Source: Comamonadaceae bacterium (GTDB lineage Bacteria; Pseudomonadota; Gammaproteobacteria; Burkholderiales; Burkholderiaceae_C). From it: 64,000 nucleotides of DNA. Position numbers and translations under genes: made by a program. Each line of letters starts with the position of its first letter. Position 1 is the first letter of the stretch. The stretch spans positions 1 through 64,000 of the forward strand of contig JAIXOX010000007.1 of assembly GCA_027486555.1 (NCBI GenBank), in the 5' to 3' direction. Positions 1 to 64,000 of the stretch are shown piece after piece. The notes below the pieces were generated by a model. It was not told where the DNA came from and searched no databases. It saw only the letters and a program-made list of their open reading frames with translations.

Positions 1-164
1 ACGGTAAAGGTAACCCCGAGTACTACGTGGCCGAGATCCAACCCGGTAAGGTGCTCTACGAAATCGTAGGCGTGCCCGAAGAGTTGGCCCGCGAAGCCTT
101 CAAATTGGCCGCTGCCAAGTTGCCCTTGCGTACCACATTTGTGGCCCGCATGATTGGCCAATAA
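1..164 (+). CDS. rplP: 50S ribosomal protein L16, C-terminal part
   Basis: The window opens inside this gene; reading from base 3 gives a continuous frame ending in TAA at 162-164. The visible 53 residues ([20 protein letters not shown]... to ...[10 protein letters not shown]) match the conserved C-terminal half of L16, including the PGKVLYEI and KLP segments. L16 is a 50S protein near the peptidyl-transferase centre and the A-site tRNA. rpmC follows after 17 bases, the normal S10-operon order (rplP-rpmC-rpsQ). The 5' part lies outside the window. Confidence 0.93.
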
Positions 165-181
165 TTCAGGAGAAATAAGAA

Positions 182-376
182 ATGAACGCTGCTGAATTGC
201 GCCAAAAAGACGTTGCTGGTGTGAAAGACGAGATCAAAGCGCTCCAAAGAGCCCACTTTGGTCTGCGTATGCAAAAAGCCACGCAACAACTCGGCAATAC
301 CGGAACACTGAGCGAAACCCGTCGCTCGATCGCCCGTGCCAAAACCATCCTTGCCCAAAAGCAAGCCGCCAAGTAA
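182..376 (+). CDS. rpmC: 50S ribosomal protein L29
   Basis: A 64-residue protein beginning [18 protein letters not shown], the usual length of L29, with the conserved pattern of two helices and the segment [13 protein letters not shown] near the C-terminus. L29 sits at the polypeptide exit tunnel of the large subunit and contributes to the docking site for trigger factor and SRP. The ATG is preceded by AGGAGAAATAAGA, giving a good ribosome binding site. It lies between rplP and rpsQ and is cotranscribed with them. Confidence 0.96.
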
Positions 377-385
377 GGAGTGACC

Positions 386-655
386 ATGACGGAAGCGAAA
401 ACATCCCTCAAGCGCACCTTGATTGGCAAGGTGGTCAGCGACAAGCGCGCCAAGACCGTGACCGTGCTCGTCGAGCGTCGTGTGAAACACGCGCTATACG
501 GCAAGATCGTGGCCAAGTCGAGCAAGTACCACGCGCACGACGAAACAGGTCAATACCACCTGGGCGACACCATCGAAATCACGGAAAGCCGTCCGATTTC
601 GAAGACCAAAAACTGGGTGGCCAGCCGCCTGGTGCAGAAAGCCGAAGCGGTCTGA
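386..655 (+). CDS. rpsQ: 30S ribosomal protein S17
   Basis: An 89-residue S17 ([20 protein letters not shown]...), a primary 16S rRNA-binding protein with an OB fold; the signature [18 protein letters not shown] is present. The ORF track starts at GTG 380, but that codon overlaps the ribosome binding site AAGGAG (375-380); ATG 386 has the correct spacing and is chosen. A strong terminator follows directly, so S17 is the last gene of this transcript; rplN does not follow here. Confidence 0.95.
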
Positions 656-688
656 GTTTAAAACCCCGACTCGTGCAAACTTTCTGAA

Positions 689-719
689 AACGACCCACAA
701 TGGTGGGTCGTTTTTTTTT
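689..719 (+). terminator. Rho-independent terminator of the S10 operon
   Basis: A perfect 9-bp stem ACGACCCAC/GTGGGTCGT (690-698 with 703-711), a 4-base loop and a run of nine T lie about 35 bases after the rpsQ stop. This is a textbook intrinsic terminator. Confidence 0.92.
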
Positions 720-759
720 ACCCTCGGCGTATTCGCCAAACATTCAAATGGAGCACAAC

Positions 760-1266
760 ATGATCAAAGTCGGCGACACATTGCCCGCAGTTACCCTGAT
801 GGAATACGTTGAAGTGGAGGGCAACGGCTGCAGCATTGGCCCCAACCCGGTTGACGTGGCTGCTGCCACCGCTGGTAAAACCATTGCCCTGTTTGCGCTG
901 CCTGGCGCCTTTACGCCCACCTGCTCCGTCAAGCACGTGCCCGGCTATGTGGAAAACCACGACGCCTTGAAGGAAGCCGGTGTTGACGAAATTTGGTGCG
1001 TGAGTGTGAACGACGCGTTCGTCATGGGCGCATGGGCACGTGAGCAACAAACCGGTGCCAAAGTGCGCATGTTGGGTGACGGCAGCGCCGAATTCACCAA
1101 GGCCACCGGCTTGACCTTGGACCTGACGGGTCGTGGCATGGGCGTGCGAAGCAACCGCTACTCCATGCTCGTGAAAGACGGCAAAGTCGCAAGCTTGAAC
1201 AACGAAGGCCCCGGCAAATTTGAAGTCAGCGATGCGGCGACGATGCTCGCACAAGCCAAAGGCTAA
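760..1266 (+). CDS. Peroxiredoxin (Prx5-type redoxin)
   Basis: A 168-residue thiol peroxidase of the Prx5 (redoxin) family that would reduce H2O2 and organic hydroperoxides. The active-site motif PGAFTPTC places the peroxidatic Cys at residue 55; the segment GMGVRSNRYSMLV with its Arg is also typical. Cys24 and Cys79 are candidate resolving residues, but the family often uses glutathione or glutaredoxin instead. ATG 760 is chosen because GGAG sits just upstream; an in-frame ATG 748 would add MEHN. The gene is flanked by two terminators, so it is monocistronic. Confidence 0.93.
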   Translation: MIKVGDTLPAVTLMEYVEVEGNGCSIGPNPVDVAAATAGKTIALFALPGAFTPTCSVKHVPGYVENHDALKEAGVDEIWCVSVNDAFVMGAWAREQQTGAKVRMLGDGSAEFTKATGLTLDLTGRGMGVRSNRYSMLVKDGKVASLNNEGPGKFEVSDAATMLAQAKG

Positions 1267-1281
1267 AGCTCACCGGAACAC

Positions 1282-1312
1282 ACAAAAAAGGACCCATAGG
1301 GTCCTTTTTTGT
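1282..1312. terminator. Bidirectional intrinsic terminator
   Basis: A perfect 14-bp inverted repeat, ACAAAAAAGGACCC with GGGTCCTTTTTTGT, around a 3-base loop. It lies between the plus-strand peroxiredoxin gene and the minus-strand acetyltransferase gene. The A-run and T-run let it work in both directions. Confidence 0.9.
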
Positions 1313-1319
1313 AGCAAGT

Positions 1320-1811
1320 TCACCAGATATCGACTTTGAGGTAATGAGCTCCCGCATGCGGGTTGTGATAATAAGGTGGAATTTCTTCAAAGCCAAGGTC
1401 TTCGTAGAGTGCACGAGCAGCCTCCATGTCGTCCAAGGTGTCCAGCAGTACGCAACTGTAAGCCGCCCTGCGGGCTGCATCCAGGATGCCTTCGGCCAAT
1501 TGCCGACCCAAGCGCAAACCCCGAAATGCAGGACGGACATAAAGCCTCTTCATCTCTGCGGCGTTGCTGTAATCGGATGCGTCAAGAGGTCTGAGCGCAC
1601 AACAACCTGCGACCGAGCCATTGATCCAAGCCAGTAAAAGAGCACCACGAGGCTCTGAATAGTCGCCTGGCAGTGTGCGCAGCTCATCTTCAAACCCCTG
1701 GAAACAGAGGTCAACCTTCAGGGTGCTGGCGTACTCACGAAAGATGTCGCGTGCTTGTCCAAGCTCAGATTCGCAAGAGGGTGGACGAAGTTGAAAGTTG
1801 GGAGTGTCAAA
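1320..1811 (-). CDS. GNAT N-acetyltransferase with no canonical start codon
   Basis: The ORF track shows only a 77-residue C-terminal piece starting at an internal Met (1553). Translating further upstream by hand, the same frame stays open to the TGA at 1875-1877 and clearly encodes the rest of a GNAT domain: FQLRPPSCESELGQARDIFR..., GALLLAWINGSVAGCCALRPL, then MKRLYVRPAFRGLRLGRQL (the acetyl-CoA loop) and ALYEDLGFEEI. There is no ATG, GTG or TTG in frame between that TGA and Met 1553. The gene has therefore either lost its start, uses a rare initiator, or carries a small sequence error. The 5' boundary given is the likely protein start, not a seen codon. The acceptor substrate is unknown. 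Confidence 0.7.
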   Translation of the reverse strand, partial: FDTPNFQLRPPSCESELGQARDIFREYASTLKVDLCFQGFEDELRTLPGDYSEPRGALLLAWINGSVAGCCALRPLDASDYSNAAEMKRLYVRPAFRGLRLGRQLAEGILDAARRAAYSCVLLDTLDDMEAARALYEDLGFEEIPPYYHNPHAGAHYLKVDIW

Positions 1812-1874
1812 AGCAGAAGATGAGAATAAAAAATACAGTCTACAGTCTAGAAAGGTGAATGCAAGCGCAACAAA

Positions 1875-2549
1875 TCAAGACGCCAAAGAGACAAGGGCAA
1901 AAACGAGTGCTGCCGCCAATCCATACAAAGCAAGGGCAATCAATCGGGTGCGTAAAGTGTCTTGTGAGGCAGGAACCATTTCAGCCAAGCTTTTGTCACC
2001 GTGCACCATCGCGGGCACAAGTGACTGTTGCTTTCGCCACCAATACCAAAACAGCGCCAAAACATGAATCAACACCAGCAAGATCAAAATAAGCTTGCCC
2101 CATTGCTTGTGCCAGTACGTTGCCAACGAAACGACAGCGCTTGAAGCGAATGAAGACAGCGGACCGATGTTGGCAATCTCGTCGTCACTGAACAGGCCCG
2201 TGACCACCTGAAGACACAAAAAGAGCAGCATCAACAAAATTGACCATGAACCCAGAGGGTTATGGCCAGCAAGGTGCGATGAAGGCGATCGTCCTTGCCA
2301 ATAAGCCAAGACACTGGAGGGACGCAAGGGTAATTGTGACCAGCGTGACCAATGCCCGCCCAAGAAAGCCCACGCCAATCGGAAGAGAAGCAAACTCAAG
2401 ACTGCATAACCGAAACGAAAATGCCAGACCATGGCGTTTCCACCGAGATTGCCGGTGATGACCAGACCCAGCACAAAGGCCGTGAGGAACCAATGAAACA
2501 GGCGGGTGGGTAGATCCCAAATACGAACTTTAAACATAGGCACGTTCAT
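1875..2549 (-). CDS. Cytochrome b561-type membrane protein (cytochrome b/b6 domain)
   Basis: A 224-residue, four-helix membrane protein of the Ni,Fe-hydrogenase cytochrome b / cytochrome b561 family (PF01292-like). It opens with RIWDLPTRLFHWFLTAFVLGL, where the FHW His is the usual haem ligand. Further histidines in WHFRFGYAVL, YWHKQWGK and LVLIHVLALFWY are candidate ligands for two b haems. Such proteins pass electrons between quinol and small periplasmic cytochromes. A cytochrome c' gene starts divergently 88 bases away, the common pairing. An ATG four codons in (2537) is an alternative start. Confidence 0.85.
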   Translation of the reverse strand: MNVPMFKVRIWDLPTRLFHWFLTAFVLGLVITGNLGGNAMVWHFRFGYAVLSLLLFRLAWAFLGGHWSRWSQLPLRPSSVLAYWQGRSPSSHLAGHNPLGSWSILLMLLFLCLQVVTGLFSDDEIANIGPLSSFASSAVVSLATYWHKQWGKLILILLVLIHVLALFWYWWRKQQSLVPAMVHGDKSLAEMVPASQDTLRTRLIALALYGLAAALVFALVSLAS

Positions 2550-2637
2550 CCATGCAGGAAAAAAAGAAATATGAGAAACTCAAAATGCTAATAAGGATAA
2601 ATCCTTTAGCCCTTGAATCACAAGACTGGAGTTACAA

Positions 2638-3090
2638 ATGAATCGAACACTTGCCCTGATGGGTACATTGCTGGCCTTGACTTTGGCCGTACCTGCACAA
2701 GCGCAATTTGCAAAGCCCGAGGATGCCATCAAATACCGAAAGGCCAGTTACTCGGTCATGGCCACCCATTTTGGCCGTCTGGGTGCCATGGCCAACGGAC
2801 GGGTGCCTTATGACGCCAAACTTGCCGCAGAGAACGCTGAATTGGTAGCTGTGTTGTCAAAATTGCCTTGGGCTGCCTACGGCGAAGGAACAGACAAAGG
2901 TGATACACGCGCCAAGCCCGAAATCTGGCAAGAGTCGGCCAAATTCAAGGAGGCCTCAGACAAGATGCAAGCCGAAATTGTGAAACTGAGCGTGGCCGCC
3001 AGAGCGGGAAACCTGGATGCTTTGAAAGTGGCATTTGGACCTGCTGCAGCATCGTGCAAAGCCTGCCACGACAATTTCCGCAAAGATTAA
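2638..3090 (+). CDS. Cytochrome c' (class II c-type cytochrome)
   Basis: A 150-residue periplasmic protein. Residues 1-22 are a Sec signal peptide ending AQA. The mature part is a helical bundle with the haem attachment motif CKACH at residues 140-144, near the C-terminus, which is diagnostic of class II cytochromes. Family members bind NO or act as electron carriers. It is divergent from the cytochrome b561-like gene, which suggests a shared promoter region and a joint electron-transfer role (inference). Confidence 0.9.
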   Translation: MNRTLALMGTLLALTLAVPAQAQFAKPEDAIKYRKASYSVMATHFGRLGAMANGRVPYDAKLAAENAELVAVLSKLPWAAYGEGTDKGDTRAKPEIWQESAKFKEASDKMQAEIVKLSVAARAGNLDALKVAFGPAAASCKACHDNFRKD

Positions 3091-3102
3091 AAGCATAGAC
3101 AT

Positions 3103-3153
3103 GAGCTGCCCGTCGACCTGAACCCTGCTTTCAGGTTTCGGCGAGCAGCTTTT
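3103..3153. terminator. Hairpin between convergent genes, probable terminator
   Basis: Nested inverted repeats AGCTGC...GCAGCT and ACCTGAA...TTCAGGT, followed by TTTT on the plus strand, lie just after the cytochrome c' stop and overlap the end of the TlpA-like gene. This is plausible as a terminator for the plus-strand gene. Confidence 0.55.
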
Positions 3154-3658
3154 CAATCAATTGGTGCAGTTCGACAAAGTTGGGTGTACCTACAAAGCGT
3201 TTGACAATTTCACCACGCTTGTTGACCAAAAAAGTCGTCGGCGTGAGCTTGACGTCTCCCCAATCACGCGCTGCTGATCCCGTGTTGTCAATAGCCACCT
3301 TAAAAGGCAGTTGGCGTGTTTGAGCAAAATTCACCACATAGCTGGGTGGGTCATAGCTCATGGCCACAGCCAGCGTTTCGTAACCCCGTCCTTTGAACTT
3401 GTTGTAGGTGGCCACCAATTCAGGCATTTCGGCCACACAGCTTGTGCAGCTGGTGGCCCAAAAATTGACCAAAGATACTTTTCCTTGCAATTGTGCAGAG
3501 GTGAGGGTCGAGCCATCAAGCAAAACAAAGGATGATGCGGGCGCACGCTCAGCCGAGCAGCCCGCAAGGACCGCTGACAGGCCAAGCGCGCAGGCGACCA
3601 ACCACACACGTCGGCCCAAAGGCTGCAAATTCAAGGGAGTTTTCAAGTGCATCTTCAT
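3131..3658 (-). CDS. TlpA/ResA-like thioredoxin-fold lipoprotein
   Basis: A 175-residue protein when started at ATG 3658; the 204-residue ORF-track version adds a non-conserved N-terminus. It has a lipoprotein signal with lipobox LAGC (Cys34). The thioredoxin fold follows, with active site ATSCTSC (Cys71 and Cys74) and the cis-Pro segment LTPTTFLVNKRG. It probably acts in periplasmic thiol-disulfide exchange, for example keeping apocytochrome haem motifs reduced, which fits the two neighbouring cytochrome genes (inference). Its 5' end overlaps the divergent DUF4197 gene by 12 bases. Confidence 0.86.
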   Translation of the reverse strand: MKMHLKTPLNLQPLGRRVWLVACALGLSAVLAGCSAERAPASSFVLLDGSTLTSAQLQGKVSLVNFWATSCTSCVAEMPELVATYNKFKGRGYETLAVAMSYDPPSYVVNFAQTRQLPFKVAIDNTGSAARDWGDVKLTPTTFLVNKRGEIVKRFVGTPNFVELHQLIEKLLAET

Positions 3659-4345
3659 CGTCGAAAGTTTAATACGTTTGCCATGTCCGCAGGCATGGTG
3701 GTGATTGGACCAGCTCAGGCCTTCAGTCTCGCCGATTTGAGCCAAGGCGATGCATCACAGGGGCTGAAGATGGCGTTGGAAAAAGGGGCAGCGACAGCGA
3801 TTGGCCTGCTGGGCGTTCAAGATGGTTTCATGGGCAATGACAAAGTCCGTATCGGTTTGCCCGAGATCATGCAAAAGGGCGCCAGGATGTTCAAAACCAT
3901 GGGCATGAGCAAACAACTCGATGCCCTGAGCTTGCAGATGAACCGCGCTGCTGAAGCTGCCGTACCCTTATCGCAAAAATTACTGACCCAGTCAATTCAG
4001 AACATGTCGGTGCAAGATGCCAAGTCCATTCTTCAAGGTGGAGACACATCGGTCACCCGATTTTTTATCGACAAAACACGGATGCCGTTGACCGAAGAAT
4101 TCATGCCACAGGTCAAACAGGTGTTGGGTCAACTCGGTGTGGTCGAACAGTTCAATGCGCTGGCAGGAAAACTGTCGGGATTGGGCTTGTTGTCCAAAGA
4201 CAATGCGCAGCTGGAAAACCATGTGACAGCCAAAACACTGGACGGGCTGTATCTCATGATTGGCGAAGAAGAGAAGAAAATTCGCCAAAATCCGGCACAA
4301 GCAGGCAGCGCGATGTTGAGTAAGGTGTTTGGTGCCTTGCGCTGA
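3647..4345 (+). CDS. DUF4197 family protein, exported
   Basis: A 232-residue protein matching the DUF4197 family (QGLKMALEKGAATAIGLLG at the start of the mature part, KTLDGLYLMIGEEEKKIRQNP near the end). No function is established. The start is GTG 3647, supported by AAGGGAG seven bases upstream. This start restores a full signal peptide (MHLHRRKFNTFAMSAG...PAQA) with a twin-arginine-like RRKF; the internal ATGs would cut it. Because the divergent TlpA-like gene starts at 3658, the two coding regions overlap head-to-head. Confidence 0.85.
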   Translation: MHLHRRKFNTFAMSAGMVVIGPAQAFSLADLSQGDASQGLKMALEKGAATAIGLLGVQDGFMGNDKVRIGLPEIMQKGARMFKTMGMSKQLDALSLQMNRAAEAAVPLSQKLLTQSIQNMSVQDAKSILQGGDTSVTRFFIDKTRMPLTEEFMPQVKQVLGQLGVVEQFNALAGKLSGLGLLSKDNAQLENHVTAKTLDGLYLMIGEEEKKIRQNPAQAGSAMLSKVFGALR

Positions 4346-4387
4346 GTCGTGCAGCACAATGACCAATGGCGCACCCTTAGCGCAAGC

Positions 4388-5116
4388 TCAATTCAAGGCC
4401 AACAAAAGCTTCAACAGACCCGCGGGGTCGCTGACCATGGGGTCGTGGCCTGTTTTCATCTCGATCACCTGTGAGCCTCGCAGCCAGGCACCCTCCCAGA
4501 ATTTGGGGTCGTGCATGCGCAGTCGGCTGATGTCGATGGTGCCCAGCGGTGGTTCTGTGCAGTTGATGAAAGTACGGGGCACACGGGCCACTTGCAGGGG
4601 ATCAAAGTCCAGCACCTGGGTGTAAGGACCACCCGGGTGGGGCGTTTGGCGGCGTTGAACCCAAGCGTGGTCCAGGTCGCTCAAACCAAAAACCGATGGG
4701 TCGGGTGCTGGAAAGGCGTTCAAGGGGTCGGCTTGGGCTGCGGCTATGCGAGCATTGCGGGTGGCACTCGCGTGGGTGCTGCTCCAGCTTTCGCCAGGCT
4801 TGGGCAGCACAGCGTCCAGATAAACCAAGTGCTGAAGCCGCTCCGGCCTGCGGGCGGCAGCGGCGGTGCCCAGCATGCCAGCGTATGAGTGCACCACAAG
4901 CACCACATCGTCCATTTCCTCGGCATCCATGGCGGCCATCACATCCTGAATGTGGGTTTCCAGATCAATGTCGGGGCGCAGCAAATGGGCACGTTCACCC
5001 ACGCCAGTGAGCGTGACCGCGTGCGCGCGGTGACCTGCTTGGATGAGGCCTGGCAAAACACGTTGCCAGCACCAGGCACCATGCCAGGCCCCGTGGACCA
5101 GCAAGAAATTGGCCAT
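4388..5116 (-). CDS. Alpha/beta hydrolase, plant-type esterase-like
   Basis: A 242-residue soluble alpha/beta hydrolase. It begins FLLVHGAWHGAWCW (oxyanion-hole HG motif), has the nucleophile elbow VVHSYAG (Ser77) and a C-terminal His in TGHDPMVS. This subgroup resembles salicylate methyl-esterases and hydroxynitrile lyases; the real substrate is unknown. The start codon shares a base with the stop of the upstream CoA-transferase gene (TGATG), so the two are translationally coupled and probably handle related carboxylate or thioester substrates (inference). Confidence 0.85.
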   Translation of the reverse strand: MANFLLVHGAWHGAWCWQRVLPGLIQAGHRAHAVTLTGVGERAHLLRPDIDLETHIQDVMAAMDAEEMDDVVLVVHSYAGMLGTAAAARRPERLQHLVYLDAVLPKPGESWSSTHASATRNARIAAAQADPLNAFPAPDPSVFGLSDLDHAWVQRRQTPHPGGPYTQVLDFDPLQVARVPRTFINCTEPPLGTIDISRLRMHDPKFWEGAWLRGSQVIEMKTGHDPMVSDPAGLLKLLLALN

Positions 5117-6360
5117 CAGATGACCCCTTTGCCGCGCAGAGGACCCAGTTGCTCAGCGTTCAAGCCCAGCACTTCGGACAAAATTTCCGCGGTGTGCTGC
5201 CCCAGCATGGGGGGCGGAAAGTCTTCACGAACGGGTGTGCGGCTCAACTTGATGGGGCTGGCCACCAACTGCAGATCGGCTTTGATCGGGTGCTGCCATG
5301 GGCGCACCATGCCCCTTGCTTGAACTTGAGGGTCTACAAAGACTTCGCTCAAAGTGTTGATGGCACCACATGGCACCTTGGCAGCCTCTAATGTGGGTAA
5401 CCACTGCGCTTTGGTGCGGGTTTTCAAAATGGTTTCCAGCAGTGGAACCAACTCTGCACGATGGCGAACCCGGTCGGCGTTCAGGGCGTAGCGGGGGTCT
5501 TTGGCCAAGTCGGGACAGCCGGCCACTGCGCAAAATTTGACAAATTGCCCATCGTTGCCAACTGCCAGAATCAGGTGATCACGGGTGCCATCGGGTGAAC
5601 CTTCGGGGGCCTTCACTTCAAAGACCTGGTAGGGCACGATGTTCTGGTGGGCATTGCCCGCACGGCCAGGTACTTTGCCGCTGACAAGGTAATTGGAGCC
5701 CAGGTTGGCCAGCATGGCCACTTGCGTGTCCAGCAGGGCCATGTCGACATACTGACCCTCGCCGGTGCGATCGGCATGGCGCAGCGCGGCCAATATGCTC
5801 ACAGTCGCGTACATGCCGGTGAACAGATCGGTCACCGCTACACCCACTTTCTGCGGGCCACCCCCCAAATCGTCGCGCTCGCCCGTCACACTCATTAGGC
5901 CCCCAATGCCTTGCACCGCATAGTCGTATCCGGCGCGTTCACGGTAGGGGCCGGTTTGGCCAAAACCGGTGACGCTGCAATACACCAATTTGGGGTTGAG
6001 CGCGCTCAAGCTGGCGTAGTCCAAACCGTAACGGGCCATGTCACCGACTTTGAAGTTTTCGACAAACACATCGCAGTGTTGGACCAGATCCCGGATCAGG
6101 GCCTGACCCTCAGGTTGGGCGATATCGCAGGTGAGGGAGCGTTTGTTGCGGTTGGCACCCAAATAATAAGCAGCCTCGGCGGTATCACGACCTTCGGCAT
6201 CCTTCAAAAATGGGGGACCCCAAGTGCGTGTGTCATCGCCTGTGCCGGGACGTTCAATTTTGATCACGTCAGCGCCCAAATCGGCAAGGGTTTGGGTGCA
6301 CCAAGGGCCAGCCAGGACGCGGGAGAGGTCTAAAACGCGGATGCCATCAAGTGAATTCAT
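5116..6360 (-). CDS. CaiB/BaiF family (class III) CoA-transferase
   Basis: A 414-residue type III CoA-transferase, full length for the family. It begins LDGIRVLDLSRVLAGPWCTQTLADLGADVIKIE, the classic N-terminal signature. The region VGVAVTDLFTGMYA supplies the likely catalytic Asp (residue 178), which forms the glutamyl/aspartyl-CoA-type intermediate in this family. It would move CoA between carboxylic acids; the substrate pair cannot be told from sequence. It is followed immediately by an alpha/beta hydrolase gene in the same operon. Confidence 0.92.
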   Translation of the reverse strand: MNSLDGIRVLDLSRVLAGPWCTQTLADLGADVIKIERPGTGDDTRTWGPPFLKDAEGRDTAEAAYYLGANRNKRSLTCDIAQPEGQALIRDLVQHCDVFVENFKVGDMARYGLDYASLSALNPKLVYCSVTGFGQTGPYRERAGYDYAVQGIGGLMSVTGERDDLGGGPQKVGVAVTDLFTGMYATVSILAALRHADRTGEGQYVDMALLDTQVAMLANLGSNYLVSGKVPGRAGNAHQNIVPYQVFEVKAPEGSPDGTRDHLILAVGNDGQFVKFCAVAGCPDLAKDPRYALNADRVRHRAELVPLLETILKTRTKAQWLPTLEAAKVPCGAINTLSEVFVDPQVQARGMVRPWQHPIKADLQLVASPIKLSRTPVREDFPPPMLGQHTAEILSEVLGLNAEQLGPLRGKGVI

Positions 6361-6413
6361 GAATGCATTGTCACCAAAACCAGTCAGCCTTGCTGAACAG
6401 GATAATCACAGCT

Positions 6414-6962
6414 ATGAAAAGAATTCGCTTTGGCCATGTGGCTTGTTTGTTGTCCATGTTCTGGCTCGGTGCCTGCAGCCCTGATCAAAACTGGAGAGAG
6501 GTCGCTTTGGAGGGGACCTCGTTCAAAGCGCAATTGCCTTGTAAACCCGACAGAACCACTCGCTCAGTGGAGCTGGGCAACAAGCCGGTGATGTTGCACG
6601 TTGTGGGTTGTGAAAGCTCAGGAGCCTTGCTGGCCGTCATGACGGTTGAGTTAGATGCGGGTGCGGATGCCGTTGCACTGATGGAAGGTTGGCAAAAGGC
6701 CACGCTCCAAAATATCCGAGTGGATGCGCGTGCGACGGATGTTCAGCAACAAATGTGGCATCGTCCGGGTCAATTGCCATTGAAGTCATCTTTGAGGATG
6801 CAAGCCAAAGGGGTTAACCCCAGCGGGCAAGTGGTGAAAATGGATGCAGTCTGGGGGGGCGTGGCCGCCGGAGATCGGATCCGTTTGATTCATTCAGTGA
6901 TTTATTCACCACACATTTCGCCTGAATTGGCCAACACCTTGTTTGAGGGACTCCGACCATGA
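6414..6962 (+). CDS. Putative lipoprotein of unknown function
   Basis: A 182-residue protein starting MKRIRFGHVACLLSMFWLGAC, a lipoprotein signal with lipobox LGAC and Cys21 as the lipid-bearing residue. The rest has no catalytic motif I recognise. The pattern SFKAQLPCKPDRTTRSVEL resembles small secreted proteins that read as 'FKVxLPxxP'. The ORF-track start at 6363 would add a charged extension before the signal, so ATG 6414 is preferred. Its stop overlaps the MFS start by four bases (ATGA), so it is coupled to the permease. Confidence 0.75.
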   Translation: MKRIRFGHVACLLSMFWLGACSPDQNWREVALEGTSFKAQLPCKPDRTTRSVELGNKPVMLHVVGCESSGALLAVMTVELDAGADAVALMEGWQKATLQNIRVDARATDVQQQMWHRPGQLPLKSSLRMQAKGVNPSGQVVKMDAVWGGVAAGDRIRLIHSVIYSPHISPELANTLFEGLRP

Positions 6963-8236
6963 CTGACGCCAATTTGGACCGTCACGCCAACCAACCCGAT
7001 CAATTGCCCCGCAACCGTGCGGTTGTGGTTTTTCTGGCGTTTGCCTTGGCCTACTTCTTTTCGGCATTGATCAGGGCCATCACTGCAACGTTGTCTCCCA
7101 CACTCACCACCGAATTCAGTCTGAATGCACAAGACCTGGGTTTGTTGGCGGGTGGGTATTTTTTGGGCTTCTCTTTTACCCAACTGCCCTTGGGGCGCAT
7201 GTTGGATCGACATGGTCCCAAAAAAGTGGTGTTGGCATTTTTGACTTTTGCCGTGTTGGGGTGTGTTGCGTTTTCTTGGGCTGACACCTTCACAGGCTTA
7301 TTGGCCGCCAGGGTTTTGTGCGGCATGGGCGTGAGTGCTTGCCTGATGGCACCCTTGACCGGCTACAGACGCTGGTTTGATGCACACGCCCAATTGCGCA
7401 GCAATTCGTGGATGTTGATGACCGGCTCATTGGGCATGCTGGCCGCCACCTTGCCTGTTCAGTGGTTGATGCCTATTTGGGGTTGGAGAGCGTTGTTTGT
7501 CATGTTGGGCATCATGATGGCCATCGCCATGGCGCTGATCTTCATGGTGGTTCCTGCCTGGCGGCAAGGCCAGACAAAGATAGACCCATCGGCAGTCGCC
7601 ATCAACGACGATGGTGGTTACCGTGAAATTTGGCGCAGTCCGTATTTTTGGCGCATGACCCCAATTGGTTTTTTCAGCTATGGCGGAATGGTGGCCATTC
7701 AGACTTTGTGGGCAGGCCCCTGGATGACACAAGTGGCAGGCTGGACGGCGGCAGAGGCCGCACAAGGATTGTTTTTAATTAACCTGTGCATGTTGGTGAC
7801 TTTTTGGTTGTGGGGGTTGGTCAGCCCTGGTTTGGCACGCAAAGGCATTCCGGTTGAACGCTTGATTGCTTGGGGATTGCCTTGGAGTTTTGCCGTGATT
7901 GCTGGTTTGGTCTGGATGGGACCATCCATTGGTTCAGGCGCAGCAGCAGGCGTGGCATTGTTCTGTGTTTCAAGCACGGTCGTTGCTTTGGCACAACCTG
8001 CTGTGGGCATGGCTTTTCCATCGCATTTGGCAGGTAGGGCATTGTCGGCATACAACCTGGTGGTTTTTGCCGGCATCTTTGTGGTTCAGTGGGGCATTGG
8101 TTTGATGGTCGATGCAGCAATGGGATGGGGTCTTCAAAAACCAGCGGCCTACCAAGTGGCTTTGACTTTTTTTGGTGTTTTCTCAGGGTTGTCGTGGGTG
8201 TATTTTTTGCTAAAACGCCCCGTAACAGCCCGATAA
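6959..8236 (+). CDS. Major facilitator superfamily permease
   Basis: A 425-residue inner-membrane transporter with about 12 hydrophobic segments. The first half carries the MFS loop 2-3 motif in altered form (GRMLDRHGPKKVVL) and the helix-5 segment GSLGMLAATLPVQWLMP. The substrate is unknown. It is strikingly similar to the MFS protein encoded at 57419-58705 on the other strand, sharing for example RAITATLSP, AQDLGLLAGGYFLGFS and ARVLCGMGVSACLMAPLT. It is coupled to the upstream lipoprotein gene by an ATGA overlap and followed closely by the PTS genes. Confidence 0.9.
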   Translation: MTDANLDRHANQPDQLPRNRAVVVFLAFALAYFFSALIRAITATLSPTLTTEFSLNAQDLGLLAGGYFLGFSFTQLPLGRMLDRHGPKKVVLAFLTFAVLGCVAFSWADTFTGLLAARVLCGMGVSACLMAPLTGYRRWFDAHAQLRSNSWMLMTGSLGMLAATLPVQWLMPIWGWRALFVMLGIMMAIAMALIFMVVPAWRQGQTKIDPSAVAINDDGGYREIWRSPYFWRMTPIGFFSYGGMVAIQTLWAGPWMTQVAGWTAAEAAQGLFLINLCMLVTFWLWGLVSPGLARKGIPVERLIAWGLPWSFAVIAGLVWMGPSIGSGAAAGVALFCVSSTVVALAQPAVGMAFPSHLAGRALSAYNLVVFAGIFVVQWGIGLMVDAAMGWGLQKPAAYQVALTFFGVFSGLSWVYFLLKRPVTAR

Positions 8237-8246
8237 TGGATTGCTT

Positions 8247-8690
8247 ATGATCGGCATCCTCATCATTGCTCATGCGCCTTTGGCCAGCGCCCTGCGCGAT
8301 TGCGCTTTGCATGTTTTTCCGGATTGTGCGTCAGGCGTCTTGGCGCTTGACGTGTTGGCCGATGATGCCCCGGAGCACAGCCTGCACAAAGCGCGTGATG
8401 CCATGACAGCCTTGGCGACTAACGAAGTTTTGTTGCTCAGTGATGTGTTTGGTGCTACGCCTTGCAATGTGGCGCAGCAGTTGGGTGATGGCTTGCGAAC
8501 CCGTTTGGTGGCAGGGGTCAATCTGCCCATGCTGCTGCGCAGTGTTTGTTACCGACACGAAAGCTTGGAGTCATTGGCCGCGCGTGCCCACGCAGGCGGA
8601 ACGCAAGGTGTCATGCCCGTTGGAAGTACCGCCCCGCAAAATCAATCAGGAACACGACATGCCCCAAGCCACCACGATCATCAGCAATAA
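8247..8690 (+). CDS. PTS EIIA component, mannose family
   Basis: A 147-residue soluble EIIA(Man)-type domain. It begins MIGILIIAHAPLASALRDCA, with His9 the likely phosphorylation site, and has LLSDVFGATPCNVAQQL, the conserved second loop. Start ATG 8247 is chosen over the track's TTG 8241. The C-terminus runs 32 bases into ptsH, so its last residues (rich in His and Gln) are encoded in overlap and look non-conserved. No EIIB or EIIC gene is nearby, so this EIIA probably regulates rather than transports, as in other betaproteobacteria. Confidence 0.9.
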   Translation: MIGILIIAHAPLASALRDCALHVFPDCASGVLALDVLADDAPEHSLHKARDAMTALATNEVLLLSDVFGATPCNVAQQLGDGLRTRLVAGVNLPMLLRSVCYRHESLESLAARAHAGGTQGVMPVGSTAPQNQSGTRHAPSHHDHQQ

Positions 8691-8928
8691 ACTGGGTCTT
8701 CATGCACGCGCATCAGCCAAACTGACCAAGTTGGCCGGCAGTTTTCCATGTGATGTTTGGCTGAGCAAAGGTGAGCGACGCATCAATGCCAAAAGCATCA
8801 TGGGCGTGATGATGCTTGCAGCGGGAATTGGGAGTGAGGTTTTGCTTGAAACTTCAGGTGAAAGAGATCAAGAAGCGCTGGATGCCTTGCTCGCTTTGAT
8901 GGCCGATAAATTTGGTGAGGGTGAATGA
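8659..8928 (+). CDS. ptsH: Phosphocarrier protein HPr
   Basis: An 89-residue HPr. The phosphorylated His15 is in KLGLHARAS and the regulatory Ser46 region reads NAKSIMGVMML, so it could also be a target of HPr kinase. HPr takes phosphate from enzyme I and gives it to EIIA. ATG 8659 has AGGA seven bases upstream; the 162-residue ORF of the track is only an N-terminal frame extension. It overlaps the EIIA gene by 32 bases and is followed by ptsI after 43 bases. Confidence 0.95.
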   Translation: MPQATTIISNKLGLHARASAKLTKLAGSFPCDVWLSKGERRINAKSIMGVMMLAAGIGSEVLLETSGERDQEALDALLALMADKFGEGE

Positions 8929-8971
8929 AGGCGCTCGCGGTTCAAATAAATCGGGCCATGGAGCATCAACC

Positions 8972-10720
8972 ATGACGTTCAGCATACATGGCTTGGCTGT
9001 AGCCCGAGGCATCGCCATTGGGCGGGCTGTTTTGGTGGCATCAAGCCGCGTGGATGTGGCGCACTATTTCATTCAAGCGGATCAAATATCGGCTGAAATT
9101 GAACGTTTGCGTGTATCCCGAGATGCCGTCATCGACGAGTTACAGCGTTTGCAGCGTGACATGCCCAAAGACGCGCCACACGAACTGGCCGCTTTGCTCG
9201 ATGTTCACCTGATGCTGCTGCAGGATGAAGAGCTCAATGCCAGTGTGACGCATTGGATCAAAGAGCGTCTTTACAACGCCGAGTGGGCATTGACCACCCA
9301 GCTGGAAATCATTGCGCGTCAGTTTGACGAGATGGATGACCCTTATTTGCGAGAAAGAAAAGCTGACGTTGAACAAGTTGCTGAGCGTGTCTTGCACAGC
9401 CTCAAAGGGTCGGGGTCAGCAATGGTCAAGGTGCAAAGACCCTTGCGGCCGCAACAAGATCTTCAACTGGGTGATACAGATGTGCCATTGGTTTTGGTTG
9501 CGCACGATTTATCACCTGCCGACATGTTGCAGTTCAAGCAAAGTGTCTTTACCGGATTTGTGACCGATGTGGGGGGCAAAACATCTCACACAGCCATCGT
9601 GGCTCGGAGTTTAGACATACCTGCCGTGGTGGGCGCGCGTACGGCGAGTCAGTTGGTGAAACAAGACGATTGGGTCATCATAGATGGTGATGCCGGGGTG
9701 ATCATCGTGGATCCATCGCCCATTATTTTGGCCGACTATGGCTTCAAGCAGCGACAAGGCGCGTTGGAGCGAGAGCGCTTGGTCCGATTGCGTCACACAC
9801 CGGCGATCACCTTGGATGGTCAAAAAATAGAATTGTTGGCCAACATCGAGATGCCTGAAGATACCTCAGCGGCCATCTCAGCAGGGGCAGTCGGTGTCGG
9901 GTTGTTCCGCAGTGAGTTTTTGTTCATGGGGCGTCAAGGTAACTTGCCCGGAGAAGAGGAGCAATACCAGGCCTATTGCCGCGCTGTTGATGGAATGAAG
10001 GGTTTACCTGTGACCATCAGAACCGTCGATGTGGGCGCTGACAAGCCGCTCGATGAAGCGCGTCATGATGCATCGCATTTAAACCCCGCACTGGGCTTGC
10101 GTGCAATCCGATGGAGTTTGGCAGATCCCTCGATGTTTTTGACGCAACTGCGTGCAATTTTGCGTGCGGCATCGCATGGCCAAGTGAATTTGTTGGTGCC
10201 CATGTTGGCTCATGGCAGCGAAATTCGTCAAACCCTGGCATTGATTTCGCAGGCCAGGCAGGAACTCGATCGAAGAGGCGTATCCCATGGACCCGTGCGT
10301 TTGGGGGCCATGATCGAAATACCTGCGGCTGCACTTTCATTGCGCTTGTTCACCCGATACTTTGACTTTTTGTCAATCGGAACAAACGATTTGATTCAAT
10401 ACACCTTGGCCATAGATCGTGCCGATGAGTCAGTGGCCCATTTGTACGACCCACTGCATCCGGCTGTGCTGGGCTTGATCTCTCACACAATTACACAAGG
10501 GCAAATCAGCGGAAAAAGTGTCTCTGTTTGTGGCGAGATGGCGGGAGACACCAGCATGACCCGATTGCTCTTGGGTTTGGGGCTTCGCAGCTTCTCCATG
10601 CACCCCTCGCAGATTTTGGCCGTCAAACAACAAATTTTGCGTTCAGACAGTGCCAAGTTGGCGCTTTGGGCTCAGCAAGTTTTGGACAGTGATGATCCGT
10701 TGAGCTTGATGTCGAGTTGA
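8972..10720 (+). CDS. ptsI: PTS enzyme I (PEP-protein phosphotransferase)
   Basis: A 582-residue enzyme I, normal length. The active-site His206 is in GGKTSHTAIVARS; the PEP-binding part has GVGLFRSEFLFM, TVDVGADKPL, LGAMIEIPAA, SIGTNDLIQYTLAIDR and the Cys of SVCGEMAGD. It starts the PTS relay by moving phosphate from PEP to HPr. Start ATG 8972 (MTFSIHGLAVARGIAIG) has GGAG upstream and is preferred over the track's 8912. It is the last gene of the EIIA-HPr-EI unit. Confidence 0.95.
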   Translation: MTFSIHGLAVARGIAIGRAVLVASSRVDVAHYFIQADQISAEIERLRVSRDAVIDELQRLQRDMPKDAPHELAALLDVHLMLLQDEELNASVTHWIKERLYNAEWALTTQLEIIARQFDEMDDPYLRERKADVEQVAERVLHSLKGSGSAMVKVQRPLRPQQDLQLGDTDVPLVLVAHDLSPADMLQFKQSVFTGFVTDVGGKTSHTAIVARSLDIPAVVGARTASQLVKQDDWVIIDGDAGVIIVDPSPIILADYGFKQRQGALERERLVRLRHTPAITLDGQKIELLANIEMPEDTSAAISAGAVGVGLFRSEFLFMGRQGNLPGEEEQYQAYCRAVDGMKGLPVTIRTVDVGADKPLDEARHDASHLNPALGLRAIRWSLADPSMFLTQLRAILRAASHGQVNLLVPMLAHGSEIRQTLALISQARQELDRRGVSHGPVRLGAMIEIPAAALSLRLFTRYFDFLSIGTNDLIQYTLAIDRADESVAHLYDPLHPAVLGLISHTITQGQISGKSVSVCGEMAGDTSMTRLLLGLGLRSFSMHPSQILAVKQQILRSDSAKLALWAQQVLDSDDPLSLMSS

Positions 10721-10744
10721 CCGAGGGTCGATATTGATCAAATC

Positions 10745-11623
10745 TCAGTCGGTAGATTTTGATTTTTTATCCTGAGTCTGCGTCTCAAAATCAGATGCAT
10801 GATGCCGTTCGTGTAACTGTGATTCAGGCGCACCCATCACGCGGTTGACCATGCGCCCGCGTTGCACTGCAGGGCGTTGAGCCAGTTCTTCGGCCCAACG
10901 TTGCACATGGGCGTACTCGTGCACTTGCAAAAACTCACCCGCTTCGTACAGCAGACCTTTGGCCAGCGCACCGTACCAAGGCCAGATGGCGATGTCAGCG
11001 ATCGTGTAATCGTTGCCTGCGATGAAGCGACTTTGCGCCAAGCGGCGGTCCAGCACGTCCATCTCACGTTTGACTTCCATGGCGAATCGGTCGATGGCGT
11101 ATTCGATCTTGACAGGGGCATAGGCAAAAAAGTGACCGAAACCGCCGCCCAAGTAAGGGGCGCTGCCCATTTGCCAGAACAACCATGACAGGCATTCAGC
11201 GCGTCGAGCTGGGTCGGCAGGCACCAGAGCGCCAAATTTTTCGGCCAGATACAGCAAAATCGCGCCCGACTCGAACACCCGCACCGGTGCCTCGCCGCTG
11301 CGGTCCAGCAGTGCCGGGATCTTGGAGTTGGGATTGACGCTGACAAAGCCGCTGCTGAATTGTTGGCCTTCCTGGATGCGGATCAGCCAAGCGTCATATT
11401 CAGCACCTGAATGCCCCAACGCCAGCAATTCTTCCAGCATGACCGTGACCTTGACGCCGTTGGGCGTGCCCAGCGAGTAAAGCTGCAAGGGATGCTGGCC
11501 AAGCGGCAGGTCTTGGTCGTGGGTGGCACCCGAGATGGGACGGTTGATGTTGGCAAAGCGCCCACCGTTGGCTTTGTTCCAAGTCCAGACAGAGGGTGGG
11601 GTGTAAATGCTGGTGTCGGTCAT
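10745..11623 (-). CDS. yghU: Glutathione S-transferase-like disulfide-bond oxidoreductase
   Basis: A 292-residue protein closely resembling E. coli YghU by memory of that sequence: NGGRFANINRPISGATHDQDLPLG, HPLQLYSLGTPNGVKVTVMLEELLALG, NPNSKIPALLDRSGEAP with ESGAILLYLAEKFG, and ending QLHERHHASDFETQTQDKK. It has an N-terminal thioredoxin-like domain and a C-terminal helical GST domain, and binds two glutathione molecules in the known family. It likely reduces disulfides or peroxides with GSH. It converges with ptsI and lies upstream of nothing obvious in an operon. Confidence 0.93.
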   Translation of the reverse strand: MTDTSIYTPPSVWTWNKANGGRFANINRPISGATHDQDLPLGQHPLQLYSLGTPNGVKVTVMLEELLALGHSGAEYDAWLIRIQEGQQFSSGFVSVNPNSKIPALLDRSGEAPVRVFESGAILLYLAEKFGALVPADPARRAECLSWLFWQMGSAPYLGGGFGHFFAYAPVKIEYAIDRFAMEVKREMDVLDRRLAQSRFIAGNDYTIADIAIWPWYGALAKGLLYEAGEFLQVHEYAHVQRWAEELAQRPAVQRGRMVNRVMGAPESQLHERHHASDFETQTQDKKSKSTD

Positions 11624-11664
11624 GGTGCGGTAGTCCGTGTCAATGGGTCAAAAAATGGTCAAGC

Positions 11665-12672
11665 TCAGGCTTTGTCTGCCAAGCTCATGTGCGCTGAATG
11701 CGCTTGTTGGTCGGCGTGGTAACTGCTGCGCACCATGGCACCCACGGCCGCATGCGAAAAACCCATTTCATAGGCTTTGGCCTCGAACATCTTGAAGGTG
11801 TCGGGGTGAACGTAGCGGCGCACAGGCAAGTGGCTGTTGCTGGGGGCAAGGTACTGGCCAATGGTCAGCATTTCGATGTTGTGTGCACGCATGTCGCGCA
11901 TGACGTCAAGAATTTCTTCGTCGGTCTCGCCCAAGCCGACCATCAGGCCGCTCTTGGTGGGCACATGCGGAAACAGCGCCTTGAATTTTTTGAGCAGGTT
12001 CAATGAGAACTGGTAGTCAGAGCCGGGGCGTGCTTCTTTGTAGAGCCGGGGTACGGTTTCCATGTTGTGGTTCATCACATCGGGTGGTGCAGCTTTCAGG
12101 ATTTCCAGTGCGCGGTCATCGCGCCCCCTGAAGTCGGGGACCAGCACTTCAATTTGGGTTTGTGGTGACAAAGCGCGCGTTTTGCGGATGCATTCCACAA
12201 AGTGGCCCGCACCGCCATCACGCAGGTCATCACGGTCAACGCTGGTGATGACCACGTATTGCAATTGAAGTTGTGCAATGGTTTTGGCCAGGTTGTCGGG
12301 CTCGTTTGCATCCAGCGGATCGGGGCGGCCGTGGCCCACGTCGCAAAAGGGGCATCGGCGCGTGCATTTGTCACCCATGATCATGAATGTGGCGGTGCCT
12401 TTGCCAAAGCATTCACCGATGTTGGGACAGCTGGCTTCCTCGCACACCGTCACCAGTTTGTTGGCGCGCAAAACGTCTTTGATCTCGTAAAAGCGGGTGG
12501 TGGGCGAGCCCGCCTTGACGCGAATCCATTCGGGCTTTTTCAGCACTTCGGCTTGCACCACTTTGACAGGAATACGCGAGAGTTTGGCGGCGGCTTTTTG
12601 TTTGGCCATAGGGTCATAGTCGCCCACACTTTGGGCTTCTCGGACAACGGGGCGTTCAGTGGTGTTGCTCAT
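11665..12672 (-). CDS. lipA: Lipoyl synthase
   Basis: A 335-residue radical SAM enzyme that inserts two sulfurs into protein-bound octanoyl groups to make lipoate. It has the auxiliary cluster motif [12 protein letters not shown], the radical SAM motif [10 protein letters not shown], the [11 protein letters not shown] loop and the C-terminal [13 protein letters not shown] region, whose Ser in the LipA family ligates the auxiliary cluster. Start ATG 12672 (MSNTTERP) is chosen; the track adds 31 non-conserved residues. It lies just downstream of lipB, forming lipB-lipA. Confidence 0.96.
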
Positions 12673-12713
12673 CGGGTGCTTTCGATCGCCGCTCGGCGAC
12701 AAGTCAGGGTGTT

Positions 12714-13376
12714 TCACAGTCGGGCAGCGAGTTGGGCTGCCAACACCCGGGCGGCATCGTCCCAAGTGGTTTCTACACCGATTGTAAAAAGGTCCACGGT
12801 TTTTAAGCCTGCATAACCACAGGGGTTGATGAGATCAAAGGGTTGAAGGTCCATGGCCACATTCAGGGCTGCACCGTGGTAGGTGCAGTGGCGGCTGACT
12901 TTTAGCCCTAAGGCGCTGATCTTGCCGAGGCCCTTGAAAGGGTCGTTGGTCGGGGCAGGACCCACCAAGGCGGCATGGCTGCAGGGGTCGTCCAGGCGCA
13001 CATAAATGCCCGGTGCACCCGCCAATCGGTGACCCGTCACGCCAAAGTGCGCCAAGGTGCGAATCACCGACTCTTCCAATTTGAAGACGTATTCCTTGAC
13101 GTAATAACCCGCTCGTTGCAAGTTGACCAAGGGGTAGGCCACAACTTGACCTGGACCATGAAAAGTCACTTGACCACCGCGGTTGGTCTGAACCACTGGA
13201 ATGTGGCCTGGCATCAGCAAATGCGAGGCTAGGCCAGCCAGACCTTGGGTGAACACTGGGGGATGCTCACACAGCCAAAGTTCATCGGGGGTGTCTGGCA
13301 AGCGGTTGGCCGTGAAACTCTGCATCGCCTCGTAGGTGGAAGAGTAAGCAACCTGCCCAAGAAATCGAACGTCCAT
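12714..13376 (-). CDS. lipB: Octanoyl-[ACP]:protein octanoyltransferase
   Basis: A 220-residue LipB that moves octanoyl from ACP to the E2 and H-protein lipoyl domains. Signature parts are [35 protein letters not shown], the catalytic Lys in GLGKISALG and the catalytic Cys in [11 protein letters not shown] 13376 ([11 protein letters not shown]) is preferred; the track uses GTG 13382, which overlaps the stop of the DUF493 gene (GTGA) and remains possible. It sits between the DUF493 gene and lipA in one operon. Confidence 0.94.
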
Positions 13377-13378
13377 GC

Positions 13379-13675
13379 TCACAGCACGATTTTGACCATC
13401 GGATGTGATGTCAGGGCGCGGTAGAGGTCGTCGAGTTGTTCGCGGCTGGTGGCCCTGATGCTGAGCGTGATGCCCAAGTAGTTGCCGCCTTTGCTGGGAC
13501 GCAACTCGATGCTGGCGGGATCAAAGGCAGGGTCAAACTGAAGGGCGACTTGGCACATGGCTTCGGCGAAACCCTCGACCATGGAGCCCATGACCTTGAT
13601 CGGAAAAACCGAGGGGTACTCGATCAAACTGTCTTTGTGTGGATCGCTGGGGGGAGGAGTAATGGTGGCGCTCAT
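13379..13675 (-). CDS. YbeD/DUF493 family protein
   Basis: A 98-residue protein with DUF493 features: [44 protein letters not shown] and the ending HPMVKIVL. The family has an ACT-like fold and is found next to lipB in many proteobacteria; its function is not settled. Here the stop codon lies right at the lipB start, so translation of the two is coupled. Confidence 0.92.
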
Positions 13676-13700
13676 GAAATAGTCCGTTGAGCTTGCAAGC

Positions 13701-14147
13701 TTAACGCCAGACGAGGACCGCCAAAACAGCCACCCAACCCAGTGCGAAATTGGTCAGCACCAATGGATGAATTTGTTTAAGGGACTCGCCTGCAGCTGGC
13801 CAATTGGATTGAGTCACTGCGATCTTCAGGCGTCGAAAGGGTGAGAACCAAATGTGCGCAAAAATCAGGCACATCAACACACCCAACACCGACATGGCGT
13901 GCCAGCCACGGGGTGCCAGGTGCATATCGGACATCGACAACATCCAAAAACCAGAAGTCAGAATCAGAGCAATCGAGAGCCAAACCATGTTGAAAAAACG
14001 GATCAAGACGGCAGACATGAGTTGCAAGCGCTCGGGTGGTTGTAGCTGTTTGATCACGACAGGACGCAAAGCCAGAATGACCAACGCCATGCCACCCAGC
14101 CAAACAATACCCGCTGCCAAGTGAAAAAACTTCAACCATTCGTACAT
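13701..14147 (-). CDS. CopD-like integral membrane protein
   Basis: A 148-residue protein with four predicted membrane helices. It begins MYEWLKFFHLAAGIVWLGGMALVI; the HxxxxxxWLGG pattern and a later His in ALILTSGFWML...LIFAHIWFSP resemble the CopD copper-resistance/haem-binding domain family. The role is unknown, perhaps copper or haem handling. It starts divergently from the ATP synthase operon and is 25 bases upstream of the DUF493 gene. Confidence 0.78.
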   Translation of the reverse strand: MYEWLKFFHLAAGIVWLGGMALVILALRPVVIKQLQPPERLQLMSAVLIRFFNMVWLSIALILTSGFWMLSMSDMHLAPRGWHAMSVLGVLMCLIFAHIWFSPFRRLKIAVTQSNWPAAGESLKQIHPLVLTNFALGWVAVLAVLVWR

Positions 14148-14263
14148 GCCGAACTACCTTGTAGAAAATTAAAAAAAGACCTGCAAAAGACCCATTGTTC
14201 ATTGTCGCTGGTCTGGCTTTAAAGCCTGTTGTTCGCGAGACATACCGGTTTGAATCAAAAAAA

Positions 14264-14292
14264 ATAAACAGGCACGGGTTTCTACGTATAAT
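14264..14292 (+). promoter_or_regulatory. Candidate promoter of the atp operon
   Basis: A perfect -10 hexamer TATAAT lies at 14287-14292, about 50 bases before the atpI start. The -35 region 16-17 bases upstream is poor (ATAAAC or TAAACA), so strength is uncertain. The 14148-14341 gap otherwise holds no gene. Confidence 0.45.
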
Positions 14293-14341
14293 GCAAGGCT
14301 TTGCAGCATTTGCCGCGTGTGTAACCTGGTTGTCATTTGAG

Positions 14342-14860
14342 ATGGTCAAAATCGCCTCAGCTCTACCAATCGAAAAACACAACACTAAAGCAGTGCTTGC
14401 AGTTGAAGACTTAGAGAGCGAATTCAAACCCCTGACTGTCGAAGAAGCGCAGGCGTGGCGGCAAAACAACGCGCAATCATCGCCTTGGCGAGTTTTGGGA
14501 TTGCAGGTTGCGGTCGGCATTTTGATGGTGCTACTGACGGGCTTGTTCACGAAAGATGTCCGTTTGATTGCATCAGTGGCTTGGGGTTGTGTGGCTGTGG
14601 TCATACCCGCTTTGGTGTTTGTCAGGGCTTTGAATCGGCAGATGCGGCGAACCCAACCGGGATCAGCCTTGGTGGGTTTGTTGATCTGGGAGATGGTCAA
14701 GATTGCATTGACTGTGGCGTTGCTGCTGGTAGCACCCAAAGTGATTTCTGATTTGAGCTGGCTGGCCTTGGTGGCGAGCTTCGTGGTGACGATGAAGGTG
14801 TACTGGCTGGCCATGGCGCTGGGCTGGATGCAACGCAAGTCGAAACCGACTACTTTTTGA
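14342..14860 (+). CDS. atpI: ATP synthase protein I
   Basis: A 172-residue membrane protein at the head of the atp operon. The N-terminal 70 residues are soluble (SEFKPLTVEEAQAWRQ), then four hydrophobic helices follow (LGLQVAVGILMVLLTGLF and others). AtpI helps assemble the c-ring and is not part of the final enzyme. Start ATG 14342 (MVKIASALPIEK) is chosen because the earlier track start has no conserved sequence before it; the ribosome binding site is weak. Confidence 0.85.
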   Translation: MVKIASALPIEKHNTKAVLAVEDLESEFKPLTVEEAQAWRQNNAQSSPWRVLGLQVAVGILMVLLTGLFTKDVRLIASVAWGCVAVVIPALVFVRALNRQMRRTQPGSALVGLLIWEMVKIALTVALLLVAPKVISDLSWLALVASFVVTMKVYWLAMALGWMQRKSKPTTF

Positions 14861-14875
14861 ATTGATTGGTGATTT

Positions 14876-15754
14876 ATGGCTGCTGAAAACGCTGGCGCGA
14901 ACGCCCCAACGGCTGGAGAGTACATCCAGCATCACTTGCAACACCTGCAAATGAACTTTTCATTTGAAGGCGTCAAGCAAACAAGCATTGTTGATTTCAG
15001 TTTGTTCAACTTGGACTCTGTTGTGTTCTCGCTCCTTCTGGGTGCGATCGGTTGCTTTGTTTTGTGGGCTGCTGCTCGCAAAGCCACTTCTGGTGTTCCT
15101 GGTCGATTCCAGGCGGCGGTCGAGATCCTGTCCGAGATGGTGGAAAACCAGGCCAAGGGCGTGATTCACAACGCCAAAAGCCGCAAACTCATCTCTCCAT
15201 TGGCATTGACCGTGTTCGTCTGGATCTTCCTGATGAATGCCATGGACATGCTGCCCGTCGATTTGATTCCTGCCGCGTGGCACCTTGCTGGCCCAGCCTT
15301 GGGTTTCAAAGATTACATGCGCGTAGTGCCTACCGCTGATTTGTCCACCACCTTGGGCTTGTCTTGCTCGGTGCTGTTCATCTGCCTGGTCTACAACATC
15401 AAGATCAAGGGTTTGGGCGGCTGGGCGCACGAATTGATTGCTGCACCATTTGGTGACCACTGGGCCCTGTGGCCGGTCAACTTCCTGATGCAGATGATTG
15501 AATATTTGGCCAAGACGGTTTCGCATGGCATGCGACTGTTTGGCAACATGTTTGCGGGTGAGTTGGTGTTCATGTTGATTGCCCTCATGGGTGGCGGCTG
15601 GGCATTGTCGGTCACCGGTGTGGGTTTGGCCATTGGTCACGTCCTTGCCGGAACCGTGTGGACACTGTTCCACATCCTGGTCATCACCTTGCAAGCCTTC
15701 ATCTTTATGATGTTGACGCTGATCTACACCGGTCAAGCGCACGACGCACATTGA
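14876..15754 (+). CDS. atpB: F1Fo ATP synthase subunit a
   Basis: A 292-residue integral membrane subunit a, the stator half-channel for protons. The essential Arg lies in SHGMRLFGNMFAGELVFML, and the C-terminal helix ends IFMMLTLIYTGQAHDAH. It works against the c-ring (AtpE). It begins 15 bases after atpI and is the first structural Fo gene in the usual B-E-F order. Confidence 0.96.
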   Translation: MAAENAGANAPTAGEYIQHHLQHLQMNFSFEGVKQTSIVDFSLFNLDSVVFSLLLGAIGCFVLWAAARKATSGVPGRFQAAVEILSEMVENQAKGVIHNAKSRKLISPLALTVFVWIFLMNAMDMLPVDLIPAAWHLAGPALGFKDYMRVVPTADLSTTLGLSCSVLFICLVYNIKIKGLGGWAHELIAAPFGDHWALWPVNFLMQMIEYLAKTVSHGMRLFGNMFAGELVFMLIALMGGGWALSVTGVGLAIGHVLAGTVWTLFHILVITLQAFIFMMLTLIYTGQAHDAH

Positions 15755-15801
15755 TGACTCTTTTTCCCTTGTTTCTTGTTTCTTTTTCCAATCACTTTTA
15801 G

Positions 15802-16059
<258 letters not shown>

Positions 16060-16095
16060 TCCACGTACCTCTTCCAACAGAAGAAGGACTGAACT

Positions 16096-16566
16096 GTGAA
16101 CATTAACGCTACTCTGTTCATTCAGATGATCGTTTTTGCGATTTTGGTGTGGTTCACGATGAAATTCGTGTGGCCCCCGATCACAAAAGCGCTCGACGAA
16201 CGGGCACAGAAAATCGCTGACGGCCTCGCTGCCGCAGACAAAGCCAAAGCCGAACTCTCAAACGCCAATGCGCGCGTGGAATCCGAGCTGGCCAAGTCGC
16301 GCAACGAGACGGCTACGCGCCTGGCTGACGCCGAGCGCCGTGCAAACGGCATCGTTGACGAAGCCAAAGCACGTGCCACCGAAGAAGGCAACAAGATCAT
16401 CGCCGCTGCAAAAGCCGAAGCTGAGCAGCAAGCTGTCAAAGCACGTGAAGTCCTGCGTGAGCAGGTCGCCGCTTTGGCTGTCAAAGGCGCCGAGCAGATT
16501 CTCCGCAAGGAAGTCGACGCAGGTGTCCACGCTGATCTGTTGAGCCGCCTCAAGACCGAGCTGTAA
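16096..16566 (+). CDS. atpF: F1Fo ATP synthase subunit b
   Basis: A 156-residue subunit b: an N-terminal membrane helix ([26 protein letters not shown]) and then a long Ala-rich coiled coil ([21 protein letters not shown]) that forms the peripheral stalk. The start is GTG, preceded by AGAAGGA seven bases upstream; no better ATG exists in frame. Confidence 0.96.
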
Positions 16567-16588
16567 CAAGCTCAAGCCAGAGAAGACC

Positions 16589-17131
16589 ATGGCAGAACTT
16601 GCTACCATCGCCCGCCCTTATGCCGATGCGCTTTTCAAAGCGCAGGCATCCGATCTTGCTGGCACGGCCGCTTGGCTTGACGAACTGGCCGCCATTGCCG
16701 AAAACGCGCAATTGCAACAGTTTGTCGACAGCCCCAAAGTGTCCGATGAGCAGGCATTTGAGCTGATCTCCGACGTGGTGCAAAAACATGGAAATGTGGC
16801 ACTGCCCGAGGCTGCTAAGAATTTCCTGCGTCTGGTGATCGAAAACCGCCGTCTCAGTGCGCTGCCTGTGGTTGCACAGCAGTACCGGGCCCTCATGAAC
16901 GCGCAAAGTGGCACCGCTGACGCGGTGGTCTTCAGCGCATTTCCCATCGACGCTGCGGCTTTAGCCGATTTGTCGTCCACGCTCGAAAAACGCTTTGCGC
17001 GCAAGCTCAATGTGTCTGTCGAGCTCGATGCTGCCTTGATTGGTGGCATCCGTGTGGTGGTGGGCGACGAGGTGCTGGATACCTCTGTCAAGGCCCGACT
17101 GGAACAAATGAAATCGGCCCTCACCGCTTGA
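16589..17131 (+). CDS. atpH: F1Fo ATP synthase subunit delta
   Basis: A 180-residue delta subunit linking F1 to the b stalk. The N-terminal helical domain ([17 protein letters not shown]) and the C-terminal segment [33 protein letters not shown] are the family signatures. It lies 22 bases after atpF. Confidence 0.96.
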
Positions 17132-17175
17132 TGCGGATTGAGTCCGGACATATTTAAAGAAAGAAGGAAAGAGTC

Positions 17176-18729
17176 ATGCAACTCAATCCCGCAGAAATTT
17201 CTGAATTGATCAAGAGCCGCATTGAAGGGCTGTCCGCCAGCGCCGATATCCGCAACCAAGGCACCGTGGTGTCGGTGACCGACGGTATCGTCCGCGTCCA
17301 CGGGTTGTCGGATGTGATGCAGGGCGAAATGCTTGAATTCCCATCCACCGCTGATGGCATCGCCACATTCGGTTTGGCCCTGAACCTTGAGCGTGACTCG
17401 GTCGGTGCCGTGATCTTGGGCGAATACGAGCACATCTCCGAAGGCGACACTGTCAAGTGCACAGGCCGCATTTTGGAAGTGCCCGTCGGCCCCGAACTCA
17501 TTGGCCGCGTGGTGAACGCTTTGGGTCAGCCAATCGACGGCAAAGGCCCGATCAACGCCAAAATGACCGACGTGATCGAAAAAGTCGCCCCAGGCGTGAT
17601 CGCACGTAAATCGGTGGACCAGCCCATGCAAACCGGACTGAAGTCAATCGACTCCATGGTTCCTGTGGGCCGTGGCCAGCGCGAATTGATCATTGGTGAC
17701 CGTCAGACCGGCAAGACTGCCGTCGCGATCGACGCCATCATCAACCAAAAAGGTCAGAACATGACCTGCGTTTACGTCGCGATTGGCCAAAAAGCCTCGT
17801 CGATCAAAAACGTGGTGCGTGCTTTGGAACAAGCTGGTGCGATGGAATACACCATCGTGGTGGCCGCCTCTGCTTCTGAATCTGCTGCGATGCAGTACGT
17901 GTCCGCCTACTCCGGCTGCACCATGGGTGAATACTTCCGTGACCGCGGCGAAGACGCTTTGATCGTTTATGACGATTTGTCCAAGCAAGCCGTCGCTTAC
18001 CGCCAAGTGTCTTTGCTCTTGCGTCGTCCACCAGGCCGCGAAGCATACCCTGGCGACGTGTTCTATCTCCACAGCCGCTTGCTCGAGCGCGCAGCCCGTG
18101 TCAACGCCGACTACGTCGAAGCCTTCACCAAAGGTGCAGTGACTGGCAAAACAGGTTCTTTGACCGCTTTGCCCATCATTGAAACCCAAGCTGGTGACGT
18201 GTCTGCATTCGTGCCAACCAACGTGATCTCGATCACTGACGGCCAGATCTTCCTGGAAACCAGCTTGTTCAACGCCGGCATCCGCCCTGCGATCAACGCA
18301 GGTATCTCGGTGTCTCGCGTCGGTAGCTCCGCTCAGACCAAGGTCATCAAAGGTCAATCCGGTGGTATCCGTACCGACTTGGCCCAGTACCGTGAATTGG
18401 CTGCGTTTGCACAGTTTGCTTCAGACCTGGACGAGTCCACACGCAAGCAACTGGATCGCGGTGCCCGCGTGACCGAATTGCTCAAGCAAACCCAATACAG
18501 CCCTTTGTCGATCAGTTTGATGGGTGCCAGTTTGTTTGCAGTGAACAAAGGCTTCATGGACGACATCGATGTCAAGAAGGTCTTGTCCTTTGAGCACGGC
18601 TTGCACGCTTACCTCAAGGATTCCTGCGCCACGTTGCTGGCCAAGATTGAAAGCTCCAAAGCGCTGGACAAAGAGGCCGAAGCCGAATTGTTCACTGCGG
18701 TGGCCACTTTCAAGAAAAGCTTTGCTTAA
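17176..18729 (+). CDS. atpA: F1Fo ATP synthase subunit alpha
   Basis: A 517-residue alpha subunit with the P-loop [13 protein letters not shown], the segment QPIDGKGP, the alpha signature [17 protein letters not shown] and the normal length. It binds nucleotide at the non-catalytic sites of F1. A ribosome binding site AGAAAGAAGGAAAG precedes the ATG. Confidence 0.97.
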
Positions 18730-18756
18730 TTTCTACCTGATCAAAAGGAGCCGCTG

Positions 18757-19644
18757 ATGGCATCGGGCAAGGAACTACGCACCAAGATCAAATCGGTGGA
18801 AAACACCAAGAAGATCACCAAGGCCATGGAGATGATTTCCGTCTCCAAGATGCGCAAGGCGCAGGAGCGTATGCGCACGGCCCGGCCTTACAGCGAGAAG
18901 ATTCGCACGATTGCGACCCATCTCGGTCAAGCCAATCCAGAGTACGTGCACGCCTTCATGAAGCATAACGACGGCAAGTCGGTGGGCTTCATTGTGGTCA
19001 CCACGGACAAGGGTTTGTGTGGTGGATTGAACACCAATTTGCTGCGCGCAGTGACAGGTAAATTGCGTGAAACACAGACAGAAGGCAAGACGCCTCTGAC
19101 GGTGGCCATTGGCGGCAAAGGTTTGGGTTTTCTGAACCGCGTCAATGCCAAGGTGGTGGCGCATGTGACCCATTTGGGTGACAAACCGCATCTGGACAAG
19201 CTGATTGGCCCCGTCAAGGTGCTGCTCGACGCTTATGCCGCTGGAGAGGTGAGTGCTATTTACCTGTGCTACAACAAGTTTGTCAGCACCATGGCTCAAG
19301 TACCCACCATCGATCAACTGTTGCCCTTGTCCTCATCCGACATGGAAGCAGAAACAAAGGCATCAGGCACTGTGGCGCATGGGTGGGATTACATCTATGA
19401 ACCCGACGCACAATCGGTCATTGACGATTTGTTGGTGCGGTATGCAGAAGCATTGGCGTACCAAGCCGTGGCCGAAAACATGGCTTCTGAGCACGCAGCA
19501 CGCATGGTCGCCATGAAGGCTGCAACGGACAACGCTGGCAATGTGATTGGCGAACTCAAACTCGTCTACAACAAGACCCGTCAAGCCGCCATCACCAAAG
19601 AACTGTCGGAAATCGTTTCTGGCGCAGCCGCGATCAGCGGTTGA
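18757..19644 (+). CDS. atpG: F1Fo ATP synthase subunit gamma
   Basis: A 295-residue gamma subunit, the rotating central shaft. The N-terminal helix [36 protein letters not shown] and the C-terminal helix [35 protein letters not shown] are the diagnostic coiled-coil halves. AAAGGAG precedes the ATG. Confidence 0.97.
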
Positions 19645-19670
19645 TTCCCAGTTCTGCAATATCAAATTAA

Positions 19671-21086
<1,416 letters not shown>

Positions 21087-21154
21087 AGATGTTCATTGTG
21101 TTGGTTTTGCTGACACCTCAATGCCCGCTTTAACGTACCTTTAAAGGAAAAAAT

Positions 21155-21568
21155 ATGAACACCATCCACGTTGATGTGGTCAGTGCAGAAGAGTCAATTT
21201 ATTCAGGTGAAGCTCGATTTGTGGCTTTACCCGGTGAATCTGGCGAACTGGGCATTTATCCTCGTCACACGCCCCTGATAACTCGGATCAAAGCGGGTTC
21301 GGTTCGTATCGAAAAGGCTGATGGAGGCGAGGAGTTTGTTTTCGTTGCCGGTGGCATTTTGGAAGTGCAGCCCGACTGTGTGACTGTTCTGTCCGACACT
21401 GCGATTCGGGGCAAAGACCTTGACGAAGAAAAAGCCAATTCAGCAAAGTCAGCGGCCGAAGAAGCGCTGAAAAATGCAAAGAGTGAAATCGACTTGGCTC
21501 GTGCTACATCGGAGCTTGCCGTTTTGGCTGCACAGTTGACCGCATTGCGCAAATACCGCAAGAAGTAA
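21155..21568 (+). CDS. atpC: F1Fo ATP synthase subunit epsilon
   Basis: A 137-residue epsilon subunit. The N-terminal beta-sandwich ([45 protein letters not shown]) and a C-terminal helical hairpin ([19 protein letters not shown]) are seen. It couples rotor and catalytic sites and can inhibit ATP hydrolysis. It is the last gene of the operon; a terminator follows. Confidence 0.96.
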
Positions 21569-21603
21569 TCGGTCGAGATTCCTTCTCAACTGTTCAAACT
21601 ATT

Positions 21604-21637
21604 AACCCGGGACAGCAATGTCGCCGGGTTTTTTTTT
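21604..21637 (+). terminator. Rho-independent terminator of the atp operon
   Basis: Stem AACCCGG(GACA)/(TGTC)CCGGGTT around a GCAA loop with one unpaired G, followed by a long T run, lies 36 bases after the atpC stop. Confidence 0.9.
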
Positions 21638-21651
21638 GTTCGGTTTTGGAG

Positions 21652-21668
21652 AAAAAAAAAAAAAAAAA
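21652..21668. repeat. Homopolymer run of 17 A
   Basis: Seventeen consecutive A, followed nearby by a run of seven more A, between the atp terminator and the next gene. Such tracts are prone to slippage in vivo and to sequencing error. Confidence 0.9.
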
Positions 21669-21749
21669 GATTAAAAAAAGAAGCCGGGAATTGATAACAA
21701 TAGACTTGATGGTAAAAATCATCTTCACAGTAGCGAACAAGGTGATCCA

Positions 21750-22772
21750 TTGAACAGTATGGACGATCTCGCATCAGCTTGGCTGCCTGGAGGACACGCA
21801 CAAACCATATGGGCTGCTTTATTCGCGCGTCGACAGCTTGCTCCGCCTTTAAATAGAGTCAGAGAAAGATGGAATACCCCTGATGGTGATTTCATTGAGG
21901 TGGACAAACAAAATGCCAGCAGCCCGCACAACCCATTGATGGTTCTTTTTCATGGATTGGAAGGTTCATCAAGCAGTCACTACGCTTTGGCTTTTGCAGA
22001 TTGGGCAGCAGAGCATGATGTGAACTTCGCTTTGCCACATTTCAGAGGTTGCAGTGGTGAGTTGAACAATGGTCCTCGTGCCTATCACTCAGGGGATCAC
22101 CAAGAAATCAACTGGATATTGAGCAAGCTGCGACAGGAACATCAACAAGTACGTGGACAAACCATGGTAGCTGCAGGAGTATCACTCGGCGGTAACGCAT
22201 TGATGCTTTGGGCTGGAGAACATGGTAAGCAGGCCATGAAAACAGTGGATGCCATTGCTTCTATTTGTGCACCACTTGATTTGACCGAAAGTGGTCGAGC
22301 GATCGGTCAAGGCTTGAATCTCCAAATTTATACCAAAATGTTTTTGCGAAGCATGAAACCCAAAGCCATGTCTAAGTTGGTCCAACATCCCGGCTTATTT
22401 GATGGCGACAAACTCATGGCTGCACGAAATCTTTATGAATTTGACAACGCCTTCACAGCACCTGTGCATGGATTTAAAGATACTGCTGACTACTGGATAA
22501 AAGCGTCTGCAAAACCGTTGATGAGACAAATCAAATTGCCAGCCTTGGCATTAAATGCCAGAAATGACCCGTTTGTACCTGTTCTTAGTTTGCCGCAACA
22601 AAACGAGGTGTCCGCTTCAGTGGCACTCTGGCAACCTCGTCATGGCGGGCATGTTGGATTTGTTCAAGGATCTTGGCCTGGACATGTTCGAGGTCTTCCC
22701 GATGCTGTGGGCGAGTGGTTGATGACGGCATCTGGGACTTCGATAAATAAAAGGAAGACTCGAGATGGATGA
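21750..22772 (+). CDS. Alpha/beta hydrolase of the YheT family
   Basis: A 340-residue hydrolase resembling E. coli YheT: ASAWLPGGHAQTIWAALFAR at the N-terminus, LMVLFHGLEGSSSSHY (oxyanion region), FRGCSGELNNGPRAYHSGD and the nucleophile elbow GVSLGGNALM. The endogenous substrate of the family is not known. The start is probably TTG 21750, because AAGGTGA lies four bases upstream; ATG 21759 is a possible alternative with no ribosome binding site. The last eight bases overlap the next gene. Confidence 0.87.
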   Translation: MNSMDDLASAWLPGGHAQTIWAALFARRQLAPPLNRVRERWNTPDGDFIEVDKQNASSPHNPLMVLFHGLEGSSSSHYALAFADWAAEHDVNFALPHFRGCSGELNNGPRAYHSGDHQEINWILSKLRQEHQQVRGQTMVAAGVSLGGNALMLWAGEHGKQAMKTVDAIASICAPLDLTESGRAIGQGLNLQIYTKMFLRSMKPKAMSKLVQHPGLFDGDKLMAARNLYEFDNAFTAPVHGFKDTADYWIKASAKPLMRQIKLPALALNARNDPFVPVLSLPQQNEVSASVALWQPRHGGHVGFVQGSWPGHVRGLPDAVGEWLMTASGTSINKRKTRDG

Positions 22773-23313
22773 ACTGGTTAAAAAAGCCATGTCAAAATGG
22801 CCCAATGTTCCTGATTGTTATGGTTGGTTGGCTTTGGACAGTCGAGGACATTGGTTCATGAGAGATGAGGGTGTTCAAAGCTTGGGTTCATTTCAAAGTG
22901 GCATCCCAGGAAGCAAAGGCTCATTGCTGAAACACGAAAAATTGATCGAATTTATAAATCGAAACTATGCAGTCGATGAAAAAGGATGGTGTTTTTTTCA
23001 AAATGGTCCCCAAAGAGTTTTCGTAGAGCTAGAGAGCACACCCTACGTGTGGCGTGTCAATGAACCCTTCGATATCGTTGCACACACCGGAGAAAGTACA
23101 CAATCGAAAGCATGTCTCATGGACGAGTCAGGTCGTGTTTATCTCAAAACGAACATTGGCTTTGGTTTGGTACACAGCCTAGATGTTGGCCTGGTGGCCG
23201 AAGCCTTAGAGAAAGGCATTTGTTCATTGGAAGAATGTGAGTCTGAGTCGCTGGCCGATCAAAACGGCTACGTGATAAGCCCTCAAGGAATCATTCAGGA
23301 TAAAAAAGAATAA
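22765..23313 (+). CDS. Conserved protein of unknown function, coupled to the YheT-like hydrolase
   Basis: A 182-residue soluble protein, MDELVKKAMSKWPNVPDCYGWLALDSRGHWFMRDEG at its N-terminus. I recognise it as a conserved betaproteobacterial family found beside YheT-like hydrolases; I think it is assigned a DUF2946-type name but am not sure. There is an aromatic-rich middle (GWCFFQNGPQRVFVELESTPYVWRV), an acidic C-terminal part and no catalytic motif I can name. It overlaps the hydrolase gene by eight bases, with GGAAGA upstream of its ATG, so it is translated with it. Confidence 0.8.
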   Translation: MDELVKKAMSKWPNVPDCYGWLALDSRGHWFMRDEGVQSLGSFQSGIPGSKGSLLKHEKLIEFINRNYAVDEKGWCFFQNGPQRVFVELESTPYVWRVNEPFDIVAHTGESTQSKACLMDESGRVYLKTNIGFGLVHSLDVGLVAEALEKGICSLEECESESLADQNGYVISPQGIIQDKKE

Positions 23314-23314
23314 A

Positions 23315-23338
23315 AAAAACCGACCCATGGATCGGTTT
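23315..23338. terminator. Probable bidirectional terminator
   Basis: An imperfect palindrome AAACCGACCCATGGATCGGTTT follows the stop of the plus-strand gene and precedes the end of the convergent cytochrome gene; A-rich sequence lies on its left and T-rich sequence on its right. Confidence 0.65.
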
Positions 23339-23354
23339 GTGTATGAGCTGAAGG

Positions 23355-23882
23355 TTATTTTTTTTCAGCGCCGAGGGATGCAGGTGCAGCAAGCACGTCA
23401 AATTTAGAACCAGCATTGTTGGTGATGTAAACGACAGCACGCGCAATTTCGATATCACTGAAGTCGCCCCCGGATTGAGCGCCCATGGCACCCTTGCCCT
23501 TGAGTGCAGATGTGACAAGAGAGTCCAAACCTTGCTTGATACGAGGACTCCAAGCGGCAACATCTGCAAATTTAGGTGCACCAGCAGCACCGGAGGTATG
23601 ACAAGCAGAGCATTGAGCTTTGTAAACGTCTTCACCAGATTTAAGAGGACGATTAGCGTCACGAACTTCAACGGTACCAACCTTCTGGATGCGCTGAGCC
23701 ACAGATTTTTCAATGTCGCTAGAACCTGGTGCAGTTTTATTGGCTGAAGTGACATAAAACACCAAGCCGATGATGATGAAAACAGGAATAATGAAGGAAG
23801 CAAAACTCAACAAAAGCATTTGCTTTGGGGTTTTCACCGGGCCGGTGTGTGCTTCGTGGTGGTCGTGACTGTTCTCGCTCAT
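23355..23882 (-). CDS. Membrane-anchored c-type cytochrome (cytochrome c5-like)
   Basis: A 175-residue cytochrome. It has a His-rich cytoplasmic N-terminus, one membrane helix (about residues 22-46, LLLSFASFIIPVFIIIGLVFYV) and then a periplasmic domain with the haem motif CSACH at 91-95, followed by GAAGAPKFAD; a Met in KGAMGAQ is the likely axial ligand. It resembles cytochrome c5/cyt c of class I that carries electrons to terminal oxidases. The gene stands alone between a terminator and the tRNA-Arg gene. Confidence 0.88.
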   Translation of the reverse strand: MSENSHDHHEAHTGPVKTPKQMLLLSFASFIIPVFIIIGLVFYVTSANKTAPGSSDIEKSVAQRIQKVGTVEVRDANRPLKSGEDVYKAQCSACHTSGAAGAPKFADVAAWSPRIKQGLDSLVTSALKGKGAMGAQSGGDFSDIEIARAVVYITNNAGSKFDVLAAPASLGAEKK

Positions 23883-24023
23883 GAAATCCTCTATTAGGGC
23901 TTGGCCTGTAGGCCTTCAGGTGTTCCGAAATCTGAACACCATTATACCGACCAGACCTCCACAGACCTTGCTTCCAACAGGATGAATGAGAAGCCATGAG
24001 ATAATATAAAAAGTGGACAGTTT

Positions 24024-24099
24024 GCGGCTGTAGCTCAGTGGATAGAGTATTGGCCTCCGAAGCCAAGGGTCGTGGGTTCGATCCCCGCCAGCCGCACCA
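24024..24099 (+). tRNA. tRNA-Arg (anticodon CCG)
   Basis: Folds as a full cloverleaf: acceptor stem GCGGCTG/CAGCCGC, D-arm GCTCAGTGGATAGAGT, anticodon stem TTGGC/GCCAA with loop CTCCGAA giving anticodon CCG, and T-arm GTGGGTTCGATCCCCGC. The 3' CCA is encoded. It reads the Arg codon CGG. Confidence 0.95.
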
Positions 24100-24143
24100 C
24101 TTTCAAATCAAAACCCTGCTTGAATTCGATGCCATTGACGGTG

Positions 24144-24923
24144 TCAAAAAGAAAAAGGCCATGAGCTTTTGACGGGCCAGACAAACTCCAGAGGCCAGGT
24201 CAGGGAGGATGGCCAAATCAAATGGGGTGGCCACACCAATTCATAGGGGCTCCACAGCGCAATGCCGTAGCCGAGCAAGGCACCCAACAAAAGGGTGAAA
24301 AAGCGCCATATATAAGAGGAACCAGTACGTACCAAGGGCGTGTTCGCAGTCTGATCGTGAGCCAAACTGAGTGATGATTGATCGGGAGAAAGGTCCTGAT
24401 CTTGGCAGGGCGTGGACAAACTCAGTGCTACGGGTTTCATCAGAGTCGTTGCGTTCGTGGTGTTTGGATGGTTCAGCTCAGACCATTCATCTTGTCGAGA
24501 GTTGCTGGCTGGTTTGATGCTGATAGGCCATTGCAGTTGAACCACCTTATTGAGGGGTTTTGATGCAAAAGCAGCATTTTCCAATTTGTCCCAATCCGCA
24601 TTGAGCAATTTGGCAACACGTTTGGCAGCTTGATCGCGCAGTGATGATGAATAAAAGCGGGTCGAAAGGCCTTGCTCGATTTCATAGAGTTGGGCCACGG
24701 ATATGCAAGCTTGTGTGGCCAACTCAGCAGGGTCAAGTTCCAAATGAAGACGCAAATTTCGGATCAATCGACCCTTGGGGTCTTCAGAAACCTCGGTGAA
24801 TTGATCCATGCGTGTTGCAAAAGAACGATTGGCATGCAAAAGAGATTCATTTTCTCCTGGTCGGGACAGATTGCGCGACAAGCAAGATGTCCTGTTGAAG
24901 GGCATGAATTTCAGCTCTTGCAT
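24144..24923 (-). CDS. HTH-transmembrane protein with C-terminal Trp-Pro hexapeptide repeats
   Basis: A 259-residue protein not recognised as a named family. Residues about 51-113 form an XRE/RodZ-type helix-turn-helix (GRLIRNLRLHLELDPAELATQ, then VAQLYEIEQG). A long polar linker follows. One membrane helix is near 204-223 (YIWRFFTLLLGALLGYGIAL), and the tail has Trp-Pro at residues 231, 237, 243, 249 and 255, an exact period of six (pattern xxxxWP). The layout resembles RodZ: DNA-binding head in the cytoplasm, tail outside. Its start lies inside the end of the pseudo-receiver gene (13-base overlap), so it is the last gene of the lap-type unit. ATG 24809 is a possible later start. Confidence 0.75.
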   Translation of the reverse strand: MQELKFMPFNRTSCLSRNLSRPGENESLLHANRSFATRMDQFTEVSEDPKGRLIRNLRLHLELDPAELATQACISVAQLYEIEQGLSTRFYSSSLRDQAAKRVAKLLNADWDKLENAAFASKPLNKVVQLQWPISIKPASNSRQDEWSELNHPNTTNATTLMKPVALSLSTPCQDQDLSPDQSSLSLAHDQTANTPLVRTGSSYIWRFFTLLLGALLGYGIALWSPYELVWPPHLIWPSSLTWPLEFVWPVKSSWPFSF

Positions 24924-25582
24924 GATGCCACCACACCGGTCAGGTAAGCGTGTAACCAGATAGAAGAAAGAGGGCCGGGCACCAACTGGATGGAAGAAGC
25001 TGCGCCGAACGGCATGGAAGATGCCAGGCCTTTTTCTTGAGTGATCAACACCACCGACAAGGGTGTATGACCACGATTGTTGAAGTTTTCAAGCGCTTGA
25101 AAAGTTTTTTCCTGAAGGGTACGAGGCATGGACATCTCGACAACGATCATGTCAGGACGTTTGTTGGAAAGATCCAAAAGCGCTTCGGTCACGGATTCGA
25201 AAAAATTAACGTCAATGGGGATACCCCATTGCTGAAAATCTTGCATGAAACTGTTCATCAAGCCCGGTGTTTCGATGACAACGGTCACACGAGGTTTGCT
25301 GCTGGATTTTGCATGGCGATTCACAGCATGTCGTGAAACGGTTTGGTAATCCATGATGGAGTCCAGCGAAATACGGCGGTGTCCGCCACGCGTTTTCCAA
25401 CCTTTGAGTTCACCTTGATCGACCAGTGTCTGAACGAGTGTGGTGGACAAACCCAACATTCGAGCCGCTTCTGCGGTGCTTAAAAATTGTGGGGTGTGCG
25501 GTGTTGACTTGTTCTGGACCATCAAAGATGCTGGTTCGATGGAAATAACGTCATCAAGAATAAGAGTGTGTTCATCGCCCAT
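24911..25582 (-). CDS. MerR/excisionase-type HTH protein with a degenerate receiver domain
   Basis: A 223-residue regulator starting MGDEHTLILDDVI at ATG 25582, which has AGGAG seven bases upstream; the track's extra 28 residues are excluded. Residues about 32-80 are an excisionase-like HTH (PQFLSTAEAARMLGLSTTLVQTLVD...RGGHRRISLDSI). Residues about 97-220 look like a response-regulator receiver fold (VTVVIETPGLM, RPDMIVVEMSMPRT, PLSVVLIT). At the usual phospho-Asp position there is Glu149, which would mimic or block phosphorylation. It lies between lapC and the HTH-membrane gene, so a role in controlling the secretion unit is inferred. Confidence 0.78.
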   Translation of the reverse strand: MGDEHTLILDDVISIEPASLMVQNKSTPHTPQFLSTAEAARMLGLSTTLVQTLVDQGELKGWKTRGGHRRISLDSIMDYQTVSRHAVNRHAKSSSKPRVTVVIETPGLMNSFMQDFQQWGIPIDVNFFESVTEALLDLSNKRPDMIVVEMSMPRTLQEKTFQALENFNNRGHTPLSVVLITQEKGLASSMPFGAASSIQLVPGPLSSIWLHAYLTGVVASCKS

Positions 25583-25610
25583 GGTTTGGCTCCTGAAAAG
25601 TGAATTTGGA

Positions 25611-26822
25611 TTAACGCTCGCGCAACGCCTGAGTGACGTTTTGCAAAGGACGGAAGAGGTATTCAAGAACGGTCTTGTAGCCCGTCCTGATTTCGACAGA
25701 GGCAGTCATGCCAGGCGAGGGGGTGAGGCGAAGGCCGTTGCGCAATTCAGGACTTGGTTTGACCCGAATGATGATTCGGTAAAGTCCTTCTTCGAGCTCA
25801 ACCGGGTTGCCGGGTTTGCGTTGTTTTTCGTCGCGTAATGTGTCTGGGCTCAAGTGTTCGAGCACACCATCAAGACCGCCGTATTTGTTGAAGTCGTAAG
25901 CGGTTAACTTCACAACCGCAGACTGGCCAACTTTCAAAAATGCCACTTCAGCAGGTTTAACGTAAGCTTCAACCAGCATTTCGTCTTCGGTGGGAACAAT
26001 TTCAAGAATCGATTGACCCGCTTGGACAACACCACCGACGGTGGTGATCTGGACGTTTTTCACCACGCCTTTCATTGGAGATCTGATGGTGGTTCTGCGA
26101 AATGCGTCCTCGCGTGCCATGGCACTTTCTTTGGTTTGCGAAAGCTCCGAGGCCACACGAACCAACTCATTGTTGGCATCGGTAAGGTAGCGGTTTTGAC
26201 GCTCGGCTCTTTGTCCCATCAATTCAGACTGTTGGCGTTTCAAGCGAAGCAACTCCACCTCGGACATGACGCCCTGGCGAACCATGGGTTCGGTGATCGT
26301 CAACTCACGGGTCACGGAGGACAAAGATGAATCCAATGAACGCAGGGATTCGGACAGGGCCAGTTTTCTGGCGTTGAAGGCTTGCAATTCCTGGCGCATC
26401 AAGGCGGGTTCAGATTTCAATTGCTCAGGAAAAACCAATGAGGTGCCATAAGCTTCGGCTTTCAGGCGTGATGACAAGGCCAAAAGAGCCAGGTATTTTT
26501 CTTTCGCTTCGCGGTAAACCGCACCAGAACGCGCATCGTCAATGCGTAAAAGAATTTGATCCTTTTCAACCACACTGCCTTCTCGTACAAACATTTCACT
26601 CATCACCCCGGAGTCGAGGCTCTGGATGACTTGCTCTCGGCTCGAAGGGATGACTTTGCCCTGTCCCCGGGTGATTTCATCGAGTTCAAAAAATGCAGCC
26701 CATCCCAAAGCCAAAATCAAGGTGAAGGCCGTGGCCCAAATCAGAGTTTTACTGGCCTGACGTTCGTCGTCTTCGACCGTGGGCATGCCAAAACCCTTGC
26801 TCTTGCGCGTTAAAGTGCTCAT
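25611..26822 (-). CDS. Type I secretion membrane fusion protein (HlyD/LapC family)
   Basis: A 403-residue HlyD-family adaptor. It has one N-terminal membrane helix (IWATAFTLILALGWAAFFE), the lipoyl-like half motif GQGKVIPSSREQVIQSLDSGVM, a long coiled-coil middle (about residues 105-240) and the C-terminal beta-barrel/second lipoyl half (APMKGVVKNVQ-like, TTVGGVVQAGQSILEIVP). It bridges the inner-membrane ABC exporter and the TolC-like channel. It overlaps the ABC gene by four bases (ATGA). Confidence 0.92.
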   Translation of the reverse strand: MSTLTRKSKGFGMPTVEDDERQASKTLIWATAFTLILALGWAAFFELDEITRGQGKVIPSSREQVIQSLDSGVMSEMFVREGSVVEKDQILLRIDDARSGAVYREAKEKYLALLALSSRLKAEAYGTSLVFPEQLKSEPALMRQELQAFNARKLALSESLRSLDSSLSSVTRELTITEPMVRQGVMSEVELLRLKRQQSELMGQRAERQNRYLTDANNELVRVASELSQTKESAMAREDAFRRTTIRSPMKGVVKNVQITTVGGVVQAGQSILEIVPTEDEMLVEAYVKPAEVAFLKVGQSAVVKLTAYDFNKYGGLDGVLEHLSPDTLRDEKQRKPGNPVELEEGLYRIIIRVKPSPELRNGLRLTPSPGMTASVEIRTGYKTVLEYLFRPLQNVTQALRER

Positions 26823-29023
26823 GCAGCTGCTCCTTGTGGTTTGGTAACGTTGACATCAATACCCCGCGACAACTTGTCGAGCATCTCTTGCTTGGGGCCC
26901 CAAGCAACGCACTGGCCGGAATCAATCACTGCAATCAGATCAGCCCATTCCAAAAGCTGAGGGCGGTGAGTGGACATCAGCAAAGTGCGTCCGCGCAACC
27001 ACTCGCGCATCACACTAATCACCCGGGCTTCGGTGTTTTGGTCCATGTTCGCCGTGGGTTCGTCCATGAAGACCATTTGTGGATTCCGCAGCATCATTCG
27101 GGCAATCGATAAAAGTTGGCGCTGGCCCCCTGACAGGCCACCACCGGCTTCGGTGATGGGCATGTCCAAGCCCAGGGGATGGTTGGCAACGATGTCGTAA
27201 ACATTGAGTGTTTTGAGGACTTCGACAATCTTGGTGTCGCTGATCCAGCTGTCGGCCAACACCAGGTTTTCGCGCACCGTGCCCATGAAAAGCTGCGGAT
27301 CCTGACCCACATAGCCGATGCGACTGCGCATTTCAGTGGGCTCGATTTGTTGCATGTCGACACCATCGAGCCGCACATTGCCAGCCAAAGGGGCGTACAG
27401 GCCCGACATCAAGCGCAGCAAGGTGCTTTTGCCGCTGCCCACACGGCCCAGCATGGCGACTTTCTGGCCGGGTGCGATGGACATGGACAGGTTTTTGATG
27501 ACTGGGATTTTGTGTTGTCCAGGGTAGGCAAACTCCAAAGAATCCGCTTGCAAACCCCCTTGAATGCTTTCGGGCACAAGGTAATTGCGGCCATGAATGC
27601 GGTCACGGGGGCGTTTCATCAGGCCATCAAGGGTTTCCAGTGCTGAGCTGGCTTGTTGGTAGCGAGAGGCCAAAGACATCACGCTGGCCAAAGGAGAGAT
27701 GGCACGGCCAGCCAAAATCACAGAGGCAATCAAACCACCCAAGGTGAGTTGATTGTTGTGGATCATGTAAACACCGCCTACCACCATGGCCACGGTGATG
27801 AATTGCTGCAGGGCCGTTGTGAAACCCATGATCCAGTTGGTCAGGCTGCGCATGCGTTTGTAGGAGTCGGCACCCGCCAAATTGGCCACCTCCCAACGGC
27901 GCTGCAAGTAGCTTTCAGCGTTGTGTGCCTTGAGCAGTTCAAGGTTCAATACCGACTCGACCAGCACGCTTTGCTTGTCGCCCGACTCTTTCATGTTTTC
28001 CCGCATGGCACTCATCAAAGGCTTTTGAGACAGCAGGCCAATGACAATCAGCAAAGGCACCGCCAGTGCGGGAATCCAGACCAAGTTTCCACCGATCATG
28101 GCAATCAAGGCCAAGAACATCAGTACAAAAGGCATATCGGCCAAAACCACCAAGGATGCGGAGGAGAAAAAGTCACGCAGTGACTCAAAGTCACGCATGG
28201 AACTGGCAAAAATGCCGACGGACTGAGGGCGGTGCTCAAGTCGAATGGCCATGATTTCCCGCAGCAAAGTGGCATTGATGGCCAGATCGGCTTTTTTCCC
28301 ACCCAGATCCACCAAACGGGCTTTGAGCCAGCGCATGATGAACTCCATGAAAATGGCCACGGTGGTGCCAATGGCCAAAGTCCACAGCGAGGTGTAAGCC
28401 CCAGTCGGAACGACTCGGTCGTACACGTTCATGGTGAAGAAAACACTGGCCAGCGTGAGCAAGTTGGCCAACACCGTGGCCACCATCGATTCCACATAAA
28501 AGGCCCGGAATCGCCACAAGGTGCCCCAAAACCAGTTGAAAGCAGAACCTTCCATGGGCGCCAGCGTTTGGTCATGGCGGGTGGGCGGCAGTTTGATGGC
28601 CAGCACCTCGGGGCGGGCCAGACTTTGCAGTTCTGGCAAGGCGATTTTGTGGTCCTCCATGCCCTTGTCTGCCCACCAGACAATGGCCTCCTTGCCTTCA
28701 ATGCTGCGAAGCACGCAGGCCCGTCCATCCATCAAAGGCATCAACACGGGCAGCACGTAGTGAGGAATGTCAGACAAGCGCACGCGAGACCAAGCGGCCA
28801 TCAAACCATTTTTGTGCGCCATGTCGGGATAGGCAGCCAAAGGCACACGACCCCGCGCATCAAGTGCAAAACCGGACCGCAAAACCTGAGCGTGTACAGG
28901 ACGGCCCAGTTGCTTGGCAGCCATGGTCATGCACAGCAAAAAAGGGTCAGCCTGGATGTCCTGACCCGCTGAGGGTTTGGGGGCTGCGCCAACCGCGGTT
29001 GGCATGGGTATCAATTGAGCCAT
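26819..29023 (-). CDS. Type I secretion ABC exporter (LapB-type permease/ATPase)
   Basis: A 734-residue exporter. It has an N-terminal C39-peptidase-like domain (about residues 25-150) that lacks a clear Cys-His catalytic pair, so it is probably a substrate-docking domain as in LapB/HlyB. Six membrane helices follow (for example SMVATVLANLLTLASVFFTMNVYDRVVPTGAY), then an ATPase domain with Walker A GRVGSGKST, signature LSGGQRQ and Walker B MVFMDEPT. It exports large unfolded proteins such as RTX adhesins. Its partners lie on both sides in the same operon. Confidence 0.93.
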   Translation of the reverse strand: MAQLIPMPTAVGAAPKPSAGQDIQADPFLLCMTMAAKQLGRPVHAQVLRSGFALDARGRVPLAAYPDMAHKNGLMAAWSRVRLSDIPHYVLPVLMPLMDGRACVLRSIEGKEAIVWWADKGMEDHKIALPELQSLARPEVLAIKLPPTRHDQTLAPMEGSAFNWFWGTLWRFRAFYVESMVATVLANLLTLASVFFTMNVYDRVVPTGAYTSLWTLAIGTTVAIFMEFIMRWLKARLVDLGGKKADLAINATLLREIMAIRLEHRPQSVGIFASSMRDFESLRDFFSSASLVVLADMPFVLMFLALIAMIGGNLVWIPALAVPLLIVIGLLSQKPLMSAMRENMKESGDKQSVLVESVLNLELLKAHNAESYLQRRWEVANLAGADSYKRMRSLTNWIMGFTTALQQFITVAMVVGGVYMIHNNQLTLGGLIASVILAGRAISPLASVMSLASRYQQASSALETLDGLMKRPRDRIHGRNYLVPESIQGGLQADSLEFAYPGQHKIPVIKNLSMSIAPGQKVAMLGRVGSGKSTLLRLMSGLYAPLAGNVRLDGVDMQQIEPTEMRSRIGYVGQDPQLFMGTVRENLVLADSWISDTKIVEVLKTLNVYDIVANHPLGLDMPITEAGGGLSGGQRQLLSIARMMLRNPQMVFMDEPTANMDQNTEARVISVMREWLRGRTLLMSTHRPQLLEWADLIAVIDSGQCVAWGPKQEMLDKLSRGIDVNVTKPQGAAA

Positions 29024-29029
29024 GGTCGG

Positions 29030-30415
29030 TCACTTTGAAAAAAATCGCTCATTGGGCGCAGGCAATACACGGCCGGGCTCGGCGTTGAAGCGTTTGGCCA
29101 AATCACCCGTGACAGCCAGCAGGCGCACGCGTGCCAATCGTTCGTCGTGGAACGCAGCTCGGGCGGAGCTGCGGTAATTGAAGGCATCGGCCTGAATGTT
29201 CAGCAGGTCCAGCAAAGAGCGGCGTGCCACACGAAACTGTTGGCGGTAAGCGTCAACGAGTTTGTCGCCCACTTCGGACTGAGAGGCGCCTGTGACAGCG
29301 CGTGAACGGGCAGAAGCCCATTCTTGCCAAGCCAATGCGGCTTTTTCTCGGGCCAGAAGTTGGGCTTCTTCCAAAGCGAATTCGGCGGCTTTGAGTTGAC
29401 CCACGGCACCTTCAACCAAAGCAGCTGTGCCGCCACCGTTGTAGAAAGGGGCATTGACCTGCAGTTGTGTAAAGGCCTCTTGGCGGCCATTGGCGGTGTT
29501 GGCTTGTTTGGAAACCGACAAGTCCACCGTAGGCCAAAACTGGCTCTTGGCGACACGAACGCCTGCTTGTGCGGCTTGAACTTGCGAACGGGCTTGTGCA
29601 ATGGTGGGCAAATCAAGCGAAACCATCTCGACCGCCTGAGCCAAAGACGAAGGAATTTTGCCCAGAACACCCGAATCGGCAACGGCGGCATCAAGGCCTT
29701 CAGGCCGAGATGCCATGTCTGCCGCCCAAAAGCGTCTGACCCGCTGAATGGCTTGGGCAAAGTCTGATTTGCGTTGCTGCAGGCTCAATGTGGCATTTTC
29801 CATCCGAACCAGGGCCTGCTCATAGTCCACACGGCGACCGGTGTCGGCTTGGGCAATTTTTCGGATGTCACTCAATGTTTCTTCATGGGCATTGACGTTG
29901 AGCACAGCCAATCGGTAAAGATCGGCTGTTTTCGCCCAATTGAGATAAGCCTCTGCCGCCAGTTGAGCCACTTCATCCAGGGTGTTGGCTTGCAGATATT
30001 CAGAAGCTTGCGTCAGTGCTTCTGCGCGTTGTGCTTCCGCTTCGATTTTTCCACCCGACCACAAATTGACTTTGGCAGTGGGGGAAAGAGAACTTCTGGA
30101 AGTCCCTGAGGGGTATGCGCCAGAGGCAAAAGCATTGGCAGTGGCCGTTAAACCCAATTGTGGGTAATGGGCGCTGCGGGCGCGAGCAATGTCTGAACGG
30201 GAGGCCGAGGTCTTGGCCGCAGCCGACAGAACGGCCGGGTATGTTTGCAGGGCTTGATTGACAACTTCAACCAAGGTTTGAGCCTGTGCCGAAACCCCCA
30301 CGCTGGTCAGCAAAATGGCAGAACAGGCGTGTTGCATCACAACCCAAAGATCTTGAGAGGGTTTTGACTTCGCAGTTGAACGAAGAAAGTATTTTTGGCA
30401 ATCAAGATGAATCAT
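29030..30415 (-). CDS. TolC-family outer membrane channel (LapE-type)
   Basis: A TolC-family outer-membrane efflux protein, 461 residues if started at ATG 30415. It has a signal peptide (AILLTSVGVSAQAQ) and then the repeated TolC halves with long helices (VEVVNQALQTYPAVLSAAAKTSAS; FRVARRSLLDLLNIQADAFNYRSS). The true start is uncertain (30484, 30415 or 30337); the last gives the tidiest signal peptide. It is the first gene of the minus-strand type I secretion unit, seven bases from the ABC gene. Confidence 0.88.
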   Translation of the reverse strand: MIHLDCQKYFLRSTAKSKPSQDLWVVMQHACSAILLTSVGVSAQAQTLVEVVNQALQTYPAVLSAAAKTSASRSDIARARSAHYPQLGLTATANAFASGAYPSGTSRSSLSPTAKVNLWSGGKIEAEAQRAEALTQASEYLQANTLDEVAQLAAEAYLNWAKTADLYRLAVLNVNAHEETLSDIRKIAQADTGRRVDYEQALVRMENATLSLQQRKSDFAQAIQRVRRFWAADMASRPEGLDAAVADSGVLGKIPSSLAQAVEMVSLDLPTIAQARSQVQAAQAGVRVAKSQFWPTVDLSVSKQANTANGRQEAFTQLQVNAPFYNGGGTAALVEGAVGQLKAAEFALEEAQLLAREKAALAWQEWASARSRAVTGASQSEVGDKLVDAYRQQFRVARRSLLDLLNIQADAFNYRSSARAAFHDERLARVRLLAVTGDLAKRFNAEPGRVLPAPNERFFSK

Positions 30416-30510
30416 GAGCGGTGAATTACCAGCTACGTTAAAACTGAAATTCTCGTGAAAAAAGAGAAGTAGCAAATCCGCCAAATGGAGTACGAGCCAG
30501 AGAGAAGTAG

Positions 30511-30532
30511 CTCTGAAATGAAAAATTCAGAG
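30511..30532. promoter_or_regulatory. Inverted repeat upstream of the secretion operon
   Basis: A perfect 7-bp inverted repeat CTCTGAA/TTCAGAG with an 8-base A-rich spacer, flanked by two copies of AGTAGCAAAT (30467 and 30538). It is a candidate operator or short hairpin. Confidence 0.4.
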
Positions 30533-30743
30533 ATAAAAGTAGCAAATTGGAAGTGGAAAATGTGGGTCAGTCTTGGCGCTGAACTGACCGGTTCGCAGGG
30601 GGTGATTTCAGTGTGTTTTCAGAGGGAAAACAGAGGAAATACGGAAAAAGAAAGAGAAGCAAGGCGCGCACTGAATGACCTTGAAACACCATGTGGACGA
30701 CCCAAGAAAAGGGCTTGAATTTTTTGGGTGTAACTTTGTAAAT

Positions 30744-30763
30744 AAATCAAATTAGTTTGATTT
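30744..30763. promoter_or_regulatory. Palindrome AAATCAAATTAGTTTGATTT
   Basis: Perfect 8-bp arms AAATCAAA/TTTGATTT with a 4-base centre in AT-rich DNA, about 330 bases upstream of the tolC-like start. It resembles an operator for a dimeric regulator; the HTH proteins of the same operon are candidate binders. Confidence 0.45.
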
Positions 30764-30794
30764 TGATGTTTTTGACGCGCAAAAAAGAGCTTAA

Positions 30795-30811
30795 ACAGTC
30801 GAAAAGACTGT
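30795..30811. promoter_or_regulatory. Short hairpin ACAGTC-GAAAA-GACTGT
   Basis: A 6-bp perfect stem with a GAAAA loop, 32 bases after the 20-bp palindrome and 80 bases before the end of pyrE. It could be a weak terminator or an operator. Confidence 0.35.
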
Positions 30812-30890
30812 ATAGATCAAAACCAATAGCCATGAAGCGGCCGAGCAACAGATGGCGCACAAGGCCCCGGACCAATGCGGTCAGGCGGCA

Positions 30891-31595
30891 TCAAACGCCG
30901 TAGCGGTCGCGGTAGGCTTGCACCATGGCCAAGTGATCACCCATCTCGGATGTGTTTTGCGCGGCCAAGAAAGACAGCAAATCGGACAGCTGGGCAATGC
31001 AGCACACCGCCATGCCCAGCGAGCCACGAACATATTGAACAGCGCTGTGAGGCACATCTATGACCAAGCCATCGGCTTGCTTTTCGGTGGCCATTTCCTG
31101 GCGGTCCAGGGCAATCGCAATGGCGTGCGGCGTGGCCCCGGCAGCCTGGATCAGCTCAATCGACTCCCGGGCAGCGGTCCCTGCGCTCATCACATCGTCC
31201 ACAATCAGCACGCGCCCTTTGAGGGGCGCGCCCACCAGCGAGCCACCTTCGCCGTGGTCTTTGGCTTCTTTGCGGTTGTAGGCAAAGGGCACGTTTTTGC
31301 CCAAGCGAGCCAGTTCAATGGCCACGGCCGCACCCAATGGGATGCCCTTGTAGGCGGGGCCAAAAATCATGTCGAACTCGATGCCGCTGGCCAGCAGGGC
31401 TTTTGCATAGAATTGCGCCAGTCGTCCCAACTTGGCACCATCGTCAAACAGGCCGGCGTTGAAAAAATAAGGGCTCATGCGCCCGGCTTTGGTCTTGAAT
31501 TGCCCAAAGCGCAGCACGCCCGAATCGACCGCAAATTGCACAAATTCCTGAGCAAGCGCCTGCATGTCGGCGCTGCTTGCCTGTCCTGTCACCAT
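30891..31595 (-). CDS. pyrE: Orotate phosphoribosyltransferase
   Basis: A 234-residue PyrE, making OMP from orotate and PRPP in pyrimidine synthesis. Motifs are FFNAGLFDDG, FGPAYKGIPLG, FAYNRKEAKDHGEGG and the PRPP-binding VLIVDDVMSAGTA. Start ATG 31595 (MVTGQASSADMQ) is chosen; the track's 50 extra residues are antisense to the exonuclease gene. The start overlaps the divergent exonuclease start in CCATGG. Confidence 0.95.
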   Translation of the reverse strand: MVTGQASSADMQALAQEFVQFAVDSGVLRFGQFKTKAGRMSPYFFNAGLFDDGAKLGRLAQFYAKALLASGIEFDMIFGPAYKGIPLGAAVAIELARLGKNVPFAYNRKEAKDHGEGGSLVGAPLKGRVLIVDDVMSAGTAARESIELIQAAGATPHAIAIALDRQEMATEKQADGLVIDVPHSAVQYVRGSLGMAVCCIAQLSDLLSFLAAQNTSEMGDHLAMVQAYRDRYGV

Positions 31596-32397
31596 GGGGA
31601 AATCCTTGTTCAAACTCACCAGCCTCAACCTCAACGGCATCCGCTCGGCCACGACCAAAGGGGTCGCAGATTGGCTGGCACAAGAGAAACCCGATTGTAT
31701 TTGTGTGCAAGAGGTCAAAGCCCAAGCGCCTGATGTGGAGGGCAAGTTTGAAGAGCTTGCGGGTTTGAAGGGCCACTTTCACTTTGCCGAGAAAAAGGGC
31801 TATTCGGGTGTGGGGGTGTACACCCGGCATGAGCCCAGCGACGTCGTGGTTGGTTTTGATGGCGGCGAGTTCGATGCCGAAGGCCGCTATGTTGAAACGC
31901 GTTTTGACATCCCTGGGCGCAAGCTGTCCATCATCAGCGTGTACTTTCCCAGTGGCTCGTCGGGCCCAGAGCGGCAAGAGGCCAAGTTCCGTTTTTTGAA
32001 CAAGATGTACCCGCACCTGATGGCCCTCAAGGCCGAGCGTGACTTTATTGTGTGCAGCGATGTGAACATTGCGCACCAACAAGCCGACCTCAAAAACTGG
32101 AAGGGCAACCTCAAGAACAGCGGCTTTTTGCCCGAAGAGCGCGCCTGGATGACCCAGCTCACCACCGAAGGTGGTGTGGTCGATGTGTACCGCCGCTTGA
32201 AACCCGAAACCACCGACGATTGCTACACCTGGTGGAGCAACCGGGGCCAAGCCTATGCCAAGAACGTGGGCTGGCGCCTGGACTACCACCTGGCCACGCC
32301 CGCCGTGGCCGAAAAAGCCCGTACCGAGCACATCTACAAGGACGAGAAGTTTTCGGACCACGCGCCCATCACCATCGGCTACGAGGGTTTGCTCTGA
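31594..32397 (+). CDS. Exodeoxyribonuclease III (AP endonuclease family)
   Basis: A 267-residue EEP-fold enzyme of the ExoIII type, acting on abasic DNA and 3' ends in base excision repair. Signature elements are LTSLNLNGIRSATTKG, CICVQEVKAQ (metal Glu), SVYFPSGS, CSDVNIAHQQADLKNWKGN and the C-terminal GWRLDYHLATP with FSDHAPI (catalytic Asp-His). ATG 31594 overlaps the pyrE start. TTG 31606, preceded by GGGGAAA, gives MFKLTSLNLNG and may be the real start. Confidence 0.93.
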   Translation: MGKSLFKLTSLNLNGIRSATTKGVADWLAQEKPDCICVQEVKAQAPDVEGKFEELAGLKGHFHFAEKKGYSGVGVYTRHEPSDVVVGFDGGEFDAEGRYVETRFDIPGRKLSIISVYFPSGSSGPERQEAKFRFLNKMYPHLMALKAERDFIVCSDVNIAHQQADLKNWKGNLKNSGFLPEERAWMTQLTTEGGVVDVYRRLKPETTDDCYTWWSNRGQAYAKNVGWRLDYHLATPAVAEKARTEHIYKDEKFSDHAPITIGYEGLL

Positions 32398-32463
32398 GGC
32401 CCTGAGGACTTGAAGCTGTTGCAATGCTTGACTTGGCCTGTCAAGGCCCATGCAGGAGGACGA

Positions 32464-33573
32464 ATGAAAAAGATGTTGGGTGTTTTGGGGGTGCTGCTGC
32501 TGGCTGCGCTGGCGTATTTTTGCCTGTGGCCAGTCCCGGTTGAGCCGCTCAGCTGGAACGCCCCCAAAGCACTTGGCTATGCGGGGCCGCATGCGGTCAA
32601 CGACAAGCTGGCCAAGCTCAACATCATCGACCTGGGGGACGAGGCGGGGCCAGAGCACATCGCCATGGGGCCGGATGGCAAGCTCTACACCACGGTGGAG
32701 AGTGGCCGCATTTTGCGCATGCAGCCCGACGGCTCGCAACAAGAAGTCTTCGCGCAAACGGGGGGTCGGGTGCTGGGTTTTGACTTTGATGCCCAAGGCC
32801 ACCTGATTGCTGCAGACGCCGTCAAAGGCCTGCTGTCCATCGCGCCCGACCGATCGATTCAGCTGCTGACCGACCAGGTGAGTGTGGGCGGCAAGTCCGA
32901 CCCGATCCGATACGCCGACGCGGTGGTGGTGGCCCAAAACGGCAAGATTTACCTGAGCGACGCGTCCACCCGCTTTGCCCCCAAGGACTGGGGCGGCACT
33001 TTCGAGGCCAGTGTGCTCGACATCCTGGAACAGGCGGCCACAGGCCGTGTGTTGGAGTTTGACCCAACCACAGGCAAAACCCGCGTGGTGGCAAGGGGCC
33101 TGAGCTTTGCCAACGGGGTGGCGCTGAGTCAGGACGAAAAGTACCTGTTTGTGAACGAGACAGGCAAGTACCGGGTTTGGAAGATCGATGTTGGAGCCCA
33201 GAATTTGGACGTGGCCCAAGGGGGCGAACAGGCTCGCGTGTTGTTCGACAACTTGCCCGGCTACCCCGACAACCTCATGCGTGGGCAGGGTGGCAAGATT
33301 TGGTTGGGTTTTGCCAAGCCACGCAACCCGATCGTCGACAAAATGGCAGACCAGCCGTTCATGCGCAAGGTCACGATGCGCCTGCCCCGTGCCTTGTGGC
33401 CCATTCCCAGAGCCTATGGCCATGTGATGGCGTTCACCGAAGACGGCCAAGTGGTGCAGGACCTGCAAGACCCCAGTGGCCAATACCCCGAGTGCACGGG
33501 CGTGACCGAGACGGCGGACCGGCTCTACATTCACAGCCTGCACGCCAAAGGACTGGGCTGGTTGCCGCGCTAA
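32464..33573 (+). CDS. SMP-30/strictosidine synthase-like beta-propeller protein
   Basis: A 369-residue membrane-anchored beta-propeller. Residues 4-22 are an N-terminal helix (MLGVLGVLLLAALAYFCLW). The body has HIAMGPDGKLYTTVESGRILRM, GFDFDAQGHLIAADA and LSFANGVALSQDEKYLFVNETGKYRVWKI, typical of strictosidine-synthase-like lactonases. The substrate is unknown. The start has a strong GGAGGA, and it follows the exonuclease gene by 66 bases. Confidence 0.87.
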   Translation: MKKMLGVLGVLLLAALAYFCLWPVPVEPLSWNAPKALGYAGPHAVNDKLAKLNIIDLGDEAGPEHIAMGPDGKLYTTVESGRILRMQPDGSQQEVFAQTGGRVLGFDFDAQGHLIAADAVKGLLSIAPDRSIQLLTDQVSVGGKSDPIRYADAVVVAQNGKIYLSDASTRFAPKDWGGTFEASVLDILEQAATGRVLEFDPTTGKTRVVARGLSFANGVALSQDEKYLFVNETGKYRVWKIDVGAQNLDVAQGGEQARVLFDNLPGYPDNLMRGQGGKIWLGFAKPRNPIVDKMADQPFMRKVTMRLPRALWPIPRAYGHVMAFTEDGQVVQDLQDPSGQYPECTGVTETADRLYIHSLHAKGLGWLPR

Positions 33574-33576
33574 ACC

Positions 33577-34329
33577 TCAACTGCGGGTGTAAGTGAGCAT
33601 ACGGCCTTTGTAGGCGGCCATGTGCCCGTGCGCGGGCTGATCCAACACCTGTTCATGGCGGGCAAAGCCCAGCCGGGCCATTTGTTTGTGAAAAGCCGCA
33701 CGGTTGCCCCGATTGGGATCGACCACCCAGATCTCTGAGCGGCTGGCGGCATGCGCCTGGATGAAACTGGCCAGCGTGCCCTCGTCATCGCGCTCATACA
33801 AGATGTCGCTGCCCATGATCAGGTCGAACACACCGCTGGGCGCGGCGTCCTGGGCTGAGGTCAGCACCGGCAGACCATCTTCGCGCAGTGCCGCCTTGCC
33901 CCACAGACCGTGACAGTAGGCCATGGGCGGCAAGCCGTTCAGGCGTGTGTTTTCATCCAAAAAAGCGTGCGCCAAGGGGTGGCAATCACTGGCGGTGACC
34001 GAAGCCCCCCTGCGATGGGCCACCAGACTGGCCAAGCCCAGACCGCAGCCAATTTCCAAAATCCGCTCGACCGACACGGGCCTTTGGGCCATGCGTTGGG
34101 CCATGTGTTGACCCGAGGGCCAAAGCAGACCAAACAAAGGCCAGTTGGCCGAGGAGATGCCCAAGTTCAGGGCCTCATCCAGCGGGTCGTGAAACTGGTT
34201 GTTGTCCAGCAGGGAGCGGATGATCAGGTTTTCGACCCCCTCAATGGCAATGCTGTTGTGTTGGGTCAAGTAGCCCGGTGAAGAGGGGTGCAAACAATCA
34301 ATCGTTGCAGCGCAAATGCCAAAAATCAA
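33577..34329 (-). CDS. Class I SAM-dependent methyltransferase
   Basis: A 250-residue methyltransferase. The SAM site reads ILEIGCGLGLASLVAHRRGASVTASDCHP; the N-terminal part ALNLGISSANWPLFGLLWPSG matches the METTL/small lysine-methyltransferase-like group (methyltransf_16). The target is unknown, possibly a protein side chain. It lies convergent with the beta-propeller gene, three bases apart. Confidence 0.88.
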   Translation of the reverse strand: MIFGICAATIDCLHPSSPGYLTQHNSIAIEGVENLIIRSLLDNNQFHDPLDEALNLGISSANWPLFGLLWPSGQHMAQRMAQRPVSVERILEIGCGLGLASLVAHRRGASVTASDCHPLAHAFLDENTRLNGLPPMAYCHGLWGKAALREDGLPVLTSAQDAAPSGVFDLIMGSDILYERDDEGTLASFIQAHAASRSEIWVVDPNRGNRAAFHKQMARLGFARHEQVLDQPAHGHMAAYKGRMLTYTRS

Positions 34330-34418
34330 CAGGCGCTGGCTGAGCCGGACTGTACACCTCTGTATCGGGAAGTTGGGGTGATCCCCTCGGGTTCACGGCA
34401 TGCCCGATAATTTGCGGC

Positions 34419-35060
34419 ATGCTGCAATACGAAACCATTCCTGTCACCCCTTTCCAGCAAAACTGCTCCCTTGTTTGGGACGACCAAAGCCGCCAAGCGG
34501 CAGTGGTCGATCCGGGGGGAGACCTTGAGTTGATCCTGGCGGCTGTCCAATCCCATGGCTTGCGTTTGGAGCAAATCTGGATCACCCATGGCCACCTGGA
34601 CCACGCCTCGGGTACGGCCGATTTGGCCGAACAGCTGGGCGGTTTGCCCATCATCGGGCCGCACCCGGCCGACCAGTTCTGGATTGACGGACTGCCGCAG
34701 GCGGCCGCTGCTTATGGTTTTCCCCCTGCCCGGGTGTTCCATCCCACGCGTTGGCTGGCCGATGGCGACACGGTGAGTTTGGGGGCGCACACCTTGCAGG
34801 TGCGCCATTGCCCGGGGCACACGCCCGGCCATGTGGTTTTTTATTCGCCCGAGATCAAGCGGGCCTTTGTGGGTGACGTGTTGTTTGCCGGCAGCATTGG
34901 CCGCACGGATTTTCCGCAAGGCAACCACGACGATTTGATCGCCAGCATCACCCAGCGCCTGTGGCCCATGGGCAATGACACGGTATTCATCCCCGGTCAT
35001 GGCCCCGAGAGCACCTTTGGCCGTGAGCGTCAAAGCAACCCTTATGTGGGTGGGACCTGA
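34419..35060 (+). CDS. Metallo-beta-lactamase fold hydrolase, glyoxalase II-like
   Basis: A 213-residue MBL-fold protein with the zinc motif THGHLDHASG, then CPGHTPGHVVF, FVGDVLFAGSIGRTDFP and FIPGHGPESTFGRERQSNPYV. This is the YcbL-type glyoxalase II-like group acting on glutathione or other thioesters. It is divergent from the methyltransferase gene. Confidence 0.9.
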   Translation: MLQYETIPVTPFQQNCSLVWDDQSRQAAVVDPGGDLELILAAVQSHGLRLEQIWITHGHLDHASGTADLAEQLGGLPIIGPHPADQFWIDGLPQAAAAYGFPPARVFHPTRWLADGDTVSLGAHTLQVRHCPGHTPGHVVFYSPEIKRAFVGDVLFAGSIGRTDFPQGNHDDLIASITQRLWPMGNDTVFIPGHGPESTFGRERQSNPYVGGT

Positions 35061-35147
35061 GCCCAGCCCATACAGGAGGCACAGCTCGGTCAAAGGGCCA
35101 TCGCACAAAGGCGTTGGCCCGAGCGCTGGCCCAGGCGCTGCGCCCTG

Positions 35148-36032
35148 TCAGCCCCGACGGGCTTGTTCGTAAAGGTGCTGAACCTTGGGCAAGTTGGCCT
35201 GCAACTCTTCAATGCGGTTGCTGCCACTGGGGTGGGTGGACAAAAAGGATGGGCCTCCATTGCCATTGGCGGCCAACATTTTTTGCCACAAGCTCACGCT
35301 GGCTTCTGGGCGAAAGCCGCCGCGTGCGGCGATTTCCAAGCCCACCAGGTCGGATTCGGTTTCGTCGTCACGGCCATATTTGAGGGTCAACAACTGTGTG
35401 CCCAGATTGGCCGCCGCATCGCCCAAAGAACCCAGGCCCAGCAGTTGTGAGGCAATGGACAAGCCCATGCCGGTGACCTGTGTTTTGGCCAATCGCTCGC
35501 GGGCGTGCTCACGCAGCGCGTGCGCCATTTCATGGCCCATGATCATGGCCACTTCATCGTCGTTGAGTTTGAGCTGGTCCAGGATGCCTGTGTAAAAAGC
35601 AATCTTGCCGCCCGGCATGCACCAGGCGTTGATTTGCTTGCTGCCCACCAGGTTAACTTGCCATTTCCATTCGCGCGAACGGGGGTTCCACTGTGCGGCG
35701 TGCGGAATGAGCCTTTGCGCAATGGCGTGCAGACGCTGCAATTGCGGGTGTCCTTCGGGGGCCAAGGCGTTTTTGGCACGAGCTTCGGCCAAAACCTGGG
35801 CATATTGCTGGCGCGCAGAGGCTTCCAGGGTTTCGGCCGGGACCAGTTTGCGCAGGCCAGAAGAAGAACCGACTTCAACTTGAGCCAAGGCCGAACCTGC
35901 GGCACCGGCACCTGCCGCCAGGATGAATGCCCGTCGGGCTTGCCAGATGCCCGGGTGAGGGGCAGCTTGGGGGGCCGTGACGTCGGTGAGGTCGTGCGCG
36001 GCAGAGGTTTTGAAATTGCAAATAAAGCACAT
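35148..36032 (-). CDS. M48 family zinc metalloprotease
   Basis: A 294-residue exported or membrane-attached peptidase. The zinc motif HEMAHALREH is complete and the third ligand is in ESDLVGLEIAARGGF. The N-terminal RRAFILAAGAGAAGSALA looks like a Tat-type signal within a longer N-terminus. It is similar to BepA/LoiP-type M48 proteins that act on outer-membrane protein quality control. Start ATG 36032 is preferred; TTG 36059 would add nine residues. Confidence 0.88.
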   Translation of the reverse strand: MCFICNFKTSAAHDLTDVTAPQAAPHPGIWQARRAFILAAGAGAAGSALAQVEVGSSSGLRKLVPAETLEASARQQYAQVLAEARAKNALAPEGHPQLQRLHAIAQRLIPHAAQWNPRSREWKWQVNLVGSKQINAWCMPGGKIAFYTGILDQLKLNDDEVAMIMGHEMAHALREHARERLAKTQVTGMGLSIASQLLGLGSLGDAAANLGTQLLTLKYGRDDETESDLVGLEIAARGGFRPEASVSLWQKMLAANGNGGPSFLSTHPSGSNRIEELQANLPKVQHLYEQARRG

Positions 36033-36130
36033 AGTTCGCAAATGATAACGAATGGCCAAAAATCATGCGAGACGCTGATGGTCCTGCTGTAGGCATCTTG
36101 GCGACATGGTTGGGGCGCGCTGATAATTCA

Positions 36131-37507
36131 ATGATGCCCAACACCACATTCCCCCCCGCTGACCCTGCCCAAACCCCCGCGGTGCGCACTTGGCGCGAAG
36201 CCCTGCGCCTGTATTTGCAGCCCGCCAGCTTGCGCATGCTGGCGCTGGGCTTTTCAGCGGGCTTGCCGCTGCTGCTGGTGCTGGGCACGCTCAGTTTTCG
36301 GCTGCGCGAGGCGGGTATTGACCGCAGCACCATCGGTTACCTCAGCTGGGTCGGGTTGGCGTATGGTGTGAAATGGATGTGGGCCCCTCTGGTGGACCGC
36401 ATGCCCATACCCTGGCTCACACGGCCGTTAGGGCGCAGGCGCAGCTGGCTGCTGGTGTCGCAGCTGGTCATCGCGCTCGGCCTGGTGGGCATGGCCTTGA
36501 ACGACCCTTCGCAATTACTCGGCCCCTTGGTCGCTTGCGCGTTGGCGGTGGCCATCGCTTCGGCCACACAAGACATTGCGCTGGACGCTTACCGCATCGA
36601 GTCGGCCGAGGTGAATGCCCAAGCCGCCTTGGCGGCCAGTTACCAGACGGGATACCGCCTGGCCATGATCTGGGCCGGGGCGGGGGTGTTGTGGGTGGCG
36701 GCCTTTGTCCAAGGCGAGCAAGCCACGGGTTACGCCCAATCGGCCTGGCAAGCGGCTTACCTGGTCATGGCGCTGAGCATGCTGCCGGGCATGTGGGTGG
36801 TGCTGGCCTCGCCCGAGCCAGTGCCTGCCCCCTTTGCGCCCGCGCGTAACGTGGCCGAATGGCTCAAGGGCGCGGTGGTCGAGCCTTTTGCCGATTTCTG
36901 GCTGCGTTACCGCTGGCAGGCGGTGCTGCTGCTGGCGCTGATTGCGGTCTACCGCATCAGCGACGTGGTCATGGGCATCATGGCCAACCCGTTTTATGTG
37001 GACATGGGCTTCACCAAAAGCGAAGTGGCCAGCGTGACCAAGGTCTACGGCGTCATCATGACCTTGGTGGGTGCGTTTGTGGGCGGCTTGTTGGCGGCGC
37101 GACTGGGTGTCATGCGCGTGCTCATGCTGGGTGCAGCTTTGAGTGCGCTCACCAACTTGCTGTTTGTCTGGCTCAGCGGCGTGGGCCACGATGTGCAGGC
37201 GCTGGTCTGGGTGATCTCGGCCGACAACCTGGCCAGTGGCATTGCTTCAGCTGCCTTCATTGCTTATTTGTCCTCGCTCACCAACATCAGTTATTCGGCC
37301 ACGCAATACGCGCTGCTCAGCTCCATGATGCTGCTGCTGCCCAAGTTCATCGCCGGTTTTTCGGGGGAATTTGTCGATGCCCACGGTTACGCCAGCTTCT
37401 TCACGGCCACGGCCTGGTTAGGCCTGCCGGTGTTGGTGTTGGTGGCGCTGGCGTCCCGGGTGCATGCGAACAACCCGCATCCCCCACCGTTGTCACCCCG
37501 GGTTTGA
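36131..37507 (+). CDS. AmpG-like MFS permease
   Basis: A 458-residue membrane transporter of the AmpG group with 12-14 helices: MLALGFSAGLPLLLVLGTLSFRLREAGI, YGVKWMWAPLVDRMPIPWLTRPLGRRRSWLL and SATQDIALDAYRIE are close matches to AmpG. AmpG imports GlcNAc-anhydroMurNAc peptides for wall recycling. The final residues and stop codon are formed by a REP-like repeat (37490-37569). Start ATG 36131 or 36134; the longer track start is not needed. Confidence 0.9.
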   Translation: MMPNTTFPPADPAQTPAVRTWREALRLYLQPASLRMLALGFSAGLPLLLVLGTLSFRLREAGIDRSTIGYLSWVGLAYGVKWMWAPLVDRMPIPWLTRPLGRRRSWLLVSQLVIALGLVGMALNDPSQLLGPLVACALAVAIASATQDIALDAYRIESAEVNAQAALAASYQTGYRLAMIWAGAGVLWVAAFVQGEQATGYAQSAWQAAYLVMALSMLPGMWVVLASPEPVPAPFAPARNVAEWLKGAVVEPFADFWLRYRWQAVLLLALIAVYRISDVVMGIMANPFYVDMGFTKSEVASVTKVYGVIMTLVGAFVGGLLAARLGVMRVLMLGAALSALTNLLFVWLSGVGHDVQALVWVISADNLASGIASAAFIAYLSSLTNISYSATQYALLSSMMLLLPKFIAGFSGEFVDAHGYASFFTATAWLGLPVLVLVALASRVHANNPHPPPLSPRV

Positions 37508-37569
37508 CCCGGGGTCCATGTTTGAAGTTCCTGCAAAGATGTATCCCGGCTCGGGGGCTGGGATGACAA
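37490..37569. repeat. REP-like element overlapping the end of the AmpG-like gene
   Basis: An 80-base element bounded by TTGTCACCCC and GGGATGACAA, with an inner 9-bp inverted repeat ACCCCGGGT/ACCCGGGGT. The AmpG-like stop codon TGA is in the loop. It resembles a short palindromic repeat known from many Comamonadaceae genomes (from memory). Confidence 0.7.
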
Positions 37570-37659
37570 ATCTAGGGGGCGGCATGACGGGGGGCTTTGA
37601 TTTACCCAGATTTACACGGCCGACACGTCCAGCGCTTGCAAAAAGGCGATGATCCAGCC

Positions 37660-38361
37660 ATGCAACAACTCTTGATGATCGAAGACGATGCGCGGCTAGC
37701 GGGCATGGTGGCGGACTACCTGGGGCAAAACGGTTTTGGCGTCAGCCTTGCGCCCAACGCGCAAAATGGTCTGGCCCGATTGCAAAGCGCGGGCGTGGAC
37801 CTGGTCATCCTCGACCTGATGCTCCCCGACATGGACGGCCTGCAGGTGTGTCAGCGCATCCGCGCCCTGCCCGGCGCTTTGGGCCAAGTGCCGGTGCTCA
37901 TGCTCACGGCCAAAGGCGATCCGATGGACCGCATCATTGGCTTGGAAATGGGGGCCGACGATTATTTGCCCAAGCCCTTTGAGCCGCGTGAGTTGCTGGC
38001 CCGCATCAAAGCCATCTTGCGCCGCCACAACACCGTTCATGACACGACCCAAAAGCTGCTGCAATTTGGCTCGCTCGAGATTGACCGCGATGCCCGCCGC
38101 GTCAGCGTCAAGGGCCAGGAATGCGATTTGACTTCCCACCAGTACGACCTGTTGGTGGCGCTGGCCGAGCGTGCGGGCCGCGTGCTGACGCGCGACCAGA
38201 TCATGGAGGCTGTGCGGGGTCGCGAACTCGAAGCCTTTGACCGATCCATTAACGTGCACATGGGCCGCATCCGCGCTGCCATCGAGGCTGACCCCAAAGC
38301 GCCGCAACGCATCCTCACTGTGCGTGGTGTGGGTTATGTGTTTGCGCGTCACCAAGACTGA
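37660..38361 (+). CDS. OmpR-family response regulator
   Basis: A 233-residue two-domain regulator. The receiver has Asp9/Asp10 (MIEDD), phospho-Asp52 (LVILDLMLPDMDG), Thr (LMLTAKGD) and Lys (DYLPKPFEPRELL). The C-terminal winged helix reads LTSHQYDLLVALAERAGRVLTRDQIMEAVRG. Start ATG 37660 (MQQLLMIEDD). It forms a pair with the kinase four bases downstream; the function is unknown. Confidence 0.94.
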   Translation: MQQLLMIEDDARLAGMVADYLGQNGFGVSLAPNAQNGLARLQSAGVDLVILDLMLPDMDGLQVCQRIRALPGALGQVPVLMLTAKGDPMDRIIGLEMGADDYLPKPFEPRELLARIKAILRRHNTVHDTTQKLLQFGSLEIDRDARRVSVKGQECDLTSHQYDLLVALAERAGRVLTRDQIMEAVRGRELEAFDRSINVHMGRIRAAIEADPKAPQRILTVRGVGYVFARHQD

Positions 38362-38365
38362 GCCC

Positions 38366-39736
38366 ATGCCGATCCAAGCTTTGACGCGCCAATGGTCACG
38401 CCACCTGTACCTGCGCATTTGGCTGGCTGTAGTGGGTGTCGTGACCCTGTTGATGCTGGTGGTGGGGTGGGCCTGGCGTGCCACGGTCGAGCACCATGCC
38501 GCGCCGCCCGCCCCGCGTGAATGGGTGGTGCTCAATGCCCAAGGCGACGTGTTGGCCAGCACCACCCGGGCCGGGCCTTTTGCCCCTTTGGTGTTTGATG
38601 TGCCCTTGCCCGATGGCCAGACGCTGGCGCTGCAGGTGCAGCGCAGCGACGAACGTGCCGGTGAGCGCCAACGTCCCCCCGCTTCAGAAGGCCGGCCGGG
38701 CATGTTTGGCATGCTTGGTATTGGGCCGGGCGCGTCAGGGCACTTTCCGCCCCACCTGTTGCCCCACCTGGTGCCCCACTTACCGCCCCACTTGCGCAGA
38801 GACATGCCCTGGTGGGCCAAGCCCACGGGGTTTTTCTGGATGCTGGGCCTGATCGGCTTGGCCGTGGCGCTGGGCCTGTACCCGGTGGTGCGCAGGCTCA
38901 CGCAGCGGCTTGAAGGCCTGCAACGCGGCGTGCAGCGCTGGGGGGGGGGCGACTTGTCGGCGCGTGTGCCGGTGCAAGGCGACGACGAAGTGGCCGATTT
39001 GTCCGAACGCTTCAACGCGGCGGCCGCGCGCATCGAAGGCCTGATGGCCTCGCAAAAATCCTTGCTGGCCAACGCCTCGCACGAGCTGCGCTCGCCACTG
39101 GCACGCATCCGCATGGGGCTGGAGCTGCTGAACGGCCCCGCGGCCGACTTGGACGCACATGCCCGCAGCCGCGCCGAAATCTTGCGCAACATGGCCGAGC
39201 TGGACCAGCTGATCGACGAAATTTTGCTGGCCAGTCGCCTCCATGCCAAAGAAGCCGACATCGGCACCGTGGAGGCGGTGGACCTGGTGGGCCTGTGTGC
39301 TGAAGAGTGTGCGCGTGTGGGGGCCGAGCTGGAAGTGCCGCCAGGCCAGTTGCAGCTGGAGGTGCTGGGGGTGGCCAAGCTGCTGCGCCGTCTGGTGCGC
39401 AATCTGCTGGAAAATGCGCGGCGGTACGGCGCCAGCGGCCACGACACCGCGCAAGGCCAGGGCATTGCCCTGACCTTGACTCAGCAAGGCCAGACGGTCC
39501 GTATCCGGGTGTGTGACCATGGCCCGGGCGTGCCCACTGACTACCGCGACCGCATTTTTGAGCCCTTTTTCCGTTTGCCTGGGGCCAGTGAGCGCGTGGG
39601 CGGTGTGGGCTTGGGGCTCTCGCTCGTCAAGTCAATTGCCGAGCGCCATGGCGGGCGGGTAGGGTGCGCAGACCAGCCCGGTGGCGGTGCCTGCTTTGAG
39701 GTGGACTTGCCTCAAAGCAAAACGGCGAACACCTGA
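38366..39736 (+). CDS. Sensor histidine kinase with a Pro-His-Leu-rich sensor loop
   Basis: A 456-residue kinase: a first membrane helix (residues 17-37), a periplasmic domain of about 115 residues, a second helix (155-175), HAMP, then HisKA with the phospho-His239 in ANASHELRSPLAR, and the ATPase domain with NLLENARRYG, DHGPGVP and GVGLGLSLVKSI. The periplasmic part ends with a repeated PHL motif (about residues 128-143, GHFPPHLLPHLVPHLPPHL), a possible metal ligand cluster. It overlaps no neighbour but is coupled to the response regulator gene. Confidence 0.93.
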   Translation: MPIQALTRQWSRHLYLRIWLAVVGVVTLLMLVVGWAWRATVEHHAAPPAPREWVVLNAQGDVLASTTRAGPFAPLVFDVPLPDGQTLALQVQRSDERAGERQRPPASEGRPGMFGMLGIGPGASGHFPPHLLPHLVPHLPPHLRRDMPWWAKPTGFFWMLGLIGLAVALGLYPVVRRLTQRLEGLQRGVQRWGGGDLSARVPVQGDDEVADLSERFNAAAARIEGLMASQKSLLANASHELRSPLARIRMGLELLNGPAADLDAHARSRAEILRNMAELDQLIDEILLASRLHAKEADIGTVEAVDLVGLCAEECARVGAELEVPPGQLQLEVLGVAKLLRRLVRNLLENARRYGASGHDTAQGQGIALTLTQQGQTVRIRVCDHGPGVPTDYRDRIFEPFFRLPGASERVGGVGLGLSLVKSIAERHGGRVGCADQPGGGACFEVDLPQSKTANT

Positions 39737-39747
39737 GGGTTCGCCGT
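39722..39747 (-). terminator. Probable terminator of the ilvE/zinc-finger unit
   Basis: A 9-bp inverted repeat ACGGCGAAC/GTTCGCCGT with an 8-base loop holds the kinase stop codon. On the minus strand it is followed by TTTTGCTTT, so it most likely terminates transcription coming from ilvE. Confidence 0.6.
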
Positions 39748-39787
39748 GCGCGCGTCGGGCCACCGCTGGGACGGCCGTGCTTGGGTT

Positions 39788-39994
39788 TCAGTGGTGGTGA
39801 CCCACCACTTCGCCCGCTTTCAATTGGTAGAGGGTGCCGCAATAAGGGCACTTGGCCTGGCCGGTCTTGGCCACGTCCAGATACACCTTGGGGTGGCTGT
39901 TCCAGATCTTCATGTCGGCCTTGGGGCTGGGGCAAAACACACCGCCCTGGGGGTTAAGGTCGGCGGTCAGCAGTTCAACAGTCGCGTTGCTCAT
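39788..39994 (-). CDS. Small zinc-finger protein (NDUFS6-like)
   Basis: A 68-residue protein with CPSP...HPKVYLD...KCPYCGTLYQL and a terminal GHHH. It matches the zf-CHCC family (PF10276) related to NDUFS6; the zinc ligands are Cys, His and two Cys. The role in bacteria is not known. It starts three bases after the ilvE stop, in one operon. Confidence 0.9.
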   Translation of the reverse strand: MSNATVELLTADLNPQGGVFCPSPKADMKIWNSHPKVYLDVAKTGQAKCPYCGTLYQLKAGEVVGHHH

Positions 39995-39997
39995 GGT

Positions 39998-40948
39998 TCA
40001 AACCTGGGTCAGCCAGTGGGCGTATTGAGGGTTGCGGCCGTTGACGATGTCAAAGAAGGCGCTCTGGATTTTTTCGGTGATCGGGCCGCGGCTGCCCACG
40101 TAATCGCCCTTGCCCAGCTCGATGCGGTCAAGCTCGCGAATCGGCGTGACTTCGGCGGCGGTGCCGGTGAAGAAGGCTTCATCGGCGATGTACACCTCGT
40201 CGCGGGTGATGCGCTTTTGCACGATCTCTAACCCCAAGTCTTTGGCGATGTGGAACACCGTGTTGCGGGTGATGCCGTTCAGGGCGCCAGCGGACAGGTC
40301 GGGCGTGTAGATCACACCGTTTTTGACCACGAAAATGTTTTCGCCCGCGCCTTCAGACACAAAGCCCGAGGTGTCGAGCAGCAGGGCTTCGTCGTAACCT
40401 TCGTCGGTCACTTCCATGTTGGCCAAAATGCTGTTGGTGTAGTTGCTCACTGCCTTGGCCTGCGTCATGGTGATGTTGACGTGGTGGCGGGTGTAGCTGC
40501 TGGTTTTCACGCGGATGCCGCGCTTCAAGCCTTCTTCGCCCAAGTACGCACCCCAGGTCCAGGCGGCGACCATCAAATGGATGGTGTTGCCTTTGGGGCT
40601 GACACCCAGCTTTTTGTCGCCAATCCAGGTCAGGGGCCGTATGTAACCCGACTCCAAGTTGTTCTCACGCACCACATCGCGCTGGGCTTGGTTGACCTGT
40701 TCTTGTGTGAAGGGGATGGCCATGCGCAAGATTTTGGCGCTGTTGAACAGGCGCTCGGTGTGCTCTTGCAAGCGGAAGATGGCCGTGCCTTGCTCGGTTT
40801 TGTAGGCGCGCACGCCCTCAAAAGCGCCGCAGCCGTAGTGCAGGGTGTGGCTCAGCACATGGATCTTGGCATCGCGCCAATCGACCATCTGGCCGTCCAT
40901 CCAGATTTTGCCGTCACGGTCTGACATGGAGGGAATGACAACGCTCAT
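39998..40948 (-). CDS. ilvE: Branched-chain amino acid aminotransferase
   Basis: A 316-residue class IV aminotransferase for Val, Leu and Ile. Motifs: DGKIWMDGQMVDWRDAKIHVLSHTLHYG, FEGVRAY, the PLP-binding Lys in AKAVSNYTNSILA and EALLLDTSGFVSEGAGENIFVV. Start ATG 40948 (MSVVIPSMSDRDG); the track extends beyond the gap to the next gene. It is followed in operon by the small zinc-finger gene. Confidence 0.95.
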   Translation of the reverse strand: MSVVIPSMSDRDGKIWMDGQMVDWRDAKIHVLSHTLHYGCGAFEGVRAYKTEQGTAIFRLQEHTERLFNSAKILRMAIPFTQEQVNQAQRDVVRENNLESGYIRPLTWIGDKKLGVSPKGNTIHLMVAAWTWGAYLGEEGLKRGIRVKTSSYTRHHVNITMTQAKAVSNYTNSILANMEVTDEGYDEALLLDTSGFVSEGAGENIFVVKNGVIYTPDLSAGALNGITRNTVFHIAKDLGLEIVQKRITRDEVYIADEAFFTGTAAEVTPIRELDRIELGKGDYVGSRGPITEKIQSAFFDIVNGRNPQYAHWLTQV

Positions 40949-40995
40949 GAAAGTGTCCTTTGAATTAGCTGCAGTAAACAGGGGTGGTGTGGATT

Positions 40996-41409
40996 TTAAG
41001 GGTTTGGCTCTTCGGGGTTGACTTGGGGGCGCACCAGTGTCCATTCAGTCAGCTTGCCGCCCACAAAGGTGCAGGTAACCACCGAATCGCTGGTGTCGGT
41101 CCAGGTGTAGATCTCGGGCTGGGCGTCTTTATCGGTCAAAAGCTGGCCCAAAGAGCGCGTCATGGCGATCACATGCATCAAATTGACGCCTTTTTTCAGC
41201 TTGGCGTTGAGCATCACGGCGCTGGCCACATGGCCAATGGGCCGGTCGGCGGCCTTTTTGAGGATGGTGACCATGCGGGTGAAGTGCAGCAACACCCACA
41301 TGACCACGCCGCCCACGGCCAGGGCAATGCCCGCCCACTGAAAAGCCTGCCAAGCCCCGATGGTGAAAACAAGAATGGCCAGTGGCGCAAGTATTTTGTT
41401 GAAATTCAT
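40996..41409 (-). CDS. Membrane-anchored protein of unknown function
   Basis: A 137-residue protein with two N-terminal hydrophobic helices (ILAPLAILVFTIGAWQAF and WAGIALAVGGVVMWVLLHF). A soluble domain follows (TRMVTILKKAADRPIGHVASAVMLNAKLKKGVNLMHVIAMTRSLG...) ending with WTDTSDSVVTCTFVGGKLTEWTLVRP. I do not recognise the family. It lies between radA and ilvE on the same strand. Confidence 0.75.
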   Translation of the reverse strand: MNFNKILAPLAILVFTIGAWQAFQWAGIALAVGGVVMWVLLHFTRMVTILKKAADRPIGHVASAVMLNAKLKKGVNLMHVIAMTRSLGQLLTDKDAQPEIYTWTDTSDSVVTCTFVGGKLTEWTLVRPQVNPEEPNP

Positions 41410-41463
41410 GGGGGCCGATTGTGCCTTGATTGACTTGATTGCCTGGATGTTTTGTGAGGTGGC

Positions 41464-42849
41464 TCAGTCCAGCCCGCGCACCACCTGCATGGCCTCTTCG
41501 ATGCGTTCGACGGGGTAAATTGTCAGGCCTTCGAAGGACTTGTCGTTTTTCTTGGGGGCATTCGCCTTGGGCACCACCGCCACCTTGAAGCCGAGTTTGG
41601 CAGCCTCCTTCAAGCGGTCTTGTCCACGCGGCGCGGGGCGCACTTCACCGGCCAAACCGACTTCGCCAAAGGCAATGAAGCCCTTGGACAAAGCTTTGCC
41701 GCGCAGGCTGCTGGTGATGGCCAGCATCACGGCCAAGTCGGCCGCTGGTTCGCTGATGCGCACACCGCCCACCGCGTTCACAAACACGTCCTGGTCCATG
41801 CAGGCAACGCCTGCGTGGCGGTGCAGCACCGCCAGCAGCATGGCCAGGCGGTCGCGGTCCAAGCCGACGCTCAAACGACGGGGCGATGGGCCGCCGCTGT
41901 CCACCAGAGCTTGAATCTCGACCAGCAAAGGTCGTGTGCCTTCGAGCGTCACCATCACGCAACTGCCGGGCACGGGCTCGGCGTGCTGGCTCAAAAAGAT
42001 GGCACTGGGGTTGCTCACGCCCTTCAAGCCTTTTTCAGTCATGGCGAACACGCCAATCTCGTTCACCGCGCCAAAGCGGTTTTTGATGGCGCGGATCAAT
42101 CGAAAGTTCGAATGCGTGTCGCCTTCAAAGTAGAGCACGGTGTCCACCATGTGCTCCAGCACGCGGGGGCCAGCCAGCGCACCTTCTTTGGTGACGTGGC
42201 CGACCAGCACGATGGTGGTGCCGGTGGATTTGGCGGTGCGCGTCAGGTGCGCCGCGCATTCACGCACTTGCGCCACCGAGCCGGGGGCGCTGGTCAGTTG
42301 GTCCGAGTACACCGTCTGTATCGAGTCGATGATGGCGATGCCTGGATGGCGCGATTGCAGGGTGTGCAGGATTTTTTCGAGCTGAATCTCGGGCAGAACT
42401 GGCACCTGCGAGTCGGGCAAGCCCAAGCGGCGCGAGCGCATGGCCACTTGCGCGCCGCTTTCTTCGCCAGTCACATACAAGGTGTTCATGCCGCTGCGCT
42501 GCAGCGCGTCCACGGCCTGCAGCAGCAGGGTGGATTTTCCAATGCCCGGGTCACCGCCAATCAACACCACCCCACCTTCGACCATGCCGCCGCCCAGCAC
42601 CCGGTCGAGCTCGTCGATGCCCGTGGGGTGGCGCTCAAAGTCGGCCGCTTCGATTTGGGCCAATGGCAGCACTTCGGATGTGGGGGCCAGCGAGGCGTGC
42701 ACAGAGCCAAAGCGGTTTTTGCCGACTGCGGGTTCGGCCGAGGCTTCGATCAGGGTATTCCAGGCGTTGCAGCTGGGGCACTTGCCCATCCAGCGGGCGC
42801 TGGTGCCGCCGCATTCGGTGCAAGTGAAAATCGATTTGTCTTTGGCCAT
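41464..42849 (-). CDS. radA: DNA repair protein RadA
   Basis: A 461-residue RadA (Sms), a RecA-like ATPase that drives branch migration in recombination. It has a Cys4 zinc finger (CTECGGTSARWMGKCPSC), Walker A GGDPGIGKSTLLLQ, the RadA motif KNRFGAVNEIGVF and a C-terminal Lon-like domain (FVNAVGGVRISEPAADLAVMLAI...). It is full length with ATG start. It is the upstream gene of the unknown membrane protein. Confidence 0.96.
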   Translation of the reverse strand: MAKDKSIFTCTECGGTSARWMGKCPSCNAWNTLIEASAEPAVGKNRFGSVHASLAPTSEVLPLAQIEAADFERHPTGIDELDRVLGGGMVEGGVVLIGGDPGIGKSTLLLQAVDALQRSGMNTLYVTGEESGAQVAMRSRRLGLPDSQVPVLPEIQLEKILHTLQSRHPGIAIIDSIQTVYSDQLTSAPGSVAQVRECAAHLTRTAKSTGTTIVLVGHVTKEGALAGPRVLEHMVDTVLYFEGDTHSNFRLIRAIKNRFGAVNEIGVFAMTEKGLKGVSNPSAIFLSQHAEPVPGSCVMVTLEGTRPLLVEIQALVDSGGPSPRRLSVGLDRDRLAMLLAVLHRHAGVACMDQDVFVNAVGGVRISEPAADLAVMLAITSSLRGKALSKGFIAFGEVGLAGEVRPAPRGQDRLKEAAKLGFKVAVVPKANAPKKNDKSFEGLTIYPVERIEEAMQVVRGLD

Positions 42850-42921
42850 GGGGGGTGATTGTGCCTTTCAGGGCAGTCGGGCCGAGCGAGAGACCAGCCC
42901 ATCGGGTGATCGCTCAGGGCT

Positions 42922-44004
42922 TCATGCCTTTGTGGTGTGGGGCGTGGCCAGTTCGGGTGAATCCAGCCAAGCATTGACAAACTCTCGGGTGATGTCAGTG
43001 GCACTCAGCGTGCGAGCGTGGCTTGCATTTTGTCCGGCCCACAAAGGTGTGAAGTCGCTCTTGCCCAAGGCTTCGGCGGCTGCTCTTAAGGGGGTGATGT
43101 CGGCCGTGGCCAGCGGGAATGCAGGCGCTTGGCTGCTCACCGGGCCCAGTTCGCGCATGGCCCGGTTGACGATGCCTCGGGCTGGCCTGCCGCTGAACAC
43201 CGGGGTCAGGGCGGTGTGTTGGGCGGCGTCTGATTGAAGCGCTGCACGGTGCAAGGCACTGGTGGTGGCTTCATGGCTGCACAAATAAGCGGTGCCGATT
43301 TGCACGCCATGCGCGCCGAGCATTTTGGCCGCTGCAATGCTTTGTGCACTGCCAATGCCCCCTGCTGCAATGACGGGCACATCGAGGGCGTGCACGATTT
43401 GCGGTAACAAAGCGAAGGTGCCGATTTGGGTGCTCAGGTCTTGGGTCAAAAACATGCCGCGATGCCCACCGGCTTCCAGTCCCTGCGCGATCACGGCGTC
43501 CACCCCGTGGGCTTGCAGCCACAGGGCTTCTTGCACGGTGGTGGCGCTCGACAACACCTTGGATCCCCAACTTTTGACCCGGGCCAGCAAGTCCGGCGCG
43601 GGCAGGCCAAAGTGAAAACTCACCACCGCAGGCGCAAAGGCCTCCAGCACATCGGCACTGTCGTGGTTAAAGGGCAAGCGGCTGGGCTCGGCGTTGGGGA
43701 GGATGGGTTCAAGGCCGAATTCGCGGCGGTAGGGGGCCAGTGTTGCTTGCCAGCGCGCCTGGATCACCGGGTCGGGTGTGGGAATGGTGTGGCAAAAAAA
43801 GTTGACATTGAACGGGCCTTTGACGGCCGATTTCAAGGCCTGCAACTGCACCTGCAAGGCTTGTGGTGTGAGCATGGCGGCGGGCAATGAACCCAGGCCG
43901 CCGGCTTGGCACACGGCCGTGGCCAAGTGTTGATTTTGGACGCCCGCCATCGGGGCTTGGATGATGGGGGCCGAAAGCCCCAGTGTTTTGAAAAAAGCGT
44001 GCAT
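42922..44004 (-). CDS. Nitronate monooxygenase-like FMN enzyme
   Basis: A 360-residue TIM-barrel flavoprotein: LGLSAPIIQAPMAGVQ at the N-terminus, GVDAVIAQGLEAGGHRG with the catalytic His region, DVPVIAAGGIGSAQSIAAAKMLGAHGVQIGTAYL as FMN phosphate site. It belongs to the 2-nitropropane dioxygenase/NMO group that oxidises nitronates. The exact substrate is not determinable. It stands alone between radA and the hybrid kinase. Confidence 0.92.
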   Translation of the reverse strand: MHAFFKTLGLSAPIIQAPMAGVQNQHLATAVCQAGGLGSLPAAMLTPQALQVQLQALKSAVKGPFNVNFFCHTIPTPDPVIQARWQATLAPYRREFGLEPILPNAEPSRLPFNHDSADVLEAFAPAVVSFHFGLPAPDLLARVKSWGSKVLSSATTVQEALWLQAHGVDAVIAQGLEAGGHRGMFLTQDLSTQIGTFALLPQIVHALDVPVIAAGGIGSAQSIAAAKMLGAHGVQIGTAYLCSHEATTSALHRAALQSDAAQHTALTPVFSGRPARGIVNRAMRELGPVSSQAPAFPLATADITPLRAAAEALGKSDFTPLWAGQNASHARTLSATDITREFVNAWLDSPELATPHTTKA

Positions 44005-44051
44005 GCATCCACTGTAGCGTCAAGGCCAAGGCATGGAAAGAGTGGACCATG

Positions 44052-46727
44052 TCAGCCGACGGGCCTTGTCGCTTGGGGCAACAAGCGCTTGATTTCGGTG
44101 CGCAAGGCTTCTACCGCAATGGGTTTGGAAACATAGCCGTCCATGCCCGATTCGATGTAACGCTCGCGGTCCCCCTTGAGTGCGTTGGCTGTGACGGCAA
44201 TGATTGGGGTGCGCCGCATCTTTTGGTTGATTTCCATGGCGCGAATGGCTTGCGTGGCCTCGATACCGCCCATTTCCGGCATCTGGATGTCCATCATGAT
44301 CAGCTCAAAGGTGCCCGTGGCACAGGCCTCAATGGCCTCAATGCCATTGCTGGCAATGGTGACTTCGTAGCCCATGCGGGTCAACAAAATGGTCTCCAGT
44401 GTTTGGTTGATGGGCGTGTCCTCCACCAGTAAAACCCGCTGCGGGCTTGCGGATGCAAGGGTGTTCATGCGGGGAGTCTCTTTGCTGTCCACCAAGGGGC
44501 AGGTCAAGCGGTTGAGCATGGAGACCAGTTCATGGGTGTCAATGGGCTTGACCAAAAAACCCTGGATGCCCAGCGGGTCCAGTTGTTCCTGACTGGTTTG
44601 CTCACTCAGCGCTCCCATCATGATGATGGGCAGCTGAGTGGCCGAGCGTACTTGCCTCAGCTGAGAGACCAGGGCGTAGCCATCAATGTCGGGCATGTTG
44701 ACGTCGATCAGTGCGCAACGCGCTTGTGCCAATTGGGGTGAGTGCAAGGCTTGTGCTGCGCCGTCTACGGCCGCAGCATGCAGGCCAATGGTCTGCAGTT
44801 GCTGGCTCAGGACCTTGCGGCAGCTGGCGTTGTCGTCCACCACGAGCAGGGTTTGACCGGCCAGTTGACGGGGCATCTCGTTTTGACTCAAAGGTGCGCT
44901 GACGGATTGCTGCAGGTTCACGCCAAAACTGAAGGTGCTGCCATGGCCCAATTGACTGCTCACACTGATGTCACCGCCCATCATCTGAACCAGGTTGCGG
45001 CTGATCGCCAGTCCCAGGCCCGAGCCTCCAAATCGGCGCACGGTGCTGGAATCGGCCTGGGTGAACACGTCAAAAATGATGGCTTGCTTGTCTGGGGAAA
45101 TGCCAATGCCCGTGTCTTTGATGGAAAACTCCAGCCAGATGCCCTCGGGACCCAAGGGCTTGGCCATGGGTTTGACGCTCAGGACAATTTCGCCTTGGGC
45201 CGTGAATTTGATCGCGTTGCCCAGCAAGTTGGTGATGACTTGTTGAAGCCGCAGTGGGTCGCCAATCACTTGGTCGGGCACCTTGCAAGCCATGTCGCAC
45301 ACCAGTTCCAGCTCTTTTTCGGATGCGCGCAAAGACAAGGTTCGGGTCGCCTGTCGGACCAGGCTGTGCAGTGAAAACAGGTGGGGATCGAGGTGCAGTT
45401 TGCGAGCTTCAATTTTGGAAAAATCCAGGATGTCGTTGATCACCGCCAGCAAGGAGTTGGCCGAGGTGGAGACCATATCCAGGTAGCTGCGTTGCTCGGC
45501 CGTCATGCGGGTTTGAAGGCACAACTCGGTCATGCCCAAAATGCCATTCATGGGGGTGCGAATCTCATGGCTCATGTTGGCCAGAAAGTGGCTTTTCGAG
45601 GCGTTGGCCGCTTGTGCCGCATCGCGGGCTTTGGACAAGTCGTTTTCGGCGCGAATGCGCGCCTCCACAAACTCATTGAAGGCGTGGACAACGGTTTTGA
45701 TTTCTTTGCCGCCCAGCGCCCCGATCGGGGCAGCCAGGTGGCCATCGCGCATTTTGGAGGCGGTCTCGTGCATGGCTTTGGCCAGCAAACCCAGAGGTCG
45801 GACCAATCGCCCCACAAAGGTCCACATGAGCGGCACCATCACCAGCATCAGCAAAATGCTGATCCAGATCATTTTTTGAAACAAATCTTCAATCGGGGCA
45901 AAGGCCTCGGCCGAAGGAACCACCGAGGCCACCACCCAGTCGGTGGATATGAGCTTCTTGAAAGTGAACAGGCCTTTGAGTCCCCGTGTGTTGTAGCCTT
46001 CTTCGGTGCCCTCAAAACCGTTCATGGCGTTTTCAAAAGGGATGTTGTTGGTGTTTTCGGGAACTTTTTTAAAAATCAATTCTGTGTCGGGGTGCGCAAT
46101 GCGCAGTCGGTCCTTGGTGACCAGGTAAAAGTAACCTGTTTCGCCATTTTTTCGATTGGCGATGGAGCCCAACAGATTGGGCTTGTACAGGTTGAGCACG
46201 CCCCCCATGATCCCGATCAATTGCTTGTTTTTGTCCAAGATCGGGGCAGCGATCACCACGATGGGTTGTTTGGTGGCTTTGCCCAAAAATGGCTTGGAGA
46301 TGACGGGTTCTTTGGTGGCAATGACGTCTTGGATGTAGTCTCTTGACGACATGTCCAGGTTTCTGCGTCCAGGCTTGAGGGGCCAGTCCACCAGCAAGAC
46401 GCCCTTGGCATCAAAGACATACAAGTCGTCATAGGTGGTGAGCAAGGCTTGTTCATTTTGCAAAAACCGTTCGAGTGTTGCGGTTTGGCCCATGGTCCCA
46501 ACGGGCACATTCAGCGCCACATTGGCCAGCATGCTGATGTTGTCTTGCAGTCTTTCATCCAGGTGCGTGGCCAAATCTGTCAGCAAGCGAAATTCGTGTT
46601 TTTCAATCCTTTGGACGATGTCTGCGCGCATCACGTAAAACTGTAAACCCAACTGCGCGAGCAGCAGCAAGATGACCATCGCAATGGCACTGAGGGACAG
46701 TTGGAGTTTGATGCTGAGGTTTTTCAT
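44052..46727 (-). CDS. Hybrid sensor histidine kinase with two receiver domains
   Basis: An 891-residue membrane kinase. Residues 1-33 contain the first membrane helix; about 34-285 is a dCACHE-like extracellular sensor; the second helix is near 288-308, then HAMP. The kinase core follows, with phospho-His387 (ANMSHEIRTPMNG), NLLGNAIKFTAQG, DTGIGIS and GSGLGLAIS. Two receivers follow: the first with Asp675 (CALIDVNMPDIDG) and the second with Asp813 (LIMMDIQMPEMGG). There is no Hpt domain, so a separate phosphotransfer protein is needed if it acts as a phosphorelay. The ligand is unknown. Confidence 0.93.
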   Translation of the reverse strand: MKNLSIKLQLSLSAIAMVILLLLAQLGLQFYVMRADIVQRIEKHEFRLLTDLATHLDERLQDNISMLANVALNVPVGTMGQTATLERFLQNEQALLTTYDDLYVFDAKGVLLVDWPLKPGRRNLDMSSRDYIQDVIATKEPVISKPFLGKATKQPIVVIAAPILDKNKQLIGIMGGVLNLYKPNLLGSIANRKNGETGYFYLVTKDRLRIAHPDTELIFKKVPENTNNIPFENAMNGFEGTEEGYNTRGLKGLFTFKKLISTDWVVASVVPSAEAFAPIEDLFQKMIWISILLMLVMVPLMWTFVGRLVRPLGLLAKAMHETASKMRDGHLAAPIGALGGKEIKTVVHAFNEFVEARIRAENDLSKARDAAQAANASKSHFLANMSHEIRTPMNGILGMTELCLQTRMTAEQRSYLDMVSTSANSLLAVINDILDFSKIEARKLHLDPHLFSLHSLVRQATRTLSLRASEKELELVCDMACKVPDQVIGDPLRLQQVITNLLGNAIKFTAQGEIVLSVKPMAKPLGPEGIWLEFSIKDTGIGISPDKQAIIFDVFTQADSSTVRRFGGSGLGLAISRNLVQMMGGDISVSSQLGHGSTFSFGVNLQQSVSAPLSQNEMPRQLAGQTLLVVDDNASCRKVLSQQLQTIGLHAAAVDGAAQALHSPQLAQARCALIDVNMPDIDGYALVSQLRQVRSATQLPIIMMGALSEQTSQEQLDPLGIQGFLVKPIDTHELVSMLNRLTCPLVDSKETPRMNTLASASPQRVLLVEDTPINQTLETILLTRMGYEVTIASNGIEAIEACATGTFELIMMDIQMPEMGGIEATQAIRAMEINQKMRRTPIIAVTANALKGDRERYIESGMDGYVSKPIAVEALRTEIKRLLPQATRPVG

Positions 46728-46953
46728 TGGTCGTTTGCCATCGGCGGGCTAGTCCCGGAGGTCGTCATGGGGGAATCAAAGGGGACGGATGACCCATGTC
46801 AGCGCTTGGAAAAATAGCTCTAAATTAGTTTAATTCTATTCATTAAAAATATTAAGTATTTATAAATGAGGCATTTTCAGGCAATCTGCAAGCTTGGAAC
46901 CGTCGTTGATCTTGAAAGCCAGGGTAAACCCTCGAGTGACAATCCATTGAATC

Positions 46954-46969
46954 ATTTAACATATTAAAT
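46954..46969. promoter_or_regulatory. Candidate HpaR operator
   Basis: Palindrome ATTTAACATATTAAAT (arms ATTTAA/TTAAAT) ends two bases before the hpaR start codon. MarR-family regulators bind such AT-rich dyads; this position would block transcription or translation of hpaR and the hpa genes. Confidence 0.5.
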
Positions 46970-46971
46970 AA

Positions 46972-47460
46972 ATGACAACCCTTCCATTTGTTCACCGCAA
47001 TTTGCCACTTTTGCTTCTGCAGGCCCGTGAAGCCGTGATGGCGCACACCCGTCCCAGTTTGCGAGCGCAAGGTTTGTCCGATCAGCAGTGGCGCGTGCTG
47101 CGGGTGTTGGGCGAGCATGCACAAGACGTGGAAGGCTTGGAAACCGGGCGAGTGGCCAAAGAGGCTTTCTTGCTGGGCCCCAGCCTAACGGGGGTGCTCA
47201 CCCGCATGGCCAGGGACGGTTTGATCGAACGCAGCCCATGTCCACAAGACGCTCGCCGGACGGTGGTGCGAGCCACAGCGGCAGGTCTGGACAAGTTTCA
47301 TGCCTTGTCACAAAGCATCGAAGCCCATTACGTCTGGATGGAGAAGCAGGTGGGCAAGCAAGCGCTGCAAAACCTGTACACATGGCTGGACACGGTGATC
47401 GCCATGGAGGTGGATCCGGCCGATCACAAGCCAAGGCCGCAAGGCGAGGAGGAAGAATGA
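46972..47460 (+). CDS. hpaR: Homoprotocatechuate operon regulator HpaR (MarR family)
   Basis: A 162-residue MarR repressor: RPSLRAQGLSDQQWRVLRVLGEH, the winged helix LLGPSLTGVLTRMARDGLIERSP and PQDARRTVVRATAAG. HpaR normally represses the meta-cleavage operon and is released by hydroxyphenylacetates. The start has no ribosome binding site and follows a palindrome directly. It overlaps hpaG1 by four bases (ATGA), so it is translated with the enzymes it would control. Confidence 0.9.
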   Translation: MTTLPFVHRNLPLLLLQAREAVMAHTRPSLRAQGLSDQQWRVLRVLGEHAQDVEGLETGRVAKEAFLLGPSLTGVLTRMARDGLIERSPCPQDARRTVVRATAAGLDKFHALSQSIEAHYVWMEKQVGKQALQNLYTWLDTVIAMEVDPADHKPRPQGEEEE

Positions 47461-48089
47461 ACCATTGGCAACCCCAGGGCACGGTGTATGGCACTTTGCT
47501 CAATTTTCGGCGTGAGTGGGACCTGTGGGCCCCGCGAATGACACAAGACCCGCACAAGGCAGCACCTCAAGCGCCGGTGCTGTATGTCAAGTCAGCCAAC
47601 ACCTTCAACCCGGGCAAGGTGTTGGTCTTGCAAGACGGGGTCAAAGAGGTGGACATCGGGGCGAGTTGGGGATTGGTCATGGGCGAGCAAGGACACATTG
47701 AGGGGGTGGCTCTGCTCAACGATTGGTCGGTACCCCACAGCAGTTATTTCCGCCCTCCGGTCAAATTTCGCTGCCGCGACGGCTATTTGGGCTGCGGTTT
47801 GACACCCGTGCCCTTGTCGGCTTTGGACATGGCATCGCTGAGCATTTCGGTACAGGTCAACGGCCAACATGTTCAGACCGTGCAAATGTCCGATGTGGTG
47901 AGGCCTATGGCGCGTTTGCTGGCCGATGTGGCCGAATTCATGACCTTGCAAGCGGGCGATGTGCTGATGCTGGGCACCGATGTGCTCGAGACAGGCCAAA
48001 GACCTCGCGCCCGTGCAGGCGACACCGTTTGCTTGATGGCTCCTGGATTTACGCCTTGGGTGCAAACCGTTGAAGCGGAGGCGTCATGA
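47457..48089 (+). CDS. HpaG N-terminal-type subunit (fumarylacetoacetate hydrolase family)
   Basis: A 210-residue FAH-fold protein starting MNHWQPQGTVYGTLLNFRREW at an ATG that overlaps the hpaR stop. YVKSANTFNPGKVLVLQDG, LNDWSVPHSSYFRPPVKFRCRDG and VLMLGTDVL match the N-terminal half of E. coli HpaG, the 5-oxopent-3-ene-1,2,5-tricarboxylate decarboxylase/isomerase. In E. coli the two halves are fused; here they are separate genes. It overlaps hpaG2 by four bases. Confidence 0.88.
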   Translation: MNHWQPQGTVYGTLLNFRREWDLWAPRMTQDPHKAAPQAPVLYVKSANTFNPGKVLVLQDGVKEVDIGASWGLVMGEQGHIEGVALLNDWSVPHSSYFRPPVKFRCRDGYLGCGLTPVPLSALDMASLSISVQVNGQHVQTVQMSDVVRPMARLLADVAEFMTLQAGDVLMLGTDVLETGQRPRARAGDTVCLMAPGFTPWVQTVEAEAS

Positions 48090-48850
48090 AACACGCACGC
48101 GTTGCCTGGTCGGGCGCCATCCAGCAAGCCATTGAGTCAGATGGCCAGTTGCTCATCACCCAAGGCCCGCACAAGGGCCAGCGGGTGGGCTTTGACGAGG
48201 TCGTCTGGCTGCCGCCGCTGACCCCCGTGCCGCAGCCGCGCACCGTCATCGCGCTGGGCCTGAACTACGCCGACCATGCCAAGGAACTTGCCTTCAAAGC
48301 CCCCGAAGAGCCGCTGGCCTTCATGAAAGGTGAGGCTTCGCTGATCGGGCACAAAGCTTTCACGAAGCGCCCCGCTGATGTGAAGTACATGCACTACGAG
48401 TGCGAGCTGGCTGTGGTCATTGGACGCACCGCCCGCCGCGTGAAGAAAGCCGACGCCTGCGACTACGTGGGCGGTTACACCGTGGCCAACGACTACGCCA
48501 TCCGCGACTACCTGGAGAACTGGTACCGCCCCAACCTGCGCGTGAAAAACCGCGACACCTGCACGCCGATAGGCCCCTGGCTGGTGGATGCGGCCGACAT
48601 TGCCAACCCCATGGCGCTGAAATTGCAGACGACTGTGAACGGCCAAGTCACACAAAGCGGCAACACCGCCGACATGGTGTTCGACGTGCCCACGCTCCTC
48701 GAATATTTCAGCAGTTTCATGACGCTGAACCCCGGCGACCTGATCCTCACGGGCACGCCCGACGGCATCGTGAACGTGAACCCGGGCGATTTGGTCGTGA
48801 CCGAGATCGAAAGCATCGGGGCGCTGACCAACACCCTCGTTTCATCATGA
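48086..48850 (+). CDS. HpaG C-terminal-type subunit (OPET decarboxylase, FAH family)
   Basis: A 254-residue FAH-family enzyme for the decarboxylation/isomerisation step. The metal-binding acids are in YMHYECELAVVIGRT and NDYAIRDYLENWYRPN; the C-terminal LTGTPDGIVNVNPGD is typical. It pairs with the shorter G1 gene upstream via an ATGA overlap. A REP element follows directly. Confidence 0.92.
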   Translation: MKHARVAWSGAIQQAIESDGQLLITQGPHKGQRVGFDEVVWLPPLTPVPQPRTVIALGLNYADHAKELAFKAPEEPLAFMKGEASLIGHKAFTKRPADVKYMHYECELAVVIGRTARRVKKADACDYVGGYTVANDYAIRDYLENWYRPNLRVKNRDTCTPIGPWLVDAADIANPMALKLQTTVNGQVTQSGNTADMVFDVPTLLEYFSSFMTLNPGDLILTGTPDGIVNVNPGDLVVTEIESIGALTNTLVSS

Positions 48851-48859
48851 CCTGAATCT

Positions 48860-48928
48860 GTGGGAGCGACGCCCTCGTTAATCGCTCACCGAGTGGTTCA
48901 CCGATCGCGACGAGGGCGTCGCTCCTAC
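48860..48928. repeat. REP-like element, family A
   Basis: An inverted repeat GGAGCGACGCCCTCGT ... ACGAGGGCGTCGCTCC with GTGGG/CCTAC feet, between hpaG2 and hpaE. It is the same family as the copies at 52654-52727 and 63444-63650. Confidence 0.8.
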
Positions 48929-48950
48929 AAAAAACCGAGTAAGACCCGAT

Positions 48951-50420
48951 ATGAAAATCAACCACCTTATCAATGGCCAAAGCGTCGCAGGCAGCGACTA
49001 CTTTGAGACCGTCAACCCTGCCACCCAAGAACTGCTGGCCGAAGTCGCCTCGGGCGGCGAAGCGGAAGTCAATGCCGCTGTCGCCGCCGCCAAAGCTGCT
49101 TTCCCGAAATGGGCCAATACGCCAGCGACTGAGCGCGCCAAGATCATGCGCAAGCTGGGCGACCTGATCACAAAACATGTGCCTGAAATTTCGGAAACCG
49201 AAACCCGAGACTGCGGCCAGACCATCAGCCAAACCGGCAAGCAGTTGGTGCCGCGTGCGGCCGACAACTTCCACTACTTTGCCGAAATGTGCACCCGCGT
49301 GGACGGCCACACCTACCCCACGCCCACGCACCTGAACTACACGCTGTTTCACCCGGTGGGCGTGTGCGCGCTCATCAGCCCGTGGAACGTGCCCTTCATG
49401 ACCGCCACCTGGAAGGTCGCGCCCTGCTTGGCCTTTGGCAACACCGCTGTGCTCAAGATGAGCGAACTCTCGCCCATGAGCGCCGCGCGCCTGGGCGAGT
49501 TGGCACTGGAAGCCGGTGTCCCCGCTGGCGTGCTCAACCTGGTGCACGGCTACGGCAAAGAGGCGGGCGAGCCGCTGGTCTCGCACCGCGATGTGCGGGC
49601 CATCAGCTTCACCGGCTCCACCGTCACCGGCAACCGCATTGTCCAGAGTGCGGGCCTCAAGAAGTTCAGCATGGAGCTCGGTGGCAAGAGCCCCTTTGTG
49701 ATTTTTGAAGACGCTGATTTAGATCGCGCACTCGATGCCGCCATCTTCATGATCTTCAGCAACAACGGCGAGCGCTGCACCGCAGGCAGCCGCATTTTGG
49801 TGCAGCAAAGCATCTACGCCGACTTTGCCGCCAAGTTTGCCGAGCGGGCCAAACGCATCACCGTGGGCGACCCGCTCGACGAGAAAACCATCGTCGGCCC
49901 GATGATCTCCAAAGCCCACCTGGCCAAGGTGCGCAGCTACATCGAACTCGGCCCCAAAGAGGGCGCGACGATGCTCTGTGGCGGCTTGGGCCAACCCGGC
50001 TACGCTGCAGACTTGCCCGCGCATGTGAAAAACGGCAACTTCGTCTGGCCCACCGTGTTTGCCGACGTCGACAACCGCATGCGCATCGCCCAAGAAGAAA
50101 TCTTCGGCCCCGTGGCTTGCCTGATCCCCTTCAAGGACGAGGCCGATGCGATTGAAAAAGCCAACGACATTGAATACGGTTTGAGCAGCTACGTCTGGAC
50201 CGAGAACCTGGGCAAAGCGCACCGCGTAGCGGCCGCCGTCGAAGCCGGCATGTGCTTTGTGAACAGCCAAAACGTGCGCGATCTGCGCCAACCCTTTGGC
50301 GGCACCAAGGCCAGCGGCACCGGCCGCGAAGGCGGCACTTGGAGCTACGAAGTGTTCTGCGAGCCCAAAAACGTAGCGATTTCTTTGGGCGGTCACCACA
50401 TCCCGCATTGGGGTGTATGA
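48951..50420 (+). CDS. hpaE: 5-carboxymethyl-2-hydroxymuconate semialdehyde dehydrogenase
   Basis: A 489-residue ALDH-superfamily enzyme that oxidises the ring-cleavage semialdehyde with NAD. Asn145 (SPWNVPFM), Glu242 (MELGGKSPF) and catalytic Cys276 (NNGERCTAGS) are in place, and the C-terminal VNSQNVRDLRQPFGGTKASGTGREGG fits HpaE. It follows the REP element; its stop abuts the operator of the toxin-antitoxin genes. Confidence 0.93.
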   Translation: MKINHLINGQSVAGSDYFETVNPATQELLAEVASGGEAEVNAAVAAAKAAFPKWANTPATERAKIMRKLGDLITKHVPEISETETRDCGQTISQTGKQLVPRAADNFHYFAEMCTRVDGHTYPTPTHLNYTLFHPVGVCALISPWNVPFMTATWKVAPCLAFGNTAVLKMSELSPMSAARLGELALEAGVPAGVLNLVHGYGKEAGEPLVSHRDVRAISFTGSTVTGNRIVQSAGLKKFSMELGGKSPFVIFEDADLDRALDAAIFMIFSNNGERCTAGSRILVQQSIYADFAAKFAERAKRITVGDPLDEKTIVGPMISKAHLAKVRSYIELGPKEGATMLCGGLGQPGYAADLPAHVKNGNFVWPTVFADVDNRMRIAQEEIFGPVACLIPFKDEADAIEKANDIEYGLSSYVWTENLGKAHRVAAAVEAGMCFVNSQNVRDLRQPFGGTKASGTGREGGTWSYEVFCEPKNVAISLGGHHIPHWGV

Positions 50421-50478
50421 CAAATCGCCGTCATCTGTCATACTTGATGTCATACATTCATTTTGAATGTGTATGACA
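50414..50478. promoter_or_regulatory. Four-half-site operator of the toxin-antitoxin genes
   Basis: Four copies of TGTCATAC(A) or its complement lie at 50414-50422, 50436-50443, 50448-50456 and 50470-50478. Their orientation is out-in/in-out and the centre-to-centre distances are about 22, 12 and 22 bases, so the whole block is symmetric. The first half-site overlaps the hpaE stop codon. This fits cooperative binding of a ribbon-helix-helix antitoxin dimer. Confidence 0.7.
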
Positions 50479-50489
50479 AGGAATGAACC

Positions 50490-50765
50490 ATGCTGTCTGT
50501 CCGCCTGCCTGAAACCGTTGAACGCGAATTGACCCAGTATTGCGCTGCACGCAAACTGAGCAAATCGCACGTCGTGCAAGAAGCCCTGGCCGAGTATTTG
50601 GTGGCGGCCAAAACGGCCTCCAGCCACAACGCAGCGCCCGAGCCCGATCTGTCGTTTCTGGCTCCGGATGACCCGATCCGTCAATTCATTGGCATCGCCC
50701 GGGACGGCCCCAGCACAGACGAATGGATGGCCATCACTCGCGGCGAGGACTGGAACAAACCATGA
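50490..50765 (+). CDS. Ribbon-helix-helix antitoxin (VapB-like)
   Basis: A 91-residue protein. The N-terminal 45 residues (MLSVRLPETVERELTQYCAARKLSKSHVVQEALAEYL) are a CopG/MetJ-type ribbon-helix-helix DNA-binding fold. The C-terminal half (DDPIRQFIGIARDGPSTDEWMAITRG) is the expected toxin-binding tail. The stop overlaps the toxin start by four bases (ATGA). It sits inside the hpa operon and has its own palindromic operator. Confidence 0.85.
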   Translation: MLSVRLPETVERELTQYCAARKLSKSHVVQEALAEYLVAAKTASSHNAAPEPDLSFLAPDDPIRQFIGIARDGPSTDEWMAITRGEDWNKP

Positions 50766-51157
50766 TCCTGGTCGACACCAACGTCCTGCTCGACATCTAC
50801 AAGGCCGACCCGATCTGGATGCCTTGGTCTTTGCAACAACTGCGCAGCGCCAAAGCCGGAGAACTCGGCACCAACATGGTGGTCTATGCCGAGCTGGCTG
50901 GGCACCCGGGAGAACCTGCGCATCTGGATACTTTTTTGAACACACTGGACATCCGCCTGGCAGAGTTGACGCGCCCTGCCGCAAGGCTGGCTGGGCAGGC
51001 TTTTCGACAATACCGCCGACAAGGCGGCACCAAAACCGGCGTGCTGCCCGACTTCTTCATCGGGGCTCATGCCCAAGCCGACGGCCATCAGTTGCTCACC
51101 CGCGATGCAGGCCGCTACCGCAGCTACTTTCCCGGCATCGATCTGATCTGCCCCTGA
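50762..51157 (+). CDS. PIN-domain toxin (VapC-like ribonuclease)
   Basis: A 131-residue PIN protein starting MILVDTNVLLDIYKADP at ATG 50762. The acidic residues of the nuclease site are seen in VDTNVLLD, VVYAELA, PDFFIGAHAQADGHQLLT and RDAGRYRSYFP. VapC toxins cut tRNA or rRNA; the target here is unknown. It is translationally coupled to the antitoxin. hpaD begins 27 bases downstream. Confidence 0.88.
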   Translation: MILVDTNVLLDIYKADPIWMPWSLQQLRSAKAGELGTNMVVYAELAGHPGEPAHLDTFLNTLDIRLAELTRPAARLAGQAFRQYRRQGGTKTGVLPDFFIGAHAQADGHQLLTRDAGRYRSYFPGIDLICP

Positions 51158-51184
51158 CCATCCACCGCATCCACAGGACACCCC

Positions 51185-52111
51185 ATGGGCCAACTCTCAC
51201 TCGCCGCCAAAATCACCCACGTACCCAGCATGTACCTGAGCGAGATCCCTGGCCCCCGTTTTGGCACACGCCAAAGCGCTATTGACGGCCACAAGGAGAT
51301 CAGCCGCCGCTGCCGCGCCATGGGTGTGGATACCCTGGTGGTGTTTGACACGCACTGGCTGGTCAACGCCGGTTACCACATCAACTGCGGCGCGCACTTC
51401 AAGGGTGTGTACACCAGTAATGAGTTACCGCACTTCATCAGCAACATGCGCTTCGAGTCACCTGGCAACCCGGCGCTGGGGCACTTGCTGGCCCAAGTGG
51501 CCAACGAGTACGGCGTGGAAACCCTGGCACACGACGCCACCACCTTGCAGCCCGAATACGGCACCCTGGTGCCGCTGCGTTACATGAACGAAGACCAGCA
51601 CTTCAAAGTGATTTCTGTCTCGGCCCTGTGCACTTCGCACTACCTCAATGACAGCGCCCGCCTGGGGTGGGCCATGCGCGAGGCGGTGGAAAAGCATTAC
51701 GACGGCAAGGTGGCTTTTCTGGCCAGTGGCTCGCTCTCACACCGCTTTGCGCAAAACGGTTTGGCCCCTGAATTCGCCCACAAAATCTGGAGCCCTTTCC
51801 TCGAAAAACTCGACGAGCAGGTGCTGCGCATGTGGGACCAACGCGAATGGAAAGCCTTTTGCGAGATGCTGCCCGAATACGCCAGCAAAGGCCACGGCGA
51901 AGGCTTCATGCACGACACGGCCATGCTGATGGGCGCACTGGGCTGGTCGGGTTATGACGGCGGCGTGGACATGGTCACGCCGTATTTCGGTGCCAGCGGC
52001 ACAGGCCAGCTCAACGCTATCTTTGAAGTGACGCCCCAAAAAGGCGAGGACATCCCGGCAGCGCAGGCCAGCAGCGCGGCGGGTTACACGGCTGTGAGCA
52101 CCAGGCTATGA
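51185..52111 (+). CDS. hpaD: 3,4-dihydroxyphenylacetate 2,3-dioxygenase
   Basis: A 308-residue class III extradiol ring-cleavage dioxygenase (LigB superfamily) that opens homoprotocatechuate. Matches include THVPSMYLSEIPGPRFGTRQSAIDGHKEISRRC, DTLVVFDTHWLVNAGYHINCG with metal His, and SGSLSHRFAQNG. It needs Fe(II). It stands after the toxin gene and is followed by a family B repeat. Confidence 0.94.
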   Translation: MGQLSLAAKITHVPSMYLSEIPGPRFGTRQSAIDGHKEISRRCRAMGVDTLVVFDTHWLVNAGYHINCGAHFKGVYTSNELPHFISNMRFESPGNPALGHLLAQVANEYGVETLAHDATTLQPEYGTLVPLRYMNEDQHFKVISVSALCTSHYLNDSARLGWAMREAVEKHYDGKVAFLASGSLSHRFAQNGLAPEFAHKIWSPFLEKLDEQVLRMWDQREWKAFCEMLPEYASKGHGEGFMHDTAMLMGALGWSGYDGGVDMVTPYFGASGTGQLNAIFEVTPQKGEDIPAAQASSAAGYTAVSTRL

Positions 52112-52120
52112 ACTTTCCCC

Positions 52121-52193
52121 GTAGGTCGGCGGCTTTAGCCCCGACATGGACCTTTGCCAAACCAAGAATGTCGGACCTGAAGGTCCGACCTAC
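52121..52193. repeat. REP-like element, family B
   Basis: An inverted repeat GTAGGTCGG...CCGACA ... TGTCGGACC...GGTCCGACCTAC between hpaD and hpaF. The GTAG foot and the palindromes resemble REP elements of RAYT type. A second copy lies at 53607-53704. Confidence 0.8.
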
Positions 52194-52205
52194 AAAGACC
52201 TAGCC

Positions 52206-52637
52206 ATGCCACACCTCGTGATCCTCTACACCGGCCAGCTCGACGCTGAAGTCAACATGACCCACCTGTGCCGCCAGATGGCCGACGCCATGCTCACCGT
52301 CAAGGACGAAGAAGGCAAACAGGTCTTTCCGACCGGTGGCACCCGCGTTCTGGCCTACCCTGCAACGCACTATGCCGTAGCCGATGGTGGCGAAGCAGGG
52401 CGCGAGGCCGGAGGGACGGGCGACTACGCTTTTGTCTACCTGAATGTGCGCATGGGCCGGGGCCGCAGCGAGGCCACGCAGCAACGCGCCGGACAAACCC
52501 TGCTCGAAGTGGCGAAGGCCTTTTTTGCCCCCGTCATGGCCCAACGCCACATCGGCATCACGCTGCAAATTGACGTTGGACCCGAAGTGTTTGACGCCAA
52601 GCACAGCAACCTCCATCCGCTTTTCAACAAAATTTGA
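52206..52637 (+). CDS. hpaF: 5-carboxymethyl-2-hydroxymuconate delta-isomerase
   Basis: A 143-residue tautomerase-superfamily isomerase starting [18 protein letters not shown]; Pro2 is the catalytic base after Met removal. The ending [29 protein letters not shown] is typical. It comes from ATG 52206; the track's extra 20 residues are encoded by the family B repeat. A family A repeat follows. Confidence 0.93.
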
Positions 52638-52653
52638 GTGGTCCTGACTTGAT

Positions 52654-52727
52654 GTGGGAGCCGCGCCCTCGCGGCGATGACCCTTCCAACACCACAAAAA
52701 ACCATCGCGGCGAGGGCGCCGCTCTGA
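52654..52727. repeat. REP-like element, family A
   Basis: GTGGGAGCCGCGCCCTCGCGGCGATG ... CATCGCGGCGAGGGCGCCGCTC, an inverted repeat between hpaF and hpaH. It is like the copy at 48860-48928 with CCG/CGG changes that keep the pairing. Confidence 0.78.
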
Positions 52728-52738
52728 CAGGAAACACC

Positions 52739-53557
52739 ATGTTTGACGACGCATTGATCCAGCAGCTCGCACAAGAGCTGAACCAGGCCGAAAAATCCCG
52801 CACACAAATTGAGCACTTTTCCAAGCGTTACCCGGGCATGACCATCGACGATGGTTACCGCATCAACCGCGCCTGGATGCAGCTCAAGTTCGCCGAAGGG
52901 CGCACCATGATCGGCCACAAAATTGGCCTGACCAGCCGCGCCATGCAAGTGTCCAGCCAGATCGACGAGCCCGATTACGGCACGCTGCTCGATGACATGC
53001 TTTACACCTGCACGCCCGGGCAGGTGCTCGACATTCCCTTCACCGATTTCATCGCGCCGCGTGTCGAGGTGGAGTTGGCCTTCATCCTTAAAAAAGAACT
53101 GCGCGGCCCCAACGTGACGGTGCAGCAAGTCTTGGAGGCCACCGAGTATGTGACCCCTGCGATTGAGATCATCGACTCGCGCATCGAGCAGTTCGACCGC
53201 CACACCAAGGTGATGCGCAAGGTCTACGACACCATCAGCGACAACGCCGCCAATGCAGGCATCGTGCTCGGGGCCAAGCGGGTCGATCCGCTCACCACCG
53301 ACCTGCCCTGGTGCGGAGCGGTGCTGCGCCAAAACGGCGTGGTCGAAGAAACCGGTTTGGCCGCTGGCGTGCAAGGGCACCCCGCTGTGGGCATCGCCTG
53401 GTTGGCCAACAAACTCGCGCCATGGGGCGAGCACCTGCAAGCAGGTGAAATCGTGCTGGCCGGTTCGTTCACCAAACCGGCGGTGGCCAAAGTGGGCGAT
53501 GTGTTTGACGTCGACTATGGGCCGCTGGGCAAGCTGGAGTTCCGGTTCACCGATTGA
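52739..53557 (+). CDS. hpaH: 2-oxo-hept-4-ene-1,7-dioate hydratase
   Basis: A 272-residue hydratase of the FAH/MhpD fold. [72 protein letters not shown] and the ending [13 protein letters not shown] match HpaH. It adds water to the dienoate before aldol cleavage. ATG 52739 is chosen; the track's first 35 residues come from the REP element. Confidence 0.94.
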
Positions 53558-53606
53558 TCCGGCCCCATGATGTTTGAATAGACGGTGCAAATGTCAGTCA
53601 CCACTC

Positions 53607-53704
53607 GCAGGTCGGGCCTTTATGGTCCGACAGCCATCTTTTCGCAAAGCGCCTTTTTCAAGAGGCGGTGGCGCGCTTTGTCGGACCTAAAGGCACCGAC
53701 CTAC
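53607..53704. repeat. REP-like element, family B
   Basis: GCAGGTCGGGCCTTTATGGTCCGACA ... TGTCGGACCTAAAGGCACCGACCTAC, inverted arms around an about 46-base centre, in the 235-base gap between hpaH and hpaI. Confidence 0.78.
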
Positions 53705-53792
53705 AAAATCACCGGGTGGCTTTCGCTCATGACTTGACAGGGCCAGATCCGATCAGCATCCTCGCCAAAACCATCACCCAAGGAACCCACCC

Positions 53793-54608
53793 ATGAACAC
53801 CCCTGTGAATACATTCAAACAGGCCCTACAAAACAAGCAGCCCCAAATCGGCCTCTGGATGGGCCTGGCCAGCGCTTACACCGCCGAAATCTGCGCCTTG
53901 GCGGGGTTTGACTGGCTGGTCATCGACGGCGAACACGCCCCCAATGACCTGCGCAGCATTCAGGCCCAGTTGCAAACCGTGGCCGCTTACCCCGCCAGCC
54001 ACCCCGTGTGCCGCGTGCCCTTGGGCGAGACAGCGCTCATCAAGCAATACCTCGATTTGGGGGCGCAAAACATCCTGGTGCCCATGGTCGACACGGCCGA
54101 GCAAGCGGCGCAATTGGTGCAGGCCATGCGCTACCCGCAAGATGATGGGCAAGGTGGTGTGCGCGGCATGGCTGGGGCACGCGCCTCGCGCTGGGGCCAC
54201 TACCCGGATTACTTCAAGCGCGCCAACCAAGAAGTCTGCTTGTTGGTGCAAGTCGAATCGCGCGAAGCACTGAAGAATCTGGACGTGATTGCCGCCACGC
54301 CGGGTGTGGACGGCGTATTCATCGGCCCGGCCGACCTCTCTGCCTCGATGGGCCATGTGGGCAACGCCGCGCACCCCGAAGTGCAAGCGGCCATTGAAGA
54401 CGCCATCGCCCGCATCTTGAAAGCCGGCAAAGCCCCCGGCATCCTCACGCCCGACCGCGCACTGGCCGAGCATTACCTGAAACTGGGTGCGGTGTTTGTG
54501 GCCGTGGGCCTGGACACCCAACTCTTGATGCGCCACACCACCGATTTGGCAGCGCACTTCAAGTCGAGCTTGCCCGTTGCTGCACCCGTCAAAGGTGCGA
54601 CTTATTAA
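53793..54608 (+). CDS. hpaI: 4-hydroxy-2-oxo-heptane-1,7-dioate aldolase
   Basis: A 271-residue class II (metal-dependent) aldolase in the HpcH/HpaI family. [56 protein letters not shown] and [17 protein letters not shown] match HpaI. It yields pyruvate and succinate semialdehyde, the last step of the pathway. A GGGGTCAGA inverted repeat follows. Confidence 0.94.
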
Positions 54609-54614
54609 TTGATT

Positions 54615-54665
54615 AATTGGGGTCAGATCCCAATTAATTTGAACAAATAGGGTCTGACCCCAATT
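54615..54665. repeat. Inverted repeat AATTGGGGTCAGA/TCTGACCCCAATT
   Basis: Perfect 13-bp arms separated by 25 bases, between hpaI and the aldolase/adducin gene. The GGGGTCAGA core is a third repeat type, known from REP/RAYT sequences in many proteobacteria (from memory). Confidence 0.75.
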
Positions 54666-54682
54666 CAATGAAGGAAACCACG

Positions 54683-55471
54683 ATGTTCCCCACACCCCAA
54701 CCGGTCGTACCCTCGCTGCAAGCGCGGGTGCACCCCGATGAATGGCAAGCCCGCCTGGAGCTGGCCGCCTGTTACCGTGTCTTTGCCCTGCTGGGCTGGA
54801 CCGAGATGATTTACAACCACATCACGCTGCGCCTACCCGACAGCGTCACGGGTGGCGAGAAACACTTTTTAATCAACCCCTTTGGCCTGCATTACAGCGA
54901 AGTCACGGCCAGCAACCTGGTCAAGATCGACGTGCAAGGCCGGGTGCTCGATGGCTCGCCTTACCCCGTCAACCCGGCCGGTTTCACGGTGCATGCCGCC
55001 GTACACGAAGGCCTGGCCGGGGCGCATTGCGTGATGCACACCCACACCACGGCAGGCGTGGCGGTGGCCTGTGTGCAAGGCGGTTTGCAGCAGACCAACT
55101 TTTACAGCGCACAGCTGCACAACATGGTGGCCTACCACGACTTCGAAGGCATCACCATCCACGCCAACGAAGCGCCGCGCCTGCTGCGCAGCATCGGCGA
55201 CAAACAAGCCGTCATCTTGCGCAACCACGGCCTGCTGGCCTGGGGCCACACCTTGGCGCAAACCTTTGCGGTGCTGTGGACTTTGCAGCGCGCCTGCGAA
55301 ATCCAGCTGGCCACTTTCAGCATGGGCCAGCCCATTCTGGTGCCCGAGGCCGTTGCCGACCAATGCACCCGTGACGCCTTGCAGTTCAACCCGAACCACG
55401 GCGCGGGCCAAGACGTTTTTCAATCGCTGGTGCGCCAAGTCGACCGGCAAGACAAAGGGTGGCGCGCATGA
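54683..55471 (+). CDS. Class II aldolase/adducin family protein
   Basis: A 262-residue fuculose-aldolase-like protein. Zn-binding His are in VMHTHTTAGVAVACV and NHGLLAWG; EMIYNHITLRLPD is the N-terminal motif. The role, if any, in aromatic degradation is unknown. ATG 54683 has AAGGAAA upstream and is chosen over 54668. The stop overlaps the next start by four bases (ATGA). Confidence 0.9.
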   Translation: MFPTPQPVVPSLQARVHPDEWQARLELAACYRVFALLGWTEMIYNHITLRLPDSVTGGEKHFLINPFGLHYSEVTASNLVKIDVQGRVLDGSPYPVNPAGFTVHAAVHEGLAGAHCVMHTHTTAGVAVACVQGGLQQTNFYSAQLHNMVAYHDFEGITIHANEAPRLLRSIGDKQAVILRNHGLLAWGHTLAQTFAVLWTLQRACEIQLATFSMGQPILVPEAVADQCTRDALQFNPNHGAGQDVFQSLVRQVDRQDKGWRA

Positions 55472-56451
55472 AAGTCTGTATTTACGGCGCTGGCGCCATC
55501 GGCGGCTGGATCGGGACGCACCTGGCGCAGCAAGGCTGCAGCCTGAGCGCGGTGGCGCGAGGCGCCACACTCGAAGCCCTGCAACAAAACGGCTTGGTGC
55601 TGCTGCAAGGTGACCAAGAAATTCGCACCTCTTTGGTGGCACGCGAGAACCCGGCCGATCTGGGCGTGCAAGACCTGGTGATCGTGGCCGTGAAGGCCCC
55701 CGCCATGGCTGACGTGGCCCGGCGCATCGGACCACTGATCGGCCCCCACACTGTGGTGCTCACAGCCATGAACGGCGTGCCTTGGTGGTTTTTGCAAGGC
55801 TTTGGTGGCGCCTTGTCGGGCACCACATTGCAATCGGTGGACCCGTCTGGCGTGATTGCCCAGCACATCCCAGCCAATCAGGTGATCGGCTGTGTGGTGC
55901 ACTCGAGCTGCTCGGTCGACATGCCGAGCGTGATCCGGCACCACTTTGGCAACGGTTTGATTTTGGGCGAACCCACTGGGGCAGACACACCGCGCCTGCG
56001 CGACTTGGTGGCGCTGTTGGGGCAAGCCGGTTTCAATGCCTCGGCATCGGCGCAAATCCAGAAAGACGTTTGGTACAAGCTCTGGGGCAACATGACCATC
56101 AACCCCATCAGCGCCTTCACCGGAGCCACGACCGACGTGATCCTGGACGACCCGCTGGTGCGCGGCTTTGTCTCCAGCGTCATGCTCGAAGCCAAGGCCA
56201 TTGGTGAGCGCATCGGCATCCCGATCGCGCAAACCCCCGAAGACCGCCACGCCGTCACGCGCAAGCTCGGGGCTTTTCGCACCTCGATGCTGCAAGACGT
56301 GGACGCGGGCAAGCCGGTCGAGCTCGATGCCCTCGTGGCCTCGGTGCGGGAGTTGGGCCAGCTGACCGGTGTGGCCACGCCCTTCACCGACGCCTTGCTG
56401 GGCCTGAGCCGCCTGCATGCCCGGGGTTTGGGCCTTTACCCCGCAGCTTGA
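55468..56451 (+). CDS. Ketopantoate reductase-like dehydrogenase
   Basis: A 327-residue ApbA/PanE-family NADP enzyme with GAGAIGGWIGTHLAQQG and the catalytic Lys region DVWYKLWGNMTINPISAFTG. It could be a true 2-dehydropantoate 2-reductase or act on another 2-oxo acid. It starts within the aldolase stop, so the two genes are likely functionally linked. Confidence 0.9.
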   Translation: MKVCIYGAGAIGGWIGTHLAQQGCSLSAVARGATLEALQQNGLVLLQGDQEIRTSLVARENPADLGVQDLVIVAVKAPAMADVARRIGPLIGPHTVVLTAMNGVPWWFLQGFGGALSGTTLQSVDPSGVIAQHIPANQVIGCVVHSSCSVDMPSVIRHHFGNGLILGEPTGADTPRLRDLVALLGQAGFNASASAQIQKDVWYKLWGNMTINPISAFTGATTDVILDDPLVRGFVSSVMLEAKAIGERIGIPIAQTPEDRHAVTRKLGAFRTSMLQDVDAGKPVELDALVASVRELGQLTGVATPFTDALLGLSRLHARGLGLYPAA

Positions 56452-56455
56452 AGGC

Positions 56456-57364
56456 ATGGCTTTGACCAATCCTGCGCGCTTGAGCGGTGCCGCCTTTGGC
56501 ACCTTGCTGCTGATCGCCTTCATGATGGGGGCCAACCATGTGGCTGCCCGCACGGCCTTCAACCATGGGTTGGATGTGGTCACGGCGGTGACGGTGCGCA
56601 GCGTCATCACCGCCAGCGTGGTAGCGCTGATCTTGTGGCAGCAGAAGGTGGCGTTTCGGGTTTTGCCTGCACAACGCAAATACCTGGGCGCGGTGGGCCT
56701 GCTGATTGCGGTGCAAAGCGTGTGTTTGTATTCGGCGGTGGCGCGCTTGCCTGTCGCCTTGGCATTGCTCGCCTTCAACACTTACCCTTTGACAACGGCC
56801 TTGTGGGCCAGGATTTTGTACGGCCACCGACCCGAGCGCGCCGTGCTGTGGGCCATGCCGGTGATGATGGTCGGGCTGGCCTTGGCGCTGGACGTGCTGG
56901 GCGCGGCCTCGGGCCTGGGCGCGGCGCGGCAATGGGCAGAGATCGGGGCTGGCGTGGCCTTTGCCTTGGCCGCCTCGGCCACTTTTGGCCTGGCCTTGGT
57001 GCTCACCCAACACGAGACGGTGGGCGTAGACGGACGTCTGCGCACCTTCACCACCATGGCCACCGTGGGCGTGCTGGCCGCCAGCGTGGCGCTCAAACAA
57101 GGCGGGTTTCAGTGGCCGCAGGCTGTGCCCGGCTGGTGGGGCCTGGCCATGTTGACTTTTCTGTATGGCACGGCCTTCACCATCATGTTCACCGTGTTGC
57201 CCAAGTTGGGCGTGGTGGGCAACTCGGCCATCATGAACGTGGAGCCCATCTTTGCGCTGGTGCTGGCCTGGGCGCTGCTCGGCCAAGCCATCGCCCCCAT
57301 GCAGTTGCTGGGGGCTGCCGTGGTGGTGGCCACCGTCGTGTGGCTGGGTTTGCGAAAACGCTGA
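56456..57364 (+). CDS. DMT-superfamily (EamA) transporter
   Basis: A 302-residue membrane transporter with two EamA domains and about ten helices (GTLLLIAFMMGANHVAARTAFNHG; LTFLYGTAFTIMFTVLPKLGVVGNSAIMNVEPIFALVLAWALLGQ). The substrate is unknown. It starts five bases after the ketopantoate reductase-like gene, in the same operon. Confidence 0.9.
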   Translation: MALTNPARLSGAAFGTLLLIAFMMGANHVAARTAFNHGLDVVTAVTVRSVITASVVALILWQQKVAFRVLPAQRKYLGAVGLLIAVQSVCLYSAVARLPVALALLAFNTYPLTTALWARILYGHRPERAVLWAMPVMMVGLALALDVLGAASGLGAARQWAEIGAGVAFALAASATFGLALVLTQHETVGVDGRLRTFTTMATVGVLAASVALKQGGFQWPQAVPGWWGLAMLTFLYGTAFTIMFTVLPKLGVVGNSAIMNVEPIFALVLAWALLGQAIAPMQLLGAAVVVATVVWLGLRKR

Positions 57365-57418
57365 CATGCCCGCCTTCAGCCCCTTGAACAGCTTGAAGTC
57401 ACCTTCAAAACCCGTGTT

Positions 57419-58705
57419 TCAAGGCCCGGGGTTCAGGGTTTTGGGGGCGCTGCCTGGCCGCACGCGCTTGAGCAGGAAGTAAAGCCAGGACAAGGCTGAG
57501 CAAGCTGCAAAAGTCATCAGTGCCATCTGATGGGCTGCCACAGGGTGCAAACCCATGCCCAGTCCCAAGTCCACGACCAGGCCAATGCCCCATTGCACGC
57601 AGAAGATGCCTGTCAACACGACCAAGTTGTAGGCCGACAAAGCGCGCCCAGCCAGATGAGCGGGGAATTTCAATCCAACGGCAGGCTGAATCAGGGAGAC
57701 GACAGAACTGCCCACACAAAACACAGTCAGAGCCGCAGCGACACCAGACCCCAGCGCTTGACCTGCAAGCACCAAAACCAACAAGGCAGCGAAGGTCAGC
57801 GGCATGCACCAGGTGATGAGGGTTTCCATGCGGACACCGACCTTCGCCAGCCTTGGCGTGATCAGGCCCCACATCCAGAAGCTGATCAGCATGCCCAAAT
57901 TGATCACAAACAAGCCCCCGGCCGCTTCATTGGCGTTCCACCCGGCCACTTGCGTCATCCATTGGCCCGCCCACAAAGTCTGAATGGCGACCATGCCGCC
58001 GTGGCAAAAAAAGCCGAGGGGCACCATTCGCCAAAAATAAGGGCTTTGCCAAATCAGCCGGTAACCGTCTGCCTCTTGGTTTGAAACCACAGGGACCGGG
58101 TGGGCGCGTCTGGCTGTGGGCTGCCAGCTGGGCACCAGCAACAAGACCAGCGCCATGGTGATGATCACCATGACGGCCAACAAAATAAACAAAGGACGCC
58201 AGCCCCAGACGGGCATGAGCCACTGCACGGGCAAGGTGGCCGCCAACATGCCTGTGGAGCCGGTCATGAGCATCCAGGAGTTGGCCCTCAGTTGGGTGTT
58301 TGGGTCAAACCAGCGCCGGTAAGCGGTCAGCGGCGCCATCAGGCAGGCACTGACGCCCATGCCGCACAGCACCCGGGCGGCCAGCAAACTTTGAAAGTTC
58401 TGAGCCCACGAAAAAGCCAGACAGCCCAACACCGCAAAGCTCAAAAACGCCAAGATGACCCGTTTGGGACCGTGCAAGTCCAGCCATCGGCCCAAGGGCA
58501 ATTGGGTCAGTGAAAACCCTAAAAAATACCCGCCCGCCAACAAGCCCAAATCTTGGGCACTCAGCGCAAATTCGACCGTCAGGCTGGGTGACAAAGTGGC
58601 CGTGATCGCTCGAATCAGGGACGACAGAAAGTACGCCAAGGCAAACGCCAGGAAAACGAGGATCATCCCACGCCTTGGCAAGAAAGAGGACTCGTTGGGA
58701 ATCAT
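57419..58705 (-). CDS. Major facilitator superfamily permease, paralogue of the 6959 gene
   Basis: A 428-residue permease starting MIPNESSFLPRRG at ATG 58705; the track's 49 extra residues are not conserved. It has about 12 helices. Identity with the MFS protein at 6959-8236 is obvious by eye over the whole N-terminal half (VFLAFALAYF.S.LIRAITATLSP, LLAGGYFLGFS.TQLPLGR, ARVLCGMGVSACLMAPLT.YRRWF). The substrate is unknown. It lies convergent with the DMT gene. Confidence 0.9.
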   Translation of the reverse strand: MIPNESSFLPRRGMILVFLAFALAYFLSSLIRAITATLSPSLTVEFALSAQDLGLLAGGYFLGFSLTQLPLGRWLDLHGPKRVILAFLSFAVLGCLAFSWAQNFQSLLAARVLCGMGVSACLMAPLTAYRRWFDPNTQLRANSWMLMTGSTGMLAATLPVQWLMPVWGWRPLFILLAVMVIITMALVLLLVPSWQPTARRAHPVPVVSNQEADGYRLIWQSPYFWRMVPLGFFCHGGMVAIQTLWAGQWMTQVAGWNANEAAGGLFVINLGMLISFWMWGLITPRLAKVGVRMETLITWCMPLTFAALLVLVLAGQALGSGVAAALTVFCVGSSVVSLIQPAVGLKFPAHLAGRALSAYNLVVLTGIFCVQWGIGLVVDLGLGMGLHPVAAHQMALMTFAACSALSWLYFLLKRVRPGSAPKTLNPGP

Positions 58706-59015
58706 GCCTGCGTGCCGCAGGCCAGGGTCATGGCTTGGGGGGACTGTGCATGTGGCCACGCGACAGAGTCGATCTGGCGGAGGTGGTCCACGTCTGAGGT
58801 GGCGCGCTGCGAATGTTGAGAAAGGTTTAGTGAAAAGAAAAACCTTGAGCAACGAGGATCCGGGTAGGCAATGTCAGCAAGGGTCATCCCCTGATTATCC
58901 GAGTTTGCGGATCAAAAATGACAATAAAATACTATTTCATTTTTAATAAAAATTCAAAGGTATTCTTAAATTATGTGGATAAAAAAGATAAAACCGATGT
59001 GAGATTGCGGAGGAT
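58706..59015. other. Gap between the second MFS gene and rsmI
   Basis: 310 bases without a gene. The left part encodes only the non-conserved track extension of the MFS gene. The right part is AT-rich and holds a candidate promoter for the MFS gene and an ATCCG-N6-CGGAT dyad at 58897-58912. Confidence 0.6.
58929..58957 (-). promoter_or_regulatory. Candidate promoter of the second MFS gene
   Basis: On the minus strand, TTGAAT, a 17-base spacer and TAGTAT (4/6 matches in each hexamer). It would give a 5' leader of about 220 bases before the start codon, containing the ATCCG/CGGAT dyad. Confidence 0.4.
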
Positions 59016-59930
59016 TCAGCGGTTTTTAAGCGCCAGAGCTTGTTCGTAAAGCACATTTTTGGACTCGCCGCTGATCTCGGCGGCCAGCTTGACCGCGGTC
59101 TTCAAAGGCAATTCGGGCAGCAGCAACTGCAACACCCGCAGGCCTTGACCGGTGGCGTCACTCACAGGCGTGTCGTGCAGCACCAGAACAAACTCCCCGC
59201 GCTGGCGCTCGGGCTTTTGCGCCAACCAATCGGGCAAATCGACGGCCGCCAAGGTGTGCAATTGCTCAAATTGCTTGGTCAACTCGCGCCCCACCGTGAT
59301 CGGGCGCGAACCCAAAACGCTCAGCGCCAAGGCCAGGGCTTCAATGCGGTGAGGCGCCTCCAGCAAGACCACCGCGCGTGCTTCTAGCGCCAAGTCTTGA
59401 ACGGCTTGCATGCGTTCGCCCGATTTGCTGGGCAAAAAACCCACAAAAACAAAACCCTTATCGCCCGTCATGCCCGAAGCGCTGAGTGCCGTGGTCACGC
59501 TGCTGGCCCCGGGCAAGGGCAAAACCCGAAAACCCGCTTGCCTGACGGCGGCCACCAAGCGTGCGCCAGGGTCACTGATCGCAGGCGTGCCCGCATCGCT
59601 CACATAGGCCACTCGCTCGCCCAGAGCCAAGCGGTCAATCACGCTCTGGGCCGATTGCGCCTCGTTGTGCTGGTGAACAGCCAAGAGTTGACCCGTGGGA
59701 CGCTCTAGGCCATAAGCGCGCAGCAACTGTTGGGTGTGCCGGGTGTCTTCGCAAGCCACGGCATCCACGCGCGACAGGATGTGCAAAGCGCGCAGACTGA
59801 TGTCGGCGAGGTTGCCAATCGGGGTGGCCACGACATACAGTGTGCTGGCCGGGTGGTTTTGTGACCCGGCAGCGTCGTGCGCCGCCTCCAGGGCTTTGGC
59901 AAACGAGGCAGACAAGGGAGACGGAGTCAA
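59016..59930 (-). CDS. rsmI: 16S rRNA 2'-O-methyltransferase RsmI
   Basis: A 304-residue tetrapyrrole-methylase-fold enzyme that modifies C1402 of 16S rRNA. LYVVATPIGNLADISLRALHIL and YVSDAGTPAISDPGARLV are the signature parts. The start is TTG 59930 supported by GAGGAA five bases upstream; a second TTG at 59915 is possible. It shares its first base with the divergent yraN start. Confidence 0.94.
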   Translation of the reverse strand: MTPSPLSASFAKALEAAHDAAGSQNHPASTLYVVATPIGNLADISLRALHILSRVDAVACEDTRHTQQLLRAYGLERPTGQLLAVHQHNEAQSAQSVIDRLALGERVAYVSDAGTPAISDPGARLVAAVRQAGFRVLPLPGASSVTTALSASGMTGDKGFVFVGFLPSKSGERMQAVQDLALEARAVVLLEAPHRIEALALALSVLGSRPITVGRELTKQFEQLHTLAAVDLPDWLAQKPERQRGEFVLVLHDTPVSDATGQGLRVLQLLLPELPLKTAVKLAAEISGESKNVLYEQALALKNR

Positions 59931-60319
59931 TGCAATTCCTCAAAAAAAACACGGTCAAACCCAGCACGACCAAGGCCCAAGGTGATGCGGGCGAAGACGA
60001 GGCGATGGCGTTTTTGCAAGCGCAGGGATTGCGCTTGCTGCAGCGCAATTATCGGACGCCCGGGCGAGGTGGGGGTGAAATCGACCTGATCATGCAAAGC
60101 GCTGATGGCACCGTGGTGTTTGTGGAGGTGCGCAAGCGCAGTCGCAGCGATTTTGGAGGAGCAGCGGCGACCATCGGTGTGAGAAAGCAGCGGCGCATTG
60201 TGTTTGCAGCTCAGCATTACCTTCTGAGTTGGCGACGCTTGCCCCCGGCACGCTTTGATGTGGTCACTCTGGACGGCGATGGCCCCCAGTGGTTGCAAGC
60301 GGCTTTTGATGCCAGTTGA
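59930..60319 (+). CDS. yraN: UPF0102/YraN family protein
   Basis: A 129-residue protein with the endonuclease-like fold of UPF0102: GDAGEDEAMAFLQAQGLRLLQRNYRTPGRGGGEIDLIM, VFVEVRKRS and FDVVTLDG. The catalytic-type EIDL...EVR is kept. Biological role is uncertain, perhaps in DNA uptake or repair. ATG 59930 has GGAG just upstream. It is followed by a SIS protein and a BON lipoprotein, as in E. coli yraN-diaA-yraP. Confidence 0.9.
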   Translation: MQFLKKNTVKPSTTKAQGDAGEDEAMAFLQAQGLRLLQRNYRTPGRGGGEIDLIMQSADGTVVFVEVRKRSRSDFGGAAATIGVRKQRRIVFAAQHYLLSWRRLPPARFDVVTLDGDGPQWLQAAFDAS

Positions 60320-60396
60320 GGCCCACGATGTGAAGGGGCGCACACCGCGTGAGGGCATGCCAGAGTTTGGCGTCGCAGGCGGTTATCATCGCGGCC

Positions 60397-60981
60397 ATGT
60401 TAGACCTGCGCATTCAACAGCATTTCATCGACAGTGCCGACCTGCATTACCAGGTGGCGCAAGGCTTGGCCAAACCGGTGGACGCAGCCGTTCAAGCGGT
60501 ACTCGCTTGTGTGACGGGTGGGGGCAAAGTCCTGACTGCTGGCATGGGGCCTTCTGCAGGCTTGGCGCAGTATTTGGCCAGTTTGCTGGTGGGGGGCTTT
60601 GAGCGTGAGCGGCCAGGCTTGTCAGCGCTGGCCTTGTCAGCCGATGCCATGATGGCCACACTGTGGTCCGATGCCCAAGGCTTGGCCAGTCAGGTGCGTG
60701 CTTTGGGCCACACCGGCGATGTCTTGTTTTTGATCAGCGCCCACGGGGAGGAGCCCCTGTTGGTTCAGGCTGTCCCTGCAGCGCACGAGCGAGAAATGAG
60801 TGTTGTGGCGTTGACGGGTCACCAAGGGGGCGTGTTGGCGCGTCAACTGCGTGAAACGGATGTGCATGTGTGTGTGCCCCACGAGCGTGTGGCACGCATT
60901 CGGGAAGTGCAGCATTTGGTGCTGCATTGTCTGTGTGATGGAATTGACACCCAGTTGTTGGGTGAACAGGAGCCTCTTTAA
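60397..60981 (+). CDS. SIS-domain protein (DiaA/GmhA-like)
   Basis: A 194-residue phosphosugar-isomerase fold protein. GGKVLTAGMGPSAGLAQYLASLLVGGFERERPGL and SALALSADAMMATLW, then GDVLFLISAHGEEPLLVQAV, match DiaA/GmhA. In E. coli the gene in this position is DiaA, which binds DnaA to promote initiation. The GNGGSA motif of GmhA is altered here (GMGPSA). Start ATG 60397. Confidence 0.85.
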   Translation: MLDLRIQQHFIDSADLHYQVAQGLAKPVDAAVQAVLACVTGGGKVLTAGMGPSAGLAQYLASLLVGGFERERPGLSALALSADAMMATLWSDAQGLASQVRALGHTGDVLFLISAHGEEPLLVQAVPAAHEREMSVVALTGHQGGVLARQLRETDVHVCVPHERVARIREVQHLVLHCLCDGIDTQLLGEQEPL

Positions 60982-61602
60982 ATGAAACACAATCTTCAGT
61001 CCCTGGTGCTTTCGGGTGCCGTTTTGACCGCTGTCCTGTCCAGTTTGAGCGCCTGTGCCCCCTTGATCGTTGGCGGAGCGCTGATGACAGGGGTGGTGGC
61101 CACAGACCGTCGCACGACGGGCACGCAGGTTGAGGATGAAAGCATCGAAATCAAGGTGGCCAGCGCGGTGCGTCAAAACTTGGGTGAGCGAGTGAACCTG
61201 ACGGTGACCAGCTTCAACCGCAAAGTGCTGCTCACCGGGGAGGCGCGCTCAGCGGCGGACAAAGAGCGTGCGGAAAAATTGGCGGAAAGCCAGGAAAACA
61301 CCCAGTCGGTGATCAACGAATTGGCCGTGATGCCCGACTCTACACTGACGCAATCGTCCAAAGACCTGGTCATCACTGGCCAAACCAAAGCGGCTTTTGT
61401 GGATGCCAAAGATTTGCAGGTCAATGCCTTCAAGGTGGTCACACGGCGTGGTGTGGTCTATTTGATGGGGCGTGTGACGGCACGGGAAGCCAAGCGGGCC
61501 ACCGACATTGCCCGAAGCATCGGGGGCGTGACCAAGGTGGTGCGTGTGTTTGAAGAAATTTCTGAGCAAGAACTTCAGCGCCTGAGCCGTCCAACCCGTT
61601 GA
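60982..61602 (+). CDS. BON-domain lipoprotein (DolP-like)
   Basis: A 206-residue outer-membrane lipoprotein: signal and lipobox SLSAC (Cys25), then two BON domains (IEIKVASAVRQNLGERVNLTVTSFNRKVLLTGEA; FKVVTRRGVVYLMGRVTAREAKRATDIARSIGGV). It corresponds to DolP (YraP), which supports outer-membrane integrity and BamA. It begins directly after the SIS gene stop codon. Confidence 0.9.
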   Translation: MKHNLQSLVLSGAVLTAVLSSLSACAPLIVGGALMTGVVATDRRTTGTQVEDESIEIKVASAVRQNLGERVNLTVTSFNRKVLLTGEARSAADKERAEKLAESQENTQSVINELAVMPDSTLTQSSKDLVITGQTKAAFVDAKDLQVNAFKVVTRRGVVYLMGRVTAREAKRATDIARSIGGVTKVVRVFEEISEQELQRLSRPTR

Positions 61603-61682
61603 ACCTGTCACACATCAGCCCAAGGCGCGTCAGCATCAACCCCACAAGCGGCTGAGCCGGTTGAGGTTGAGCCGGGACAAGC

Positions 61683-62588
61683 TCAGCGCAAACGGCGAAT
61701 CAGGCTGGAAGTGTCCCAACGGCCACCGCCCATTTTTTGCACATCGGCGTAAAACTGGTCTACAAGGGCCGTGACAGGCAAGAGCGCACCGTTGCGCTTG
61801 GCTTCGTCCAAGACCAAGCCCAAGTCCTTACGCATCCAATCCACGGCAAAGCCAAATTCAAACTTGTCGTCGGCCATGGTTTTGCCGCGGTTGTCCATTT
61901 GCCAGCTCTGCGCTGCGCCCTTGCCGATCACGTCCAGCACCTGGTGCATGTCGAGCCCGGCTTGCTGACCGAACGCAATGGCTTCAGACAAGCCTTGAAC
62001 CATACCTGCGATGCAAATCTGATTGACCATTTTGGCCAACTGACCCGCACCCGATGCACCCAGCAAGGTGAAGGCGCGCGAAAACGCCATGGCCGCAGGC
62101 TTCACGTCGTCAAAAGCGGCCACGTCGCCACCACACATCACAGTCAGCATGCCGTTTTGGGCACCGGCTTGACCGCCTGAGACAGGCGCATCCACAAAAT
62201 GCAGGCCCAGCTGTTGGGCTTGGGCATACAGCTCGCGGGCCACTTCGGCAGACGCTGTGGTGTGGTCCACAAAAATCGCGCCTGGCTTCATGCCCGCAAA
62301 AGCGCCATCGGCACCCAGCACCACACTGCGCAAATCGGCGTCATTGCCCACGCAGGCAAACACGATGTCGGCACCGGCAACCGCTTCACGCGGTGTGGGG
62401 GCGCTGGCGTTGCCGGGGCACTCGGCCACCCAGGCTTCGGCCTTGGCGGCGCTGCGGTTGTAAACGGTGACGTGGTGACCGGCGCGGGCCAGGTGGCCCG
62501 CCATGGGGTAACCCATGACGCCCAGGCCCAAAAAGGCCACTTTCCGGGCGGGGGTGGATTCGTAGGTTTTGGCTGCAATTTGGCTCAT
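61683..62588 (-). CDS. 3-hydroxyisobutyrate dehydrogenase family enzyme
   Basis: A 301-residue beta-hydroxyacid dehydrogenase: FLGLGVMGYPMAGHLARAGHHVTVYNRS (NAD(P) site), DAPVSGGQAGAQNG (substrate loop) and GQLAKMVNQICIAGM with the catalytic Lys. It may reduce tartronate semialdehyde or oxidise 3-hydroxyisobutyrate; the substrate is unknown. It is divergent from yggS. Confidence 0.92.
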   Translation of the reverse strand: MSQIAAKTYESTPARKVAFLGLGVMGYPMAGHLARAGHHVTVYNRSAAKAEAWVAECPGNASAPTPREAVAGADIVFACVGNDADLRSVVLGADGAFAGMKPGAIFVDHTTASAEVARELYAQAQQLGLHFVDAPVSGGQAGAQNGMLTVMCGGDVAAFDDVKPAAMAFSRAFTLLGASGAGQLAKMVNQICIAGMVQGLSEAIAFGQQAGLDMHQVLDVIGKGAAQSWQMDNRGKTMADDKFEFGFAVDWMRKDLGLVLDEAKRNGALLPVTALVDQFYADVQKMGGGRWDTSSLIRRLR

Positions 62589-62732
62589 GTTTGTCTCGCT
62601 GGAGGTCGTTGAAAGGGACTAATTTAGCAGTCTGGCAGTGAACCGGTTCATGCCGGGTGCTTTTATCTGCCGGATTGGCGACAGTTGGACGCGCCTCAAA
62701 AAGGCTTGTTCGGGGTTTGGTACGCTCAGGCC

Positions 62733-63416
62733 ATGAACACCACCATTGCAGAAAACCTGTCGCGTGTCCGGGCGCAAATTGAAGCTGCTTGCCAATCGGC
62801 TGGCCGCCCGACACACAGCGTGTCTTTGCTGGCCGTCTCCAAAACCTGGGGCCCTGAGGCGGTGCGCGCAGCCCATGCTGGGGGTCAAACCGCTTTTGGC
62901 GAAAACTACATCCAGGAGGCGGTGGACAAGGTCATGGCCCTGCGTGATTTGCCGCTGGTGTGGCACTGTATCGGCCCCATCCAGAGCAACAAGACACGTT
63001 TGGTGGCTGAACACTTTGACTGGGTGCACAGCGTGGACCGCCTCAAAATCGCCCAGCGCTTGTCCGAGCAGCGCCCGGCCCATTTGCCGCCCTTGCAGGT
63101 GTGCATTCAGGTGAATGTAGACGGCGGCGAGACCAAATCTGGCGTGAGCCCGCAAGCGCTGCCCGAACTGGCGCAGGCGGTGGCCGATATGCCGCGCCTG
63201 CACTTGCGCGGCCTCATGACGATTCCTGAACCTGCCGAGACCGACGCACAAATGCGGGCTGTGCATGCCCAAGCCAAAGCCTTGTTCGAATCCTTGCGCC
63301 AGCAGGGCTTGCAGCTGGACACCTTGTCGATGGGCATGAGCTCAGACATGGCAGCGGCCATCGCCGAAGGCAGCACGATGGTGAGGGTGGGTACGGCGAT
63401 TTTTGGCAAACGCTGA
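62733..63416 (+). CDS. PLP homeostasis protein (YggS/PLPBP)
   Basis: A 227-residue TIM-barrel pyridoxal-phosphate-binding protein with PLP Lys37 (LLAVSKTWG), FGENYIQEAVDK, HCIGPIQSNKTR and the ending SMGMSSDMAAAIAEGSTMVRVGTAIFG. It buffers PLP. Start ATG 62733 (MNTTIAENLSRVRAQIEAAC). Confidence 0.95.
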   Translation: MNTTIAENLSRVRAQIEAACQSAGRPTHSVSLLAVSKTWGPEAVRAAHAGGQTAFGENYIQEAVDKVMALRDLPLVWHCIGPIQSNKTRLVAEHFDWVHSVDRLKIAQRLSEQRPAHLPPLQVCIQVNVDGGETKSGVSPQALPELAQAVADMPRLHLRGLMTIPEPAETDAQMRAVHAQAKALFESLRQQGLQLDTLSMGMSSDMAAAIAEGSTMVRVGTAIFGKR

Positions 63417-63443
63417 AGCCGCTAGGCAACCGATCGCAGACCA

Positions 63444-63650
63444 CGCACCATCGCCCCGAGGGCGGGGCTCCCACAAAGAGGTGATCCCCGTTCCTTGCAG
63501 GAGCGACGCCCTCGTCGCGATGAGCCTGTGCAGACCACAACCCATCGCCCCAAGGACAGCTCCCACAAAGCGGTGATCCCCGTTTCTTGTAGGAGCGACG
63601 CCCTCGTCGCGATGAGCCTGTGAAGACCACGAACCATCGCCCAAGGCCTT
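63444..63650. repeat. Tandem cluster of family A REP-like units
   Basis: Two near-identical units with period 92 bases (GCAGGAGCGACGCCCTCGTC at 63497 and GTAGGAGCGACG at 63589), plus flanking partial units (CACCATCGCCCC...GGCTCCCAC). Downstream of yggS, between convergent genes. Confidence 0.8.
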
Positions 63651-63659
63651 GGCGCAGGA

Positions 63660-64000
63660 TCAATGAAAATGCTGCAGTTGAAACACACTGCGCCGCTCGC
63701 CCACCGGCGCCCCGGCCACGTTGAGCAGCACCTGCGCACGCCAAGGTTCCAGTTCCTTGCGCTGCGCATCGTCCAACCAGCCCAGTTGGTCCAAGGCCTC
63801 CACGGTGGCCGCAAACAGCGCGACCTTGTTGCCGTCCATGATCTTGATGGCCAGGGCTTGACCCCTTGAACGGCTACCCACCACCTGCACGCCGTCGGCC
63901 CCTACTTTGGTGACCCAGTCGCCTCGACCGGTGCGCATGAAGTCGGCGTCGTTGCGACCCGTGCCAGACACCAATTCGGGGTGCGCGCTCATGGCCTGGC
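63660..64000 (-). CDS. L-asparaginase II family protein, C-terminal part
   Basis: The frame is open at the right edge and reads AMSAHPELVSGTGRNDADFMRTG, KVGADGVQVVGSRSRGQALAIKIMDG and LGWLDDAQRKELEPWR, characteristic of the asparaginase II family (PF06089). The N-terminal part lies outside the window. The visible ORF ends TGA near 63660. The enzyme is distinct from the type I/II EcA family. Confidence 0.85.
   Translation of the reverse strand, partial: QAMSAHPELVSGTGRNDADFMRTGRGDWVTKVGADGVQVVGSRSRGQALAIKIMDGNKVALFAATVEALDQLGWLDDAQRKELEPWRAQVLLNVAGAPVGERRSVFQLQHFH

Follow-up and report, generated by a model that had tools for sequence, protein, structure and literature searches.

Transmembrane transcription regulators (TTRs), among them ToxR, CadC, and TcpP, share an N-terminal HTH, a single membrane helix, and a short C-terminal outer part. 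In ToxR and CadC, the HTH is a winged helix. In a survey of TTRs, 56% were single-pass and about 57% had no further known domain (PMC10269533). More than half thus lack a recognisable outer domain (PMC10269533), and their mode of sensing is an open question. Periplasmic tails of another kind act on proteases: the PDZ domains of AlgW and DegS bind peptides with aromatic residues at positions 0 and -2 (WVF, YQF), and the tail of MucE is a natural ligand of this PDZ type (PMC8545111).

Here we describe a gene from a freshwater bacterium of the Limnohabitans group, located in a window of 64,000 nucleotides (the whole stretch of DNA that was analysed). It encodes an HTH protein with one predicted membrane helix and a C-terminal Trp-Pro repeat, hereafter the WP-tail protein. 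By architecture, it belongs with the TTRs of PMC10269533, having a recognisable HTH domain (HTH_31, matched by 13 of 13 aligned orthologues) and a single predicted transmembrane region. It differs from the TTRs named above in its outer part, a 35-residue Trp-Pro repeat instead of a folded sensor domain, and in its HTH, which is XRE/HTH_31-like. RodZ likewise has an XRE-type HTH and a single membrane helix, but its RodZ_C domain has no counterpart here. With MucE-type tails the protein shares a short C-terminus ending in Ar-x-Ar, here periplasmic by prediction; the likeness is one of sequence alone, and it differs in that the tail belongs to an HTH protein and that the ending is not found in all orthologues. 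Indolicidin and tritrpticin are Trp/Pro-rich membrane peptides. The WP tail resembles them in composition and in being expected to lie extended at an interface, but it is not cationic (net charge -1), is tethered to a membrane helix, and has an exact period of 6. A search of open-licence papers for Trp-Pro hexapeptide repeats or tails, or for a regulator pair of HTH_17 and WP proteins, found none.

We propose, with a probability of roughly 0.45, that the WP-tail protein regulates a type I secretion operon as a single-pass TTR and that its tail serves as an interfacial Trp-Pro anchor and sensor.

Architecture of the protein and its operon

The WP-tail gene is the last in a run of overlapping genes that encode a TolC-like protein, an LssB-family ABC transporter, an HlyD-type adaptor, and a protein with HTH_17 and receiver-like domains (Table 1). 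Its start lies within the end of the preceding gene, and no operon gene lies beyond it. The transporter and the adaptor exceed the cut-offs of TIGR03375 and TIGR01843, as in the LssB-type class, with the TolC-like protein below the cut-off of TIGR01844. The operon thus resembles LssB/LapB-type operons in having the tolC, LssB-family ABC, and hlyD genes in a row, and differs from them in the two regulator-like genes appended here. A reading of the window from the sequence alone (the sequence-only reading) had suggested that the tail could interact with secretion components, and the place of the gene at the end of a type I secretion operon agrees with this at the level of gene context.

Table 1 Features of the WP-tail gene, its operon, and the region upstream of tolC
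Feature	Position in window	Strand	Details
tRNA-Arg(CCG), convergent neighbour	24024..24099	+	
WP-tail gene: HTH, linker, single membrane helix, (xxxxWP)n tail	24144..24923	-	open frame, 259 aa
C-terminal tail, residues 225-259	24147..24251	-	Pro period 6; WP at 231/237/243/249/255; ends FSF-COOH
Predicted single membrane helix, residues 203-224	24252..24317	-	hydropathy and model
HTH_31/XRE-like domain, residues 51-111	24591..24773	-	
Excisionase/MerR-type HTH_17 and receiver-like domain	24911..25666	-	likely true start ATG at about 25582
HlyD-type periplasmic adaptor	25611..26822	-	TIGR01843, 303 bits (cut-off 209)
Type I secretion ABC transporter, LssB family	26819..29023	-	TIGR03375, 787 bits (cut-off 693)
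TolC-family outer-membrane protein	29030..30484	-	TIGR01844, 178 bits (below cut-off 225); likely ATG at about 30415
Element GTACTCCATTTGGCGGATTTGC, candidate operator upstream of tolC	30472..30493	-	fixed place in 17/17 genomes compared
Inverted repeat TCTGAAAT-4-ATTTCAGA	30512..30531	.	one mismatch in window; found only in WP-repeat species (upstream regions of three compared)

The receiver-like domain carries a Glu at the usual position of the phosphoacceptor Asp (VVEMSMPR), also in the orthologues read, and is therefore probably not phosphorylated. Paralogues of this HTH_17/receiver-like protein (30-37% identity) are present in the majority of genus genomes. Of the paralogue regions in the genome of the window, three were examined, and none has a tolC or hlyD homologue nearby.

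The LapG protease (PF06035) has no match in the 92%-complete genome assembly, which speaks against the LapA/LapG adhesin pathway, and the T1SS_VCA0849 model has no match. Contig C94 of the same genome contains one open frame of 14,731 codons (58960-103152; L147-L149) with RTX-type (HemolysinCabind) matches. Its N-terminus carries LEKLEERLLLSAEPLL, reminiscent of LEPR-XLL surface proteins, and it may encode a giant secreted adhesin; frames just upstream resemble adaptor and transport genes.

In the WP-tail protein, an N-terminal arm precedes the HTH, and a variable linker connects it to the membrane helix. The HTH claimed in the sequence-only reading is a real match in all orthologues aligned (best 2.9e-7), but a weak one in the window protein itself, at 24.3 bits against a curated cut-off of 27. 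Its helices span residues 49-59, 65-83, 93-108, and 111-119 in a low-confidence model. Hydropathy peaks at residues 205-227, overlapping the model helix. The WP dipeptides occupy exactly the five positions that had been claimed, within the open frame, and the first follows seven residues after the predicted helix, in line with the claim that the repeat directly follows the membrane helix. The prolines are already in phase one unit before this, from S225-P226 on, and thus occupy positions 226, 232, 238, 244, 250, and 256 of a sequence ending in ...ALWSPYELVWPPHLIWPSSLTWPLEFVWPVKSSWPFSF. No Pfam domain is recognised in the tail; the only match, to the OPT transporter family over helix and tail (residues 188-241), scores 15.9 bits against a cut-off of 25.8 and is taken as compositional. 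A search by sequence for solved structures of the protein returned none, and its AlphaFold model is poor (mean pLDDT 42) and leaves the tail without a fold.

The HTH is also related to those of RodZ-type proteins, which act by protein contact, so that DNA binding is not assured. Six of the 13 orthologues match HTH_25, the RodZ HTH, if weakly (best E 0.0018), and the next-best matches of the protein are RodZ-like proteins of the same genus. The HTH might accordingly contact a cytoskeletal or secretion protein as part of a scaffold, with the tail keeping it at the membrane. We regard this as very unlikely: the protein has no RodZ_C domain (PF13464), the genome encodes a separate bona fide RodZ (C94:23920, 74 bits), and the operon is a secretion operon. 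Membership in the RodZ family proper is ruled out by the lack of RodZ_C, the best match to which in this genome lies in another gene.

Distribution and constraint of the Trp-Pro repeat

The regularity of the tail exceeds what its composition would give. The five-fold exact period arose in none of 1,000,000 shuffles of the tail; when each of the five WP dipeptides was moved as an intact unit, it arose in 25 of 300,000. At the DNA level, TGGCC-N13-TGGCC-N13-TGGCC has three overlapping matches in the window, all at the WP tail, where none is expected. The 18-bp units have only 7-11 of 18 bases in common, and Tandem Repeats Finder does not report the array, which places the conservation of the repeat at the protein level; on these comparisons, it is an old or protein-selected repeat and no fresh slippage product, and a DNA tandem repeat or replication-slippage artefact is ruled out. 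The Pro residues are constant although their codons vary freely (CCA, CCT, CCC, CCG), which also rules out a tail read out of frame, one of the two findings that the sequence-only reading had said would speak against it. A genus-wide DNA scan for the period-6 TGGCC pattern gave matches in 73 of 90 genomes; among the matches listed outside the orthologues, most look, by eye, like unrelated genes in other frames. Other tandem arrays noted are a 92-bp unit near the end of the window (63436-63646; 2.3 copies, 87% matches) and, in another genome (G064, C58:29803-29897), runs of a 9-bp unit, TGGCCCTTT / TGGCCCATT, unrelated to the WP tail.

The combination of HTH, membrane helix, and (xxxxWP)n, which the sequence-only reading had proposed to look for, recurs in three other species, in frame and conserved. 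A scan of the genome collection found these near relatives (n=3) in Limnohabitans sp. WS1 (L033), a Comamonadaceae MAG (L034), and a Burkholderiales MAG (L035). The proteins are 67-87% identical to that of the window and all carry the WP repeat, L033 with SALELV in place of unit 3 (SA for WP).

With the neighbouring HTH_17 gene serving to locate it, we read the operon slot in the best 30 genomes of the genus. The repeat is present in four of the 30, namely the window and its three near relatives. Another pattern, seen in four genomes, is a C-terminal YSPYRL[YV]WPW (YSPYRLYWPW or YSPYRLVWPW) that stands directly where the membrane helix ends and obeys the unit pattern of the repeat. One genome has YSPYSLY, three have RQYWPE[FY]Y followed by about ten residues, and one has the gene without such a motif. 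Two genomes are cut by contig ends, and in the remainder the gene is absent or has no recognisable copy. In a further genome (L091), a divergent copy continues with ...TQWPALAQMWTQL after the helix. Homologues lacking the repeat entirely, the other finding named beforehand as evidence against the claim, thus exist in part: the distant orthologues have no repeat, but most of them retain its first unit as SPYxLxWP or YWP.

In a tree built from the neighbouring protein, the species with the repeat group into a single clade (support 99/97). The gene is absent in one clade that has the same operon; the confirmed absences require two changes on this tree, one of which stems from a row truncated at a contig end. 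A profile search of 401 genomes across the taxonomic family (E <= 1e-12) found no further full-length copy: beyond the orthologue of the query, matches cover the HTH region only, RodZ-like proteins among them, and by profile the gene is found only in the Limnohabitans-group genus. In this operon slot, the more distant orthologues have nothing but the seed SPYRLYWPW-COOH, and the repeat is thus a recent, lineage-specific extension of an older juxtamembrane motif. The sequence facts are solid and unusual, and the distribution is narrow. The family offers a minimal outer part that can be traced stepwise within one genus, starting with a SPYRLYWPW end of ten residues and leading to a ribbon of five Trp-Pro units.

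A related HTH family, represented in the genome of the window by C1:30525-30818 with orthologues elsewhere (L002, L009-L011, L086-L097), comprises proteins of about 200-240 aa with no obvious membrane helix. Several end in ...SxALFLRVADxx or ...SLTQLLRVADxx, and the family is a possible soluble sister of the WP-tail protein.

Among the four repeat species, dN/dS is lowest in the HTH (residues 48-114; 0.035), the strongest constraint in the protein, and amounts to 0.206 in the N-arm, 0.50 in the linker, and 0.37 in the membrane helix. The tail as a whole gives 0.113 and the W/P positions of the repeat 0.041. These values indicate that the tail is functional in the repeat clade, where one lost unit is tolerated; judged by this substitution pattern, the WP tail is real, selected, and functional in its clade. 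They also bear on whether the extra units are a near-neutral, lineage-specific lengthening of a helix-end anchor motif, by in-frame duplication or loss of a stop codon, that adds only hydrophobic bulk. The restriction to one clade, the species that kept the gene after losing unit 3, and the orthologues that manage with one unit or none would all fit such a history. We consider it decidedly unlikely, as the tail and its WP positions are far more constrained than the linker and the pattern of the residues between the WPs is not random.

Chains of WP or WPP might instead stall the ribosome while the helix is inserted. The peptide FxxYxIWPPP is a known elongation staller (PMC7897499), and the window protein has the similar YELVWPP. 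The motif itself is not matched: the tail reads WSPYELVWPPH here and has WPS in L033 and L034, with a different spacing, and there is one PP in the window tail and none in those two. No same-strand gene follows that could be regulated by arrest, and a role as an arrest peptide is scarcely credible.

Amphipathic pattern of the tail and its possible partners

The repeat unit can be written [WS]-P-x-polar-[LF]-x. Counted from 0, position 3 in the window is E, H, S, E, K, S and position 4 is L, L, L, F, S, F. We permuted the residues between the W and P positions with all W and P fixed and compared hydrophobic moments. At 180 degrees on the Wimley-White interface scale, only 0.0007, 0.0003, 0.008, and 0.010 of the shuffles reached the observed moment in the four species; with Eisenberg values, the fractions were 0.009, 0.002, 0.027, and 0.021. 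The species form one clade, so that the four results are not independent. At 100, 120, 160, and 170 degrees, no significant moment was found on the Wimley-White interface scale in the four species. In an extended strand, every Trp and most Leu/Phe would fall on one face and Glu/His/Lys/Ser on the opposite one, and Pro at every sixth residue argues against a helix. The water-to-interface energies of residues 224-259 sum to -8.5 kcal/mol. Together, these features would agree with a ribbon in extended form whose Trp face rests on the membrane, and also with a hydrophobic face docking on a protein.

In the mechanism that we propose, the N-terminal HTH would lie on the cytoplasmic side, one helix would span the inner membrane, and about 35 residues would emerge in the periplasm. 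The period-6 prolines would block helix formation and keep the tail extended, flat on the outer leaflet with its indoles inserted. Positioned in this way, the tail would set the depth and tilt of the membrane helix, making the activity of the HTH responsive to the membrane surface around the secretion complex or to contact with the complex. The strong conservation of the tail, its amphipathicity at 180 degrees, and its interface energy argue for an anchor and sensor, as does the seed motif right at the end of the helix, where an aromatic belt would be. Of the ligands offered in the sequence-only reading, lipid agrees with the composition and amphipathic pattern of the tail. The interface energy alone also fits a hydrophobic protein-binding peptide, which counts against an anchor.

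The main rival, which we consider somewhat unlikely, is a tail that binds a periplasmic protein. Its Ar-x-Ar end could dock on the PDZ domain of a DegS/AlgW-type protease or on a chaperone, or its WP units on HlyD, and the regulator would in this way sense the state of secretion or of the envelope, or be cleaved. The terminal FSF (F257-S258-F259) is invariant in the four repeat species and WPW ends four orthologues, both resembling WVF and YQF (PMC8545111); the gene is encoded together with hlyD, and a flexible tail of repeated units suits multivalent binding. On the other hand, where 10 of 36 residues are aromatic an Ar-x-Ar end is not very improbable, the C-termini of other orthologues are LAF, QIV, QAM, SLY, or WGV, and no partner gene travels along apart from the secretion operon.

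The period-6 Trp-Pro chain might also be a periplasmic sensor of an undescribed kind: an extended amphipathic ribbon, extendable unit by unit, that would lie along the outer leaflet, or else along the adaptor of the secretion machine, and would let a membrane HTH protein read the state of its own type I machine, with the sensitivity set by the number of units. In this specific form, we think the proposal unlikely.

Trp often stacks on sugars. With a tail predicted to face the periplasm, this would be in keeping with glycan or peptidoglycan binding, as the sequence-only reading had suggested. No carbohydrate-binding family is matched, however, the 35 residues contain no pocket-forming domain, and the tail begins at the membrane surface; we find the suggestion unsupported and such binding highly improbable. 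To return to the anchor and sensor, the output of the operon, type I secretion, is measurable, which makes the locus a compact system for asking if a peptide on the membrane surface can be a sensor by itself.

Upstream region of tolC

The overlapping last place in the operon, a conserved element upstream of tolC, and the constraint on the HTH argue for a regulator of this operon, and the WP-tail protein would then take part in the control of its own expression. The element GTACTCCATTTGGCGGATTTGC (Table 1) has only one further copy in the genome, with two mismatches and inside rpoD, which is taken as chance and not as a second site. Conserved and essentially unique in the genome, the element suggests operon-specific control. 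It is equally conserved with and without the WP-tail gene, and its reader is thus more likely the HTH_17 protein, which the WP-tail protein may join there. The element forms the start of a block, opening with GTACnCCAATTGGcGGATT and extending to about 30423, that is conserved between the promoter region and the tolC start codon. We do not claim the inverted repeat formed by TCTGAAAT and ATTTCAGA as an operator, as it occurs only in WP-repeat species and not in other genomes with the gene.

In two other genomes (G017 and G068; L156 and L157), the element upstream of tolC is enlarged to a near-perfect palindrome of 34-36 bp, AATCCGCCAATTGGCGTACGCCAATTGGCGGATT, with arms of 16-17 bp, of which other genomes keep one half. 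It looks like an expanded operator, and in L156 another site related to it lies about 130 bp upstream of the palindrome.
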